A DNA stretch of 64,000 bases from Buttiauxella agrestis (GTDB lineage: Bacteria; Pseudomonadota; Gammaproteobacteria; Enterobacterales; Enterobacteriaceae), in the NCBI RefSeq assembly GCF_900446255.1, contig NZ_UIGI01000001.1:1-64000 (forward strand). The letters run 5' to 3'. Shown here piece by piece: positions 1 through 64,000 of the stretch. The notes beneath the pieces were generated by a model that was not told where the DNA came from, ran no database searches, and saw nothing but the letters and a program-made list of their open reading frames with translations. The position numbers were made by a program, and so were the translations under genes. How positions within the stretch are numbered: the stretch's first letter is position 1; every line of letters begins with the position of its first letter.

Positions 1-1047
1 CTCCCGGCTCCGGCTGAACAGTTATACCGCTCTAACGTCAACGTAAAACATACGTTCGATAACTTCGTTGAGGGTAAGTCTAACCAACTGGCTCGCGCGG
101 CGGCGCGTCAGGTGGCTGATAACCCAGGCGGCGCATATAACCCTTTATTCCTTTATGGCGGCACGGGTTTAGGTAAAACGCACCTTTTGCATGCTGTTGG
201 CAACGGTATTATTGCTCGCAAACCGAATGCAAAAGTGGTGTACATGCACTCTGAGCGTTTCGTTCAGGACATGGTAAAAGCACTGCAAAACAACGCTATT
301 GAAGAGTTCAAACGTTACTACCGTTCTGTTGATGCGCTGCTCATTGATGACATTCAATTCTTTGCTAATAAAGAGCGCTCACAAGAAGAATTCTTCCACA
401 CCTTCAACGCCCTGCTTGAAGGTAATCAACAGATCATTCTGACTTCGGATCGTTATCCAAAAGAGATCAACGGTGTTGAAGATCGTCTGAAATCTCGTTT
501 CGGTTGGGGACTGACGGTAGCGATTGAACCGCCGGAACTGGAAACTCGCGTTGCGATCCTGATGAAAAAAGCTGACGAGAATGACATTCGTCTGCCAGGT
601 GAAGTGGCTTTCTTTATTGCCAAGCGTTTACGTTCTAACGTGCGTGAGCTTGAAGGAGCACTGAACCGTGTTATTGCCAATGCCAACTTTACTGGCCGGG
701 CGATAACCATCGACTTCGTGCGTGAAGCGCTGCGTGACTTGCTGGCGCTGCAAGAAAAACTCGTTACCATCGACAATATCCAAAAGACGGTGGCCGAGTA
801 CTATAAAATAAAGATTGCTGACCTGTTGTCCAAGCGTCGTTCTCGCTCGGTTGCCCGTCCACGTCAAATGGCGATGGCGCTGGCGAAGGAACTGACTAAC
901 CATAGCTTGCCAGAAATCGGCGATGCCTTTGGTGGCCGCGACCATACTACGGTCCTGCACGCCTGCCGTAAGATTGAGCAGTTGCGTGAAGAAAGCCACG
1001 ACATCAAAGAAGATTTCTCCAACTTAATCAGAACATTATCTTCGTGA
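1..1047 (+). CDS. dnaA: Chromosomal replication initiator DnaA (5' truncated by window edge)
   Basis: Initiator ATPase that binds DnaA boxes at oriC, melts the origin and loads DnaB. The frame is open from base 1, so the N-terminal domain I and part of linker II lie outside the window. Seen here are the AAA+ domain with Walker A (GGTGLGKTH), Walker B (LLIDDIQFF), the sensor region around [13 protein letters not shown], and the C-terminal DNA-binding domain IV with the signature [15 protein letters not shown]. The protein ends in LIRTLSS as in other enterics. dnaN follows after 4 bp, so the two genes are probably cotranscribed. Identification is essentially certain. Confidence 0.98.
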
Positions 1048-1051
1048 CGCT

Positions 1052-2152
1052 ATGAAATTTACCGTTGAACGTGAAACTTTATTAAAACCGCTGCAACAGG
1101 TGAGTGGCCCCTTAGGTGGCCGTCCGACGTTACCGATTCTCGGCAACCTGCTGTTGCAAGTCGCGGAAGGGACTCTTTCATTAACAGGCACTGACCTGGA
1201 AATGGAGATGGTCGCGCGTGTCGCATTGGTGCAACCGCATGAGCCGGGTGCTACAACCGTTCCTGCGCGTAAATTTTTCGACATCTGTCGTGGTTTGCCA
1301 GAAGGTGCAGAAATCGCTGTTCAGCTTGAGGGCGACCGCATGTTGGTGCGCTCCGGGCGTAGCCGTTTCTCGCTTTCAACGCTGCCTGCGGCGGATTTCC
1401 CGAACCTGGACGACTGGCAGAGCGAAGTCGAATTCACGCTCCCGCAAGCGACCATGAAACGCCTGATTGAAGCCACGCAGTTTTCTATGGCGCATCAGGA
1501 CGTCCGTTACTATTTGAACGGCATGTTGTTTGAAACCGAAGGCGAAGAACTACGCACCGTGGCGACCGATGGTCACCGCCTGGCTGTGTGTTCAATGCCG
1601 GTCGGTCAGTCTCTGCCTAACCATTCGGTGATCGTGCCGCGTAAAGGCGTGATTGAGCTGATGCGTATGCTCGACGGCGGTGATTCACCGCTGCGCATTC
1701 AAATTGGCAGCAACAACATTCGAGCTCACGTCGGCGACTTTATCTTCACTTCTAAGCTGGTTGATGGCCGTTTCCCGGATTATCGCCGCGTATTGCCGAA
1801 GAATCCGGACAAACATCTCGATGCCAGCTGTGATTTGCTGAAACAAGCGTTTTCGCGGGCGGCGATTTTGTCGAATGAGAAATTCCGTGGCGTTCGTCTG
1901 CAAGTGATTGCCAATCAGTTGAAAATCACCGCGAACAACCCGGAACAGGAAGAAGCCGAAGAGATTCTGGACGTCACTTATGACGGCACAGATATGGAAA
2001 TCGGCTTTAACGTCAGTTACGTGCTTGATGTACTGAACGCACTGAAGTGCGAGAACGTACGCATTTTGCTGACTGACTCTGTTTCCAGCGTGCAAATTGA
2101 AGATGCAGCTTCTCAGGCCGCGGCCTATGTCGTCATGCCAATGAGACTGTAG
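1052..2152 (+). CDS. dnaN: DNA polymerase III sliding clamp, beta subunit
   Basis: Forms the dimeric ring that tethers Pol III and other clamp-binding proteins to DNA. At 366 residues it is the normal length and carries three clamp-fold repeats; the start MKFTVERETLLKPLQQVSG and the C-terminal YVVMPMRL, which forms part of the peptide-binding pocket, are typical. The ATG lies 4 bp after the dnaA stop, and the TAG stop directly abuts the recF ATG, so translation of the dnaA-dnaN-recF genes is likely coupled. Nothing in the sequence is unusual. Confidence 0.98.
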   Translation: MKFTVERETLLKPLQQVSGPLGGRPTLPILGNLLLQVAEGTLSLTGTDLEMEMVARVALVQPHEPGATTVPARKFFDICRGLPEGAEIAVQLEGDRMLVRSGRSRFSLSTLPAADFPNLDDWQSEVEFTLPQATMKRLIEATQFSMAHQDVRYYLNGMLFETEGEELRTVATDGHRLAVCSMPVGQSLPNHSVIVPRKGVIELMRMLDGGDSPLRIQIGSNNIRAHVGDFIFTSKLVDGRFPDYRRVLPKNPDKHLDASCDLLKQAFSRAAILSNEKFRGVRLQVIANQLKITANNPEQEEAEEILDVTYDGTDMEIGFNVSYVLDVLNALKCENVRILLTDSVSSVQIEDAASQAAAYVVMPMRL

Positions 2153-5669
<3,517 letters not shown>

Positions 5670-5670
5670 G

Positions 5671-6573
5671 CTAAGTCATGCTGGTGGGCAATTTGCTCAC
5701 CAGCATATCTACCGCCAGCCTTACTCTGAGCGGGAGATGAGATGTCTGAAGCCACACCGCATGGGTTTCATAAACATTATCCAAATCCTCACGCAGTATC
5801 CTCACCAGCTTCCCATTCTGTAACTCTTCTTCAATCAGCCAGCAAGGCAGTAGCGCAACACCCAATCCGGCAATCGCTGCATCTGCAATCGCTTCTAAAT
5901 TGTCCATCATCACCCGTGATTTCGGGACAAACTCGCTTTTCTTGCCGCCATCGGCATTAATAACCCAGCGATGCGGCACGCCAGCATTCATGTAATTGAA
6001 CACTTCGTGGTGCGATAAATCATCGATGGTTTGCGGTTCACCGTGTTGCATCAAATAGCGAGGCGACGCGCAAATCATCATGCGGTGCTCGCCAATCTTT
6101 CGCGCCACCAGGCCACTGCTGTCAGGTAATTTTCCGTTGCGAATCACCAGATCTAATCCGTCTTCAACCAGGTCAGAAATTTTATCGCTAAACAGCAAAT
6201 CCACTGCCAGATTTGGATGCTGGCTCGCAAACTCTACCAACAAAGGCGCGATGCACATGCGCCCATAAAGCACCGGCATGGAGACACGCAACCGCCCACT
6301 GACGCTCTTTTTTCCGCTTTCTAGCAGCGTTTGGGCCGCATTAATTTCTGCCAGCGCTCGTAGGCAATGCTCATAGAACAGTGCGCCGTCATCCGTCAGT
6401 GCCAGGCTGCGCGTGGTGCGCTGAAACAGCCGGACAGCGAGCCGTTGCTCGAGCTGAGCCACTGTTTTTCCGACCGCAGAACGTGAAAGATGCAGGCGCT
6501 CCGCCGCAAGAGCAAAACTCCCCGCTTCAACTGCGGTCACAAAAACAGAGATCCCCTTCAGTTGTTCACTCAT
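5671..6573 (-). CDS. LysR-family transcriptional regulator
   Basis: A 300-residue LysR-type regulator. The N-terminal winged helix-turn-helix lies at about residues 15-60 (SFALAAERLHLSRSAVGKTV then QLEQRLAVRLFQRTTRSLAL), followed by a substrate-binding-like effector domain. I chose the ATG at 6573 (MSEQLKGISVFV), the usual start for this subgroup, over an upstream in-frame TTG. It is divergent from the oxidoreductase gene at 6685 with about 110 bp between them that hold nested dyads, the normal arrangement for a LysR regulator and its target. The effector is unknown. The 3' end overlaps the palindrome after gyrB. Confidence 0.9.
   Translation of the reverse strand: MSEQLKGISVFVTAVEAGSFALAAERLHLSRSAVGKTVAQLEQRLAVRLFQRTTRSLALTDDGALFYEHCLRALAEINAAQTLLESGKKSVSGRLRVSMPVLYGRMCIAPLLVEFASQHPNLAVDLLFSDKISDLVEDGLDLVIRNGKLPDSSGLVARKIGEHRMMICASPRYLMQHGEPQTIDDLSHHEVFNYMNAGVPHRWVINADGGKKSEFVPKSRVMMDNLEAIADAAIAGLGVALLPCWLIEEELQNGKLVRILREDLDNVYETHAVWLQTSHLPLRVRLAVDMLVSKLPTSMT
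5678..5706. repeat. Near-perfect 29-bp palindrome between gyrB and the LysR gene
   Basis: ATGCTGGTG and CACCAGCAT form a perfect 9-bp outer stem, and GCAA/TTGC extends it inside with single mismatched bases on each side. It lies just after the gyrB stop and inside the last codons of the convergent LysR gene. No T-run follows on either strand, so a classical intrinsic terminator is unlikely; it may still stop or stabilise both convergent transcripts. Confidence 0.6.
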
Positions 6574-6610
6574 CTTTTGTATCCATTCTGGAACCAATAT
6601 CGAGAAAATC

Positions 6611-6641
6611 TATCGCCACTGGTGACTCCAGGCCAGCGATA
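6611..6641. promoter_or_regulatory. Nested dyad in the LysR/oxidoreductase divergent region
   Basis: TATCGC at 6611-6616 is mirrored by GCGATA at 6636-6641, and inside it CTGG and CCAG form a second dyad around the same centre. The position between divergent LysR and target genes fits a LysR operator, which would be expected to control both. The binding protein is inferred from position only. Confidence 0.4.
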
Positions 6642-6684
6642 TACTTCCGTTTGTGATGAATTAATCGAATACGCGGAGCAAATG

Positions 6685-7722
6685 ATGAGCCAGACAACGA
6701 GCAAAACCATGCAACGCTGGACCATGAACGCCGTTGGGCGTGAAAACCTGACGCTCTCTACAGCAGCGATTCCAGCACCTGGCCCCGGTGAAGTTCTGGT
6801 GCGGGTCAATGCAGTATCGCTCAATTACCGCGACAAAATGGTGATTGACGGAACCATGCCGTTAGCACTTCCATTCCCTTTTACTCCAGCGTCCGATATG
6901 GCAGGTGTGATTGAAAGCATCGGCGAAGGCGTTACTCGCTTCCAGGCGGGGGCGCGAGTTATCTCAACGTTCTCGCCCGGCTGGATAGACGGCAAACCAA
7001 ACGGAACGGCTCGCACTCCACCGTACCGCACGCTCGGCGGGGTTTATCAGGGGATGCTCGCGCAATACGTGGTGATGAATGAAAACTGGCTGGTAGCCTC
7101 ACCTGAAAGTCTTGACGATATTCAGGCCAGCACATTGCCGTGCGCAGGGCTGACCGCCTGGTTTGCGCTGGTGGAGCGCGGCGGCATACACGCCGGGCAA
7201 TCCGTGCTGGTGCAGGGAACCGGCGGTGTTTCAATGTTTGCTCTGCAAATTGCCAAAGCCCACGGTGCCGAGGTTTTTGTTACCTCAGGGAGCGATGAAA
7301 AACTGGCGCGTGCCAAAGCGCTCGGGGCGGATCACGGCATCAATCGACTGGAAAGTGATTGGGTCGATGCGATTTATGAACTGACTCAGGAACGCGGTAT
7401 CGACCATATTATTGAAACCGTTGGCGGTGCGAACCTGGCAAATTCCCTGCGTGCGGTTGCCGTTCATGGGCGCATATCGGTGATTGGCGTCCTGGAAGGC
7501 TTTGAGTTCTCAGGCCCGGCAGGTGAGCTATTACTGAAATCCCCGACGATTCAGGGGATTGGCGTTGGGCATCGCCGTGCTCTTGAAAATTTCGTGCGCG
7601 CCATTGACGCAAGCAACATCCAACCGGTCATCGAAACCTGCTACCGTCTGGATGAGCTGCCGCAGGCACTGGAGCACCTCGACCGTGGAGCATTCGGCAA
7701 AATCGTCTTAACCCTCCCGTGA
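6685..7722 (+). CDS. NAD(P)-dependent alcohol dehydrogenase / quinone oxidoreductase, MDR superfamily
   Basis: A 345-residue medium-chain dehydrogenase/reductase. The N-terminal GroES-like domain contains VSLNYRDKMVIDG and PASDMAGVI; the Rossmann domain begins at GTGGVSMFALQIAKAHGAEV. The structural and catalytic zinc-ligand cysteine clusters of classical ADHs are absent, pointing to a zinc-independent quinone-oxidoreductase-like or enoyl-reductase-like enzyme; the substrate is unknown. GGAG at 6675-6678 places the start at the second of two adjacent ATGs (6685); the open frame runs upstream into the LysR gene but without support. Probably regulated by the divergent LysR protein. Confidence 0.85.
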   Translation: MSQTTSKTMQRWTMNAVGRENLTLSTAAIPAPGPGEVLVRVNAVSLNYRDKMVIDGTMPLALPFPFTPASDMAGVIESIGEGVTRFQAGARVISTFSPGWIDGKPNGTARTPPYRTLGGVYQGMLAQYVVMNENWLVASPESLDDIQASTLPCAGLTAWFALVERGGIHAGQSVLVQGTGGVSMFALQIAKAHGAEVFVTSGSDEKLARAKALGADHGINRLESDWVDAIYELTQERGIDHIIETVGGANLANSLRAVAVHGRISVIGVLEGFEFSGPAGELLLKSPTIQGIGVGHRRALENFVRAIDASNIQPVIETCYRLDELPQALEHLDRGAFGKIVLTLP

Positions 7723-7770
7723 TTGACTACACTTCAAGTACACACTTCGTGAATGCAAGAGGACACGGTC

Positions 7771-8160
7771 ATGGGTTTATTCGATCAAGTTACTGGCATG
7801 ATGGGGGGTGGCGATGCAGGTAAATTCAAAGTCATCCTTACATGGATAAATGAACAAGGCGGCATTCAGGCAATTCTGGAGCGGTTTCGCGAAAAAGGTT
7901 TCTCAGATGTGGTCACTTCATGGCTGAGTGGCGCGCATAATCAAAGCGTTAGCCCTGAGCAAATACAAGATGTCCTGGGCACGCCTGCAATTAGCGGCCT
8001 GGCCGAGAAACTCGGGATTGATGTGGGAAGTGCCTCTCAGTTGCTGGCAGAGCAGTTCCCGAAAATTGTCGATACTTTATCGCCAGCAGGTGAAGTCGCT
8101 CACGATGAAGATTTGCTGACCAAAGGTTTCCATATGCTGAAGGATAAATTCTTCCGCTAA
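7771..8160 (+). CDS. yidB: YidB, DUF937 family protein
   Basis: A 129-residue small protein of the DUF937 family, function unknown. The ATG at 7771 (MGLFDQVTGMMGGGDAGKF) is preceded by an AGAGGA ribosome-binding site and matches the conserved family start; an in-frame ATG six codons upstream is less likely. The ending LLTKGFHMLKDKFFR resembles E. coli YidB. Position between gyrB and yidA is conserved in enterics. The stop codon overlaps the edge of a truncated ERIC repeat. Confidence 0.92.
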   Translation: MGLFDQVTGMMGGGDAGKFKVILTWINEQGGIQAILERFREKGFSDVVTSWLSGAHNQSVSPEQIQDVLGTPAISGLAEKLGIDVGSASQLLAEQFPKIVDTLSPAGEVAHDEDLLTKGFHMLKDKFFR

Positions 8161-8196
8161 TACCCGCCTTTCTGCAACTCGAATTATTTTGGGTAT
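8160..8196. repeat. Truncated ERIC-type repeat
   Basis: A 37-bp segment framed by ATACCC and GGGTAT. Read on the minus strand it matches the left end of the ERIC copy at 27671 (ATTCGAGTTGCAG followed by GGCGG) and then jumps directly to the terminal GGGTAT, as if the central roughly 90 bp had been lost. It abuts the yidB stop codon. Confidence 0.55.
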
Positions 8197-8198
8197 AA

Positions 8199-8241
8199 AC
8201 GCCACTCACGCCAGTTTTTTTACGGTTCCGGGTGGCGTTTT
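8199..8241 (+). terminator. Hairpin after yidB
   Basis: AACGCCAC near 8199 pairs with GTGGCGTT at 8233-8240, followed by a short T-rich stretch before yidA. A long loop separates the arms. Likely the end of the yidB transcript, though not a textbook terminator. Confidence 0.45.
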
Positions 8242-8340
8242 CTTACCGTTAAAACGGACCTATTTCTTAAGCAACGTAGCGCTATTTTTGCAGGCTTAAT
8301 CGCGTTAGCATGAGATAAACTCACTACCTCAGATAATCCT

Positions 8341-9153
8341 ATGCCTATAAAACTCATTGCTATTGATATGGACGGCACACTGTTGCTGCCAGACCACACC
8401 ATTTCTCCAGCCGTTAAAGCAGCCATCGCCAGCGCGCGCGAACGCGGCGTCAACGTTGTTTTGTGTACCGGACGTCCTTTTGCAGGTGTTGAGAGCTATC
8501 TCAAAGAGCTGCATATGGATAAACCGAATGACTACTGCATTACCTATAACGGTGCATTAGTTCAGAAGGCCAACGATGGCAGCACCGTGGCGCAAACCGC
8601 GCTGAGTTATGACGACTATCGCTACCTGGAACAGCTTTCCCGCGAAGTCGGTTCCCACTTCCACGCGCTGGACAGATACACGCTGTACACCGCGAACCGC
8701 GATATCAGCTACTACACCGTTCATGAATCCTTTGTCGCCAATATCCCGCTGGTATTCAGCGAGCCAGAAAACATGGATAAAAACGGCGCGTACCTGAAAG
8801 TGATGATGATCGACGAGCCAGCGATTCTGGATAAAGCCATCGCTAAAATTCCAGCCGATGTGTATGAGCGTTATACGCTACTGAAAAGCTCGCCTTATTT
8901 CCTCGAGATCCTCGATAAGCGCGTTAACAAAGGCACAGGCGTGAAAGCGCTGGCGGAATCCTTAGGCATCAAGCAAGAAGAAGTGATGACGCTGGGCGAT
9001 CAGGAAAACGACATCGCGATGCTGGAATACGCGGGTATCGGTGTGGCGATGGAAAACGCCATTGATAAAGTGAAAGAAGTCAGTAACTTCGTCACGAAAT
9101 CTAACCTCGAAGATGGCGTTGCGTATGCGATTGAGAAGTTTGTTCTGAACTGA
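8341..9153 (+). CDS. yidA: YidA, HAD-superfamily sugar phosphatase (Cof type IIB)
   Basis: A 270-residue cytoplasmic phosphatase of the HAD subclass IIB. HAD motif I is IDMDGTLL near the N-terminus, motif II is CTGRPF, a conserved Lys follows near SSPYFLEILDKRVNKGTG, and motif IV is LGDQENDIAMLEYAGIGVAM. In E. coli the enzyme dephosphorylates sugar phosphates and related metabolites. It is placed between yidB and the dgo operon as in E. coli and is followed by a good intrinsic terminator. Confidence 0.95.
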   Translation: MPIKLIAIDMDGTLLLPDHTISPAVKAAIASARERGVNVVLCTGRPFAGVESYLKELHMDKPNDYCITYNGALVQKANDGSTVAQTALSYDDYRYLEQLSREVGSHFHALDRYTLYTANRDISYYTVHESFVANIPLVFSEPENMDKNGAYLKVMMIDEPAILDKAIAKIPADVYERYTLLKSSPYFLEILDKRVNKGTGVKALAESLGIKQEEVMTLGDQENDIAMLEYAGIGVAMENAIDKVKEVSNFVTKSNLEDGVAYAIEKFVLN

Positions 9154-9175
9154 TCCCATGCTGAAATTGAAACAG

Positions 9176-9206
9176 AAACCCTGGCTTTTGCGCCGGGGTT
9201 TTTTTT
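9176..9206 (+). terminator. Intrinsic terminator of yidA
   Basis: AAACCC...GGC pairs with GCC...GGGGTTT across a TTTTGC-type loop and runs into a tract of eight T. It separates yidA from the dgo operon. Confidence 0.8.
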
Positions 9207-9244
9207 GATCTTATTTTTATCAATTGTCTGTTTTGTGATCCAAA

Positions 9245-9276
9245 TTGTAGTACAACCTATCTATGTTGTACTACAT
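9245..9276. promoter_or_regulatory. Pair of DgoR operators upstream of dgoR
   Basis: Two half-palindromic sites, TTGTAGTACAA at 9245-9255 and TTGTACTACAT at 9266-9276, start exactly 21 bp apart, i.e. on the same DNA face two turns on. Both fit the TTGTA(G/C)TACA(A/T) pattern I recall for DgoR of E. coli. They lie about 110-140 bp before the dgoR start, where they would repress the dgo promoter until galactonate binds DgoR. Confidence 0.8.
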
Positions 9277-9384
9277 TACGCACATAAGAAGAATAATCTG
9301 TCTGACATTGGTACTTCAAAATAGCGGTGTTTTTCAGCGATCGCGGTAAAGTGGGGTTAAAACCTACGTTGAACAGGGCAAACC

Positions 9385-10068
9385 ATGACTAAGACCGATC
9401 GCATCATCGTGACGCTGGGCAAACAGATTGTCGGCGGCAAGTACACACCGGGCGCTGCATTACCGTCAGAAGCGGACTTATGTGAGGAGTTCGAAACCTC
9501 ACGCAACATTATCCGCGAAGTTTTTCGCTCCTTGATGGCGAAGCGCTTAGTTGAAATGAAACGTTATCGCGGCGCTTTTGTGCAGTCGCGTAACCAGTGG
9601 AATTACCTCGATACCGAAGTGTTGCAGTGGGTGCTGGAAAACGATTACGACCCGCGTCTGATTAGCGCCATGAGCGAAGTGCGAAATCTGGTCGAACCCG
9701 CTATCGCACGCTGGGCCGCAGAACGGGCCACATCAAGTGACCTGGCACGTATCGAAGGCGCACTCAACGACATGGTGGCGAATAACCAGGATCGTGACGC
9801 GTTTAACGAAGCCGATATCCGCTACCACGAAGCGGTGCTGGAATCGGTGCATAACCCGGTGCTTCAGCAGTTAAGTATCGCAATAAGCTCACTCCAGCGT
9901 GCCGTTTTTGAACGCACCTGGATGGGTGATGAAGCCAACATGCCGCAAACGCTTCAGGAGCATAAAGCGCTATTCGATGCGATTCGCCATCAGGATAGAG
10001 AGGCGGCAGAAAAAGCGGCGCTGACAATGATTGCCAGCTCCACCCGACGACTAAAGGAAATCACATGA
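9385..10068 (+). CDS. dgoR: DgoR, GntR/FadR-type repressor of the galactonate operon
   Basis: A 227-residue FadR-subfamily GntR regulator: N-terminal winged helix (LPSEADLCEEFETSRNIIREV) at about residues 25-70 and a C-terminal all-helical FCD ligand domain with candidate metal/ligand residues in NEADIRYHEAVLES. Known to be relieved by D-galactonate in E. coli. It overlaps dgoK by 4 bp (ATGA), so it is cotranscribed with the enzymes it controls; two matching operators lie upstream. Confidence 0.95.
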   Translation: MTKTDRIIVTLGKQIVGGKYTPGAALPSEADLCEEFETSRNIIREVFRSLMAKRLVEMKRYRGAFVQSRNQWNYLDTEVLQWVLENDYDPRLISAMSEVRNLVEPAIARWAAERATSSDLARIEGALNDMVANNQDRDAFNEADIRYHEAVLESVHNPVLQQLSIAISSLQRAVFERTWMGDEANMPQTLQEHKALFDAIRHQDREAAEKAALTMIASSTRRLKEIT

Positions 10069-10949
10069 CATCACGTTACATCGCTATTGACTGGGGTTCG
10101 ACTAACCTGCGCGCCTGGCTCTACCAGGACGGTATTTGCATTGATAGTCGCCAGACCACCGCGGGCGTTACGCGCCTGAACGGTAAAACCCCAGAAGCGG
10201 TGTTCGATGAAGTTACCCAGGGCTGGCGTGAAAAGACTACGCCAGTACTGATGGCCGGAATGGTAGGCAGCAATGCCGGGTGGAAAATAGCCCCTTACCT
10301 GCCGTGTCCGGCGCGGTTTTCTGATTTAAGCCAGCAACTGACTCCGGTGCTGGATAACGTCTGGATCATTCCCGGTCTTAGCGTCCAGAGCGACGATAAC
10401 TGCAACGTGATGCGTGGTGAAGAAACCCAGCTTCTCGGTGCGCGTACTCTTGGCCCGTCGTCGCTCTACATCATGCCGGGAACGCACTGCAAATGGGTTC
10501 ATGCGGATAACGAAACGGTGCAGGATTTCCGAACCGTGATGACCGGCGAGCTGCATCATATCCTGCTCAATCACTCCTTAATTGGCGCAGGTCTGCCTGA
10601 GCAACAAACCAGCCACGAATCCTTCGAGGCCGGGCTGCATCGCGGTATTAACGACAGCGATTTGTTGCCACGACTTTTTGAAATACGGGCTGCCCATGTG
10701 TTGGGTGAACTGCCGCGTAGCGAAGTCAGCGAATTTCTTTCCGGGTTGTTGATTGGTAATGAAGTGGCGGCGATGGCTCGCCTGTACGCTCCGGACACTC
10801 AACAGCCTGTCACTATTGTTGCTAATCCATCCCTGAGCCAGCGTTATATCAAAGCGCTTGAGTTGCTGGGCTACCAGGCGAAAGTGCTGGATGGCGACAA
10901 TGCATTCCAGGCAGGAATAAGGAGTATTGCAAATGCAGTGGCAAACTAA
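10065..10949 (+). CDS. dgoK: 2-dehydro-3-deoxygalactonokinase
   Basis: Phosphorylates 2-keto-3-deoxy-galactonate to the 6-phosphate, the second step of the De Ley-Doudoroff galactonate pathway. The 294-residue protein has an ASKHA-type phosphate motif near the start (DWGSTNLRAWLYQ) and the family segment RGEETQLLGA. Translation is coupled to dgoR (4-bp overlap) and its end overlaps the dgoA start by 17 bp. Confidence 0.95.
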   Translation: MTSRYIAIDWGSTNLRAWLYQDGICIDSRQTTAGVTRLNGKTPEAVFDEVTQGWREKTTPVLMAGMVGSNAGWKIAPYLPCPARFSDLSQQLTPVLDNVWIIPGLSVQSDDNCNVMRGEETQLLGARTLGPSSLYIMPGTHCKWVHADNETVQDFRTVMTGELHHILLNHSLIGAGLPEQQTSHESFEAGLHRGINDSDLLPRLFEIRAAHVLGELPRSEVSEFLSGLLIGNEVAAMARLYAPDTQQPVTIVANPSLSQRYIKALELLGYQAKVLDGDNAFQAGIRSIANAVAN

Positions 10950-11553
10950 TCTTCCGCTCATCGCTATTTTGCGCGGTATTACGCCGGATGAAGCGCACGC
11001 CCACGTTGCCGCGTTGCTGGATGCGGGATTTGACGCGATAGAAATCCCGATGAATTCACCAAACTGGCAGCAAAGTATTCGCGCGATGGTTGCGGAATTT
11101 GGGCATCGTGCACTGATCGGTGCAGGGACCGTTTTGAAACCCGATCAGGTCAATGAACTGGCTGAGATGGGCGGCAAACTGGTCGTCACACCGAATACGC
11201 AGCCGGAAGTTATTCGTCGCGCTGTCGCCAACGGAATGACGGTCTGCGCCGGTTGTGCGACCGCCTCAGAAGCGTTTACCGCACTGGATGCGGGCGCTCA
11301 GGCCCTGAAGATCTTCCCTTCTTCCTCTTTTGGCCCGGACTACATCAAAGCGCTGAAAGCAGTGCTGCCGCCAGAAGTACCCGTTTTTGCCGTTGGCGGT
11401 GTGACACCTGAAAACCTGGTGCAATGGCTAAAAGCTGGCTGCGCTGGAGCAGGTCTTGGCAGCGATTTATACCGTGCTGGTCAATCTGTTGAGCGTACAA
11501 CTGAGAAGGCGAAAGCATTTGTTAAAGCGTACAAGGAGGCTGTGCAGCCATGA
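10933..11553 (+). CDS. dgoA: 2-dehydro-3-deoxy-6-phosphogalactonate aldolase
   Basis: Class I KDPGal aldolase that splits KDPGal to pyruvate and glyceraldehyde 3-phosphate. The 206-residue TIM barrel has the Schiff-base lysine in [13 protein letters not shown] and the phosphate site at AVGGVTPEN. The ATG at 10933 follows AAGGAG by 8 bp and gives the family start [15 protein letters not shown]; an in-frame TTG two codons earlier is rejected. It overlaps dgoK upstream and dgoD downstream (4 bp). Confidence 0.95.
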
Positions 11554-12698
11554 AAATTACTAAATTAACCACTTACCAATTACCGCCGCGCTGGATGTTC
11601 CTGAAAATTGAAACTGATGAAGGCGTGGTTGGCTGGGGCGAACCGGTTATTGAAGGTCGGGCAAAAAGCGTTGAGGCAGCCGTTCATGAATTAAGTGAAA
11701 TGCTGATTGGTCAGGACCCTGCACGTATTAATGATTTATGGCAAGTGATGTATCGCGGCGGTTTTTATCGTGGTGGCCCTATTCTGATGAGCGCAATTGC
11801 CGGTATTGACCAGGCATTGTGGGATATTAAGGGTAAAGTATTAAACGCTCCTGTCTGGCAATTAATGGGTGGACTGGTTCGCGACAAAATTAAAGCCTAT
11901 AGCTGGGTCGGCGGCGATCGCCCATCAGAAGTGATTGAAGGTATTTCTGCATTGCGGAAAATTGGTTTTGACACCTTTAAATTAAATGGCTGCGAAGAAA
12001 TGGGAATTATTGATAACTCCCGTAAAATTGATGCCGCTGTTAATACCGTTGCACAAATTCGCGAAGCCTTTGGTAATGAAATTGAATTTGGTCTGGATTT
12101 CCATGGCCGTGTCAGTGCGCCAATGGCGAAAGTGTTAATTAAAGAATTAGAGCAATATCGCCCGCTGTTTATTGAAGAACCGGTTCTTGCCGAGCAAGCC
12201 GAATACTATCCGCGTCTGGCGGCACAAACCCACATTCCAATCGCCGCAGGCGAACGTATGTTCTCGCGTTTTGAGTTCAAACGCGTACTCGAAGCGGGCG
12301 GACTGGCGATTCTGCAACCCGATCTTTCTCATGCGGGTGGTATCACCGAGTGCTACAAAATCGCCGGTATGGCTGAAGCTTATGACGTTTCACTGGCTCC
12401 ACATTGCCCGCTTGGCCCAATCGCACTGGCTGCATGTTTGCATATCGACTTTGTGTCCCGCAACGCGGTGTTCCAAGAACAAAGCATGGGGATTCATTAC
12501 AACAAAGGAGCGGAATTACTCGACTTCGTGAAAAACAAAGACGATTTCAAAATGGATGGCGGTCACTTTATGCCATTAATGAAACCGGGCCTTGGTGTAG
12601 AAATTGACGAAGAAAAAGTCATTGAACGTAGTAAAAATGTGACCGACTGGCGCAACCCTTTATGGCGTTACGAAGATGGTGCTGTAGCCGAGTGGTGA
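11550..12698 (+). CDS. dgoD: D-galactonate dehydratase
   Basis: Enolase-superfamily enzyme that dehydrates D-galactonate to 2-keto-3-deoxy-galactonate, the first catabolic step. At 382 residues it equals the E. coli protein. The Mg ligands are visible as the Asp in FGLDFHGR, the Glu in FIEEPV and the Glu in [10 protein letters not shown]; the catalytic His pair is in DFHGR and LAPHCPLGP. It overlaps dgoA by 4 bp and is followed by a 104-bp gap with alternative hairpins before dgoT. Confidence 0.96.
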
Positions 12699-12743
12699 TA
12701 ATTATTTTATAGCTGACCCGCAATACCAAAATAAACACAAAAC

Positions 12744-12781
12744 ACCCTATGTAATAAACAGGGTATGGTTAAGCCATACCC
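12744..12781 (+). promoter_or_regulatory. Two mutually exclusive hairpins between dgoD and dgoT
   Basis: ACCCT (12744-12748) can pair with AGGGT (12760-12764), while GGGTATGG (12761-12768) pairs perfectly with CCATACCC (12774-12781). Because 12761-12764 is shared, only one can form at a time. The second is much the stronger. No T-run follows, so an mRNA-stability or differential-expression role between enzyme and transporter genes is more likely than termination. Confidence 0.5.
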
Positions 12782-12802
12782 AAATTCTGGAGACAGAACA
12801 CG

Positions 12803-14095
12803 ATGGATATTTCTGTAACCGCTACAAAACCTACGCGTCGCCGTTATGTGACGCTTATTATGATCTTCATTACCGTTGTTATTTGTTATGTCGATCGCGC
12901 GAACTTAGCTGTGGCGTCGGCGCATATTCAGGAAGAATTTGGCATCACTAAAACTGAAATGGGCTATATCTTCTCGGCATTTGCCTGGCTATATACATTA
13001 TGCCAGATCCCAGGCGGTTGGTTCCTCGACCGGATGGGTTCGCGCATGACCTATTTTATTGCTATTTTCGGTTGGTCTGTCGCAACATTATTCCAGGGTT
13101 TTGCTACAGGATTAATGTCGTTAATTGGCCTGCGTGCGATTACCGGTATTTTTGAAGCCCCTGCATTCCCTACGAACAACCGCATGGTAACAAGTTGGTT
13201 CCCGGAGCAAGAACGTGCATCGGCAGTCGGTTTTTATACTTCCGGGCAATTTGTTGGCCTGGCATTTTTGACGCCGCTGCTCATCTGGATTCAGGAAATG
13301 CTGAGCTGGCACTGGGTGTTCATCATCACCGGCGGCATTGGTATTGTTTGGTCGCTGATTTGGTTCAAGGTTTATCAGCCACCCCGCGCCAGCAAAGGGA
13401 TTAACCAGGCCGAGCTTGAGCACATCCGTAACGGTGGTGGTCTGGTAGATGGCGACGCTCCGGTTGAGAAAAAAGCCCGCACGCCGCTGACACGTGCCGA
13501 CTGGAAACTGGTGTTCAATCGCAAGCTCGTGGGTGTTTATCTTGGGCAGTTTGCTGTGGCTTCCACGTTATGGTTCTTCCTGACCTGGTTCCCGAACTAC
13601 CTGACTCAGGAAAAAGGAATTACGGCACTGAAAGCCGGATTCATGACCACGGTTCCGTTCCTGGCGGCATTTGTCGGTGTGTTGCTCTCTGGTTGGGTGG
13701 CGGATCGCCTGGTGCGTAAAGGCTACTCATTGGGTGTGGCGCGTAAAACGCCAATCATCTGCGGCCTGCTGCTTTCCACCTGCATTATGGGCGCGAACTA
13801 CACCAATGATCCGGTCTGGATTATGACGTTGATGGCTATCGCCTTCTTCGGCAATGGTTTCGCATCAATTACCTGGTCGCTGGTTTCTTCACTGGCCCCG
13901 ATGCGCTTGATTGGCCTGACTGGCGGGGTCTTTAACTTCGCGGGTGGTCTGGGCGGGATTACGGTTCCGTTGGTGATTGGTTATCTGGCTCAGAGTTATG
14001 GCTTTGCTCCGGCTCTGGTCTACATCGCCGTCATCGCCTTGCTTGGCGCACTCTCCTACATTCTGCTGGTGGGTAAAGTAGAAAGGGTGGGATAA
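12803..14095 (+). CDS. dgoT: D-galactonate:H+ symporter, MFS anion:cation family
   Basis: Inner-membrane 12-helix MFS transporter of 430 residues importing D-galactonate. The N-terminus is short and cytoplasmic ([19 protein letters not shown]), and the MFS signature between helices 2 and 3 reads [12 protein letters not shown]. The order dgoR-K-A-D-T supports the substrate. A ribosome-binding site (CTGGAG) precedes the ATG. It is separated from dgoD by 104 bp holding a strong hairpin. Confidence 0.95.
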
Positions 14096-14108
14096 AAATC
14101 AGCAATGA

Positions 14109-14141
14109 TTTACCCTGAGGCGTCCACCGCTTCAGGGTAAA
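14109..14141 (+). promoter_or_regulatory. Strong hairpin enclosing the yidR ribosome-binding site
   Basis: TTTACCCTGA (14109-14118) pairs perfectly with TCAGGGTAAA (14132-14141), with GCG/CGC continuing the stem inside. The only plausible Shine-Dalgarno for yidR, AGGG at 14134-14137, lies in the 3' arm. It may end the dgo transcript and also hide the yidR start; there is no long T-run. Confidence 0.6.
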
Positions 14142-14144
14142 ACC

Positions 14145-15413
14145 ATGACCAAACAACTCACTTTTGCACCTCGTCATCATCAACTCACCAACACCCATAC
14201 CTGGACTCCAGATAGCCAATATCTGGTGTTTGATGTGCGCCCGTCTGGCGCGTCGTTTACCAGCGAAACCATTGAGCGCGTTAATATCAATACCGGCGAA
14301 GTGCAGGTTGTGTACCGGGCATCACTGGGTGCGCATGTTGGCGTAGTGACGGTAAATCCGCAGCAACCTGAGCGTTATGTTTTTATCCACGGCCCCGAAA
14401 ATCCTGACGAAACCTGGCAGTACGATTTCCATCACCGCCGTGGCGTGGTGGTCGAAAACGGGATGGCAACCAATCTCGATGCAATGGATATCACCCCACC
14501 CTTTACCAAAGGCGCACTGCGCGGCGGTAGTCATGTTCATGTCTGGAGCCATGATGGTTCACGCCTGAGCTTCACCTATAACGACCACGTCATGCATAAA
14601 TACGACGCGGCGCAAGATATGCGTAACGTCGGTGTTGCGCTGCCTTACGGGCCTGTGACACCCGCGAAGCAACATCCTCGTGAATATGACGGCAGCCATT
14701 ATTGCGTGTTGGTTAGCCGCACGACATCAACGCCGCAGGCAAGCAGTGATGACATAAACCGTGCTTATGAGGAAGGTTGGGTCGGCAATAACGGCTACCG
14801 CAAAGCCGATGGAGAGCAACAGCGCTGGGCGCTGGCGTTTATCGGCGATACGCTTTCAGCAAGCGGCGACAAAGTACCAGAACTGTTTATCGTTGATTTG
14901 CCTGAGAACAAAGAGGCGTATTTTATTGCGGGTGATGAGCCGATTGAAGGCTCGCAAACTACGCTGCCTTCGCCACCTGCGGGTGTGCAGCAACGTCGCC
15001 TCACGTTTACTCACCAGCACCGCTATCCAGGTTTAACCACGCAGCCACGGCATTGGGTGAGATGCTCCCCGGACGGCAGTTTGCTGGCATTTTTGATGCG
15101 TGACGATTCAGGTGTGGTGCAGATGTGTCTGGTTTCACCCAACGGCGGGGAGCCACGCCAGCTTACGCAGGGTAAAGATGACATTCAGTCGGCGTTTAAT
15201 TGGCACCCGTCAGGGCGTGTAGTGGGCTTTGTGCAGAACAATCGGATTGTATTGTGCGATGTGAATAATGGTGCCATCACACCGCTCACGCCGCCAAATG
15301 GCAATGCGCCATCAGCGGATGCGGTGGTGTTTTCACCCGATGGGAAACAGGTTGCGTGGATGCAAGATGTTGACGGCTTCCGCCAGCTATTTATAACCCA
15401 AACAGGGCTTTAA
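14145..15413 (+). CDS. yidR: YidR, DUF3748 beta-propeller-like protein
   Basis: A 422-residue protein recognised as E. coli YidR (DUF3748). TolB/WD-like repeat cores recur (WTPDSQYLVFDVRPSG, WSHDGSRLSFTYNDH, CSPDGSLLAFLMRDD, WHPSGRVVGFVQNN, FSPDGKQVAWMQDV), indicating a beta-propeller related to oligogalacturonate-lyase-like and TolB-like folds. No signal peptide. Function is not known. A short stretch around GNNGYRKADGEQQRW is longer than in the E. coli protein as I recall it. It ends exactly where the convergent yidQ stop begins. Confidence 0.9.
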   Translation: MTKQLTFAPRHHQLTNTHTWTPDSQYLVFDVRPSGASFTSETIERVNINTGEVQVVYRASLGAHVGVVTVNPQQPERYVFIHGPENPDETWQYDFHHRRGVVVENGMATNLDAMDITPPFTKGALRGGSHVHVWSHDGSRLSFTYNDHVMHKYDAAQDMRNVGVALPYGPVTPAKQHPREYDGSHYCVLVSRTTSTPQASSDDINRAYEEGWVGNNGYRKADGEQQRWALAFIGDTLSASGDKVPELFIVDLPENKEAYFIAGDEPIEGSQTTLPSPPAGVQQRRLTFTHQHRYPGLTTQPRHWVRCSPDGSLLAFLMRDDSGVVQMCLVSPNGGEPRQLTQGKDDIQSAFNWHPSGRVVGFVQNNRIVLCDVNNGAITPLTPPNGNAPSADAVVFSPDGKQVAWMQDVDGFRQLFITQTGL

Positions 15414-15731
15414 TTACTGAACGGGCGGGATCACAGAATTTGTCGCCAGGTTCTTGCTCTCGCTCGCTTCAACCCTGGATTTCAGTGATTTATCTTCGCG
15501 GAACAGATCCCACGGTAACAACACGGTATCCGCCACTGCGGTAAACGGCATATCAAGCGCGACAAATGGTTTGTATCCCCAGCTCGTTTCACTGTCAGTC
15601 AGCATTTCGTAGCTTGCGCGAGTGCCGGGATAGGTTCCCTCTTGCCCACCTGTGTGAGTCATAACACTTGAACATCCACTGACTGTCAGAAGCCCGCTGC
15701 CCAGAATTATTGTTGGAAGATAGCTATTCAT
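15414..15731 (-). CDS. yidQ: YidQ, DUF1375 lipoprotein
   Basis: Small outer-envelope lipoprotein of unknown function. The signal peptide ends in the lipobox LTVSGC, followed by SSVMTHTGGQEGTYPGTRAS, which is the DUF1375 signature shared with E. coli YidQ. The start at 15731 (MNSYLPTIIL) gives 105 residues; Met codons at 15734 and 15764 are alternatives, and none has a strong Shine-Dalgarno. It converges with yidR with no gap. Confidence 0.88.
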   Translation of the reverse strand: MNSYLPTIILGSGLLTVSGCSSVMTHTGGQEGTYPGTRASYEMLTDSETSWGYKPFVALDMPFTAVADTVLLPWDLFREDKSLKSRVEASESKNLATNSVIPPVQ

Positions 15732-15918
15732 CATCACTGTTAATTTTTCGTTAATAAGGGCCATTTCCGGCCTGGCTGCATTGGGTTATATCACCCATGC
15801 AGAGAATAAAAACTGTGCGGTTGCCACTCTGTGGCGGCTATCGCAGATTAATCTTGTTTACTCCATTAGGAGTCTATGTACTGACAGCCAATGTCGCAAA
15901 AAATTTCCTTTCGTACCC

Positions 15919-15946
15919 TTGAAAAGTGTAGATAAGGACCGATTTT
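15919..15946 (+). promoter_or_regulatory. Candidate sigma-32 heat-shock promoter of ibpAB
   Basis: CTTGAA at 15919-15924 followed after 15 bp by CCGATTT at 15940-15946 resembles the sigma-32 elements CTTGAA and CCCCATnT. It lies about 110 bp before the ibpA start, consistent with the heat-shock leader that holds the thermometer. Match to the -10 element is partial. Confidence 0.55.
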
Positions 15947-16025
15947 AGGAATGTAGCCAATGACAGTACGCCGTAAGGGTACTGGGTTCCTGAAGCCTGT
16001 CCATGATGGAAGGCAATGTTTGATT

Positions 16026-16043
16026 CTCGCTGATTATCAGGAG
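16026..16043 (+). promoter_or_regulatory. ROSE-type RNA thermometer hairpin before ibpA
   Basis: CTC-G-CTGA at 16026-16033 pairs with TCAGGAG at 16037-16043, so the Shine-Dalgarno is sequestered in a short stem with one bulged G opposite it. The bulged G in the anti-SD strand is the hallmark of ROSE thermometers as known for ibpA in E. coli. The upstream leader (about 15955-16025) probably adds further stems. Confidence 0.8.
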
Positions 16044-16052
16044 TTTTAATTT

Positions 16053-16466
16053 ATGCGTAATTTCGACTTATCCCCGCTCTACCGTTCTGCAATCGGGTTC
16101 GACCGTCTGTTCAACCTGCTGGAAAACAACCAGGGTCAGAGCAACGGCGGCTATCCTCCATACAATGTTGAATTGGTTGATGAAAACAACTATCGCATTG
16201 CCATTGCTGTTGCCGGTTTCGCTGAAAGCGAACTGGAAATCACAGCCCAGGATAACCTGCTGGTGGTAAAAGGCGCGCATGCAGACCCACAGCCAGAACG
16301 TACTTATCTGTATCAGGGGATTGCTGAACGCAACTTCGAACGCAAATTCCAGTTAGCTGAAAACATCCACATTCGTGGCGCTAACCTGGTTAACGGCCTG
16401 CTGTACATCGACCTGGAACGCGTAATTCCGGAAGCGATGAAACCGCGCCGTATCGAAATCAATTAA
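16053..16466 (+). CDS. ibpA: Small heat-shock protein IbpA
   Basis: ATP-independent holdase that coats aggregates with IbpB for later extraction by DnaK/ClpB. The 137-residue protein has the short N-terminal arm ([20 protein letters not shown]), the alpha-crystallin domain from about residue 35 to 125 ([19 protein letters not shown], then [14 protein letters not shown]), and a C-terminal arm ending RRIEIN with the conserved I-x-I motif (IEI). Expression is expected to be heat-controlled by sigma-32 and by the ROSE hairpin at its start. Confidence 0.97.
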
Positions 16467-16542
16467 TTCTGCGGGTCGCATTAAGCGGCCCACACCAAAA
16501 ATTTAACCAGACTTAGGCTTGCCGACAGGGAGCCGAAGGCTC

Positions 16543-16669
16543 TTACCCGAGCAACTTCATGATGCAGGTAGGCGGCAATCGAATGAATCCCGATGAGCTT
16601 ACTAAAGTAAGTGATTCGGGTGAACGAGAGCAGCCAACAACCCTGAATCTTGAAGGGCGATGGGTAAAA
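16543..16669. repeat. ERIC element (127 bp) between ibpA and ibpB
   Basis: Terminal repeats TTACCC and GGGTAA frame 127 bp whose core (GAGCTTACTAAAGTAAGTGA, then TTCGGGTGAACGAGAGCAGCC) matches the conserved ERIC centre. Length is exactly that of full ERIC units. It fills most of the 228-bp ibpA-ibpB spacer and its right end directly touches the thermometer hairpin of ibpB. Confidence 0.85.
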
Positions 16670-16687
16670 CTCGCTTCATAGAAGGAG
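16670..16687 (+). promoter_or_regulatory. ROSE-type RNA thermometer hairpin before ibpB
   Basis: CTC-G-CTTC at 16670-16677 pairs with GAAGGAG at 16681-16687, again with a single bulged G in the strand facing the Shine-Dalgarno, the same architecture as at ibpA. The ERIC element ends one base before the hairpin, so any upstream leader structure here comes from ERIC sequence. Confidence 0.75.
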
Positions 16688-16694
16688 AATAACT

Positions 16695-17123
16695 ATGCGT
16701 AACTACGATTTATCACCTCTGCTGCGTCAATGGATCGGTTTTGACAAATTGGCTAACGCCTTACAAACCAGCAGCGAAGGCCAGACATTCCCGCCTTACA
16801 ACATTGAAAAAGGCGATGACAACCACTACCGCATCACCCTTGCGCTGGCCGGGTTCCGTCAGGAAGATCTCGAAATTGAGCTGGAAGGCACGCGTCTGCA
16901 TGTGAAAGGGACGCCGGTAAAATCTGAAAAAGAGACCACCTGGCTGCATCAGGGGTTAGTGACTCAGCCATTTAACCTGAGCTTCACCCTCGCGGAATAT
17001 ATGAAAGTTTCCGGCGCGACCTTTACCAACGGTCTGCTGCACATCGACCTGGTACGCGAAATTCCGGAAGAAGTCGCACCGAAACGCATCGCAATCAGCG
17101 AACGTCCGGCGCTTAATAGTTAA
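16695..17123 (+). CDS. ibpB: Small heat-shock protein IbpB
   Basis: Partner of IbpA in aggregate binding. The 142-residue protein shares the start [20 protein letters not shown], the alpha-crystallin core ([35 protein letters not shown]) and the C-terminal I-x-I motif (IAI) in KRIAISERP. It is in the same orientation as ibpA, separated by an ERIC insertion, and followed by a strong terminator. Confidence 0.97.
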
Positions 17124-17140
17124 TAGTAGTAACCCCCTTT

Positions 17141-17168
17141 TGAGGCCCCCTTTTATGGGGCCTTTTTT
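17141..17168 (+). terminator. Intrinsic terminator of ibpAB
   Basis: GGCCCC (17144-17149) and GGGGCC (17157-17162) form the stem, followed by six T. It closes the ibpAB unit before yidE. Confidence 0.85.
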
Positions 17169-17248
17169 GTGCTCTGCACCCCATTAACTCCCCTGCCTCT
17201 CTGCCAGAATCCTTGTTAACAATAATGTTATTCACAGGGAATTCTTAA

Positions 17249-18904
17249 ATGAGTGGAATAGCGTTAACCGTCAGTATGTTGGCATTGGTCGCAGTCGTGG
17301 GCTTGTGGATTGGTAACATCAAAATTCGCGGCGTCGGGTTTGGCATCGGAGGCGTGTTGTTCGGCGGGATTATCGTCGGCCATTTTATCAATCAGGCGGG
17401 AGTCAACCTGAATGGCGATATGCTTCATTTCATTCAAGAATTTGGCCTGATTCTTTTCGTTTACACCATCGGCATTCAAGTGGGGCCAGGTTTCTTCTCG
17501 TCATTACGGGTTTCCGGCCTGCGGCTTAATCTCTTTGCCTTGCTGATTGTGGTGATTGGCGCGCTGGTCACGGCACTCATCTATAAAATTTTCGATGTTC
17601 CGTTACCGGTGGTGCTGGGGATTTTCTCGGGTGCGGTAACGAATACTCCGGCACTCGGTGCGGGTCAGCAAATTCTGACCGATCTCGGCACGCCTGCGGA
17701 GTTGGTGGATAAAATGGGGATGAGCTACGCGATGGCCTATCCCTTCGGCATTTGCGGCATTTTGCTCACCATGTGGCTCATTCGTATGGCTTTTCGCATC
17801 AATGTCGATCAAGAAGCGCAGCGTTTTGATAGCAGCTCAGGGCAATATCACGCACAACTCCAGACGATGAATATCTGCGTCGCCAACCCGAATCTCAACG
17901 GATTACCGATTCAGGATGTTCCGGTACTTAATAGCGACACCATTATCTGCTCGCGCCTGAAACGCGATGAATTGCTGATGGTTCCGGCGCCTGGCACCAT
18001 CATTCAAACCGGAGATTTATTGCACCTGGTCGGCCAGGAAAAAGATCTGCACTCCGCATTGCTGGTGATTGGCCAGCAGGTTGATACCTCACTTTCTACA
18101 CGTGGCACTGATTTGCGCGTGGAGCGCGTGGTGGTGACGAACGAGAAGGTGCTCGGCAAGAAAATCCGCGATCTGCATTTAAAGCAAAAGTATGACGTGG
18201 TGATTTCACGCCTGAATCGTGCGGGCGTCGAGCTGGTTGCCAGCAGTAATGCCAGCCTGCAATTTGGCGATATCCTCAATCTGGTGGGCCGCCCGGAATC
18301 CATAGAGGCGGTGGCGGCAGAGGTGGGGAACGCGCAGCAAAAACTCCAGCAGGTGCAAATGCTGCCGGTGTTTATCGGTATTGGGCTTGGCGTGCTGCTC
18401 GGATCTATCCCGTTGTTTATTCAGGGATTCCCGGTTGCGCTGCGTCTCGGGTTAGCGGGCGGGCCGCTGATTATGGCAATTATCCTGGGGAGAATCGGAA
18501 GCATCGGCAAGCTGTATTGGTTTATGCCACCGAGTGCGAATCTGGCGCTGCGGGAATTGGGGATTGTGCTATTTCTGGCGGTCGTCGGTTTAAAATCTGG
18601 CGGTGATTTTATCGGCACTTTGCTACATGGTGACGGTGTGAGCTGGATTGGCTACGGCATTCTGATTACCGGCATTCCGCTACTGGTCACGGCGTTGGTT
18701 GCCCGGCTCCTCGCCAAAATGAATTACCTGACGCTGTGCGGCATGCTGGCTGGTTCGATGACCGATCCGCCCGCACTGGCCTTCGCAAACGGTTTGCACG
18801 CGACCAGTGGTGCCGCAGCACTTTCTTACGCCACGGTTTATCCGTTGGTGATGTTCCTGCGCATCATCACGCCGCAGCTTCTGGCCGTGCTGTTCTGGAT
18901 GTAA
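17249..18904 (+). CDS. yidE: YidE, putative AspT/YidE-family transporter
   Basis: A 551-residue inner-membrane protein of the aspartate-alanine exchanger family. About five hydrophobic helices lie at each end; a central soluble part of about 200 residues holds two TrkA-C (RCK-C) domains ([15 protein letters not shown]-like region and [20 protein letters not shown]). Substrate unknown. AGGGA precedes the ATG. The position beside ibpAB is conserved with E. coli. It converges on the GntR regulator gene with a 19-bp gap. Confidence 0.93.
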
Positions 18905-18923
18905 TGGTGATGAATGCCAGCGC

Positions 18924-19631
18924 TTACAGGTGTACCCGTCGTAAGTGGTAATCCACCTGATATTCGCTGGCATTCCGGAACATCACGGAATAATTCACAT
19001 AGTCACCGCTGTCGCTATATGACAGCGATGTGATGCGCAGAATAGGAGTTAGCTCATCGATATTGAGCAATTTTGCCATCTTCTTGTCTGCTAATACCGG
19101 CGTCAGGCTTTCATAGTTACCGCACACGATAATGTGGCACTCATCCTCAATATAACTGAATTTTGAACCTTCCAGATGGGCGATGGACAAATTGCGGAAT
19201 AATTTCAACGGCATATAGCTGTCTTCTACCATCAGCGGTTTGCCATCTACCGAGCGCACCCGGCGCGAGAAATAGATCCGTTCATCAATATTAATGCGCA
19301 ACTGACTGGCGATGGCGGGCGGTGCGGGCATTATCAGAAACTCCAGCACATTGCTTACCACCTCTTTGCCCTGGTTGCGCATCACCTCGATAAAACCCGT
19401 CAGGTTGCTGGTTTCGTGGTGGACGTCTTTTTTAGCCACATAGGTGCCGCTGCCGTGGCGGCGCACAACTAACCCCCAGCTCACCAGCAAATCGATAGCT
19501 TTGCGTAAAGTCATTCGTGATACGCCGAACTCACTCGCCAGACGCTTTTCAGAAGGCAGCGGGCTGCCAATATTGTAATCCGCTGAATTAAGCCGGATTC
19601 GTAACCTGTCAGCGATAGATTTGTAGATCAC
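18924..19631 (-). CDS. yidP: GntR/HutC-family regulator YidP
   Basis: A 235-residue HutC-type GntR regulator: winged helix at about residues 5-70 (LPSEKRLASEFGVSRMTLRK) and a UTRA ligand domain after it (YFSRRVRSVDGKPLMVEDSY, ending EYQVDYHLRRVHL). The GTG at 19631 preceded by AGAGG gives VIYKSIADRLRIRL, the same start as E. coli YidP; a longer frame upstream lacks support. Divergent from the alpha-glucoside PTS operon, which it probably controls through a phosphosugar ligand. Confidence 0.9.
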   Translation of the reverse strand: MIYKSIADRLRIRLNSADYNIGSPLPSEKRLASEFGVSRMTLRKAIDLLVSWGLVVRRHGSGTYVAKKDVHHETSNLTGFIEVMRNQGKEVVSNVLEFLIMPAPPAIASQLRINIDERIYFSRRVRSVDGKPLMVEDSYMPLKLFRNLSIAHLEGSKFSYIEDECHIIVCGNYESLTPVLADKKMAKLLNIDELTPILRITSLSYSDSGDYVNYSVMFRNASEYQVDYHLRRVHL

Positions 19632-19939
19632 CTGTAGACCTCTTAATGGCTTCGCGCTGGGCTTAATAAACCCTCGTTCCATTAAACAATTATCTGATTT
19701 TAATGATTTTAATTTCACATTCACCTAATGAATTAGAAAGTAAAAATCACAGTGTCTAGTTATTAATCAAAAAGTAGACAACTTACCCCAAATAAAAACT
19801 ATGAAAGCGATCACGAATCGGTGCGACGGGCAACGATAAGTCACCTGCGTCTCCCTACTCTCAGTCTCAGGCCAGCGTTAAAACCAGCGTTAAAAAATAA
19901 GGCCATTTACCCTACAGGTTGTTACGTGAGGATTTAAAA
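19632..19939. promoter_or_regulatory. Divergent yidP/aglA control region with candidate operator and CRP site
   Basis: This 308-bp gap holds a spaced inverted repeat, TGTCTA at 19753-19758 and TAGACA at 19775-19780 (22 bp between starts, two helical turns), suitable for the GntR regulator. A CRP-like site TATGA-N6-TCACG lies at 19800-19815, as expected for a PTS sugar operon. Both are read by eye and unproven. No coding sequence is apparent. Confidence 0.4.
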
Positions 19940-22881
<2,942 letters not shown>

Positions 22882-22888
22882 CGGTGGA

Positions 22889-22916
22889 CTGGAGTAAGGG
22901 GTCCCCCTTACTCCAG
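22889..22916. terminator. Bidirectional-looking intrinsic terminator after aglB
   Basis: CTGGAGTAAGGGG and its exact complement form a 13-bp stem with a 2-base loop, followed by a run of T on the plus strand. It ends aglAB. Confidence 0.88.
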
Positions 22917-22924
22917 ATTTTTTC

Positions 22925-22958
22925 GTAGGTCGGATTAGCGTTAGCGACATCCGACAAC
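22925..22958. repeat. REP-like palindrome
   Basis: GTAGGTCGGATTAGCGTTAG followed by GCGACATCCGAC has the CGGAT...ATCCG arms of enteric REP elements. It sits between the aglB terminator and the 3' end of dsdA. Confidence 0.55.
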
Positions 22959-22973
22959 TTTGCCGTAAACGGA

Positions 22974-24302
22974 TTACTTCGCTTTCGCCAGATACTGCGC
23001 CATCTCTGCTTCTGGCACCATGCCGCCGCCCGTCGCCCAAACGATATGCGTGGCGTTTTGCAATTGTTCAGCCGTGAAACCGTGTATCTGATGGTAAGCC
23101 GTATCCGCACTGATGTGCAGCGGGCCAGGCATTCCTGCTAATGCTGAAGGCTCAAGGCGAATACTTTCTTCTTGCGCAAGCCAGCCGAGCAGCCGGTACA
23201 TGGTCTGATCTTCAAGAGTATAGAAACCGTCGAGCAAGCGTTGCATCGCACGCCCGACAAACCCGGATGCGCGCCCAACCGCCAGGCCATCTGCGGCAGT
23301 AACATTATCAATGCCTAAATCCTGCACGGAAATTGTGTCATGCAGGCCGGTGTAAACGCCCAGCAGCATGCATGGCGAGTGAGTCGGCTCGGCGAAAATG
23401 CAGCGAACGCTATCGCCGAACGCCATTTTCAGGCCAAACGCTACGCCGCCAGGGCCGCCGCCTACGCCGCACGGCAGATAAACAAACAGCGGATGCTGTT
23501 CATCCACAATGCGTCCGAGCTGCGCGAACTGGTCTTTCAGGCGCTGCCCGGCAACCGAATAGCCGAGGAATAATGTGCGCGAGTTTTCGTCGTCGATAAA
23601 GAAACAATTCGGGTCGGATTCAGCGGCTTTACGACCTTGTTCAACGGCGACACCGTAATCTTCTTCGTACTCCACAACCGTCACGCCGTGGCTGCGTAGT
23701 TTGGCTTTCTTCCAGGCGCGGGCGTCGGCAGACATATGCACGGTGACGTTAAAACCAATGCGCGCGCTCATGATGCCGATGGATAAACCCAGGTTGCCCG
23801 TTGAACCCACGGCAATGCTGTATTTGCTGAAAAATTCTTTAAATTCAGCCGTCAACAGCTTGCTGTAATCGTCTTCGGTGGTCAGCAACCCAGCTTCAAT
23901 CGCCAGTTTTTCGGCGTGAGTCAGAACTTCATAAATCCCGCCACGCGCTTTGATCGAACCTGAAATCGGCAGATGACTGTCTTTTTTGAGCCACATCTGG
24001 CCGCCAATCACCTGCTTAAACTCTTTCTCCAGGCGTTTTTGCATCGCCGGAATCGCCACTAATTCTGATTCAATAATCCCGTTGGTGGCGGCTGTTTCTG
24101 GAAACGCCTGCGCCAGATAAGGTGCGAAACGCGTCAGACGGGCATGCGCATCCTGCACATCTTCTGCCGTCAGGCCGACGTACGGCAAGCCTTCGGCAAG
24201 TGTGGTGGTTTGCGGGTTAAACCAGCGTGTTTCTTGCAGCGCAACCAAATCGCGAACCAGTGGGAACTGTTGAATCAATGTGTTTATTTCAGCGTTTTTC
24301 AT
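22974..24302 (-). CDS. dsdA: D-serine dehydratase (ammonia-lyase)
   Basis: PLP enzyme that deaminates D-serine to pyruvate and ammonia, detoxifying and using D-serine. The 442-residue protein carries the PLP lysine Lys118 in SGSIKARGG, the phosphate-binding glycine loop CGVGGGPGG, and the segment [13 protein letters not shown]. It lies 18 bp downstream of dsdX on the same strand, with divergent dsdC, which is the full dsdCXA module. In E. coli K-12 the module lies elsewhere, so the location beside aglB and emrD is different. Confidence 0.96.
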
Positions 24303-24320
24303 AAGACAATCTCTTTGCGC

Positions 24321-25658
24321 TTAAATGATAAAGGAAAGCAGGAACGTTGCACCCAGTGCCAACACAGAGGCGATAAAAGTCGCCGTTGTATAGTATTTGA
24401 ATGTTTCGTTGAGTGTCGCGCCGCAATACTGTTTCACCAGCCAGAACAGTGAATCAGTGACGATGGTGCAACCAATCGCGCCGGCACCGATAGCAATGGT
24501 GATAATTTCCGGGCTGACGTTGGGATAGAGCGGCAGCATCGGGGCGACAATCGCGGTAGCTCCCATCATGGCGACCGTTGCCGAGCCGACAGCCGCATGC
24601 AGAATTAGGGCGACCAACCAGGCCAGCAAAATCGGGTGCATATGCAAATTCGACAGCAATACCGCCAGCGAATCTGCCAGGCCACTGGTTTTCAGAATCG
24701 CGTTAAACGCACCACCCGCACCGATAATCAGCAAAATATTGGCGATAGAAGCAAAGCCATTTTCGGTATGCGTCAGGAGTTTGTTCATCCCGATATGCTG
24801 GCGGAGCCCCAGCACGTAATAGGCGACAAACACGGCAATAAACATGGCGGTAATCGGGTTGCCGATAAACTCCAGCAGCGTATACAACGTACCGCTTTTC
24901 GCCATATTCAGCTCGGCGATGGTTTTCACCAGCATCAGGCCAATCGGCAGCAATATCGTAAACAGCGTTGCGCCTAATGAAGGGAGTGTTTCTTCGTTAC
25001 GTACTTTCAGATCGGAAAATTCAGCGGGCACCGCTTTAAACGGCAGGCGATTGCCAATCACTTTCAGGAACAGCGGCCCGCCGACTAGCGATGCGGTTAA
25101 ACCGACCAGCAAACCGTACAAAATCACCGTGCCGACATCCGCGCCCAATTTGTTGGTGACAAACATAGCTGCCGGATGTGGTGGAACCACGCAATGCACT
25201 GCCATTAACGCTGTGCACAATGGAATAGCCAGTTTCAGCAAAGAGGTGTTGGTCTTTTTGGCGATTGAAAACGCCAGTGGAATCAGCAACACCACGCCCA
25301 CTTCTACAAATAACGTAATGCCGCAAATCAGACCGACCAAAACCATTATGACGTCAGCAGATAACCATCGGCAGCGCTGGAGCGCGAGGCCAATGCGTTC
25401 CGCACCGCCTGACACTTCCATCATTTTGCCCAGAATCGTACCCAGGCCAATCACTGCCGCGAGGAACCCGAGAGTGCTGCCGATGCCGCTTTCAATAGCA
25501 TTCACCATATCCAGCGGGCTCATGCCCATCATGGTGCCGACAAAGAAACTTGCCAGCAGCAAAGCGAGGAAAGGGTGAAACTTCAGTTTGACGATGGTTA
25601 AAACAATTAAAATGATGCTACTCAGTAGCGTGCCCACAACCCAAATCTGAGATTCCAT
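24321..25658 (-). CDS. dsdX: D-serine permease, GntP family
   Basis: A 445-residue inner-membrane transporter of the gluconate:H+ symporter (GntP) family with about 12 hydrophobic helices. It begins MESQIWVVGTLLSSIILIVL, carries HCVVPPHPAAMFV and GSATVAMMGATAI, typical GntP signatures. Adjacent dsdA and divergent dsdC specify D-serine. GAGGTGAGGT precedes the start. It is the first gene of the dsdXA operon. Confidence 0.94.
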   Translation of the reverse strand: MESQIWVVGTLLSSIILIVLTIVKLKFHPFLALLLASFFVGTMMGMSPLDMVNAIESGIGSTLGFLAAVIGLGTILGKMMEVSGGAERIGLALQRCRWLSADVIMVLVGLICGITLFVEVGVVLLIPLAFSIAKKTNTSLLKLAIPLCTALMAVHCVVPPHPAAMFVTNKLGADVGTVILYGLLVGLTASLVGGPLFLKVIGNRLPFKAVPAEFSDLKVRNEETLPSLGATLFTILLPIGLMLVKTIAELNMAKSGTLYTLLEFIGNPITAMFIAVFVAYYVLGLRQHIGMNKLLTHTENGFASIANILLIIGAGGAFNAILKTSGLADSLAVLLSNLHMHPILLAWLVALILHAAVGSATVAMMGATAIVAPMLPLYPNVSPEIITIAIGAGAIGCTIVTDSLFWLVKQYCGATLNETFKYYTTATFIASVLALGATFLLSFII

Positions 25659-25884
25659 ACCTCACCTCGTTCTGCGATTTATCTGCCGCTATTGGATAAA
25701 AATTGCGCCAGGCTGACAAACGATATAAATGGCATTTCACATGAGCTGAATTGAGGCAAAAGAGTGATTCAGGTCGAAAATAGGGGGGGTAATTTGATTT
25801 TGGTTCGATTTTTCACATCTTAAAACGAAGTTTTCGAGAGCATATTTTACAATGCCGCCATGATTTATCTCTCAGGAAAGCACT

Positions 25885-26808
25885 ATGGATCCGTTACGTG
25901 AAGTCAGAAACCGCCTGCTTAACGGCTGGCAGCTATCAAAACTCTATACTTTTGAAGTGGCTGCCCGGCACCAGTCATTCGCACTGGCGGCAGAAGAACT
26001 TTCGTTAAGTTCCAGTGCGGTCAGTCACCGTATAAACCAGCTTGAGCAGGAGTTAGGGATTCAATTATTTGTGCGTTCACACCGCAAAGTTGAACTGACT
26101 CATGAAGGGAAACGTGTTTTCTGGGCATTGAAATCATCGCTCGATACGCTAAACCAGGAGATTCTGGATATAAAAAACCAGGAGCTTTCGGGCCTGCTGA
26201 CGATTTATTCGCGCCCTTCCATTGCTCAGTGCTGGCTGGTTCCGCTGCTGGGGGATTTTACCCGGCGCTATCCTTCGATTTCCCTGACCATTCTGACCGG
26301 CAACGACAACGTGAATTTGCAGCGCGCTGGTGTTGACCTCGCACTCTATTTTGACGATGCACCCTCTTCGCAGTTATCCCACCATTTCCTGATGGATGAA
26401 GCCATTTTGCCCGTGTGCAGCCCGGAATATGCACAACGTTTTGAATTGCACAATAAGCCTGCGCACCTGCGAAATTGCACGTTGTTACATGACCGCCAGG
26501 CATGGAGTAACGACTCCGGCACTGACGAATGGCACAGTTGGGCGCAACATTTCTCCGTTGATTTACCGCCTTCTTCTGGCATTGGTTTTGACCGCTCAGA
26601 CTTAGCGGTGATCGCCGCTGTGAACCAGGTGGGCGTGGCAATGGGACGGAAAAGACTGGTGCAAAAACGTATCGACAAGGGCGAGTTGGTGGCCCCATTT
26701 GGAGACATGACCCTGAAATGCCATCAGCATTACTACGCCACCACACTTCCTGGGCGGCAGTGGCCTAAAATTGAAGCGTTTATTCAGTGGATGCAGTCAC
26801 AAGTTTGA
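25885..26808 (+). CDS. dsdC: DsdC, LysR-family activator of D-serine utilisation
   Basis: A 307-residue LysR regulator with the winged helix-turn-helix at about residues 20-75 (AARHQSFALAAEELSLSSSA, QLEQELGIQLFVRSHRKVEL) and an effector domain that in E. coli senses D-serine. It is transcribed away from dsdXA, with 226 bp between them that should hold the DsdC sites; I could not place them with confidence. An amino-acid ABC operon follows in the same direction. Confidence 0.94.
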   Translation: MDPLREVRNRLLNGWQLSKLYTFEVAARHQSFALAAEELSLSSSAVSHRINQLEQELGIQLFVRSHRKVELTHEGKRVFWALKSSLDTLNQEILDIKNQELSGLLTIYSRPSIAQCWLVPLLGDFTRRYPSISLTILTGNDNVNLQRAGVDLALYFDDAPSSQLSHHFLMDEAILPVCSPEYAQRFELHNKPAHLRNCTLLHDRQAWSNDSGTDEWHSWAQHFSVDLPPSSGIGFDRSDLAVIAAVNQVGVAMGRKRLVQKRIDKGELVAPFGDMTLKCHQHYYATTLPGRQWPKIEAFIQWMQSQV

Positions 26809-26835
26809 TTTTGTTGTTGCCGCGCCTCGTCAAAT

Positions 26836-26874
26836 TATGTATTTTTATGCAAATTAAATGCATAAATAATTCAT
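26836..26874 (+). promoter_or_regulatory. Possible ARG boxes before the amino-acid ABC operon
   Basis: TGTAT-TTTT-ATGCA within 26836-26853 fits the ARG-box pattern TGAAT-N4-ATTCA with two mismatches, and a second AT-rich palindromic tract with ATTCA follows 3 bp later but one base out of register. If ArgR binds here the importer would serve arginine or other basic amino acids. Weak evidence. Confidence 0.3.
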
Positions 26875-26886
26875 CAGGAGCGTCAC

Positions 26887-27666
26887 ATGTTAAGGATGTT
26901 TGCCAAGTCAGTTCTTTTAGCCGGGTGCATGGTTTCCACCGTTCTCACTTCCGCCTACGCCGCACAGCAGACTTATGTGGTCGGCTCTGGCGGCACTTAC
27001 CGTCCATTTGAATTTGAAAATAGCCAGAAGCAACTGGAAGGCTTCGATATCGACATCATTAAAGCTATCGCTAAAGCGGAAGGCTTTGATATCAAACTGG
27101 TTAACACGCCGTGGGAAGGTATTTTCGCCACCCTGAATTCTGGCGATCGCGACATTATTATTTCCGGCATCACCATCACCGACAAGCGTAAAGCGATGGT
27201 CGATTTCTCCGCGCCTTACTTCCCGGCAGAGCAATCCATCGTGGTACCAAATGATTCCAAAGTGGATTCTGTTAATGCGCTCAAAGGTAAGAAAGTCGGC
27301 GTGGTGAACTCCAGTGCGGGTGACACCGTGGTTTCCGACACTCTGGGTAAAAACAGCACCGACATCAAACGTTTTGATAACACGCCATTGATGCTACAAG
27401 AGCTGGCTGAAGACGGTATCGACGCGGCTGTTGGTGACGTTGGCGTGGTGAAGTACTACATCAAATCTCACCCGGAAAAAGCGCTGAAAGCCGTTAAAGA
27501 CGACAAATTTGAACGCCAGTATTTCGGTATCGCGGTCGCAAAAGATAACCAGGAGCTGTTGGGTAAAATTAACTCCGGCCTGAAGAAAATCGTTGCCGAT
27601 GGGACTTACGCAAAAATCTATTCCACCTGGTTTGATAGCAACGTTCCAACCCTCCCCGCTGAATAA
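26887..27666 (+). CDS. Amino-acid ABC transporter, periplasmic binding protein
   Basis: A 259-residue family-3 solute-binding protein. The signal peptide spans about residues 1-25 and ends SAYA before AQQT; a Cys inside it (LLAGC) resembles a lipobox, so lipidation cannot be excluded. The mature part has the family signature GFDIDIIKAIAKAEGFDIKL and the ligand segment RDIIISGITITDKRK. Followed by a permease and ATPase gene, it is the first gene of a polar amino-acid importer. The ligand is unknown; basic amino acids or glutamine are typical. AGGAG precedes the ATG. Confidence 0.88.
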   Translation: MLRMFAKSVLLAGCMVSTVLTSAYAAQQTYVVGSGGTYRPFEFENSQKQLEGFDIDIIKAIAKAEGFDIKLVNTPWEGIFATLNSGDRDIIISGITITDKRKAMVDFSAPYFPAEQSIVVPNDSKVDSVNALKGKKVGVVNSSAGDTVVSDTLGKNSTDIKRFDNTPLMLQELAEDGIDAAVGDVGVVKYYIKSHPEKALKAVKDDKFERQYFGIAVAKDNQELLGKINSGLKKIVADGTYAKIYSTWFDSNVPTLPAE

Positions 27667-27670
27667 TTTG

Positions 27671-27798
27671 TTATACCCGTTAGCATTCGAGTTGCAGCCA
27701 GGCGGCAAGAGAGTCAGTCCCCAGGAGCTTACTTGAGTAAGTGACTGGGGCTAGGGAGCGCAGCCAACACCCCTGCAGCTTGAAGGATAATGGGTATA
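27671..27798. repeat. ERIC element between ABC binding-protein and permease genes
   Basis: Terminal TATACCC and GGGTATA frame about 128 bp with the ERIC centre (CCCCAGGAGCTTACTTGAGT then AAGTGACTGGGG), a close match to the sequences used as ERIC primers. It lies inside an apparent operon and would be transcribed as a long hairpin. Confidence 0.92.
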
Positions 27799-27834
27799 TG
27801 ACTCGGGGCCGCTTCGGCCCCAACAAGGACAGGT

Positions 27835-28599
27835 ATGACCGGATTTCGCTGGGAGATAATCTCAGAATACGCGCCGCTATTTATGCAAGGCGCGATCATG
27901 ACCATCAAGTGCACCATCATCTGCGTTATTTTAGGCACCACCTGGGGCTTGTTGCTTGGGCTAGGCCGCATGGCGCACGCTGAAGATGGCCCGTGGAAAC
28001 ACGTGCTGCGTTACGCTGTGCAGTGGCCAGTGCGCGTTTATGTGAGCGCCTTCCGTGGCACGCCATTGTTTGTGCAAATCATGGTGGTTCATTTTGCGCT
28101 GGTGCCGCTGTTTATTAACCCGCGTGACGGCATGTTTGTGACCAGCGGACTGATGTCGGTGGATTTCGCCCGCATGCTGCGCTCTGAATACGGCGCGTTT
28201 CTTTCGTGCGTGGTGGCGATTACGCTGAATGCGGGAGCTTACGTTTCGGAAATTTTCCGCGCTGGTATTCAGTCAATCGACAAAGGCCAGATGGAAGCGT
28301 CACGTGCACTGGGAATGGGATGGGGAAAAACGATGCGCAAAGTGATTTTGCCGCAGGCGTTCCGCCGCATCCTGCCGCCGTTGGGCAATAATGCTATCGC
28401 CATCGTGAAAGATTCTTCACTGGCTTCAGCGATTGGTCTGGCCGATCTGGCTTATGCAGCGCGTACTGTTTCTGGCGCTTATGCGACGTATTGGGAACCG
28501 TACCTGACAATTTCATTAGTTTATTGGGTGCTGACGTTCCTGCTTTCGCTGATGGTGCAACACATGGAAAAGAGGTTTGGCAAAAGTGATTCACGTTAA
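27835..28599 (+). CDS. Amino-acid ABC transporter, permease
   Basis: A 254-residue inner-membrane permease of the His/Glu/Gln/Arg subfamily. The EAA coupling loop is visible ([28 protein letters not shown] region), with hydrophobic segments before and after it and the subfamily motif [10 protein letters not shown]. It overlaps the ATPase gene by 14 bp. An ERIC copy separates it from the binding-protein gene, but there is no other promoter or terminator obvious in the gap. Confidence 0.9.
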
Positions 28600-29308
28600 A
28601 GACTTGCAGAAACAGTTTGGCAAAACCCATGTGCTGCGCGGTATTTCATGTGATATCGCGCCGCAAGAAGTGGTGTGCGTCATTGGTCCGTCCGGTTCCG
28701 GGAAAAGTACTTTCCTGCGTTGTCTGAACGCGCTGGAAAAACCAGACGGCGGTGAAGTCGTGGTCAACGGTTACGCGGTTCATGACCCGAAAACCAACCT
28801 GAATACGCTGCGTTCTGGCGTCGGCATGGTCTTCCAGCGTTTCAACCTGTTCCCGCATATGACGGTGCTGGAAAACCTGACGATGGCGCCGATCTCGCTT
28901 AAAGGTTTGTCGAAAGCCGAAGCCGTGTCACGTGCCGAAAAGCTGCTACAAAAGGTGGGATTGATCGACAAGATTGACGCCTGGCCGTCGAGCCTTTCCG
29001 GTGGACAGCAGCAGCGTGTGGCGATTGCGCGTGCACTGGCAATGGAGCCGTCGATCATTTTGTTTGATGAGCCAACTTCAGCGCTCGACCCTGAACTGGT
29101 GGGCGAAGTGCTGGCGGTCATGAAACAGCTGGCGCTGGAAGGGATGACGATGGTTATCGTCACCCACGAAATGGGCTTTGCCCGAGAAGTCGCTGACCGC
29201 GTGGTGTTTATCGATCAGGGCGTGATTCAGGAGCAGGGGCCGCCGTCGCAACTGTTCAGCAACCCGACCAACCCGCGTACCAAAGAGTTCTTGAGTAAGG
29301 TGCTTTAA
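28586..29308 (+). CDS. Amino-acid ABC transporter, ATP-binding protein
   Basis: A 240-residue ABC ATPase of the polar amino-acid type. Walker A is GPSGSGKST, the signature is [19 protein letters not shown], Walker B is [14 protein letters not shown], and the H-loop is [20 protein letters not shown] at 28586 with AAGAGG about 10 bases upstream gives the family start [12 protein letters not shown]; an upstream TTG lies too close to the ribosome-binding site. It overlaps the permease gene and converges on emrD. Confidence 0.92.
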
Positions 29309-29326
29309 TTTCGGGCATGGGGAAAC

Positions 29327-30511
29327 TTACACCGTTTCCCCATGCTGCTGAAAACGATGCGCCAGCGGCAACCAGCAGAACAGAATCATCACGCCCATCG
29401 CGGTCATTAACATGCCGAGGCTGAATTGCCCGGTTTGTGGCAGCAACGCTGAAAACCACGCCATTGCGCCTGATCCAATATTTTGCAGCCCGCCCACAAG
29501 CGCCCCTGCGGTGCCTGCCAGGAACGGAAACGGCTCCATTGCACCGCTGGTCGCCAGCGGGAATAACATGCCTGCGCCGAAGAAGAACAGCGCGGCTGGC
29601 ACCAACAGCGTCCAGATATTCATCACTCCCAGCCAGCCTGGGATCCACATCAGGATGCCAGCAAACAGGCAGCTTAAAACCGCTTGCCACATCAGCGATG
29701 AAAAGCGCGCGTTTTGCCGCCCGGCATACCAGGAGCCAAAAAAGGCGGCAGGAATCGGCAGAATGAACAGAATACTCACCACCACGCCATTAAGCCCCAA
29801 AACGCCGCCCATCAACACGCCAGAGCAGGCTTCAAACACGGCAACACCGGCAAGACCACCGACCAGCATCAGCAAATAACAATTAAACGAACCACTGCCG
29901 AGCAGCGTTTTATAGCTCGCCATCAGCCGTTGCGGTTTTTCCTGAACCGGGCGCGTTTCCGGCAGCCAGCGCAGCATGCAGAACGCCACAATCATGCACA
30001 GCACCAGCAGGAAACCGTAGCAAGCGCGCCAGCCCCACACGGAGTCAAGCATTCCGCCAATCACCGGCGCCATGAGTGGGCTAACCAGAATTCCCATATT
30101 CAACAAACTGTTAGCAGAGCGAAGCGATGCACCTTCGTAAAGGTCACGTGGCATGGTCCGCGCCATGACGCCCGCAACGCCCGTCCCCATTCCCTGCAAC
30201 GCGCTGGCAATCACTAGCGCAGTTAAATTTGTTGTAAACAGCGCCCACAGAGTGGCGAGGATGAAAATGCTCATGCCAGTGAGAATGACCGGGCGACGGC
30301 CAATGCGGTCTGAAATTGGCCCGTAGACAAGTTGTGATAAGCCATAGGTCAGCAAATAAGCCGCCATCACCTGCTGGATTGCGCCGCTGCGCACGCCGAA
30401 GTCGCGAGCCATATCGGGAATTGAGGGGATATAAATGGTTTGCGTCATTTGTCCGACAGCAACCAACAGAATCAACATCATCAGAAGGTGAATATTGGCT
30501 AACTTTTTCAT
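29327..30511 (-). CDS. emrD: EmrD multidrug efflux MFS transporter
   Basis: A 394-residue proton-driven 12-helix drug exporter of the DHA1 family, same length as E. coli EmrD. The start MKKLANIHLLMMLILLVAVG at 30511 matches the family, and the frame upstream of it is unsupported. The MFS motif between helices 2 and 3 reads YGPISDRIGRRPVIL; the C-terminal half has AALFFFGAGMLFPLATSGAM, near-identical to the E. coli protein as recalled. The tisB/istR locus lies just upstream, as in E. coli. Confidence 0.96.
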   Translation of the reverse strand: MKKLANIHLLMMLILLVAVGQMTQTIYIPSIPDMARDFGVRSGAIQQVMAAYLLTYGLSQLVYGPISDRIGRRPVILTGMSIFILATLWALFTTNLTALVIASALQGMGTGVAGVMARTMPRDLYEGASLRSANSLLNMGILVSPLMAPVIGGMLDSVWGWRACYGFLLVLCMIVAFCMLRWLPETRPVQEKPQRLMASYKTLLGSGSFNCYLLMLVGGLAGVAVFEACSGVLMGGVLGLNGVVVSILFILPIPAAFFGSWYAGRQNARFSSLMWQAVLSCLFAGILMWIPGWLGVMNIWTLLVPAALFFFGAGMLFPLATSGAMEPFPFLAGTAGALVGGLQNIGSGAMAWFSALLPQTGQFSLGMLMTAMGVMILFCWLPLAHRFQQHGETV

Positions 30512-30709
30512 TTTCTCAGGTGTTATTTTGGGTATAGATGCCAATTGCCAGTTTATAAAACTGACTGTGCCAAAAAATCGAGAGGAATCTACCACACAAA
30601 GACCATGAAACCCTATCGCCTGACACCTTTTGAACCAGAGATAAAATGGCAGCCTGTAAAGCCTCAACGGCAATTTTTGTTGCCAGCGAAACGGCTGCGG
30701 AGATTTATA

Positions 30710-30737
30710 AAAGGGAGGCGGTTTCCCGCCTCCCTTT
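30710..30737 (-). terminator. Intrinsic terminator of the tisB mRNA
   Basis: AAAGGGAGGCGG and CCGCCTCCCTTT form a near-perfect stem just after the tisB stop; on the minus strand it is followed by TTTTATAAAT. Confidence 0.82.
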
Positions 30738-30759
30738 GGTGCGACTTGAAGGCCAGGAA

Positions 30760-30849
30760 TTACTTAAAGTATTTCATGGCGACTTCAAGCAGTTGCAGTA
30801 ACGCAACCATGAGTTTCAGAAACGCAATAGCCAGTCCCATCAAGCCCAT
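30760..30849 (-). CDS. tisB: TisB, SOS-induced type I toxin peptide
   Basis: A 29-codon gene encoding MGLMGLAIAFLKLMVALLQL followed by LEVAMKYFK, the exact length and amphipathic pattern of E. coli TisB, which inserts in the inner membrane, collapses proton motive force and promotes persistence. Residues in the KLxVAxLQLL core and the C-terminal KYxK are shared with the E. coli peptide as recalled. AGGAG lies 9 bp before the ATG. It is directly upstream of emrD, has a LexA box about 200 bp upstream, and a divergent antitoxin RNA gene. Confidence 0.93.
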   Translation of the reverse strand: MGLMGLAIAFLKLMVALLQLLEVAMKYFK

Positions 30850-30921
30850 ACGCTTTTTCTCCTGTAGTCAGGAGCACTTTCAGCTGACGAGCCTTTCCGC
30901 TGCCTGTAGCCAGCTGAATTT

Positions 30922-30941
30922 GTTGAGGTTGTACGATGTGC
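30922..30941 (-). promoter_or_regulatory. IstR-binding site in the tisB mRNA leader
   Basis: The plus-strand sequence here matches the first 20 bases of istR at 18 of 20 positions. Because tisB is read from the minus strand, its mRNA is complementary to IstR across this tract, with one mismatch and one G-U pair. It lies about 75 nt upstream of the tisB start, the region where IstR blocks standby ribosome loading in E. coli. Confidence 0.85.
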
Positions 30942-31054
30942 CCCTCCGAGGTTAAGACACTGACGGCACCACCCGTTTCAGCCAGGACTTGAATTGCGCG
31001 GCGGTTTGCGGCCCTCAGAGCACATCACTTCCAACACACTCAGTATATCTATTT

Positions 31055-31074
31055 TACTGTATAAATAAACAGTA
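31055..31074. promoter_or_regulatory. LexA box of the tisB/istR locus
   Basis: TACTGTATAAATAAACAGTA has perfect CTGT and ACAG arms and matches the LexA consensus at nearly every position. Placed between the divergent tisB and istR transcripts, it should repress the tisB mRNA, and possibly a longer istR transcript, until SOS induction. Confidence 0.92.
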
Positions 31075-31177
31075 AAATGATGAAAATGCGAACAGCTTCG
31101 CAAGCCACAGATTTATGCGGTGCTCACAATAGCAGCAAGTATTTGCGCCAGTTCGGCTTTCGTCGTATATTTGGGAG

Positions 31178-31258
31178 GTTGATGTTGTACGGTGTGCGAA
31201 GCAGTAAAAGCACTAGCAGCAAAAACAAAAGACCTCGCCTCACCAGCGGGGTTTTTTG
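31178..31258 (+). ncRNA. istR: IstR antitoxin small RNA (IstR-1 type)
   Basis: A promoter with -35 TTGCGC (31143-31148), 17-bp spacer and -10 TATATT (31166-31171) predicts a start at 31178. The RNA would begin GUUGAUGUUGUACGGUGUGC, similar to the E. coli IstR-1 5' end as recalled, and pairs with the tisB leader. A terminator stem CCTCGC/GCGGGG at 31234-31252 followed by six T ends it at about 81 nt. A longer LexA-controlled form starting nearer 31085 is possible. Confidence 0.85.
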
Positions 31259-31281
31259 TTTTTATAAGATATGAAATTTAC

Positions 31282-31584
31282 TTAGTTATAAAACCCTTGT
31301 GGAACCGACTGCCCGAAGCCATCACCGCTGTCGGTGCTGTTATCACGTCGCCCGCGAGCTTCAAGTCTGTCGGCGCGCATTTGTTCGCTTATCTCTCTGC
31401 GCTGCTCCGTCGTTAAATTCTCACGGCCATAATAGTGATCCGGATATTGCGAGCGCATGATTAATGCCTCGTTGGTCTCGGTCGGGCTAAGGGTTTTATG
31501 CCCGTCATAGCCTGACGTATCAGTCGATGAGCAACCAATAATGGCGAGCGGGATAAGCAATATCAAAGCGTATTTATAAGCCAT
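31282..31584 (-). CDS. Hypothetical small lipoprotein
   Basis: A 100-residue protein I do not recognise. It has a signal peptide with lipobox IIGC (Cys18), so it is probably an envelope lipoprotein, followed by a polar tail rich in Asp, Arg, Glu and Gly (EQRREISEQMRADRLEARGR). A good AGGAAGAG ribosome-binding site precedes the ATG. It stands alone between istR and a DUF5666 gene, at the point where synteny with E. coli changes. No function can be assigned. Confidence 0.75.
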   Translation of the reverse strand: MAYKYALILLIPLAIIGCSSTDTSGYDGHKTLSPTETNEALIMRSQYPDHYYGRENLTTEQRREISEQMRADRLEARGRRDNSTDSGDGFGQSVPQGFYN

Positions 31585-31783
31585 ATCTCTTCCTGAACCA
31601 GCACGATGGATAACGAATTCACGCAGCGTATCATGGATAGTTTAGCTGCGACTGTCTGCCGCCACACGATTCGGCGAAATGTTTAATCACACTCTTTCAG
31701 CCCACTTTTCTCACCGTTTTTCATTTGCGAATTACCCTTAATAAGCTTGCTAATAATTCATGAACTGAATACTGGAGAGAAAC

Positions 31784-32401
31784 ATGATTAAGCCTTGTTT
31801 TTCCGCTTTGTTGCTCAGTGCTTTACTGCTGAGTGCCGGAGCCATGGCTGCTGGATCTGAAAATGTCATCAGGCCCGTGCGAGGCACCATCGACGCGGTG
31901 GAGGGGAATACGCTCAAAATCACCACGCGCCAGGGCGAGAAGCTCGACGTCGCGCTAACAGATGAAACCAAAGTCAATAGCGTCAGCGAGGCGAAAATCA
32001 GCGATATCAAGCCTGATAGCTTTATAGGCACCGCCGCCGTGCAACAGGCGGATGGCACGCTAAAGGCGCTGGAAGTCCATGTTTTTGCACCCAGTTTACG
32101 TGGTTCAGGCGAAGGATTTAATCCCTTTGAATCTGCGGATGGGAATGTGAACACCATGACTAACGGCACCGTAGGTAAGCTGGTGAATAGTCAGGGTCGG
32201 ACGATGACAGTGAAGGTTAAGGATCAGGAGAAAACGGTTATCGTGCCAGACGATGTGCCTGTGGTTTTGATTGCCCCGGGCGATCGCAAATTGCTGCAAC
32301 CGGGTACAAAAGTGGTGCTGCACGTGACAAAAGACGACAAAGGGCCGTTCGTCGTGCGCGGTGTTTCTGCGGGTAAAGACGGGCTGACGCCGCCGATGTA
32401 A
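31784..32401 (+). CDS. DUF5666-type secreted protein
   Basis: A 205-residue protein with a signal peptide cleaved near residue 22 (AMA before AGSEN). Two related beta-rich repeats follow: the first around RPVRGTIDAVEGNTLKITTR and the second around VGKLVNSQGRTMTVKVKDQE, each ending in a KVxL or VVLH strand. This pattern is typical of DUF5666 periplasmic proteins, whose role is unknown. GGAGAG lies before the ATG. It converges on yiaD across a shared hairpin. Confidence 0.75.
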   Translation: MIKPCFSALLLSALLLSAGAMAAGSENVIRPVRGTIDAVEGNTLKITTRQGEKLDVALTDETKVNSVSEAKISDIKPDSFIGTAAVQQADGTLKALEVHVFAPSLRGSGEGFNPFESADGNVNTMTNGTVGKLVNSQGRTMTVKVKDQEKTVIVPDDVPVVLIAPGDRKLLQPGTKVVLHVTKDDKGPFVVRGVSAGKDGLTPPM

Positions 32402-32420
32402 ATGCCTGGGTACAAAATAT

Positions 32421-32447
32421 TTCGCCCCGGCACAGCGCCCGGGCGAA
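32421..32447. terminator. Hairpin between the DUF5666 gene and yiaD
   Basis: TTCGCCC and GGGCGAA close a GC-rich loop between two convergent genes; the minus strand continues into ATATTTTGT, so it may end both transcripts. Confidence 0.55.
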
Positions 32448-32457
32448 TTAAAGCCGA

Positions 32458-33120
32458 TTAAGACAGCGGGCTAAGCGTTATTTCTACGCGGCGGTTCTGC
32501 GCTTTGCCTTCAGCTGTGCTGTTGCTGGCGATTGGATTTGCCGGGCCAGCCCCTGTGGAACGCACGCGGTTTGCGGCCACGCCTTGCGTGATAAGCGCGC
32601 TACCCACGCCGTCTGCACGTTGCTGTGAGAGCTTCATATTCAGCTCCTGGCTGCCGGTGCTGTCGGTGTAACCCACAACGTTAACCGCCGTTTTTGGATA
32701 CTCTTTCAGGACCATTGCCACGCCGGTTAAGGTATTTGCACCAGCCGGTTTCAGCGTCGCGCTGCTGCTATCAAAGGTCACATTATTTGGCATGTTCAGC
32801 ACGATGTTGTCGCCATTACGCGTCACACTTACGCCTGTTCCCTGCATCTTGTCGCGAAGTTTAGCTTCCTGCACATCCATGTAGTAACCCACGCCACCAC
32901 CTAAAGCTGCACCCGCAGCGGCACCGATCAGTGCGCCTTTGCCGCGATCTTTCTTGGATGAGGAAAGTACGCCTACGCCCGCCCCAACCAGCGAGCCGAT
33001 GCCTGCTCCAATACCTGATTTCCCTGCTTCACGTTCGCCGGTGTAAGGGTTGGTCGTACAACCAGAAACTGCTAACGTGCCGCAAACAATGGCGGCAATC
33101 ATCATGACGCGTTTTTTCAT
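32458..33120 (-). CDS. yiaD: YiaD, OmpA-family outer-membrane lipoprotein
   Basis: A 220-residue lipoprotein: lipobox VSGC (Cys21), a glycine-zipper segment (GIGAGIGSLVGAGVGV and GALIGAAAGAALGGGVGYYM) and a C-terminal OmpA-like peptidoglycan-binding domain (NVVGYTDSTGSQELNMKLSQ, AQNRRVEI). In E. coli YiaD was found as a suppressor of a BamD defect. It is divergent from bisC, as in E. coli. All key OmpA-C residues (Asp and Arg of TDSTGS and NRRVEI) are present. Confidence 0.93.
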   Translation of the reverse strand: MKKRVMMIAAIVCGTLAVSGCTTNPYTGEREAGKSGIGAGIGSLVGAGVGVLSSSKKDRGKGALIGAAAGAALGGGVGYYMDVQEAKLRDKMQGTGVSVTRNGDNIVLNMPNNVTFDSSSATLKPAGANTLTGVAMVLKEYPKTAVNVVGYTDSTGSQELNMKLSQQRADGVGSALITQGVAANRVRSTGAGPANPIASNSTAEGKAQNRRVEITLSPLS

Positions 33121-33286
33121 CTCATTTCCTTTGTGAATTTAATAACTCAACCGCATGATCGGCGGCGGTTGATTATGCAGTGTGAATGTGTAGAAATTTC
33201 TATAGAGTCGTCTGAATTTGTAAACTAAATATTGAGTGGCCATCAGGCCGCCACCTGCCCACTACCTGCAACAAGGGGAGCCTGAA

Positions 33287-35617
33287 TTGGCTAATACACT
33301 CTCATCAAACAAGAAAATCCTGACCGCCGCTCACTGGGGGCCGATGCTCGTCGAAACTGACGGAGAGCGCGTGCTCACATCCATCGGCGCACTGGAAACC
33401 GGCCACGAAAACTCATTGCAAAGCGCCGTTCCGGATCAGGTCCACAGCAAAGCCCGCGTGCAATTTCCCATGGCGCGAAAAGGTTTTCTTGCCTCGCCTG
33501 ATGCCCCACAAGGTGTGCGTGGCGACGATGAATATGTGCGGATTAGCTGGGATGAGGCGCTGCACCTGATTCACCAGCAGCACCAACGTATTCGTGCCAC
33601 TTATGGCGCAGCGTCTATTTTTGCGGGTTCTTACGGCTGGCGATCCAATGGCGTGTTCCATAAAGCGGCGACGTTATTGCAGCGCTATATGAGCCTTGCG
33701 GGTGGTTACACCGGGCATCTGGGAGACTATTCAACGGGCGCTGCGCAGGTGATTATGCCGTATGTGGTTGGCTCAAATGAAGTTTATCAGCAGCAAACCA
33801 GTTGGCCGTTAGTGCTTGAACATAGCGACGTGGTGGTGCTCTGGAGCGCTAATCCGCTGAACACATTGAAGATTGCGTGGAACGCCAGTGACGAACAGGG
33901 CGTGAAGTTTTTTGAGCAACTGAAAAACAGCGGCAAAACGGTGATCGCCATTGACCCGATGCGCTCGGAAACGGTGGATTTCTTTGGCGACAATGCACAA
34001 TGGATTGCCCCGAATATGGGGACTGATGTTGCGCTGATGCTGGGTATCGCGCATACGCTGGTGAGACACGGCTGGCACGATACAGAATTCCTGGACCGTT
34101 GCACGCATGGCTACGATAAATTCGCCGCTTATCTGATGGGCGAATCAGACGACCAACCGAAAACGGCAACCTGGGCGGCAGAAATTTGCGGCGTGCCTGC
34201 GAAAACTATCGAATATCTGGCGCAGTTGTTTAGTGAAAACCGCACCATGCTGATGTCCGGCTGGGGTATGCAACGCCAGCAATACGGCGAGCAAAAACAC
34301 TGGATGCTGGTGACGCTCGCGGCGATGCTTGGGCAAATTGGCACGCTTGGCGGCGGTTTTGGCCTGTCCTATCATTTTGCGAATGGCGGCAATCCAACGC
34401 GGCGCGCGGCGGTATTAGGGTCTTTGCAGGGAGCCGTGGCAAACGGAACCGATGCCGTGGAAAAAATCCCGGTGGCGCGAATTGTAGAAGCGCTGGAAAA
34501 CCCCGGTGGTGAGTATCAGCACAACGGGCAGCAGAAAACCTTCCCGGATATCCGCATGCTGTGGTGGGCTGGCGGCGGTAATTTCACCCATCACCAGGAC
34601 ACAAACCGCCTGATAAAAGCCTGGCAGAAACCGGAACTGGTGGTGATTTCCGAATGCTTCTGGACGGCGGCGGCAAAGCACGCCGATATTGTTCTACCGA
34701 TCACCACATCGTTTGAACGCAATGATTTAACGATGACCGGCGATTACAGCAATCAGCATCTGGTGCCGATGAAGCAGGTCGTTGCCCCGCAGGGTGAAGC
34801 GCGCAATGATTTCGACGTTTTTGCGGCACTTAGCGCATTGTGGGAAGAGGGCGGCGAGGCGCGTTTCACCGAAAGTAAAACCGAGCTGCAATGGCTGGAA
34901 GCGTGCTATGAAATCGCCCGCAAACGCGGTGCGGCGCAGCAGGTGGAATTACCGGACTTTAAAACGTTCTGGGAAAGTAACCAGCTGATTGAAATGCCGG
35001 AAAGTGAAAAGAATGCCGGTTTTATCCGTTTTGCTGATTTCACGCGCGATCCGCTGGCGAATCCATTAAAAACGCCGAGCGGGAAAATCGAAATTTATTC
35101 TGAACGAATCGCCAGTTTTGGTTATGCCGATTGCCCGCCGCATCCGACCTGGCTTGCTCCGGACGAATGGCAAGGCAATGCTGAAGCAGGCCAGCTTCAA
35201 TTGCTTTCTTCTCACCCGGCGCACCGTCTGCATAGCCAGCTTAACTACGCAGCGCTGCGTGACAAATACGCCATCGCCGGGCGTGAGCCGTTAACACTGC
35301 ATCCGCAAGATGCCGCAGCGCGTGGTATTGCTGATGGCGATTTGGTGCGGGTCTGGAACGCCCGAGGGCAGGTACTGGTGGGGGCGCGGGTGACGGACGG
35401 CATTAAACCTGGCGTCGTCTGTATACACGAAGGTGCCTGGCCGGATTTAGATGACCGGAAACTGTGTAAAAACGGGGCGGTCAATGTGCTGACGCTGGAT
35501 ATTCCGACGTCTCGGCTGGCAAATGGCTGTGCGGCGAACTCCTCGCTGGTATGGGCCGAAAAATATCTCGGCCCGGTGCCGGAGGTTACTGCGTTTTCTC
35601 CTCCTGCCAGCTCATAA
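33287..35617 (+). CDS. bisC: Biotin sulfoxide reductase, molybdopterin enzyme
   Basis: Cytoplasmic Mo-bisMGD oxidoreductase of the DMSO reductase family that reduces biotin sulfoxide and also methionine sulfoxide. The TTG at 33287 has a clear AGGGGAG six bases upstream and gives 776 residues beginning [20 protein letters not shown], agreeing with E. coli BisC; a GTG 51 bp earlier is less likely. The Mo-ligand serine lies in GDYSTGAAQ, with typical segments [10 protein letters not shown] and [17 protein letters not shown]. No N-terminal iron-sulfur cysteines or Tat signal. Its 3' end overlaps convergent yiaC by 32 bp. Confidence 0.95.
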
Positions 35618-36026
35618 TCCACGTCGGGTGGCGCGTTTCATTTTGCCAGGCGCTTTCTTCAATGCGAAAGCCCTGGCGATGGTAAAAATGCACCGCCCGC
35701 TGATTCTTCTGGTAAACCTCGAGGCTCAGGGAGGGGTAAATCGCTTTGACGTGTTCCATCAACGACTGACCAATCCTCTTGCCGATAAAAGGTTCGCTGA
35801 CAAACAGCGCGCCGATAAACAGTGAATCCAGCACGCTAATAAATCCCACCATTTTGTCCTGATGCTGATAAATCCAGGTCGCAGATTGCGGGATATACAC
35901 GTTGCGCACGATGGACTCACTTTCGTGCCAGTAGTTTTCGCTGATAAAGGGATGAGCCTGAATAGTGCTGGCAAGCCAGATTTCAATCAGTTCATCCATT
36001 TCACCTGGCTGTAAGCGGCGAATCAT
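35586..36026 (-). CDS. yiaC: GNAT N-acetyltransferase YiaC
   Basis: A 146-residue GNAT acetyltransferase; E. coli YiaC acetylates protein lysines. The acetyl-CoA loop is the [13 protein letters not shown] segment (Q/RxxGxG/A type) and the C-terminal strand region reads [20 protein letters not shown]. It overlaps tag by 4 bp, so they form one operon, and converges on bisC with a 32-bp coding overlap. Confidence 0.93.
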
Positions 36027-36586
36027 TTGAGATTATCAGGATGGCAGAAGCAGGTGGTGACATGATCGTTAACCAATCCGCAAGCCTGCATAAACGAGTA
36101 GCAAATCGTCGAGCCGACAAATTTGAAGCCGCGTTTTTTCAGCGCTTTTGACAGCGCGTCGGAAGCGGGAGTCATGGCTGGAATTTCACCCAGCGTTGCG
36201 GCTTTCGTCACTTGCGCCTGATTATCGACAAATGACCAGACGAACTCCGGGAATTTCTCGCCGTTGGCTTCCATCGCCAGATACGCTTTGGCGTTATTGA
36301 TGATGGCTTCAATTTTCCCACGATGGCGAATAATTCCCGCGTCTTGTACTAATACATCGACATCTTCCGGTTGCAGTAATGCCACGGCCTGCGGGTCGAA
36401 ATTCTTAAAGCACCGACGGTAGTTTTCACGCTTTTTCAACACGGTAATCCATGACAAACCGGCCTGTTGCCCTTCAAGGCAAATCATCTCGAAAAGGTGT
36501 TGACCGTCAGTCACCGGCACGCCCCATTCCTTATCGTGGTACGCAATATAGAGCGGGTCCTGGGATACCCATCCACAACGCAACAT
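36023..36586 (-). CDS. tag: 3-methyladenine DNA glycosylase I
   Basis: Constitutive base-excision glycosylase that removes 3-methyladenine. The 187-residue protein starts MLRCGWVSQDPLYIAYHDKE at 36586, after an AAAGGAGAT ribosome-binding site; the frame extends 11 codons upstream without support. Zinc-ligand Cys4 and His17 near the N-terminus pair with the C-terminal HVTTCFCH segment, and the catalytic Glu lies in WGVP...FEMICLEGQQAGLSW. Operon with yiaC; divergent from yhjY. Confidence 0.95.
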   Translation of the reverse strand: MLRCGWVSQDPLYIAYHDKEWGVPVTDGQHLFEMICLEGQQAGLSWITVLKKRENYRRCFKNFDPQAVALLQPEDVDVLVQDAGIIRHRGKIEAIINNAKAYLAMEANGEKFPEFVWSFVDNQAQVTKAATLGEIPAMTPASDALSKALKKRGFKFVGSTICYSFMQACGLVNDHVTTCFCHPDNLK

Positions 36587-36726
36587 ATGTATCTCCTTTG
36601 ATGAAATTTCTCGTGCCAACTTGACGTGCCAGATAAAGAGACAATAGTTAATTCAGGGCTATCCGCAAGCCCGCCAAAAACACAAAAAAATATCGCCGGA
36701 TTTGGCTCTTTCCTGGAGTCGCTTTA

Positions 36727-37443
36727 ATGAATAAAAACTTTAAACGCAGTGGTCGCCGTGTCACTTTCTCCACGGTGCTGGTTTTGTGTTGCCTGCCCTA
36801 TGCTACGAATGTATTTGCCTGGCAACAAGAGTATGTCGCCGAAGAAACTTCAGGCGAAGCGCAGGATCGTTATACCTGGGACAGTAATCACCAACCAAGT
36901 TATAACGATATTCTCGCAGAAAGGATTAATTCTTCATTTACCTCCCAAAACCAGGAGGGGCTGATGCTCGTTTCTGGTAACGACAGTGTTAACGCTGATA
37001 GCTCACATTTGGGTATCGGCTGGAATATCTCTTTGCCTGGCAAAATAACCACCGGGCCGACGGCAAAATACCGTTGGGATGGCTCGTCTACCGGGATTTA
37101 TAACGAATATGGCGACTCCGCCGTTGCCGCGCAATTTACCGATCAACTCTGGCATGCCAGCGTTTCCACTGTGGGCTGGCGGGTCGATTCATCCGTGGGT
37201 TATCTGCGCCCGTGGGCACAGCTCAGTTACAACCATCAATATGGTGAAAATCAGTGGAAAGCGCAGTCCGGGATGCGATCTAACGTCGCGAACGGACAGG
37301 ATGCGAGCTGGATGGATGTGACCGTGGGTGCGGATATGCCGATTGGTAAGAATATGGCAGCGTTTGCTTCTATGTCACAAGCGGAAGGTTTAGCCACCGG
37401 CGAGGCCTATATTTATAATGTCGGTGTCAGCGCCCGTTTCTGA
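36727..37443 (+). CDS. yhjY: YhjY-like autotransporter beta-barrel protein
   Basis: A 238-residue outer-membrane barrel of the autotransporter-domain type without a passenger. A signal peptide ends VFA near residue 31. The body alternates short beta strands (GWNISLPGKITTGPTAKYRW, WHASVSTVGWRVDSSVGYLR, MDVTVGADMPIG) and ends in the barrel signature VGVSARF with C-terminal Phe. Position between tag and yhjX matches E. coli yhjY. Function unknown. GGAG precedes the ATG. Confidence 0.88.
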   Translation: MNKNFKRSGRRVTFSTVLVLCCLPYATNVFAWQQEYVAEETSGEAQDRYTWDSNHQPSYNDILAERINSSFTSQNQEGLMLVSGNDSVNADSSHLGIGWNISLPGKITTGPTAKYRWDGSSTGIYNEYGDSAVAAQFTDQLWHASVSTVGWRVDSSVGYLRPWAQLSYNHQYGENQWKAQSGMRSNVANGQDASWMDVTVGADMPIGKNMAAFASMSQAEGLATGEAYIYNVGVSARF

Positions 37444-37571
37444 TCATTAATTTAACCTTGAGTCTGTATATTTAACATCTGATGCTCAATGTTTACGGGC
37501 ATCAGGTTGATAGTAATCACTAACAAAACGGGCTGCTCAATCCCCGTCCAGGTCATTCATACCCTCTCAGA

Positions 37572-37602
37572 TGCATTTCATTCCGGCTTGAGTGCAACTC
37601 AT
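37572..37602 (+). promoter_or_regulatory. Tandem YpdB-type sites upstream of yhjX
   Basis: TGCATTTCAT (37572-37581) and TGCAACTCAT (37593-37602) are separated by exactly 11 bp, the spacing and near-sequence of the GGCATTTCAT-N11-GGCATTTCAT direct repeat I recall for the response regulator YpdB at E. coli yhjX. About 80 bp before the yhjX start. Confidence 0.75.
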
Positions 37603-37681
37603 GCCTTTTTCTCCTGGAATAAAATGCACTTCGTTACTCTTGGCAGCAGAAGATTTCTCTTAAATTTTGCGGACATCTGCC

Positions 37682-38890
37682 ATGAACAATGCCTCTTACA
37701 ACCGTACTCGCTGGTTAACTCTGATCGGCACCATCATTACCCAATTTGCCCTGGGTTCCGTTTATACCTGGAGCCTGTTTAACAGCGCGCTTTCACAAAA
37801 ACTGGATGAGCCAATCAGCCAGGTCGCGTTCTCCTTCGGTTTATTAAGCCTCGGTCTGGCGATTTCCTCCTCTGTTGCGGGCAAATTGCAGGAACGCTTT
37901 GGTGTCCGCAAAGTCACAATGGCGGCGGGTGTGTTGCTGGGTGTCGGTTTCTTCCTTACCGCTCACTCCAATAACTTGTTGATGCTGTGGCTCAGCGCTG
38001 GTGTGCTGGTCGGCCTGGCCGATGGCGCGGGTTATCTGTTGACCCTTTCCAACTGCGTGAAATGGTTCCCGGAACGTAAAGGCCTGATTTCTGCATTTGC
38101 CATCGGTTCTTACGGCCTCGGTAGCCTGGGCTTCAAATATATCGACAGCCATTTGCTGGCAACTGTCGGCCTGGAAAGCACCTTCATGATTTGGGGTGGC
38201 CTGGCGATGGTGATGATTCTGCTGGGTTCCATGCTGATGAAAGATGCGCCATTGCAGGAAGTGAAATCCGCAAACGGCGTGGCTGAAAAGGACTACACCC
38301 TGGCAGAATCTATGCGTAAACCGCAGTACTGGATGCTGGCAGTAATGTTCCTGACCGCCTGCATGAGTGGCCTGTATGTGATTGGTGTGGCGAAAGATAT
38401 TGCGCAAGGCATGGTGCATTTAACCGCTGAGTCTGCGGCGAATGCGGTAACGGTTATCGCGATTGCTAACCTGAGCGGCCGCCTGGTGCTGGGTATTCTG
38501 TCCGACAAAATTGCCCGTATCCGTGTTATCACCATCGGCCAGGTTATTTCTTTAGTGGGCATGGCAGCGCTGTTGTTCGCCCCGCTTAACGAAGCGACTT
38601 TCTTTGCCGCGATTGCCTGTGTGGCATTTAACTTCGGCGGCACCATCACCGTTTACCCTTCACTGGTAAGTGAGTTCTTTGGTCTGAATAACCTGACTAA
38701 AAACTACGGTGTGATTTACTTAGGCTTCGGTATCGGCAGCATTTGCGGTTCGATTATCGCGTCTATCTTCGGCGGTTTCTATGTGACCTTCTGCGTCATC
38801 TTCGCCCTGCTGATTCTGTCTCTGGCGATTTCCACTACCATCCGCCAGCCAGCACGAGAAGTTATGCAGAAAGTTCCCGCTCACGCTTGA
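37682..38890 (+). CDS. yhjX: YhjX, MFS transporter of the oxalate/formate antiporter family
   Basis: A 402-residue, 12-helix inner-membrane MFS protein. In E. coli it is strongly induced by pyruvate through YpdA/YpdB; the transported substrate is not settled. Seen are VYTWSLFNSALSQKL in helix 1, the motif GKLQERFGVRKVTMAAG and the second-half motif GILSDKIARIRV. The ATG at 37682 gives the family start; an upstream in-frame TTG is rejected. Tandem YpdB-like sites lie upstream. The stop overlaps the convergent HD-hydrolase gene by 10 bp. Confidence 0.94.
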   Translation: MNNASYNRTRWLTLIGTIITQFALGSVYTWSLFNSALSQKLDEPISQVAFSFGLLSLGLAISSSVAGKLQERFGVRKVTMAAGVLLGVGFFLTAHSNNLLMLWLSAGVLVGLADGAGYLLTLSNCVKWFPERKGLISAFAIGSYGLGSLGFKYIDSHLLATVGLESTFMIWGGLAMVMILLGSMLMKDAPLQEVKSANGVAEKDYTLAESMRKPQYWMLAVMFLTACMSGLYVIGVAKDIAQGMVHLTAESAANAVTVIAIANLSGRLVLGILSDKIARIRVITIGQVISLVGMAALLFAPLNEATFFAAIACVAFNFGGTITVYPSLVSEFFGLNNLTKNYGVIYLGFGIGSICGSIIASIFGGFYVTFCVIFALLILSLAISTTIRQPAREVMQKVPAHA

Positions 38891-39465
38891 TAGCGAGTCA
38901 TTAATGCCGCAAACCATGCCGCCGGGACGTTATACGGCGGCATCATTAATTGTGAAATACCCTGTTCGATAATGTTCTCCGCCTGACCCTTCAGGAACTC
39001 ATTTCCCCGTTGTAACCCCGCCAACTGAATTCGCTTTTCGATTAAATAAACCCGCGCAAAATGCGGGTCGTAGCGCAAAATCTCACGGGTATTATCAATG
39101 ATGTCAGCGAGTTTAATGGTTTGCGCTTCACCGCTGGCATTGGCGGTGTGCAGGAAATGGGCGCGCTTGCGATGCATGCGGTTGGTGCCGGGGAGTTGCT
39201 CCGGGTTGGTAACCATGGCGACAAGTGCCGCGACCTCCGGGCCGAAGCGCTCTTCAATATCAATTATCGTGGTGCCGGTGTCTTCCACCGTATCGTGTAG
39301 CCAGGCGGCTGCGAGCACCTCTTCAACAGGGCAAACACCCCTGACTAGCTCAACCACAGCGGCAGGATGGACAATATAGGGTTCAAGCGTATATTTGCGG
39401 CGCTGATCGCAAGCCGCATGTGCCTTTGTTGCATACCGACGGGCGCGTTCTTCCAACGATTGCAT
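38881..39465 (-). CDS. HD-domain hydrolase, SpoT/MESH1-like
   Basis: A 194-residue cytoplasmic protein with a compact HD fold: His in YIVHPAAV, the HD pair in AAAWLHDTVEDTGTT and a downstream Asp in IKLADIIDNTREIL. The HDTVEDT and KLADxxDN motifs are those of the (p)ppGpp hydrolase domain of RelA/SpoT and stand-alone MESH1-type enzymes, so a nucleotide phosphohydrolase role is likely but the substrate is not shown. No synthetase or TGS domain. GAGGG precedes the ATG. Convergent with yhjX; divergent from eptB. Confidence 0.82.
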   Translation of the reverse strand: MQSLEERARRYATKAHAACDQRRKYTLEPYIVHPAAVVELVRGVCPVEEVLAAAWLHDTVEDTGTTIIDIEERFGPEVAALVAMVTNPEQLPGTNRMHRKRAHFLHTANASGEAQTIKLADIIDNTREILRYDPHFARVYLIEKRIQLAGLQRGNEFLKGQAENIIEQGISQLMMPPYNVPAAWFAALMTRYQA

Positions 39466-39742
39466 GTTTTTCCCTCAGCATTAACAACATTATTTAATAT
39501 GCTCATAACATCGTTGCGGCGTCATTCAGCCGTTCGGCTTCAAATTGTGTAAACAACGGGCCAGATCACGCATTTTGCCGATACTTTTGACCTTCCCTAT
39601 GTTCTACTAATCCGCGCTAAATCGGCTAAGAATCGTCCTGATTCAGACACTATTTTTTATTGCTCAGAATTTTCCAGGTAATGTGGAGTCTGAGTGATGC
39701 TTATAACTTTTTCTTTTTGCGCTTTATTTTCGGACACCCTGC

Positions 39743-41425
39743 ATGAACTACGTTAAATCGATGTCGCAGCAGAAGCTCAGTTTTCTGTTAGCGGTATACA
39801 TCGGACTGTTTTTGAACCTTTCAGTTTTTTACCACCGTTTTGAGGGATTCGTTCAGAACTTTAGTGGCCTGTCAGGCGTTTATATGGTGGCGGAAGTCGT
39901 GGCTTGTGTATTGGTCACTTTCTTTTTATTCCGCATGTTATCGCTGTTTGGGCGCACCGCCTGGCGCATATTATCGACGCTAGTGGTACTGTGCTCTGTC
40001 GCCGCAAGCTACTACATGACGCTACTTAATGTGGTCATCGGCTACGGGATTATTGCCTCGGTAATGACTACCGATATTGACCTTTCGAAAGAAATTGTCG
40101 GCTATCAGTTCGTATTATGGCTCATTCTGATAAGCGCCGTGCCGTTGGTACTTATCTGGACTAACGCCGCACGCGATACGCTTATTAAGCAGCTCAAAAC
40201 CCCTGGTCAGCGTTTTAAAAATGTCGCCATTGTGCTGCTCGCCGGGCTAATGGTGTGGGCGCCGCTCAATTTACTGGGCAAACAACAAAAGAATTCAGAA
40301 AGGCGCACGACCGTAGATATGCCAAGCTATGGCGGTGTGGTGGCCAACTCCTACTTACCCTCTAACTGGGTTTCAGCGTTAGGGTTGTATGCCTGGGCAC
40401 AAGCCGATGAGTCCACCGATAATCGCTCTTTGATGAACCCGGTAAAACAGTTCACTTATGTTGCGCCAAAAGAGCTGGATGATACCTACGTGGTGTTTGT
40501 GATTGGTGAAACCACTCGCTGGGATCACATGGGGATTTTAGGCTACGGGCGAGATACAACGCCGAAACTGGCTAAAGAGAAAAACCTGGTCGCATTCAGA
40601 GGCGAATCTTGTGATACCGCCACAAAGCTTTCGCTGCGCTGCATGTTTGTGCGTGAAGGTGGGGCGGAAGACAACCCGCAGCGTACCTTAAAAGAGCAAA
40701 ACGTTTTTGCCGTGCTCAAACAGCTGGGCTTCACATCAAACCTTTTTGCGATGCAAAGTGAAGTGTGGTTCTACGGCAACACGATGGCAGATAACTTCTC
40801 TTACCGTGAGCAAATTGCTGCCGAGCCGCGTAACAGTGGCAAACAAGTCGATGACATGCTGTTGATGGAAGAGATGAAACTTTCTGTCGAACAGCATCCA
40901 AAGGGTAAGCATTTGATTATCCTGCATACCAAAGGTTCGCATTTCTCGTATGTGCAACGCTACCCACGTAGCTACGCGAAGTGGACGCCAGAGTGCGTCA
41001 GCATTGCTAACGAGTGCAGCAAGGAGCAGTTGATTAACGCGTACGATAATACGGTGCTGTATACCGACTCCGTGCTCGAGCGTGTTATTGACCAGTTGCG
41101 CGACAAACGGGCAATTATTTTCTATGCCGCTGACCACGGTGAGTCCATTGATGAGCACAAACATCTGCACGGTACGCCGCGTAAAATGGCACCGCCGGAG
41201 CAGTTCCGTGTGCCGCTGTTAGTTTGGGCGTCTGATAAATACCTGGAAAACCCAGACCGCGCGCGCGAGTTTGCCCACATGCAAGAACAGGCAAAAATGA
41301 AAGTGCCGCATCGCCACGTGGAACTGTATGACACCATTATGGGTTGCCTGGGCTATACCTCACCAGACGGTGGTATTAACCAGAATAACAACTGGTGCCA
41401 TGTGCCAAAGACGGCCGCGAAGTAA
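39743..41425 (+). CDS. eptB: Kdo2-lipid A phosphoethanolamine 7''-transferase EptB
   Basis: Inner-membrane enzyme that adds phosphoethanolamine to the outer Kdo of LPS. The 560-residue protein has about five N-terminal transmembrane helices (residues 15-210) and a periplasmic alkaline-phosphatase-fold domain. Zinc and catalytic elements are visible: VIGETTRWDHMG, the nucleophile Thr in CDTATKLSLRCMF, and AADHGESIDEHKHLHGTPR. Order yhjY-yhjX-eptB-tRNA-dppA is as in E. coli apart from the HD gene inserted between yhjX and eptB. Confidence 0.95.
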   Translation: MNYVKSMSQQKLSFLLAVYIGLFLNLSVFYHRFEGFVQNFSGLSGVYMVAEVVACVLVTFFLFRMLSLFGRTAWRILSTLVVLCSVAASYYMTLLNVVIGYGIIASVMTTDIDLSKEIVGYQFVLWLILISAVPLVLIWTNAARDTLIKQLKTPGQRFKNVAIVLLAGLMVWAPLNLLGKQQKNSERRTTVDMPSYGGVVANSYLPSNWVSALGLYAWAQADESTDNRSLMNPVKQFTYVAPKELDDTYVVFVIGETTRWDHMGILGYGRDTTPKLAKEKNLVAFRGESCDTATKLSLRCMFVREGGAEDNPQRTLKEQNVFAVLKQLGFTSNLFAMQSEVWFYGNTMADNFSYREQIAAEPRNSGKQVDDMLLMEEMKLSVEQHPKGKHLIILHTKGSHFSYVQRYPRSYAKWTPECVSIANECSKEQLINAYDNTVLYTDSVLERVIDQLRDKRAIIFYAADHGESIDEHKHLHGTPRKMAPPEQFRVPLLVWASDKYLENPDRAREFAHMQEQAKMKVPHRHVELYDTIMGCLGYTSPDGGINQNNNWCHVPKTAAK

Positions 41426-41525
41426 CCATTTCGCTACAAATGCTGGATTTTAAAACAAACGGACGTGATTTTTACTTTCAGGGATTGACGGCTAAAACGG
41501 TGCGCAGTACTATGCGCTCCGCATT

Positions 41526-41602
41526 CGGCGAGTAGCGCAGCTTGGTAGCGCAACTGGTTTGGGACCAGTGGGTCGGAGGTTCGAATCCTCTCTCGCCGAC
41601 CA
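41526..41602 (+). tRNA. proM-type: tRNA-Pro with anticodon UGG
   Basis: A 77-nt cloverleaf with encoded CCA: acceptor arm CGGCGAG/CTCGCCG, D-arm GCGCAGCTTGGTAGCGC, anticodon arm ACTGG-TTTGGGA-CCAGT giving anticodon TGG, T-arm GGAGG-TTCGAAT-CCTCT. The sequence agrees with E. coli proM as recalled, yet the locus between eptB and dppA is where E. coli carries proK (anticodon CGG). Confidence 0.95.
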
Positions 41603-41610
41603 AATTTAGA

Positions 41611-41636
41611 AAAGACCAACCTTCGGGTTGGTCTTT
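41611..41636 (+). terminator. Intrinsic terminator of the tRNA-Pro gene
   Basis: AAAGACCAACC and GGTTGGTCTTT form a perfect 11-bp stem with a TTCG tetraloop, followed by T. Confidence 0.9.
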
Positions 41637-41683
41637 TTGCATCTGTAGTTTATAGAGGATGAGAATCTTCAAACCCTTGCCGG

Positions 41684-42343
41684 CTAGTAAAGCTGATTAA
41701 AATCACTGATCACTTTGTTACGCGAACGAATCACCTTTCCAGCAGAACCTTTAACCATCCACTCTGACAGACCACCAATTTGGTTTTGCTCGCCTGGGTT
41801 GTAGGGGACGTTATCCCAGTGTCGCTTAATGCGTTCTTCAACAACCTTACTGTACTCGGTGGCTGAATCGAGCATGAAGGAGTAGCGGATAAGCCTGGCG
41901 TTATCTGCAGGAGGCGCCGCTTTATAACATTCCTGTGCCGATGCAATAAGTGAGTCCAACGCTGTTGCTTGCAGTTGAGCTTCCTGCGGAATAAAGCTTT
42001 CTTCCGCCAGCTGTTTTGTTGTTTTATCTATCTGAATAACAATGGCGAGCGAATAATATTTTAAGGTTTTCCCCTGGTCTGTTTCTATATTAGCCAGTTC
42101 ATTTGTATAAGACTGATTATTATCTCTTGTAGATTCTTTCTGCCAGGAAGAAAAACGCATTGGATTCTTATCACTCGCCAGCCTCAGAGCCTGCTTGCAG
42201 ACTGGGATTTCCACAGCTGTAGCGGGCGAAGGAGGGCCAGACGTTTTGGCACCGTCACACCCTGAAATTAATATGACTGGGAAAATAGCCATTATAATAA
42301 CTCTGTATATATGCTTGCTAATACATTCCTTGAGAATATACAT
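41684..42343 (-). CDS. Hypothetical lipoprotein next to the tRNA gene
   Basis: A 219-residue protein I do not recognise. The N-terminus has a hydrophobic stretch ending in the lipobox LISGC, so it is probably lipidated; the body is polar with a helical central part (DKTTKQLAEESFIPQEAQLQ) and a C-terminus ending VISDFNQLY. An internal Met 17 codons in gives a shorter signal peptide and may be the true start, since no clear ribosome-binding site precedes the first ATG. The gene is AT-richer than its neighbours and lies between a tRNA gene and dppA, a common insertion point for accessory DNA. Confidence 0.7.
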   Translation of the reverse strand: MYILKECISKHIYRVIIMAIFPVILISGCDGAKTSGPPSPATAVEIPVCKQALRLASDKNPMRFSSWQKESTRDNNQSYTNELANIETDQGKTLKYYSLAIVIQIDKTTKQLAEESFIPQEAQLQATALDSLIASAQECYKAAPPADNARLIRYSFMLDSATEYSKVVEERIKRHWDNVPYNPGEQNQIGGLSEWMVKGSAGKVIRSRNKVISDFNQLY

Positions 42344-43070
42344 ATTAATTACCGACGTAAAAATTACATGATAATAATTATGTTATTTATCGACTAATGT
42401 TTATTAGTGGTTGTACTAATCTGGACTTTAATTTCGCCGGGAAGTTATTGAGGAAATATCATTTTGGGCTTTTCAGGCGCTATCAGCCTTGGGTACGCGA
42501 TTTTGTGACATATTCCATCGTATTTTGTTATGGAAAATAGCGGACTAATACCCCGTTGCTTATGTTTCAGACCAGCATGATTCGCTGTGAGAGACTTAGA
42601 TCACAAAATTAATCGTTCAGATAATCAGCATTCGGCAAGAAATTTTTCAAAAAGCGCGCAACCGATTACCGCTATCGGTTGCAAATTAAGCAGTGTAATA
42701 TTCTGGTAACAACCCCGTAGCATAAATTTCCCTGCTGGAAATGGTACGGCAGGCTTTTTTTAAACTTTGTTCGCCAATTCTCACCTCGGTTGTAAATCCC
42801 TGTTACCTATATTGACGTTTAACTCATCTATTGACAGATTGTAGGGCGTGAGGGGCAATTTATGGACAGTCCGCACTATCACACAGCTAGTCTGACGAAA
42901 GGAATCCCTGGCCTCACTTCCGCCTCCGGGCACACCGAACGGACCGCACACAAATAACAAAGGTCTAACGGAAAAAAAACAACACGACAAATGTCCCTTA
43001 ACAATTTCCTGAAGCGGCCCATAACGCTGTAACCGGAAAATAAAAGGGAACATCACAATGGAGCAGAAGA
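42344..43070. promoter_or_regulatory. dppA upstream region and long leader
   Basis: A 727-bp gap without a convincing gene. The left two thirds are AT-rich. TTGACG at about 42812 and TTGACA at about 42831 are -35 candidates without perfect partners. The segment at 42945-42985 is rich in CA and A runs (CACACAAATAACAAAGG, then AAAAAAAACAACACGAC), the type of leader that the GcvB small RNA pairs with at dppA in E. coli. Promoter assignment is uncertain. Confidence 0.4.
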
Positions 43071-44678
43071 ATGAGTCTTTCCTTGAAGAAGTCAGGGATG
43101 CTGAAATTTGGTCTGAGCCTGGTGGCACTGACCGTAGCAGCAAGCGTTCAGGCAAAAACACTGGTTTATTGCTCAGAAGGTTCCCCAGAAGGTTTTAACC
43201 CGCAGCTGTTTACCTCTGGTACCACGTATGATGCCAGCTCAGTGCCAATCTATAACCGTCTTGTCGAATTCAAAACCGGCACGACTGAAATCGTCCCAGG
43301 ACTTGCTGAAAAGTGGGAAGTGAGCGAAGACGGTAAAACGTATACCTTCCACCTGCGTCAGGGCGTGAAGTGGCAGGATAATAAAGATTTCAAACCAACA
43401 CGCGATCTGAATGCTGATGACGTCGTGTTCTCGTTCGATCGTCAGAAAAATGCCAATAACCCGTACCACAAAGTTTCTGGCGGCAGCTACGAATACTTTG
43501 AAGGCATGGGCTTGCCTGACCTGATCACCGAAATTAAGAAAGTGGACGATAAAACCGTTCAGTTCGTACTGGCGCGTCCAGAAGCACCGTTCCTGGCAGA
43601 CCTCGCGATGGACTTCGCCTCTATTCTGTCCAAAGAATACGCTGACAACATGATGAAAGCCGGCACGCCGGAAAAAACTGACCTGAACCCAATCGGTACC
43701 GGTCCGTTCCAGCTGCTGCAATACCAGAAAGACTCCCGCATTCTGTACAAAGCGTTCCCGGGCTACTGGGGCACCAAGCCTCAAATCGACCGCCTGGTCT
43801 TCTCCATCACGCCTGATGCCTCCGTGCGTTACGCTAAATTGCAGAAAAACGAGTGCCAGGTTATGCCGTATCCAAACCCGGCTGACATCGCTCGCATGAA
43901 GCAAGATAAGAGCATCAATCTGATGGAACAGGCTGGCCTGAACGTCGGTTACTTGTCCTTCAACACCGAGAAGAAACCGTTTGATGATGTGAAAGTACGT
44001 CAGGCGCTGACTTACGCGGTGAACAAAGAAGCGATCATCAAAGCGGTTTATCAGGGCGCAGGCACTGCGGCTAAAAACCTGATCCCACCAACCATGTGGG
44101 GCTACAACGATGACGTGAAGGATTACACCTACGATCCTGAGAAAGCAAAAGCGCTGCTGAAAGAATCCGGCCACGCTGACGGCTTCACCGTTGACCTGTG
44201 GGCAATGCCAGTACAACGTCCGTACAACCCGAACGCTCGCCGCATGGCTGAGATGATTCAGGCTGACTGGGCGAAAGTCGGCGTGACCGCCAAAATCGTC
44301 ACCTACGAGTGGGGCGAGTATCTGAAGCGCGCCAAAGCGGGCGAGCACCAGGCTGTCATGATGGGCTGGACTGGCGACAATGGGGACCCGGACAACTTCT
44401 TCGCCACCCTGTTCAGCTGTGCTGCGGCGAAAGACGGTTCCAACTACTCTCGCTGGTGCTACAAGCCGTTTGAAGACCTGATTCAGCCTGCGCGTGCGAC
44501 TGACGATCACAACAAACGTATCGAGCTGTACAAACAAGCTCAGGTAGTGATGCATGACCAGGCTCCGGCGCTGATCGTTGCTCACTCCACGGTATACGAG
44601 CCAGTGCGCAAAGAAGTGAAAGGTTACGTGGTTGACCCATTGGGCAAACACCACTTCGAGAACGTGTCAGTAGAATAA
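43071..44678 (+). CDS. dppA: Dipeptide ABC transporter periplasmic binding protein
   Basis: Family-5 solute-binding protein for dipeptides (and a chemoreceptor partner in E. coli). The 535-residue precursor has a signal peptide ending SVQA before KTLVYCSEGSPEGFNPQLFT; the family signature PEAPFLADLAMDFASI and the C-terminal YVVDPLGKHHFENVSVE are near-identical to E. coli DppA. GGAG precedes the ATG. It is first in dppABCDF and is separated from dppB by a repeat hairpin, which probably explains higher dppA expression. Confidence 0.97.
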   Translation: MSLSLKKSGMLKFGLSLVALTVAASVQAKTLVYCSEGSPEGFNPQLFTSGTTYDASSVPIYNRLVEFKTGTTEIVPGLAEKWEVSEDGKTYTFHLRQGVKWQDNKDFKPTRDLNADDVVFSFDRQKNANNPYHKVSGGSYEYFEGMGLPDLITEIKKVDDKTVQFVLARPEAPFLADLAMDFASILSKEYADNMMKAGTPEKTDLNPIGTGPFQLLQYQKDSRILYKAFPGYWGTKPQIDRLVFSITPDASVRYAKLQKNECQVMPYPNPADIARMKQDKSINLMEQAGLNVGYLSFNTEKKPFDDVKVRQALTYAVNKEAIIKAVYQGAGTAAKNLIPPTMWGYNDDVKDYTYDPEKAKALLKESGHADGFTVDLWAMPVQRPYNPNARRMAEMIQADWAKVGVTAKIVTYEWGEYLKRAKAGEHQAVMMGWTGDNGDPDNFFATLFSCAAAKDGSNYSRWCYKPFEDLIQPARATDDHNKRIELYKQAQVVMHDQAPALIVAHSTVYEPVRKEVKGYVVDPLGKHHFENVSVE

Positions 44679-44711
44679 TTTTCTGACTTTAAGCGCCGCC
44701 CTTGCCTGGTT

Positions 44712-44752
44712 TTAAATCCCTCTCCCTCAGGAAGAGGGGTAGGGTGAGGGTG
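44712..44752 (+). repeat. Repeat hairpin between dppA and dppB
   Basis: CCCTCTCCCTCAGGAAGAGG followed by GGTAGGGTGAGGGTGG forms a stem (CCCTCTcc/gAAGAGGGG type) and belongs to the CCCTCTCCC...GGTGAGGG family common in enteric intergenic regions. No T-run follows immediately. It may stabilise the dppA 3' end. Confidence 0.6.
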
Positions 44753-44823
44753 GTGTCTTTTGATATGTGAGCAATACAGACGAAGAGTCACCAGGCTCTT
44801 GGTCACTACAGAGAATACGGGTT

Positions 44824-45843
44824 ATGTTGCAGTTCATCCTCCGACGTCTGGGATTAGTCATCCCCACGTTTATCGGTATTACCCTTCTTACCTTCGCTTT
44901 CGTACACATGATTCCCGGGGACCCGGTGATGATTATGGTGGGTGAGCGCGGTATCTCTCCTGAACGTCATGCTCAGTTGTTGGCCGAACTTGGCCTCGAC
45001 AAGCCATTGTGGCAGCAATACCTCCATTACATTTGGGGTGTGATGCACGGCGACCTGGGCATTTCGTTAAAAAGTCGTCTCCCGGTCTGGGACGAGTTCG
45101 TGCCGCGCTTTAAAGCGACCATGGAACTTGGCGTTTGCGCGATGATGTTCGCCGTTGCCGTGGGCATTCCGGTTGGCGTTTTGGCTGCGGTTAAACGCGG
45201 CTCTGTGTTCGACCACACTGCGGTAGGCCTCGCGCTGACCGGCTACTCCATGCCTATTTTCTGGTGGGGTATGATGTTAATCATGCTGGTTTCCGTCTAC
45301 TGGAACCTCACCCCCGTGTCGGGGCGTATCAGCGATACGGTATTCCTCGATGACACCTTGCCGCTCACCGGTTTTATGCTGATAGACACCGCGATATGGG
45401 GCGAGCCGGGCGACTTCATCGATGCGATGGCGCACATGGTGCTGCCAGCCGTGGTGCTCGGCACGATTCCGCTGGCGGTTATCGTGCGTATGACCCGCTC
45501 GTCCATGCTCGAAGTGCTCGGTGAAGATTACATCCGTACCGCTCGCGCTAAAGGTTTGACCCGCATGCGCGTTATCGTGGTTCATGCTCTGCGCAACGCT
45601 ATGCTGCCTGTCGTCACCGTTATCGGCCTGCAGGTCGGTACGTTGCTGGCGGGTGCGATTCTGACGGAAACCATCTTCTCCTGGCCGGGACTTGGCCGCT
45701 GGTTGATTGATGCATTGCAACGTCGTGACTACCCGGTAGTGCAGGGCGGCGTATTGTTGGTCGCGACGATGATTATCCTCGTGAACCTGATCGTCGACTT
45801 ACTGTACGGCGTGGTGAACCCGCGTATACGCCATAAGAAATAA
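44824..45843 (+). CDS. dppB: Dipeptide ABC transporter permease DppB
   Basis: A 339-residue inner-membrane permease of the Dpp/Opp type. The ATG at 44824 gives the conserved MLQFILRRLGLVIPTFIGIT; the frame extends 19 codons upstream without support. The EAA coupling loop region is YIRTARAKGLTRMRVIVVHA LRNAMLPV, followed by the last helices, ending GVVNPRIRHKK. dppC starts 9 bp later. Confidence 0.96.
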   Translation: MLQFILRRLGLVIPTFIGITLLTFAFVHMIPGDPVMIMVGERGISPERHAQLLAELGLDKPLWQQYLHYIWGVMHGDLGISLKSRLPVWDEFVPRFKATMELGVCAMMFAVAVGIPVGVLAAVKRGSVFDHTAVGLALTGYSMPIFWWGMMLIMLVSVYWNLTPVSGRISDTVFLDDTLPLTGFMLIDTAIWGEPGDFIDAMAHMVLPAVVLGTIPLAVIVRMTRSSMLEVLGEDYIRTARAKGLTRMRVIVVHALRNAMLPVVTVIGLQVGTLLAGAILTETIFSWPGLGRWLIDALQRRDYPVVQGGVLLVATMIILVNLIVDLLYGVVNPRIRHKK

Positions 45844-45852
45844 GGGGCCATC

Positions 45853-46755
45853 ATGACGCAATTAACTGAAAACAAAATGGTAGCGGCGCCAGTTCCAATG
45901 ACGCCATTCCAGGAATTCTGGCACTACTTTAAACGTAACAAAGGGGCGGTCGTCGGCCTGGTGTATGTCACCGCCATGATTTTGATCGCTATTTTCGCCA
46001 ACGTTCTCGCGCCACACGGCCCGGCAGAACAGTTCCGTGATTCACTGCTGAACCCGCCAGTGTGGCAAGAAGGCGGAAGCTGGCAGTTTATCCTCGGCAC
46101 TGATGACGTTGGCCGCGACATCATGGCTCGCCTGATGTACGGCGCACGTTTGTCGCTGCTGGTCGGCTGCCTGGTGGTGGTGCTGTCGCTGGTCATGGGC
46201 GTGGTCCTCGGCCTGGTTGCGGGCTACTTCGGCGGCCTTATCGACAACATCATCATGCGTGTTGTCGATATCATGTTGGCCCTGCCAAGCCTGCTGTTGG
46301 CGCTGGTACTGGTGGCCATTTTTGGCCCGTCGATAGTCAACGCTTCATTGGCGCTTACCTTCGTAGCACTTCCGCACTATGTGCGACTGACGCGCGGTGC
46401 GGTGCTGGTGGAAGTGCATCGTGATTATGTGACGGCCTCTCGCGTGGCGGGTGCAAGCCCGATGCGCCAGATGTTCATCAATATTCTGCCAAATTGTCTC
46501 GCACCGCTTATCGTGCAGGCCTCTCTTGGCTTCTCTAACGCCATTCTCGATATGGCCGCTCTCGGCTTCCTCGGCATGGGTGCGCAACCGCCAACACCGG
46601 AATGGGGCACCATGCTCTCCGACGTGTTGCAGTTCGCCCAAAGTGCCTGGTGGGTTGTCACCTTCCCCGGTGTCGCAATCCTGCTGACGGTGCTGGCATT
46701 TAACCTGATGGGTGACGGGCTGCGTGACGCGCTCGATCCTAAACTCAAGCAGTAG
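45853..46755 (+). CDS. dppC: Dipeptide ABC transporter permease DppC
   Basis: The second permease subunit, 300 residues. It has the N-terminal Opp-C segment with a first helix after [14 protein letters not shown], the loop [20 protein letters not shown] and the EAA motif [20 protein letters not shown]. It ends [11 protein letters not shown]. Tightly packed between dppB (9 bp) and dppD (11 bp). Confidence 0.96.
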
Positions 46756-46766
46756 AGAGGCACGAG

Positions 46767-47750
46767 ATGGCGTTATTGAATGTAAATAAATTATCGGTGC
46801 ATTTCGGCGACGAAAAGACACCGTTCCGTGCCGTAGACCGCGTGAGTTACAGCGTAAATCAGGGCGAAGTGGTCGGTATTGTGGGTGAATCTGGTTCCGG
46901 TAAATCGGTCAGCTCGCTGGCGATTATGGGGCTGATTGATTACCCAGGCCGCGTAATGGCGGAAAAATTGGAATTTAACGGCCAGGATCTGCAAAAGATT
47001 TCTGAGAAAGAGCGTCGTAACCTGGTTGGAGCCGAAGTGGCGATGATCTTCCAGGACCCGATGACCAGCCTCAACCCTTGCTACACCGTAGGTTTCCAGA
47101 TTATGGAAGCTATCAAGGTGCACCAGGGCGGCAACAAAAGTACCCGTCGTCAGCGTGCTGTCGACCTGCTGAACCTGGTGGGCATTCCCGATGCGTCTTC
47201 GCGTCTGGACGTTTACCCGCACCAGCTTTCCGGCGGTATGAGCCAGCGTGTGATGATTGCAATGGCGATTGCCTGTCGCCCTAAGTTGTTGATTGCCGAC
47301 GAACCGACTACTGCGTTGGATGTGACCATCCAGGCGCAAATCATTGAGCTGTTACTGGAACTTCAGCAAAAAGAGAACATGGCGCTGATTCTCATCACCC
47401 ATGACCTCGCGCTGGTGGCTGAAGCGGCGCACAAAATCATCGTGATGTACGCAGGCCAGGTAGTGGAAACGGGGGCTTCGCACGATATCTTCCGTGCGCC
47501 ACGCCACCCGTACACCCAGGCGCTGCTGCGTGCGCTGCCTGAGTTTGCGCAGGATAAAGCCCGTCTGGCATCACTGCCGGGTGTGGTTCCGGGCAAATAC
47601 GACCGCCCGAACGGCTGCCTGCTCAATCCACGCTGTCCGTATGCGACCGATAAATGCCGCACGGAAGAACCAGAACTGAACATGGTGGATAACGGGCGTC
47701 AGTCCAAATGCCACTATCCACTCGATGATGCCGGGAGGCCAACGCTATGA
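46767..47750 (+). CDS. dppD: Dipeptide ABC transporter ATPase DppD
   Basis: A 327-residue ABC ATPase: Walker [11 protein letters not shown]-loop [13 protein letters not shown], signature [19 protein letters not shown], Walker [14 protein letters not shown]-loop LITHDLALV. The C-terminal Opp/Dpp extension carries spaced cysteines in [14 protein letters not shown], a pattern linked to an iron-sulfur cluster in this family. It overlaps dppF by 4 bp. Confidence 0.96.
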
Positions 47751-48751
47751 GTACCGAAAAGGCCACTGCGCAACCTCTGTTGCGGGCCATCGACCTGAAA
47801 AAACACTATCCGGTGAAGAAAGGCATTTTCGGCCAGGAACGCCTGGTGAAAGCGCTGGACGGCGTATCGTTTGAACTCGAACGTGGAAAAACGCTGGCGG
47901 TAGTGGGTGAATCTGGCTGTGGTAAATCCACGCTGGGCCGTCTGCTGACGATGATTGAAATTCCGACCGGCGGTGAGCTTTACTATCAGGGGCAGGATCT
48001 GCTCAAACCTGACGAAACCGCCGAAAAGCTGCGTCGCCAGAAAATCCAGATCGTGTTCCAGAACCCGTACGGCTCCCTGAACCCGCGTAAAAAAGTGGGG
48101 CAAATTCTTGAAGAGCCGCTGCAAATCAACACCAGCCTGAGCAAAGCCGAACGCCGTGAAAAAGCGCTGGCGATGATGGCGAAAGTTGGCCTGAAAACCG
48201 AGCATTACGATCGCTACCCGCATATGTTCTCCGGCGGCCAGCGCCAGCGTATTGCTATCGCCCGTGGTCTGATGCTCGACCCGGACGTGGTGATCGCCGA
48301 TGAACCGGTATCGGCACTCGACGTTTCCGTGCGTGCGCAGGTTCTGAACCTGATGATGGACTTGCAGCAGGAAATGGGGCTGTCGTACGTGTTCATCTCC
48401 CATGATTTGTCGGTGGTGGAACACATCGCCGACGAAGTGATGGTGATGTATCTGGGGCGCTGTGTAGAGAAAGGGACGAAAGACCAGATCTTCTCAAACC
48501 CGCGCCACCCGTACACTCAGGCACTGTTATCTGCCACACCACGCCTGAATCCGGACGACCGCCGCGAGCGCATTAAACTCACCGGCGAGCTGCCAAGCCC
48601 GCTGAACCCACCTCCGGGTTGCGCGTTCAACGCCCGTTGCCGCCGCCGTTTCGGGCCGTGCACGCAGTTGCAACCGCAGCTTAAAGAGTACGGCGGCCAA
48701 CTGGTGGCGTGTTTCGCTGTTGATCAGGATGAGAACGGGGAAATTCGTTAA
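47747..48751 (+). CDS. dppF: Dipeptide ABC transporter ATPase DppF
   Basis: The second ATPase, 334 residues, pairing with DppD. Walker [11 protein letters not shown]-loop [13 protein letters not shown], signature [18 protein letters not shown], Walker [14 protein letters not shown]-loop [11 protein letters not shown]. The C-terminal extension again has Cys-containing [14 protein letters not shown]. It is the last dpp gene; a structured intergenic region follows. Confidence 0.96.
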
Positions 48752-49180
48752 TACGAGTGGGGGCATGGAAGCTCTGTTGTTTTTCGTTCACCCGAACGTT
48801 TGGTTATCTCTGTAACCGTTGCAAACGGTGAACGTGCCAGGTGGCTCACGCCAGCCCCCTGGCGACCCCGGCGCCCGGCAAGTAAATCGCCGCTGCGCGG
48901 TAAACCCCGATTATTTCCCCAACATTCAGGGTCGTTCGCGACTCGCTCCAGGCGATCGCTCTCTTGCGCCGTTCCCGACGGCGCAACCCTGCCTGAAGGG
49001 GAAAATCGGTGCGATTTAAGCCGGGAACAAGGGCGTCGCTGTTAACTGTGAGAAATGAATTGGTTTTCGTAGGGCGGATAAGCTTGCGTCATCCACCTTC
49101 TTCACACTCCCATGCGACATTTTTGTATCCCCAGCCCCGCTGATGTAGATTACAAGCCGAGAGTCACAAAGGAGTTACCC
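48752..49180. other. Structured GC-rich intergenic element after dppF, with a REP-like palindrome
   Basis: A 429-bp gap. Three perfect or near-perfect stem-loops stand in a row: ACCGTT-GCA-AACGGT (48815-48829), CCAGG...CCTGG with GGC/GCC inside (48837-48862), and TTGCGCCGT-TCCCG-ACGGCGCAA (48964-48986). The part from 48835 to 49020 is much richer in GC than the flanks. At 49069-49101, GTAGGGCGGATAAGC...GCGTCATCCACC looks like a REP unit. Short open frames across it overlap each other and look non-coding. E. coli has ldrD/rdlD near this site, but I see no Ldr peptide. Confidence 0.5.
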
Positions 49181-49924
49181 TTGAACACACAAAATTCCAC
49201 TCCGCTTGGATTTAGCTGGGATCCCAGCGTATTGCCGCAGGTTAATCCTGGCAGTACACGTCGTGCATTGGCGATCTACCTGCAACAGTTAACCTCATTC
49301 GTTTGGGATGCAGCAAAACTGGAAAATAATCCTTTCACCTTTGTCGAAGTGCAAACACTTCTGGATGGTGTCACCGTGGGTGGGCATAAACTTTCCGATG
49401 CCGAGCAGGTAACGAATCTGGCTGATAGCAGTAAAAAGTTGGTGGAGTTAGTTAAGACGGATCGTTTTGACCTGGATAAACCTACAATCATTCTCTTGCA
49501 TGGCATTGTTGCGCGTAATGAAGCACTTGAATGGGGTGTGTTCAGAGGTGAGGGGGAAGAAACATCATACTCTCCGTATGTAGCCTTAGGGGAGCAAGGC
49601 GAACATCGCCCATTGCCGACGTTAACGGGTGCTCCTGAATTAAACCGTGTCTATTCTGAAGGTGTGGAATTTATAAAGACATTGCCGCCATTTGAAGGAG
49701 CATTAACGATGTTTCTTTTCGGTGCATTACAGCAGTTCTTTTTTGACGGTAACAAACGCACCAGTCGACATATGATGAATGGTTGGTTGATGAAACATGG
49801 CTTTGACCCGATCAGCGTACCTGCCGCACGCGCCCAGGTATTTAATGACAAGATGGTGAGCTTCTATCTCAGTAAAGAGGGGACTGATATGCTGGCATTT
49901 TTAAATAGCTGCCGCCGAGCCTGA
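49181..49924 (+). CDS. Fic/DOC-fold protein with altered Fic motif
   Basis: A 247-residue protein with the Fic-fold layout. An N-terminal helix carries an autoinhibition-like motif AAKLENN (residues 44-50) followed by FTFVEVQTLLDGVTVGG, and the core motif reads QFFFDGNKR at 185-193. In active Fic enzymes this is HxFx(D/E)GN(G/K)R with a catalytic His; here position 185 is Gln, so classical AMP transfer may be lost or changed. The TTG at 49181 has AAAGGAG upstream; the frame also runs 23 codons further to an ATG. It lies alone between dppF and the bcs operon. Confidence 0.78.
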   Translation: MNTQNSTPLGFSWDPSVLPQVNPGSTRRALAIYLQQLTSFVWDAAKLENNPFTFVEVQTLLDGVTVGGHKLSDAEQVTNLADSSKKLVELVKTDRFDLDKPTIILLHGIVARNEALEWGVFRGEGEETSYSPYVALGEQGEHRPLPTLTGAPELNRVYSEGVEFIKTLPPFEGALTMFLFGALQQFFFDGNKRTSRHMMNGWLMKHGFDPISVPAARAQVFNDKMVSFYLSKEGTDMLAFLNSCRRA

Positions 49925-50462
49925 TTAGCAGGATCCTAGCTGTTCAGCACCGATTACCCCCTGAGTTTTGTGGTCTTCCGAATAGTTTTATATATTCAGT
50001 TCCTGAATATATAAAACCCATCACTATTTTCCACTGATTTATTCCTCACGAAAATCAGGGGAATATACCCTGCAAAAAATGTTAATTTTATTCGCGAAAT
50101 ATTCATCTTGGCCCAATTCTATTTATGTGTGTGAAATCACAAACAAAAGCTGCTACCTTTTAATGGTTAGTATTAAATAGCGCTTAATTACAAATCTAAT
50201 CATCTTCATGCTTAGATGCGTATTGATAAGAAAAAAAGATGGAGAAAAGGCCGCTGCTGCCTATATATTGGCTTGAAATGCCATTGTTTTATCTGCAAAA
50301 ACAATAATAAAAATAGTGATGATAACTCATCGCAATTAATAATGATTTATGAAGTCAATAACACTAATTAATGACTGGAAAGGCCTTCCTAAGAGTATTG
50401 GTATAAACTTTGAATCAATTCACATCTCTAATACGCATGTCCTTTAAATCATGAGTGTCGCA
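49925..50462. promoter_or_regulatory. AT-rich control region before the bcs operon
   Basis: A 538-bp gap without a gene. At 49985-50017 a perfect 15-bp inverted repeat with a 3-base loop (GTTTTATATATTCAG and its complement) follows the Fic-like gene; it lacks a T-run after it. The remainder is strongly AT-rich, as in bcs promoters silenced by H-NS-type proteins. I cannot fix a promoter. Confidence 0.45.
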
Positions 50463-51077
50463 ATGAAAAATTATGATGATTTACAGCGATTCAAGGATAA
50501 GACCCGCACAGGCGCTATCGAATTCAAGGATATGTCGGCGCAAAACAAACACTCAGATACCAGCAATTGGGCCATCATCAAGCAGTTAATGAATACTGAC
50601 GATGACGGCTCCGTGTTATCTCATGCCGGAAGCATTGCGGTGCCAGCACCCCAGGCGGTGAAGGCGGATGAGTTTGATGCCAGCCATTTCAGGCCGTTAG
50701 TCGCTCAACCCATCTCGAGTACGGCGGCGCAAGGGTCTATTCTGGATAGCCTGCAAAGCGCATTACCCGAAACTAAAACTGCGGCTTTTCAACCTGAGCA
50801 AACGCAGCACACCACCGCAACCCTGTTTGAACAACTGGCACCGGTCGCCACCGCGCCAGAAGCGGCTGTCGAGCCTATCCGGCACCCTATTCCAGAACCC
50901 GTAAAAGAAACCGTGAAACCTGCCGTGGTATCCGCGCCGCAGGCCCCTGCACCGGTAACGACCGAACCCGTGCGTTTTGACAAACTGTTCGCAGCCAAAG
51001 GGAATACGGCGCGGAGTCATCCCGCCAAAGACTTACCGCTGCAACCGTTGCTGGAGATGATTGCGTCATGCCGCTAG
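50463..51077 (+). CDS. bcsO: BcsO, proline-rich accessory protein of cellulose synthesis
   Basis: A 204-residue cytoplasmic protein with a conserved head (MKNYDDLQRFKDKTRTGAIE, then NWAIIKQLMNTDD) and a long low-complexity Pro/Ala/Val-rich part (EPVKETVKPAVVSAPQAPAP) before a short conserved tail (LPLQPLLEMIASCR). This is the BcsO type found in type I bcs operons, of unproven function. The ATG at 50463 is chosen because the family starts there; an ATG four codons earlier is possible. It overlaps bcsQ by 10 bp. Confidence 0.85.
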   Translation: MKNYDDLQRFKDKTRTGAIEFKDMSAQNKHSDTSNWAIIKQLMNTDDDGSVLSHAGSIAVPAPQAVKADEFDASHFRPLVAQPISSTAAQGSILDSLQSALPETKTAAFQPEQTQHTTATLFEQLAPVATAPEAAVEPIRHPIPEPVKETVKPAVVSAPQAPAPVTTEPVRFDKLFAAKGNTARSHPAKDLPLQPLLEMIASCR

Positions 51078-51871
51078 TGTGTGTTTGCTCGCCAAAAGGC
51101 GGAGTAGGGAAAACCACGGTTACTGCCAATCTGGCGTATGCGCTCGCGCGTGCGGGTAGCAAGGTTTTAGCCATTGATTTTGATGTGCAAAATGCGCTGC
51201 GCCTGCACTTTGGCGTGCCGTTATCTGATGGCCGGGGTTATGTCACAAAAGCAATTGAATCGGCAGACTGGAGCCAGTCAGTTTTAACCGCTGGTAGCAA
51301 TATGTTTGTGCTGCCGTATGGCGATGTCACGGAAGATCAGCGTCTTGAGTTTGAGCATCTTCTGACGACCGATAGCCACTTCCTGATGCGCGGATTAAGC
51401 ACATTGCTTAACTATCCAGGACTTGTGATTATCGCCGATTTCCCGCCTGGGCCGAACCCGGCGCTGAAGGCTGTATCGCGCCTGGCTGATTTGCATCTGG
51501 TGACGATGCTGGCGGACACCGCTTCGCTTTCACTGTTGCCGCATATTGAAAACCATCGTTTGATTGGCGAGCCGTTAAATAATAAAGCGGGATATTATTT
51601 TGTTCTCAACCAGAGCGATAACCGCCGTCATATAAGCCGCGACGTCACCGCATTTATGCAGCAGCATCTTGGCGATCGCCTGCTTGGTGTTATTAACCGT
51701 GATGAAAGTGTGGCTGAAGCAAATGCTTCTCAGCAATCAATATTCGATTTCAGCCCTGCTTCTGCTGCGGCTTTTGATATTGAACTGATCAGTAAACGAG
51801 TTGCAGCTATTCTCGGCATAAAAATTGGTGATGGTGCGGTTCACACCGCCTTGAGAACGTCAAATTTCTGA
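51068..51871 (+). CDS. bcsQ: BcsQ, ParA/MinD-like ATPase
   Basis: A 267-residue P-loop ATPase of the SIMIBI class needed for polar or ordered cellulose secretion in enterics. The deviant Walker A KGGVGKTT lies at residues 10-17, Walker B-like segments at VLAIDFDVQNALRLHFGVP and VIIADFPPGPNPAL. It overlaps bcsO and lies 19 bp before bcsA. Confidence 0.93.
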   Translation: MPLVCVCSPKGGVGKTTVTANLAYALARAGSKVLAIDFDVQNALRLHFGVPLSDGRGYVTKAIESADWSQSVLTAGSNMFVLPYGDVTEDQRLEFEHLLTTDSHFLMRGLSTLLNYPGLVIIADFPPGPNPALKAVSRLADLHLVTMLADTASLSLLPHIENHRLIGEPLNNKAGYYFVLNQSDNRRHISRDVTAFMQQHLGDRLLGVINRDESVAEANASQQSIFDFSPASAAAFDIELISKRVAAILGIKIGDGAVHTALRTSNF

Positions 51872-51890
51872 CATTTATCCAGGATGTCCT

Positions 51891-54011
51891 ATGAAAAAGG
51901 TCCTGTTTTATTTACTGCTATTGGTATTAGCGCCAATAGCAGTCCTGATCATCATTACGCCTATGGACAGCCAGAAGCAGTATATCTTTGGCTTTATTAG
52001 CCTTGCGATTCTGTTTTTATTAGGCTTCAGCAAAAAGCACAGCGTCTCGATAATCATGATGCTGGTCTCGGTTTTGATGTCGACGCGTTATATTTATTTC
52101 CGTGCGACACAAACGCTGCACTTTAATTCTGAAATAGAAGCCATTCTGGGAATAGGGTTATTTTTAGCTGAACTTTATATCTGGGTCGTTTTATTACTGA
52201 GTTATCTGCAAACCGCTTTCCCATTAAAAAGGGGAATTGTGCCGTTGCCGGAAGATACGTCGACCTGGCCGACGGTGGATGTTTACGTCCCGAGTTATAA
52301 CGAAAGCCTCGAAGTGGTACGCGATACCGTGCTCGCTGCGCAATGTATCGATTACCCGCGCGACAAGATCAAAATCTATCTGCTTGATGACGGTAAACGG
52401 CGCGAGTTTGCGGTGTTTGCCGCAGATGCGGGCGTGGGTTACATCACGCGTAACGATAACTCGCATGCTAAAGCCGGGAACCTCAACCACGCCATGAAAC
52501 TCACCAAAGGTGAGCTGATCTGCGTATTTGACTGCGACCACGTCGCCACGCGTATTTTCCTGCAAGCGACCGTCGGTGCGTTCCTGAAAGACCCGAAACT
52601 GGCTCTGTTGCAGACTCCGCACTATTTCTACTCGCCCGATCCGTTCGAGCGTAACTTATCCGGCGGGAAAAACATTCCCAACGAAGGCGCGTTGTTCTAC
52701 GGCCCGATTCAGCAGGGGAATGACAATTGGAACGCGACATTCTTCTGCGGCTCCTGCGCAGTGATTCGCCGTAGCGCACTCGAAGAAATCGGTGGTTTTG
52801 CGGTAGAAACCGTCACCGAAGATGCGCACACCGCGTTGAAAATGCAGCGCCTTGGCTGGAAATCCGCGTTCCTGGATATCCCTCTGGCGGCGGGCCTTGC
52901 GACTGAGCGCCTGGTACTGCACGTGATTCAGCGAACCCGCTGGGCGCGCGGCATGACGCAAATCTTCCGCCTCGATAACCCGTTATTTGGCCGTGGCCTG
53001 AAATGGCAGCAGCGTCTGTGTTATCTCAACGCGATGCTCTATTTCCAGTTCGCCTTGCCGCGCGTGGCGTTTGTGACGGCGCCGCTGGCGTATTTGCTGT
53101 TCAACCTGAACATCATCCACTCCTCGGCGAGTCTGATTTTTGCTTACGCCCTGCCGCATCTGATATTGAGCATTTACCTCAACTCACGCATGAACGGACG
53201 CTATCGCTACAGTTTCTGGGGTGAGATTTACGACATGGTGATGGCTTTCCACCTGGTTCTGCCGACGGCCGTCACGATGCTGTTCCCGAAACGCGGCAAA
53301 TTCAACGTGACCGATAAAGGCGCGCTGTTGAACGTCGGATACTTCGATTTCAGCGTCGTGCGTCCGCATATGATTGTCGCGGTTTTACTGGCCGTCGCGG
53401 TGGTCGCCGGGATAGTGCGTGCCTGCGCCCATGACTATTTCGGCGTGGATCCGAATGTTATCGCGCTCAACGTGGGCTGGGGGTTATATAGCCTGGTGTT
53501 CCTGCTAGCGGCGATTGCCGTCGCCCGTGAAACGCGTCAGACCCGTAAAACCATTCGTATTGATGTCGATATTCCCGTGGTGATCCACTACGCCAGCGGG
53601 ATTTCATCGCGCAGTAATACGCTCGATTTGTCGATGGGCGGCTGCCGAATTGCGGTGCCGGACGATCGCCATCTCACCGATGAAATTGAAGAAATTGAGC
53701 TGCAACTGAAGTCCGGCTCCATCAGTATTCCGGTGCAAGTGATTGCCAACGACGAACAGGCGATTCGCCTGCAATTTGAAGAGATCCCACTCGACCGTCG
53801 CCGTGAGCTGGTGCGCGTGGTTCTGGCGCGTGCTGATGCCTGGATTCACCCACCGAAGCCGCAGGATAACCCGTTCCGTTCCCTGCTTATCATCATCCGT
53901 TGTGTGTTTGACTTGTTCTGGCTGACCTGGAAATCACGTCGCGAAAACCGCCGTCTGCGCCAGGAAGAAGCGAAGCGTATGGAAAGTGCCAGTGAGGACA
54001 ACGTGACATGA
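51891..54011 (+). CDS. bcsA: Cellulose synthase catalytic subunit BcsA
   Basis: Inner-membrane GT2 processive synthase polymerising UDP-glucose into beta-1,4-glucan and extruding it. At 706 residues it is the short form lacking the long N-terminal extension of E. coli BcsA. Catalytic motifs are intact: DDG (166-168), DCD (214-216), TED (309-311) and QRTRW (347-351). A C-terminal PilZ domain carries the c-di-GMP elements RETRQTRKTIR and DLSMGG. About eight helices flank the GT domain. bcsB overlaps the stop by 4 bp. Confidence 0.97.
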   Translation: MKKVLFYLLLLVLAPIAVLIIITPMDSQKQYIFGFISLAILFLLGFSKKHSVSIIMMLVSVLMSTRYIYFRATQTLHFNSEIEAILGIGLFLAELYIWVVLLLSYLQTAFPLKRGIVPLPEDTSTWPTVDVYVPSYNESLEVVRDTVLAAQCIDYPRDKIKIYLLDDGKRREFAVFAADAGVGYITRNDNSHAKAGNLNHAMKLTKGELICVFDCDHVATRIFLQATVGAFLKDPKLALLQTPHYFYSPDPFERNLSGGKNIPNEGALFYGPIQQGNDNWNATFFCGSCAVIRRSALEEIGGFAVETVTEDAHTALKMQRLGWKSAFLDIPLAAGLATERLVLHVIQRTRWARGMTQIFRLDNPLFGRGLKWQQRLCYLNAMLYFQFALPRVAFVTAPLAYLLFNLNIIHSSASLIFAYALPHLILSIYLNSRMNGRYRYSFWGEIYDMVMAFHLVLPTAVTMLFPKRGKFNVTDKGALLNVGYFDFSVVRPHMIVAVLLAVAVVAGIVRACAHDYFGVDPNVIALNVGWGLYSLVFLLAAIAVARETRQTRKTIRIDVDIPVVIHYASGISSRSNTLDLSMGGCRIAVPDDRHLTDEIEEIELQLKSGSISIPVQVIANDEQAIRLQFEEIPLDRRRELVRVVLARADAWIHPPKPQDNPFRSLLIIIRCVFDLFWLTWKSRRENRRLRQEEAKRMESASEDNVT

Positions 54012-56329
54012 AACGGATGACCGTTAAAGTTTGCCAGTTATTGCTCGCGTTAAGTGTTTTAAGCTCGCCCGTTATGGCCGAAGACACCACGACGGTAGAG
54101 TCACAAATTCCGCTGGATTTACCGGCACCGGACGTTGCTTCTCCGGCGGTCGTGGCCCCGTCGTCGCCATCGGTCTTCACGCCGGGCAACGTCAGCAGTA
54201 TTACCGTGGCGCAAATGGGCCAGCCGCGCGGCGTCATGCTCAGTGGCGGCCAGTTGCAGGCAGGGATCGACTTTACGTTGCCCGCAGATCAGGTCATCAC
54301 CAATGCGCAACTGCTGCTGAATCTGAAAGTGTCTCCGGCGATGGCGGCACGTAACACCACATTGCAACTGATGATGAACGGTCAGCCGTTGGGGACGGTG
54401 CCGCTAGGTTCTGCGGACAGCGATGTCTCGAATTACCAGCTGGACATTCCGGCGGCGATGGTGGTGTCGAGCAACAACATCAGCTTTAAAATCAACGATG
54501 GCGATGCGTTACTGTGCCTGCGTGACCTGTCTGATAAATACCAGGTCACGATCATGCCGACCACGCGCCTGGATCTCGAAGGCCAGCAGTTGAATATCGG
54601 TGCGGATCTCAGCCATTTCCCGCGCCCATTCTTTGACTCAATGCAGATGACTCCGGCCTCTGTGGCGTTTGCCTTCCCGGCCAAAACGCTGCCTGAGCAG
54701 GTGAGTGCTGCGGCCCTGGTGGCGTCCTGGTTGGGGATCGAAGCGGATTACCGTGGGATTTCCTTTAACGCGCTGCACGACAAATTGCCCGAGAAAAACG
54801 GCATTCTGTTTGGTAAGCCGGGCGACCAGATTGGCGGCCTGACGTTACCTGCAACGCAAAAACCGATGCTGCAAATCATCGATAATCCCGGCAACCCGGT
54901 TTATAAACTGCTGTTAGTGGTGGGGAATTCAGATCAGCAACTTCGCGCGGCAGCGTGGCGTTTAACTCACGGTAAATTTGACGGGCAAACCGCCAGCACC
55001 GCCGTTGAAAACCAGGTGATTCCGGTGAGCAAAGCGTATGACGCGCCGCGCTGGATTTCTACCGAACGCCCGGTGCGTTTAACTGAACTGATGCGCAAAG
55101 ACCAAAGCCTGACCGCAACGGGGATCTGGCACGAGCCATTAAGCGTTGCCTTCCGCGCCGCGCCGGATTTGTTCTTGTGGGATGGCGATACGATCCCGAT
55201 GAAAATCGGTTATCGCTTCCCAACGGAAAACTGGATAGACGAAGAGCGTTCGTACCTTTCCATGACGTTCAACGGCACCTTCCTCAACAACCTGCCGGTG
55301 AACAAGCAAGGTGCGCTGGAAACGTTGTGGCGCAAAGTGGGCGGCGATGCACGTCAGGAACATTACAACCTCGCGCTACAACCGTATCTGATTTACGGCG
55401 ACAACCAATTATCGCTGTACTTCAACATCCAGACCAAAGAAACCGCGCCGTGTAGCGTGCTGCTTAATAACAACATTAAGAGCCGTATCGATGATGATTC
55501 CTGGATTGATTTGAGCAAAACGCGCCACTTCTCGCTGCTGCCAAACCTCTCCTATTTCGTTGGTGCTTCGTTCCCGTTCTCCCGCTTTGCGGATTACTCA
55601 CATACCGTTCTGCTGCTGCCTGAAAACCCAGGTGAGACTGAAATCAGCACCCTGCTGAATATGGCGGCTCGTTCGGGAAATGCGACCGGGGCATCGCTTA
55701 ACAACAACGCGGTGATGTTTGGCCTGCCGACCGGCGGCGCGAACCTGCAACGCCTTGAAGAAAGCCATGTGCTGGCGGTTTCGACCATCAATCAGAATGC
55801 GTTCAACCGCACGTTACTGGCGCAGTCGCCATTTACCAGCAATGAGCATTCGTTCGGCGTTCGTGAACGTTCAATCTGGCAAAAAATTCAAAGCTGGATA
55901 GAAGGCGACTGGGGTTCGACGGGTATCGCCGCCGACCGCTATTTCTCCTCTAACGAAGCGTGGCGCGGGTTTGTGAGTTTCCGTTCGCAATGGAACCCGG
56001 ATCGCGTGGTGGTGATGGCGATTGGTAGCACCGACGAACAACTCTCACGGCTTCAGACGGATCTCAGCTCGGCCCGAATCAACGCCAGTATTCGTGGCGA
56101 TGCGGCGATCATTACCGATGAAAACGGGGTCCGCAGTTTCCGTGTCGGCCAGCAGTTCCCGAGCGGCCAAATGCCGTGGTACATGATGGTGGTCTGGTAT
56201 GCCAACCAGCACTCCGCCTTCCTGGCCATTTTAGGTTTGTTGTTCGCCACGGTAATCGGCCTGAGCTTGTATGCCTTACTGAAAAAACGCGCACAAAAAC
56301 GTCTTAATCCACAGGATGATGGTAAGTAA
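54008..56329 (+). CDS. bcsB: Cellulose synthase periplasmic subunit BcsB
   Basis: A 773-residue periplasmic protein anchored by one C-terminal helix that completes the BcsA-BcsB channel. A signal peptide ends PVMA near residue 25; two carbohydrate-binding/flavodoxin-like repeats follow (GVMLSGGQLQAGIDFTLPAD, FLWDGDTIPMKIGYRFP), and the tail has ILGLLFATVIGLSLYALLKK. The start overlaps bcsA (ATGA). Confidence 0.95.
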   Translation: MKRMTVKVCQLLLALSVLSSPVMAEDTTTVESQIPLDLPAPDVASPAVVAPSSPSVFTPGNVSSITVAQMGQPRGVMLSGGQLQAGIDFTLPADQVITNAQLLLNLKVSPAMAARNTTLQLMMNGQPLGTVPLGSADSDVSNYQLDIPAAMVVSSNNISFKINDGDALLCLRDLSDKYQVTIMPTTRLDLEGQQLNIGADLSHFPRPFFDSMQMTPASVAFAFPAKTLPEQVSAAALVASWLGIEADYRGISFNALHDKLPEKNGILFGKPGDQIGGLTLPATQKPMLQIIDNPGNPVYKLLLVVGNSDQQLRAAAWRLTHGKFDGQTASTAVENQVIPVSKAYDAPRWISTERPVRLTELMRKDQSLTATGIWHEPLSVAFRAAPDLFLWDGDTIPMKIGYRFPTENWIDEERSYLSMTFNGTFLNNLPVNKQGALETLWRKVGGDARQEHYNLALQPYLIYGDNQLSLYFNIQTKETAPCSVLLNNNIKSRIDDDSWIDLSKTRHFSLLPNLSYFVGASFPFSRFADYSHTVLLLPENPGETEISTLLNMAARSGNATGASLNNNAVMFGLPTGGANLQRLEESHVLAVSTINQNAFNRTLLAQSPFTSNEHSFGVRERSIWQKIQSWIEGDWGSTGIAADRYFSSNEAWRGFVSFRSQWNPDRVVVMAIGSTDEQLSRLQTDLSSARINASIRGDAAIITDENGVRSFRVGQQFPSGQMPWYMMVVWYANQHSAFLAILGLLFATVIGLSLYALLKKRAQKRLNPQDDGK

Positions 56330-56341
56330 AGGTGGTGCTCA

Positions 56342-59300
56342 ATGACTTATAAAAACAAAACTGCCCGGCACCTGTTAACTCTGTGCTTCTTTGGTGGCCT
56401 GACGTTGAGTGCGACGGCTGCGGATAATAATCCGGCGTTAAAAGCGTTGTTTGATCAGGCTAACTACTGGCATGAAAAGTCACACGACGAGCTGGCGAAA
56501 GAAGCGCTGCAAAAGGTGTTGATGGTTGACGCCAACAACACCCAGGCGATGTACCTGATGGCGTTGTGGTCGCAGCAGGCCGGAGATATCAAAGGTGCCA
56601 CACAGTGGCGCGAACGCCTTGCGTCTGTTTCGCCGCAGGATAACAATTTGCAGGCGTTAGATAACGCGAAACAAATTCAGCAAATCCCTCGCGGGCAGTT
56701 GGATTTGGCTCGCCAGCAAGCACGCAGCGGCAACGTTCCCGCCGCCCTTGCGACCTGGCGTAATTTGTTTAACGGCGACCAACCGCCGCCAAGTCTTGCC
56801 CCGGAATATTACCTGACGATGGCGGGCGATAAATCGCTCTACCCGCAGGCGGTGGCAGGTCTTCGCCAGTTCACCGCGCAAAACCCGCAGGATAACGGCG
56901 GGCGCATCGCGCTGGGTAAAGTGCTGACTTATCAGGAAGGGACGCGCCGTGAAGGCATGGACATCCTGCAAAATATGGCCAGTGGCAGCCAGGATGCGGA
57001 CAAAGCGCTGCGCCAGGCGTTGTTGTGGCTTGGCCCAACGGCGAGCGACGAGCCGTATTATCAAACCTTCCTGCAACGCCATCCGAAAGATACAGCGGTG
57101 CAAGATCACTACCGTAAAAACATCGGCGGTGCGGCGAAAGGCGAAGGCTTTACCGCGCTTAATAGCGGGAATACCGATGCGGCGAAAAGCCAGTTTGAAC
57201 AAGTGCTGCAAACCAACCCGCAAGACGCCGACGCGCTGGCAGGCATGGGTTATATCGCGCAACGTAAAGGCGATTACACCGCCGCCGCAGAATATTTAAA
57301 TCGTGCGGCGAACCTCGGCGGTGAACAGTCCGGCGAGCGCAAACAGCAGGCCGATGACGCCGAGTTTTACGGGCAACTGGCGAGCGCACAGGCCGCGTTT
57401 AAACAAGGCAATATCAGCCAGGCGCTGGCACTCAGCGCACCGCTGGCGCAACAAAGCGGTGAACGCGGGACATCAGCGAAATTATTCCGCGCCGATGTTC
57501 AGCGCCACAATAAAGATTACGCCGCTGCCGAGCAGACGCTGCGCAGTTTGCTGACCGATCAGCCCAATAACGGCCCGGCTCGTGAAAACCTCTATTACGT
57601 GTTGCACGAGCAGAACAAAACCGCCGAAGCGCAGGCGATGTTACAAACGTTGCCTGCCAGTTTGCAGGCAAAATTGCAGCCGCGAGTTTCTGGCGGCAAT
57701 CCTGCCGATCCGGTGCGGCGTCAGGCGCAACAGGCCGTCGCAAATGGCAATCCGCAACAGGCCATTGCGATTTTGCAGCAGGGCGTTTCGCGTTATCCAT
57801 CTGACCCGTGGCTGCGCCTCGACTTAGCGCGTCAGCTCCAGAAACAGGGGAATAGCGCGGAGGCGAGCAACGTGATGTCGCCGTCGTTCCGCCCAAATGC
57901 CACCCATACCGAACTGTATGCCGGTGCGCTGTTTGCCAGCGAAAACAACGCATGGCAGCAAGCGCAGACGCTGCTTTCGCGTATTCCGGCCTCCAGCCAG
58001 AACAGCGATATGCGCTCGCTTGCGTCACGGGTGAACTACAACCTGCAAATGTCGGTCGCCGAACGCTATCTGGCGCAGGGCGATACGGTTGCGGCGGCGA
58101 ATACCTTAAAAGCACTGGCTACGCGTCCGCCACAAAGCCCGGCTGATGCCGGTAAACTGGCAAAAATGCTGGCGCAATCTGGCGATGTCACTACCGCCGT
58201 GGCAATTGTGCGCGGCAACATGAGCCGTGGCGTGCAGGGCAATGCCGGTGATTACGGCGACCAGATTGCGGTGCTAAACCAGGCGGGCCTCGGGCGTGAA
58301 GCGCAGGCATTTCTGGCCAGCCCGGAATTGCAGTCGCGCAGCACCCCGACGCAACTGGCGAGTATTCGCAATGGTTATGTCATTAACGAAGCCGATCAGC
58401 TACGCACGCAGGGCAACTATGCGGCGGCGTACGACAAACTGATTCGTGCGATGCAAAACGATCCGCAAAACACCGACCTGATGTTTGCCATGGCGCGTTT
58501 GTATCAGTCCGGCAAAATGAACAAAGAAGCGGGTCTGGTTTACGACTATTTGATGACGCGCGACACGCCGCAACAAGATGCGCGTACGGGAGCAATTGAC
58601 GTCGCGCTGGCGAATAAAGATGTCGATAAAGCGAAGCAGTTGGCTGCGGGTTTACGAAACGACGAATCCCCGGATCGCCTGCTGCTGCTGGCACGCGTGG
58701 CGGAAGCCGATGGCAATCACCAACAGGCGATGAGCTATTTACGCACCGCCCGTGGCAAATTAGTGGGCCTGCAAGGGGTTGAAAGCGGCACGGCGCCAAC
58801 GCTGGGTGGCCTGGCGCTGGCAGATAACCCGTTCACCCCGAAAACGTCCGTTGCTCCGCAAGCTACCGCATCCAACTCGCTGTATGGTGAAGCGATGCCG
58901 TGGCAGGTCGCACAGCTGGCGCGTAATCCGCAAACCGCGCCTGTGGGCACGACGCGTACTGACTTGCCGGTTGAAACGGCACAGGCGGGCACGTTGCGCC
59001 AGGTCGATAACATGATGGAACAGCTTACCGAGAAAACCTCCACCTGGGCGCGTGGAGCGGTGTCGGTGCGTGGGCGTGATGGTGAAAGTGGCCTGAGCAA
59101 ACTCACTGAAATTAAAGCACCGTTACAGTGGTCAACCGTGCCGTTTGGCGACTCGCGATTGGATTTGAACGTGACGCCAATCAGCCTGAACGCCGGGAGT
59201 TCGTCAAACGAGTCCAGCCGCCGCTTTGGTACGGGTGCTCTGATTCAGGGGCAAGTGGGCGAGGAGTTGTATAACGCTTCAACCACCACACCGCCAGAGC

Positions 59301-60190
59301 TGCCAAATATCGACAAGATAATCGTGCCGTCTCAGGGTTCGCAAAGTGCGGCGGGTGTCGAAGTGGGCATGGCGTTAACCGGCGAGCAGTACAAGCTGGA
59401 TATCGGTTCCACGCCGCTGAGTCAGGATTTGAATACCGTGGTCGGTGGCGTGCAATGGTCGCCACAATTAACGGATTACCTGAAATTAGTGCTGACCGGT
59501 GAGCGCCGGGCGGTGGTCGATAGCCTGCTTTCTTATGTGGGTGTCGAAGACAAATACAGCGGCAAAAAATGGGGTCAGGTCACCAAAAACGGCGGTAGCG
59601 CACAGTTGAGCTACGACGATGGTGACGCCGGTTTTTATGCCGGTGTTGGCCTGTATAACTACCGTGGCGAAAACGTCCCGAGCAACGACAACTTCACGGG
59701 TAACGCAGGCGTTTATATTCGCCCGTACCATGCTGATGACCGCGAACTGAAAACCGGTATCAGCATGACTTACATGGATTACTCGAAAAACCTCAGCTAC
59801 TTCAGCTACGGGCAAGGCGGCTATTTCAGCCCGCAGGATTACATCAGCGTCTCCTTCCCGGTGGATTATTCGCAGAAGTTTGATAACTGGACGATGTCTG
59901 TCGGCGCGTCGCTGGGCTACCAGTCGTATAGCCAGGACGAAAGCCCGTACTTCCCGACCGATTCAGCAATGCAGTCGCAACTGGAAAACTACGTGGCTAA
60001 CGGCTTTGCCAAAGAGGCGTGGTACAGCGGCAGCAGCGAAAACGGCATGGGCTACAACCTTCGCGCCGCAGCCGATTACAAAGTGAATAAAGACATGACG
60101 ATTGGTGGCCAGGTTGGATATGACACCTTTGGTGATTACAACGAAAGTACCGCGCAACTCTACTTCCGTTACCTGCTGGGGAATAATTAA
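56342..60190 (+). CDS. bcsC: Cellulose export outer-membrane protein BcsC
   Basis: A 1282-residue exporter: signal peptide ending TAA near residue 27, an extended periplasmic superhelix of tetratricopeptide repeats over about residues 30-800 (QAMYLMALWSQQAGDIKGAT, ADALAGMGYIAQRKGDYTAA and others), then a C-terminal outer-membrane beta-barrel from about residue 930 (STWARGAVSVRGRDGESGLS onward) ending YFRYLLGNN. It is longer than the E. coli protein (about 1157 residues as recalled). It is followed after 2 bp by bcsD. Confidence 0.95.
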   Translation: MTYKNKTARHLLTLCFFGGLTLSATAADNNPALKALFDQANYWHEKSHDELAKEALQKVLMVDANNTQAMYLMALWSQQAGDIKGATQWRERLASVSPQDNNLQALDNAKQIQQIPRGQLDLARQQARSGNVPAALATWRNLFNGDQPPPSLAPEYYLTMAGDKSLYPQAVAGLRQFTAQNPQDNGGRIALGKVLTYQEGTRREGMDILQNMASGSQDADKALRQALLWLGPTASDEPYYQTFLQRHPKDTAVQDHYRKNIGGAAKGEGFTALNSGNTDAAKSQFEQVLQTNPQDADALAGMGYIAQRKGDYTAAAEYLNRAANLGGEQSGERKQQADDAEFYGQLASAQAAFKQGNISQALALSAPLAQQSGERGTSAKLFRADVQRHNKDYAAAEQTLRSLLTDQPNNGPARENLYYVLHEQNKTAEAQAMLQTLPASLQAKLQPRVSGGNPADPVRRQAQQAVANGNPQQAIAILQQGVSRYPSDPWLRLDLARQLQKQGNSAEASNVMSPSFRPNATHTELYAGALFASENNAWQQAQTLLSRIPASSQNSDMRSLASRVNYNLQMSVAERYLAQGDTVAAANTLKALATRPPQSPADAGKLAKMLAQSGDVTTAVAIVRGNMSRGVQGNAGDYGDQIAVLNQAGLGREAQAFLASPELQSRSTPTQLASIRNGYVINEADQLRTQGNYAAAYDKLIRAMQNDPQNTDLMFAMARLYQSGKMNKEAGLVYDYLMTRDTPQQDARTGAIDVALANKDVDKAKQLAAGLRNDESPDRLLLLARVAEADGNHQQAMSYLRTARGKLVGLQGVESGTAPTLGGLALADNPFTPKTSVAPQATASNSLYGEAMPWQVAQLARNPQTAPVGTTRTDLPVETAQAGTLRQVDNMMEQLTEKTSTWARGAVSVRGRDGESGLSKLTEIKAPLQWSTVPFGDSRLDLNVTPISLNAGSSSNESSRRFGTGALIQGQVGEELYNASTTTPPELPNIDKIIVPSQGSQSAAGVEVGMALTGEQYKLDIGSTPLSQDLNTVVGGVQWSPQLTDYLKLVLTGERRAVVDSLLSYVGVEDKYSGKKWGQVTKNGGSAQLSYDDGDAGFYAGVGLYNYRGENVPSNDNFTGNAGVYIRPYHADDRELKTGISMTYMDYSKNLSYFSYGQGGYFSPQDYISVSFPVDYSQKFDNWTMSVGASLGYQSYSQDESPYFPTDSAMQSQLENYVANGFAKEAWYSGSSENGMGYNLRAAADYKVNKDMTIGGQVGYDTFGDYNESTAQLYFRYLLGNN

Positions 60191-60192
60191 GC

Positions 60193-60660
60193 ATGAATGA
60201 CGCGCAGCTTTTGAAATACTTTCAGAGTCAGCAAACGCAACCGGGCTGGTTCTCTCTGCTCCACATCATGATTGAAAGCATGGTGGCGAATGCGGGGGAA
60301 GGGGAAAGCCGCCAGTTTCTGGTGCAAATGGGCGACACCTTAGCCGGGCGTTTCCCATTACCTGTCGCAAGAACTGTGGGCGAACTCGAAACACAGATAA
60401 ATGGCAGACTCGCCATTTTCAACTGGGGCTATATTGATATTGAGGTCAGCGAAACGGCGATGCTTATTCGCCATATGGCTTTACCTGTCCCTGGCGAAGA
60501 AGCGCAGCAGGCTTCCTGGAACAACGCTTTTAGCGCGGTTCTGGAAGGCGTGTACGCCCGTTGGATTCGCGATCAGGGTGGTAAACCGCATGTATCGCTG
60601 TGGCGCGAATCTTCACCGTCGACAACAGTGGTACACTTCAGATATCAAATTAGTCGATGA
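60193..60660 (+). CDS. bcsD: Cellulose synthase subunit BcsD
   Basis: A 155-residue protein of the BcsD/AxCesD family, which in Komagataeibacter forms a periplasmic octamer that gathers glucan chains into ribbons; in enterics it may act in the cytoplasm or periplasm, and no signal peptide is visible here. It begins MNDAQLLKYFQSQQTQPGWF and ends STTVVHFRYQISR. Its presence defines a type I bcs operon. It starts 2 bp after bcsC. Confidence 0.9.
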   Translation: MNDAQLLKYFQSQQTQPGWFSLLHIMIESMVANAGEGESRQFLVQMGDTLAGRFPLPVARTVGELETQINGRLAIFNWGYIDIEVSETAMLIRHMALPVPGEEAQQASWNNAFSAVLEGVYARWIRDQGGKPHVSLWRESSPSTTVVHFRYQISR

Positions 60661-60669
60661 GGTGCTTCG

Positions 60670-61665
60670 ATGTGGCAGCGATACAAAACGCTGATAGTGG
60701 CAATATTCGCTTTGATCTTCAGCCATCACGCGCTGGCTGATGGCGCATGGGATAGCTATAAGTCGCGATTTTTAATGCCGGATGGTCGCATCGTCGATAC
60801 CGGCAATAAAAGCGTCAGTCACACCGAAGGCCAGGGTTTCGCCATGATGATGGCGGTGCTAAACGATGACCGTGACAGTTTCGATAAGATATGGGGCTGG
60901 ACGCGTACGACCCTGAAAAACCCGGAAAATGGTTTGTTTTACTGGCGCTATAACCCCGTTGAAGCACAACCTATTACCGATAAAAATAACGCCACCGATG
61001 GCGATACGTTTATTGCATGGGCGCTGTTAAAAGCCGGGGAAAAGTGGAGCGACAAAGATTATCTCAATGAATCTGATGCCATCACCAAGGCGTTGGTTGC
61101 CCATAACGTGATTCGTTTTGCGGGCTACCAGGTGATGCTGCCCGGAGCTAAAGGCTTTAATCTCAACAGTTACGTAAACCTCAACCCTTCCTATTTCATC
61201 TTCCCGGCGTGGCAGGATTTTGCCAATCGTAGCCATTTAATGGTGTGGCGAGATTTGATCAACGACGGGCAGAAGCTGCTCGGGAAAATGCATTTTGGCA
61301 ACCCGCAGCTTCCATCTGACTGGGTTTCTTTATATTCCGATGGGCGAACCGTCCCGGCAAAACAGTGGCCAGCTCGTTTTAGCTACGATGCGATTCGCGT
61401 CCCGCTTTATGTGTACTGGTTTAACCACAGCAGCCCGCAGTTACAGGTTTATAAAGCCTGGTGGGGGCGTTTCGCGCGTGATAAAACTCCAGCCTGGGTG
61501 AATGTCACCACTGGTGATCCGGCACCTTATATGATGGACGGCGGCTTGCTGGCGGTACGCGATTTAGTGCTGCAACCCGCAAGTGCCGCGCAACCGCAAA
61601 TTACCGCGCAAGAAGATTATTATTCTGCGAGTTTAAAGATGCTGGTGGCGCTATCGACGAAGTGA
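60670..61665 (+). CDS. bcsZ: Periplasmic endo-1,4-beta-glucanase BcsZ (GH8)
   Basis: A 331-residue secreted GH8 cellulase that trims nascent glucan and supports proper export. The signal peptide ends ALA before DGAWDSYKSRF. The catalytic acid is Glu53 in SHTEGQGFAMM, and the conserved TDGDTFIAWALL segment follows; the body has the (alpha/alpha)6 pattern. It is the last gene of the operon and a hairpin follows. Here it lies after bcsD rather than between bcsB and bcsC as in E. coli. Confidence 0.94.
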   Translation: MWQRYKTLIVAIFALIFSHHALADGAWDSYKSRFLMPDGRIVDTGNKSVSHTEGQGFAMMMAVLNDDRDSFDKIWGWTRTTLKNPENGLFYWRYNPVEAQPITDKNNATDGDTFIAWALLKAGEKWSDKDYLNESDAITKALVAHNVIRFAGYQVMLPGAKGFNLNSYVNLNPSYFIFPAWQDFANRSHLMVWRDLINDGQKLLGKMHFGNPQLPSDWVSLYSDGRTVPAKQWPARFSYDAIRVPLYVYWFNHSSPQLQVYKAWWGRFARDKTPAWVNVTTGDPAPYMMDGGLLAVRDLVLQPASAAQPQITAQEDYYSASLKMLVALSTK

Positions 61666-61681
61666 GTTGATGGTTGGTGTC

Positions 61682-61715
61682 AGCCCCTCACCGCTATATT
61701 CATGGGTGCGGGGCT
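61682..61715 (+). terminator. Probable terminator of the bcs operon
   Basis: AGCCCC (61682-61687) pairs with GGGGCT (61710-61715), followed by TTTAGATT. The loop is long, but position directly after bcsZ fits. Confidence 0.6.
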
Positions 61716-61811
61716 TTAGATTGATATTCGATCCGAAACCAGAATTGTTCTGCCCTTCTTTTTGTGTGTAAATCCTTTATGCCTGTTGATTATTAATAAA
61801 GGAGTCTACTC

Positions 61812-62291
61812 ATGGCGAATTTAACATATTTAACACTTGTCGGACAAAATCAGGGAAAAATCTCAGCGGGTTGTATGTCGCTGGACTCTGTGGGAAATAA
61901 AGCACAAATTTCCCATCTGGATCAGATTCTTATTTATGAATTAACTCACGCCATTTCCCGCGATCAAAATGCTTGTCATCACCCGGTTATAATCACCAAA
62001 CCTATTGATAAATCTTCACCTTTACTTGGCAAGGCTATTTCTGAGAACGAGATTTTGACATGCGATTTCGATGTCTATATGACAAATAAATTTGGTATTA
62101 ATGAATTGTTCTACAAAATAAAGCTAACTCAAGCCCGAATGACTGATATTCATCTGACACTACCCAATAATTTAAGTGACCCTAACGGACAACCGCATGA
62201 GGTAATATCACTTTCCTATGAAACCATAACATGGGAACATTGTACCGCAGGAACCAGTGCATATAGTTTGTGGAGCGACCGAGTCTATTAA
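61812..62291 (+). CDS. hcp: Hcp-family type VI secretion tube protein
   Basis: A 159-residue Hcp/TssD protein forming hexameric rings of the T6SS tube, which also carry small effectors. Diagnostic segments are YLTLVGQNQGKISAGCMSLD near the start, HHPVIITKPIDKSSPLLGKA and the C-terminal SYETITWEHCTAGTSAYSLW. AAAGGAG precedes the ATG. No tssB, tssC or other T6SS core gene is in the window, so it is an orphan hcp with an effector gene directly downstream. The AT-rich base use differs sharply from the bcs genes. Confidence 0.93.
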   Translation: MANLTYLTLVGQNQGKISAGCMSLDSVGNKAQISHLDQILIYELTHAISRDQNACHHPVIITKPIDKSSPLLGKAISENEILTCDFDVYMTNKFGINELFYKIKLTQARMTDIHLTLPNNLSDPNGQPHEVISLSYETITWEHCTAGTSAYSLWSDRVY

Positions 62292-62386
62292 ATATCATTA
62301 AAATAAATATTTGAAATTCCATTCATAAGTTATTTTTATAAATGCAATTTCACGGCAAGGAAAGTTGTCATCATTGAGAGGATGCA

Positions 62387-63148
62387 ATGTTACATTTTGT
62401 AATGGACTATGCAAAAAGAGATGTGAAGAGTAAGAGACTAAAACTCAATTGTGGTCGGTTAGGCCAGTTCGATGTATTAAGCGGCCAGGAACCTTATACC
62501 AATATCCCAGAATGTTCATTTAAAAGCGGGACTGCTATCCCTCCGGGTAAATACTGGATCGTTGATCGGCCCGTAGGGAGTTTGAAGAATAGGGCAAGGG
62601 CGACATTTATTGATTTGTGGAAAAATACATTTATTAGTGGTGAAACGCCCTATCATCAAAACTGGTTTGGTTTATTCAGTGACAAAACAATGAGTAATGA
62701 ACTCCCTGTTTATAATAAAATAAGAAGTGCTTTTTGCCTGCACCCATTAAATGCTGATGGAAGTGGTGTATCTGAGGGGTGTATTACTTTTTATAGTGTG
62801 CCTGATTTTTTATTTGTCAGAAGAGCACTATTACACCAGAGGAAAACTAAGGTGTTTGCAGTTGGTCAAAAACTAGAAGTTTATGGTTACATTCATGTAA
62901 TAAATAATCCGACCATCCATGATGACTATAAAAATGGAAATTTGCCCGATCCCCATAATTTTTTCACAGAGTCTTTAGGTATTGATGATTATAATAATTT
63001 ATTGCAAAGAGGCGAGGTGAGCAACGCATTGTTACGAGAGAATGCCTGCTATGGGCAGGCTGCAGATGATTTTCGGACATTTAGAGAACAACATAATAAA
63101 TCTGAGTCAGATCTAAGAACGGGTGTTTCCATTACCATTATAAAATAG
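62387..63148 (+). CDS. Tlde1-like L,D-transpeptidase T6SS effector (DUF2778)
   Basis: A 253-residue protein with the DUF2778 arrangement: TAIPPGKYWIVDRPVGS, NWFGLFSDKT and the catalytic stretch CLHPLNADGSGVSEGCITF with His119, Ser129 and Cys132, matching the HxxxxxxxSxGC pattern of L,D-transpeptidase-related effectors. In Salmonella, Tlde1 acts in the target periplasm by cutting and altering peptidoglycan stem peptides. No signal peptide, as expected for T6SS cargo. It follows hcp by 95 bp and precedes a membrane protein by 12 bp. The tail after about residue 185 is not recognised. Confidence 0.85.
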   Translation: MLHFVMDYAKRDVKSKRLKLNCGRLGQFDVLSGQEPYTNIPECSFKSGTAIPPGKYWIVDRPVGSLKNRARATFIDLWKNTFISGETPYHQNWFGLFSDKTMSNELPVYNKIRSAFCLHPLNADGSGVSEGCITFYSVPDFLFVRRALLHQRKTKVFAVGQKLEVYGYIHVINNPTIHDDYKNGNLPDPHNFFTESLGIDDYNNLLQRGEVSNALLRENACYGQAADDFRTFREQHNKSESDLRTGVSITIIK

Positions 63149-63160
63149 AGCTAAGTCTTG

Positions 63161-63745
63161 ATGAAAATTATTATAAAACCTTATTTTTTGTTTTTTGGTT
63201 TGACGACTTCTATGCTGAGTGTTCTTTCTATAGTGTTTTATTTTAGAGACTTGACTCTATGGGTGTGCACTAAATGGAAACAACAAGCTGATATATTCGA
63301 TAGGGTCTGCGATTTTTTCCAACTCGGTGTTACATGTTATTTTTTATATGGTTTTTTGTTCATGCCAGTTTTTTATATTATTATAAATAATATAGCGAAT
63401 AAGTTTATTAATGCTAATGAAAAGAAACAATCTACAATTAAGCGTTTGTTTGTGCGGTCGTGTTATTACACATTTGTTTATATTATTAGCGTCAGTATAA
63501 TGTCTTTAGCACTTATGATCCTTATGTATTTATTACCTCTGGACCTTATGTTTGATGATTTATATCATACCATGAAGAAGGAATACGGTTGGTATAGTGG
63601 TGGAGTATATGATTTTAATCCTCTGTTCGCTGATTTCTTAATATTTGTGCATACCATTTTACCTCTTTCTATTTGTCATGCCATTTCAAAGACCCTGAGG
63701 GAAACCCTCTCTGGAGATCCTTCACCTGAAAATGAGCAGGAATAG
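63161..63745 (+). CDS. Polytopic membrane protein, probable immunity protein
   Basis: A 194-residue protein with four likely transmembrane helices, around residues 8-28, 55-78, 105-130 and 163-185. I do not recognise the family. Its place 12 bp after the effector, same strand and same AT-rich composition, point to an immunity protein guarding the cell against the Tlde1-like enzyme. Such a toxin acts in the periplasm, which fits a membrane location, though known Tlde1 immunity proteins may not be polytopic. The ATG at 63161 is preferred over a TTG one codon upstream. Confidence 0.65.
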   Translation: MKIIIKPYFLFFGLTTSMLSVLSIVFYFRDLTLWVCTKWKQQADIFDRVCDFFQLGVTCYFLYGFLFMPVFYIIINNIANKFINANEKKQSTIKRLFVRSCYYTFVYIISVSIMSLALMILMYLLPLDLMFDDLYHTMKKEYGWYSGGVYDFNPLFADFLIFVHTILPLSICHAISKTLRETLSGDPSPENEQE

Positions 63746-63942
63746 AAATGTGTTGTCAGGGTTTTCAACGATTGTTGTTACGTCGAAGGATGGGGTTTCC
63801 CCATGCCTCTTACTCACCAGAGAATCTTGCTTACAGAATTCCCCTATTCGGCCGCTACAACATCTAAAACCCACCACAATGCAGTATACTCAGCCTGCAC
63901 AACAATATGTCTATCAGGGCACAGTCATTGCGGAGAGTTAGT
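63746..63942. promoter_or_regulatory. Leader of pdeK
   Basis: About 200 bp between the AT-rich island and pdeK. TATACT at about 63886 is a -10 candidate with no strong -35. A small inverted GGGG-TTT-CCCC lies near 63791. GGAGAG just before 63943 is the ribosome-binding site of pdeK. The short frame across this stretch is not credible as a gene. Confidence 0.4.
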
Positions 63943-64000
63943 TTGCGAGTCAGTCGTTCGTTAACGATTAAACAGATGGCAATGGTGTCAGCCGTTTCCG
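63943..64000 (+). CDS. pdeK: Start of c-di-GMP phosphodiesterase PdeK (truncated by window edge)
   Basis: The last 58 bases encode LRVSRSLTIKQMAMVSAVS from a TTG start, which agrees with the start of E. coli PdeK/YhjK (HmsP-like GGDEF-EAL membrane protein) as recalled. GGAGAG lies upstream. In E. coli pdeK also flanks the bcs genes. Only 19 residues are seen, but the match is specific. Confidence 0.85.
   Translation, partial: MRVSRSLTIKQMAMVSAVS

Follow-up and report, generated by a model that had tools for sequence, protein, structure and literature searches.

An orphan Hcp cassette of Buttiauxella agrestis with a Tlde1-like effector candidate, an unrecognised C-terminal tail and a four-helix immunity candidate

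The closest described counterpart of the effector candidate reported here is Tlde1a of the Salmonella Typhimurium SPI-6 T6SS, which is encoded together with the gene of its immunity protein Tldi1a, a protein described with a Sec signal in the available part of that report (PMC9638812). Orphan tssD and vgrG genes that lie outside T6SS clusters and adjoin putative effectors have been described in Pantoea (PMC3942780) and in Klebsiella, where 11,544 of 14,160 tssD genes are located outside the T6SS locus (PMC12469244); the available parts of both reports name no Tlde1 cargo. The Hcp of Pseudomonas aeruginosa carries effectors of up to 44.4 kDa (Tse3), with binding tested by pulldown, and secretion is blocked when Tse1 carries an added 30 kDa, which shows that extensions are not always tolerated (PMC8262886). 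The excerpt at hand of the same paper makes no mention of an orphan Hcp gene followed by that of an effector, which is the arrangement we describe below.

The window, a 64-kb stretch of B. agrestis DNA, contains three intact genes on the + strand between the end of bcsZ at position 61665 and the point where the pdeK region begins (Table 1). We take the surrounding genes to be bcsC, bcsD, bcsZ and pdeK, names that are partly those of the original prediction. The three genes encode an Hcp, an effector candidate and a membrane protein, and all three ORFs are free of internal stops. The membrane-protein gene, for which a TTG at 63158 is a possible alternative start, follows the effector stop after a gap of 12 bases. 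The GC content is 0.38 in hcp, 0.38 in the effector gene and 0.32 in the membrane-protein gene, compared with 0.51-0.57 in the preceding four genes. The original prediction had read these AT-rich, same-strand genes as an orphan module of an Hcp, a Tlde1-like effector and a membrane protein, and both the gene order and our HMM searches agree with it. Its statement that no T6SS core gene is nearby is in line with the window's long ORFs, whose starts, read by eye, revealed none. Only 255 bases of the window follow the cassette, and what lies beyond was viewed as ORF sizes in the orthologous stretch of B. agrestis ATCC 33320. Promoter and terminator scans of the cassette stayed at shuffle level, and no copy of the cassette DNA was found in E. 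coli.

Table 1 Features of the cassette in window coordinates.
Feature	Position	Strand	Remark
hcp (tssD), orphan, predicted tube/carrier protein, 159 aa	61812..62291	+	TIGR03344, T6SS_HCP
Effector gene, 253 aa	62387-63148	+	ORF without internal stops
Tlde1 (L,D-transpeptidase-like) domain, effector residues 1-176	62387..62914	+	
His119, predicted catalytic	62741..62743	+	Invariant in 41/41; lines up with the Tlde1a active-site His (H121 in PMC9638812)
S129-E130-G131-C132 motif, C132 the predicted nucleophile	62771..62782	+	S, G and C invariant in 41/41
C-terminal tail, effector residues 177-253 (77 aa)	62915..63148	+	Predicted helical, low confidence
Membrane-protein gene, four helices, immunity candidate	63161-63745	+	194 aa from ATG
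GWYSGGVYDFNP segment, residues 143-154, loop before the last helix	63587..63622	+	Conserved against the G010 relative (alignment)

The cassette block aligns without gaps to ATCC 33320 (G001, NZ_JMPI01000071.1), with 96.8% identity over 3,866 bases, and the ORFs are open there too. A bcs match was found in 10 of the 12 genomes of the genus; the cassette is present at that site in ATCC 33320 and absent from the other nine. In five of these nine, 61-175 bases separate the bcsZ-side alignment from the pdeK-side one, and the remaining four have 521-593 bases at the junction with a different small gene, which by eye we take to encode a DUF559-type protein. Genes have thus been gained or lost at the bcsZ-pdeK junction. 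Those four junctions (L066, L067, L068 and L071 of G005, G007, G009 and G012) suggest a small insertion hotspot. The module had been called mobile, and its history of gain or loss supports the term as far as it goes; the boundary of a mobile element does not emerge, as the ends of the cassette show no useful repeats and no integrase was noticed by eye in the window's long ORFs.

Substitutions between the window and ATCC 33320 were counted by NG86, which gave small numbers to which no significance test was applied. The values were dN 0.018 and dS 0.120 for hcp (dN/dS about 0.15), dN 0.008 and dS 0.137 for effector residues 1-167 (about 0.06), and dN 0.025 and dS 0.122 for residues 168-253 (about 0.20); bcsZ gave dN 0.005 and dS 0.122. 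The membrane protein, with few changes, showed the weakest constraint (dN 0.022, dS 0.044, dN/dS about 0.50). Constraint is thus apparent in hcp, the Tlde1 domain and the tail, and less clear in the membrane protein. Because the alignment is gap-free and the ORFs are open in ATCC 33320, and given these dN/dS values, the cassette is more than a set of chance ORFs.

The first gene encodes a true Hcp (TssD) family protein, as predicted, with 183.5 bits against TIGR03344 (cut-off 58.9, 2.8e-54) and 8.2e-19 against Pfam T6SS_HCP. Its closest match is the ATCC 33320 orthologue (96.2% identical), followed by the Hcps of L108 in G010 (78.6%), L102 in G008 (76.7%) and L087 in G005 (76.1%), each of which has TssC about 18 kb away on the same contig. 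The two long ORFs preceding the L108 hcp are presumably T6SS genes as well. Since the nearest relatives are Hcps of T6SS clusters, the window protein is an orphan Hcp of the cluster's own type. L108 (G010:C2:121500-132000) is itself the end of a T6SS cluster, with an intact 159-aa Hcp plus a truncated one and, by eye, two related effector/immunity-like pairs on the opposite strand, one of them partly decayed. It also holds a broken relative of the window membrane protein, and we read the region as an eroding array of such cassettes.

The genus is rich in such genes, with 63 Hcp genes in 11 of 12 Buttiauxella genomes. Among the 61 Buttiauxella Hcps fetched with flanks, 30 scored at least 140 bits to the window Hcp by phmmer, the B. 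agrestis orthologue included. Under a mechanical and loose neighbour rule, 24 of these 30 adjoin, on either side, an effector-sized ORF and then a membrane-protein ORF; in five of the 24 these two ORFs are encoded on the opposite strand, and six Hcps fail the rule. Ten of the 15 listed Hcp neighbours were scanned and comprised three DUF4225 proteins, one M23 peptidase with a peptidoglycan-binding domain and six proteins without a family. The accessible portion of PMC13185608 cites effector-immunity pairs of the T6SS that consist of DUF4225 genes and the genes that follow. Some further Hcp-linked ORFs deserve mention. The proteins of L077, L096 and L108 (290-304 aa, containing hydrophobic stretches and encoded after or next to 159-aa Hcps) are possibly another T6SS toxin family, and the L077 protein, the member that was scanned, has no Pfam match. 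L080:5785-6330 (-) and L081:2604-3368 (-) also lack a Pfam match; by our own reading, the former has a HEMMH stretch like that of a metallopeptidase and the latter a lysozyme-like look.

A Tlde1-type match occurs in 93 of 392 Enterobacteriaceae genomes. From the genus and family searches we collected 44 loci, a part of the match list in which L006 and L018 stand for one gene and a few loci are fragments. A protein with at least two hydrophobic stretches is encoded directly downstream in 40 of the 44, and an Hcp lies within the flanks in 23. A close counterpart is L136 (Enterobacteriaceae G376), which has the order and strand of the window: a 159-aa Hcp 88 bases upstream of a 177-aa Tlde1 protein from the sister clade of the window effector, then a 75-aa two-helix protein. 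It differs from the window in having no tail and a short two-helix candidate without a phmmer link to the window membrane protein. Cassettes of the same kind thus occur at many other loci, and the arrangement is not new but an ordinary kind in Enterobacteriaceae. Judged by similarity searches, the parts that appear new are indeed the effector tail and the four-helix immunity candidate. No paper naming Buttiauxella T6SS cassettes was found among the matches listed in a search of titles and abstract openings, with subscription journals outside its scope.

The second gene had been predicted to encode a DUF2778 L,D-transpeptidase-like enzyme with His119, Ser129 and Cys132. DUF2778 is the older name of the Tlde1_dom model PF10908, which residues 27-156 match with 77.5 bits (cut-off 30.1). 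In an alignment of 41 collected Tlde1 ORFs, each of at least 155 aa, the three residues are invariant, so that this assignment holds. The predicted structure of the domain has an L,D-transpeptidase fold like that of Tlde1a, and the active-site His and Cys align (PMC9638812). Identity in the structural alignment with Tlde1a (PDB 7uma, 7uo3, 7uo8) is only 17-18%, and the sequence-profile match to solved Tlde1a is weak (E 0.026). The published strict motif HXX14-17-(S/T)HGCh is absent from the window effector, which has Glu130 where Tlde1a has H129 (PMC9638812). Because Glu130 replaces the motif His, the sequence is best labelled a Tlde1-domain, or Tlde1-like, protein and not a strict Tlde1. Across the 41 rows, position 130 is W in 16, E in 12, D in 8, L in 2, N in 2 and H in 1; only one enterobacterial row of 41 therefore has the second His that the published motif of Tlde1a calls for, with Trp, Glu, Asp, Leu or Asn in the others. 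The window effector further differs from Tlde1a in its extra 77-residue tail, in its place behind an orphan Hcp instead of in a T6SS island, and in its partner, a four-helix immunity candidate in contrast to the Sec-signal protein Tldi1a.

The tail had been singled out as an unrecognised part starting at about residue 185. It does stand as a new part, but its start moves, as family similarity of the effector already stops at about residue 175-177. No Pfam match above cut-off and no fold match was obtained for it, and in its predicted structure the ten-residue pLDDT means are 41-60 from residue 181 onward. With residues 168-253 as the query, one of 394 Enterobacterales genomes matches, and this is B. 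agrestis. We found the tail in the window and ATCC 33320 only, by comparing residues 173-253 with the ORFs in the Buttiauxella regions that were fetched and the whole effector with 392 Enterobacteriaceae genomes (among the matches listed). Six exact peptide patterns run on genome contigs, which detect close relatives only, gave the B. agrestis orthologue as the sole full-length tailed relative, and beyond G001 no Tlde1 match in the other 11 of the 12 genus genomes reaches the tail. Plasmids gave one match to the tail, at chance level (E 0.6). The domain occurs in 131 plasmid records, none covering 80% of the effector and none extending past residue 179 among the best 20 of 131. The same endpoint was not passed, among the matches listed, in the three phage records with the domain. 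As a guess, the tail may serve loading on this Hcp or a changed specificity.

In a tree of the 41 rows, the window and ATCC 33320 effectors form a pair on a long branch (0.97), sister to eight proteins with support of 92/91, which is below the strong-support star of the tree program. The genes downstream of all eight encode two-helix proteins of 71-75 aa that fall into one similarity cluster. Four of the eight (L141, L144-L146) have a C-terminal extension that is shorter and charged and has no phmmer link to the window tail; L145 stood outside the extension alignment, and the same end was seen in its own sequence. In other Tlde1 subclades, L010, L015 and L155 have immunity candidates of three to four helices and no effector tail.

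The third gene occupies the immunity position and encodes, in agreement with the original prediction, a protein with four hydrophobic stretches and a predicted envelope location. It also remains unrecognised as predicted: searches gave no family above the Pfam cut-off, none in NCBIfam or PHROGs, and none in plasmids. The predicted model is poor (pLDDT 50.6). Among the downstream proteins of the Tlde1 loci, it clusters with its B. agrestis orthologue only, and no phmmer link at 1e-3 joins it to the three- to four-helix proteins of other Tlde1 loci. One convincing relative was found beyond the orthologue, G010:C2:130119-130517, which is 29% identical over 131-133 residues and broken, with a further piece in another frame. 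It lies inside the T6SS cluster behind the truncated same-class Hcp, with no detectable Tlde1 remnant between the two. The conserved stretches include GWY(S/T)G-YDF(N/D)P, in the loop that precedes the last helix. Owing to the pattern of loop charges (6 K+R in 78-99; 2 K+R and 5 D+E in 124-154), this loop is probably on the periplasmic side. The order-level search gave matches in 9 of 394 genomes at E 0.01 or better, B. agrestis included; the eight non-agrestis matches (E 0.001-0.009, six of them with stop codons) were treated as chance, as was the third match of the family search, in G200 (E 6e-4), which has three stops.

Taken together, we consider it about 80% probable that the cassette is a T6SS auxiliary (orphan Hcp) effector-immunity module acting as follows. 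The Hcp would form tube rings and hold the 253-aa effector, as Hcp-linked cargo elsewhere suggests; at an estimated mass of about 29 kDa, the effector is within the cargo range of the P. aeruginosa Hcp, whose binding of effectors was tested by pulldown (PMC8262886). A T6SS would fire the Hcp and the effector into the periplasm of a neighbour. There, by analogy with Tlde1a, the catalytic domain would use Cys132 as its nucleophile, together with His119, to cut the meso-diaminopimelate-D-Ala bond of tetrapeptide stems, and it would also exchange the terminal D-amino acid of stems. Judging by the H129A result in PMC9638812, Glu130 in the place of H129 would be expected to favour exchange over cross-linking. 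Cell-wall homeostasis of the target would then fail, leading to swelling and death as described for Tlde1a. The four-helix protein would remain in the inner membrane of the producer as a shield, probably by means of the periplasmic loop before its last helix. Several observations weigh against this reading: Glu130, the weak profile match to Tlde1a, a tail and a membrane protein for which no family was found, the poor model and weak constraint of the latter, the G010 remnant with no detectable Tlde1 partner, and the same-class Hcps that fail the neighbour rule or have their pair on the opposite strand.

How the module could be delivered today is less certain. TssB and TssC were found in 10 of the 12 genus genomes but not in ATCC 33320 or G002, and TssM (PF06761) was found in neither of these two, the genomes searched for it. 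G002 also has neither an Hcp nor a VgrG match. The genome nearest to the window, ATCC 33320, thus apparently lacks a T6SS core, a difference from the orphan islands described in Pantoea and Klebsiella. ATCC 33320 (L065, L075-L081, L171-L175) retains eight Hcp genes, six of which have cargo and membrane-protein neighbours, and six VgrG matches, three over cut-off. The 30.8-kb T6SS insertion site of G010 measures 0.87 kb in ATCC 33320, with collinear flanks on both sides. A genome with no T6SS core, the cassette being absent from T6SS-positive relatives, had been named beforehand as evidence against the proposal, and ATCC 33320, in which no TssB, TssC or TssM was found, literally fits that description. 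In our view the T6SS link is not refuted by this, because the Hcp and the membrane protein are kin to T6SS-cluster genes.

With no TssB, TssC or TssM found in the nearest genome, delivery today is uncertain, and the main rival is a stranded relic: a formerly working T6SS cargo cassette whose machine the lineage lost or never kept. Its genes would still be there because too little time has passed for their loss, or because protection by the membrane protein against T6SS-bearing neighbours continues. This explanation, which we hold to be a real possibility but not the favoured one, overlaps with ours in that the parts are the same, though idle, and in ATCC 33320 the module may indeed be idle. 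While the eight Hcps and three VgrGs over cut-off with no core found, and the empty G010 site, speak for it, none of the three ORFs is interrupted in either strain, and the low dN/dS of hcp and of the Tlde1 domain speaks for use. Moreover, ATCC 33320, where no core was found, is a draft of about 90 contigs, the window's own strain may have a T6SS, and since T6SS clusters occupy other sites in other species (G005), the absence is established for one site only.

A second alternative concerns the tail, which might be a second functional part, either a toxic activity or an immunity-binding surface, acquired with the unrelated four-helix protein, which would be the immunity of that part and not of the Tlde1 domain. 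The tail and the four-helix protein do occur together, intact nowhere else that we found, on a branch whose eight sister proteins all have two-helix candidates. Nevertheless, we consider this unlikely: the 77 residues, predicted with low confidence to be helical, matched no fold or family, the shorter and not detectably related extensions in half of the sister proteins indicate that tails come and go, and L010, L015 and L155 combine three to four helices in the immunity candidate with no tail. Still more doubtful is the combined proposal that a Tlde1-type toxin was re-specified, gaining a helical tail and swapping its two-helix immunity for an unrelated four-helix protein, and that the lineage keeps its eight Hcps without a T6SS core of its own as an immunity store or for another route. 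A housekeeping function in the cell wall or cellulose, with the genes belonging to the bcs operon or pdeK, has their strand and position directly after bcsZ in its favour and is highly improbable in view of their absence at the site from nine of nine other Buttiauxella, the drop in GC and the same-kind cassettes at many other loci.

The effector-immunity module of an orphan Hcp therefore remains our preferred reading. If the re-specification of the toxin is true, the effector and the four-helix protein would be an effector-immunity pair of a new kind. With a catalytic domain that can be recognised, next to a tail and an immunity candidate that cannot, the cassette would lend itself to testing directly how toxins of the Tlde1 type change their immunity. 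ATCC 33320, with its eight Hcps and no TssB, TssC or TssM found, offers a natural case for asking why such cassettes outlive the secretion machine. More broadly, orphan Hcp cassettes represent a large and little-tested reservoir of interbacterial toxins.
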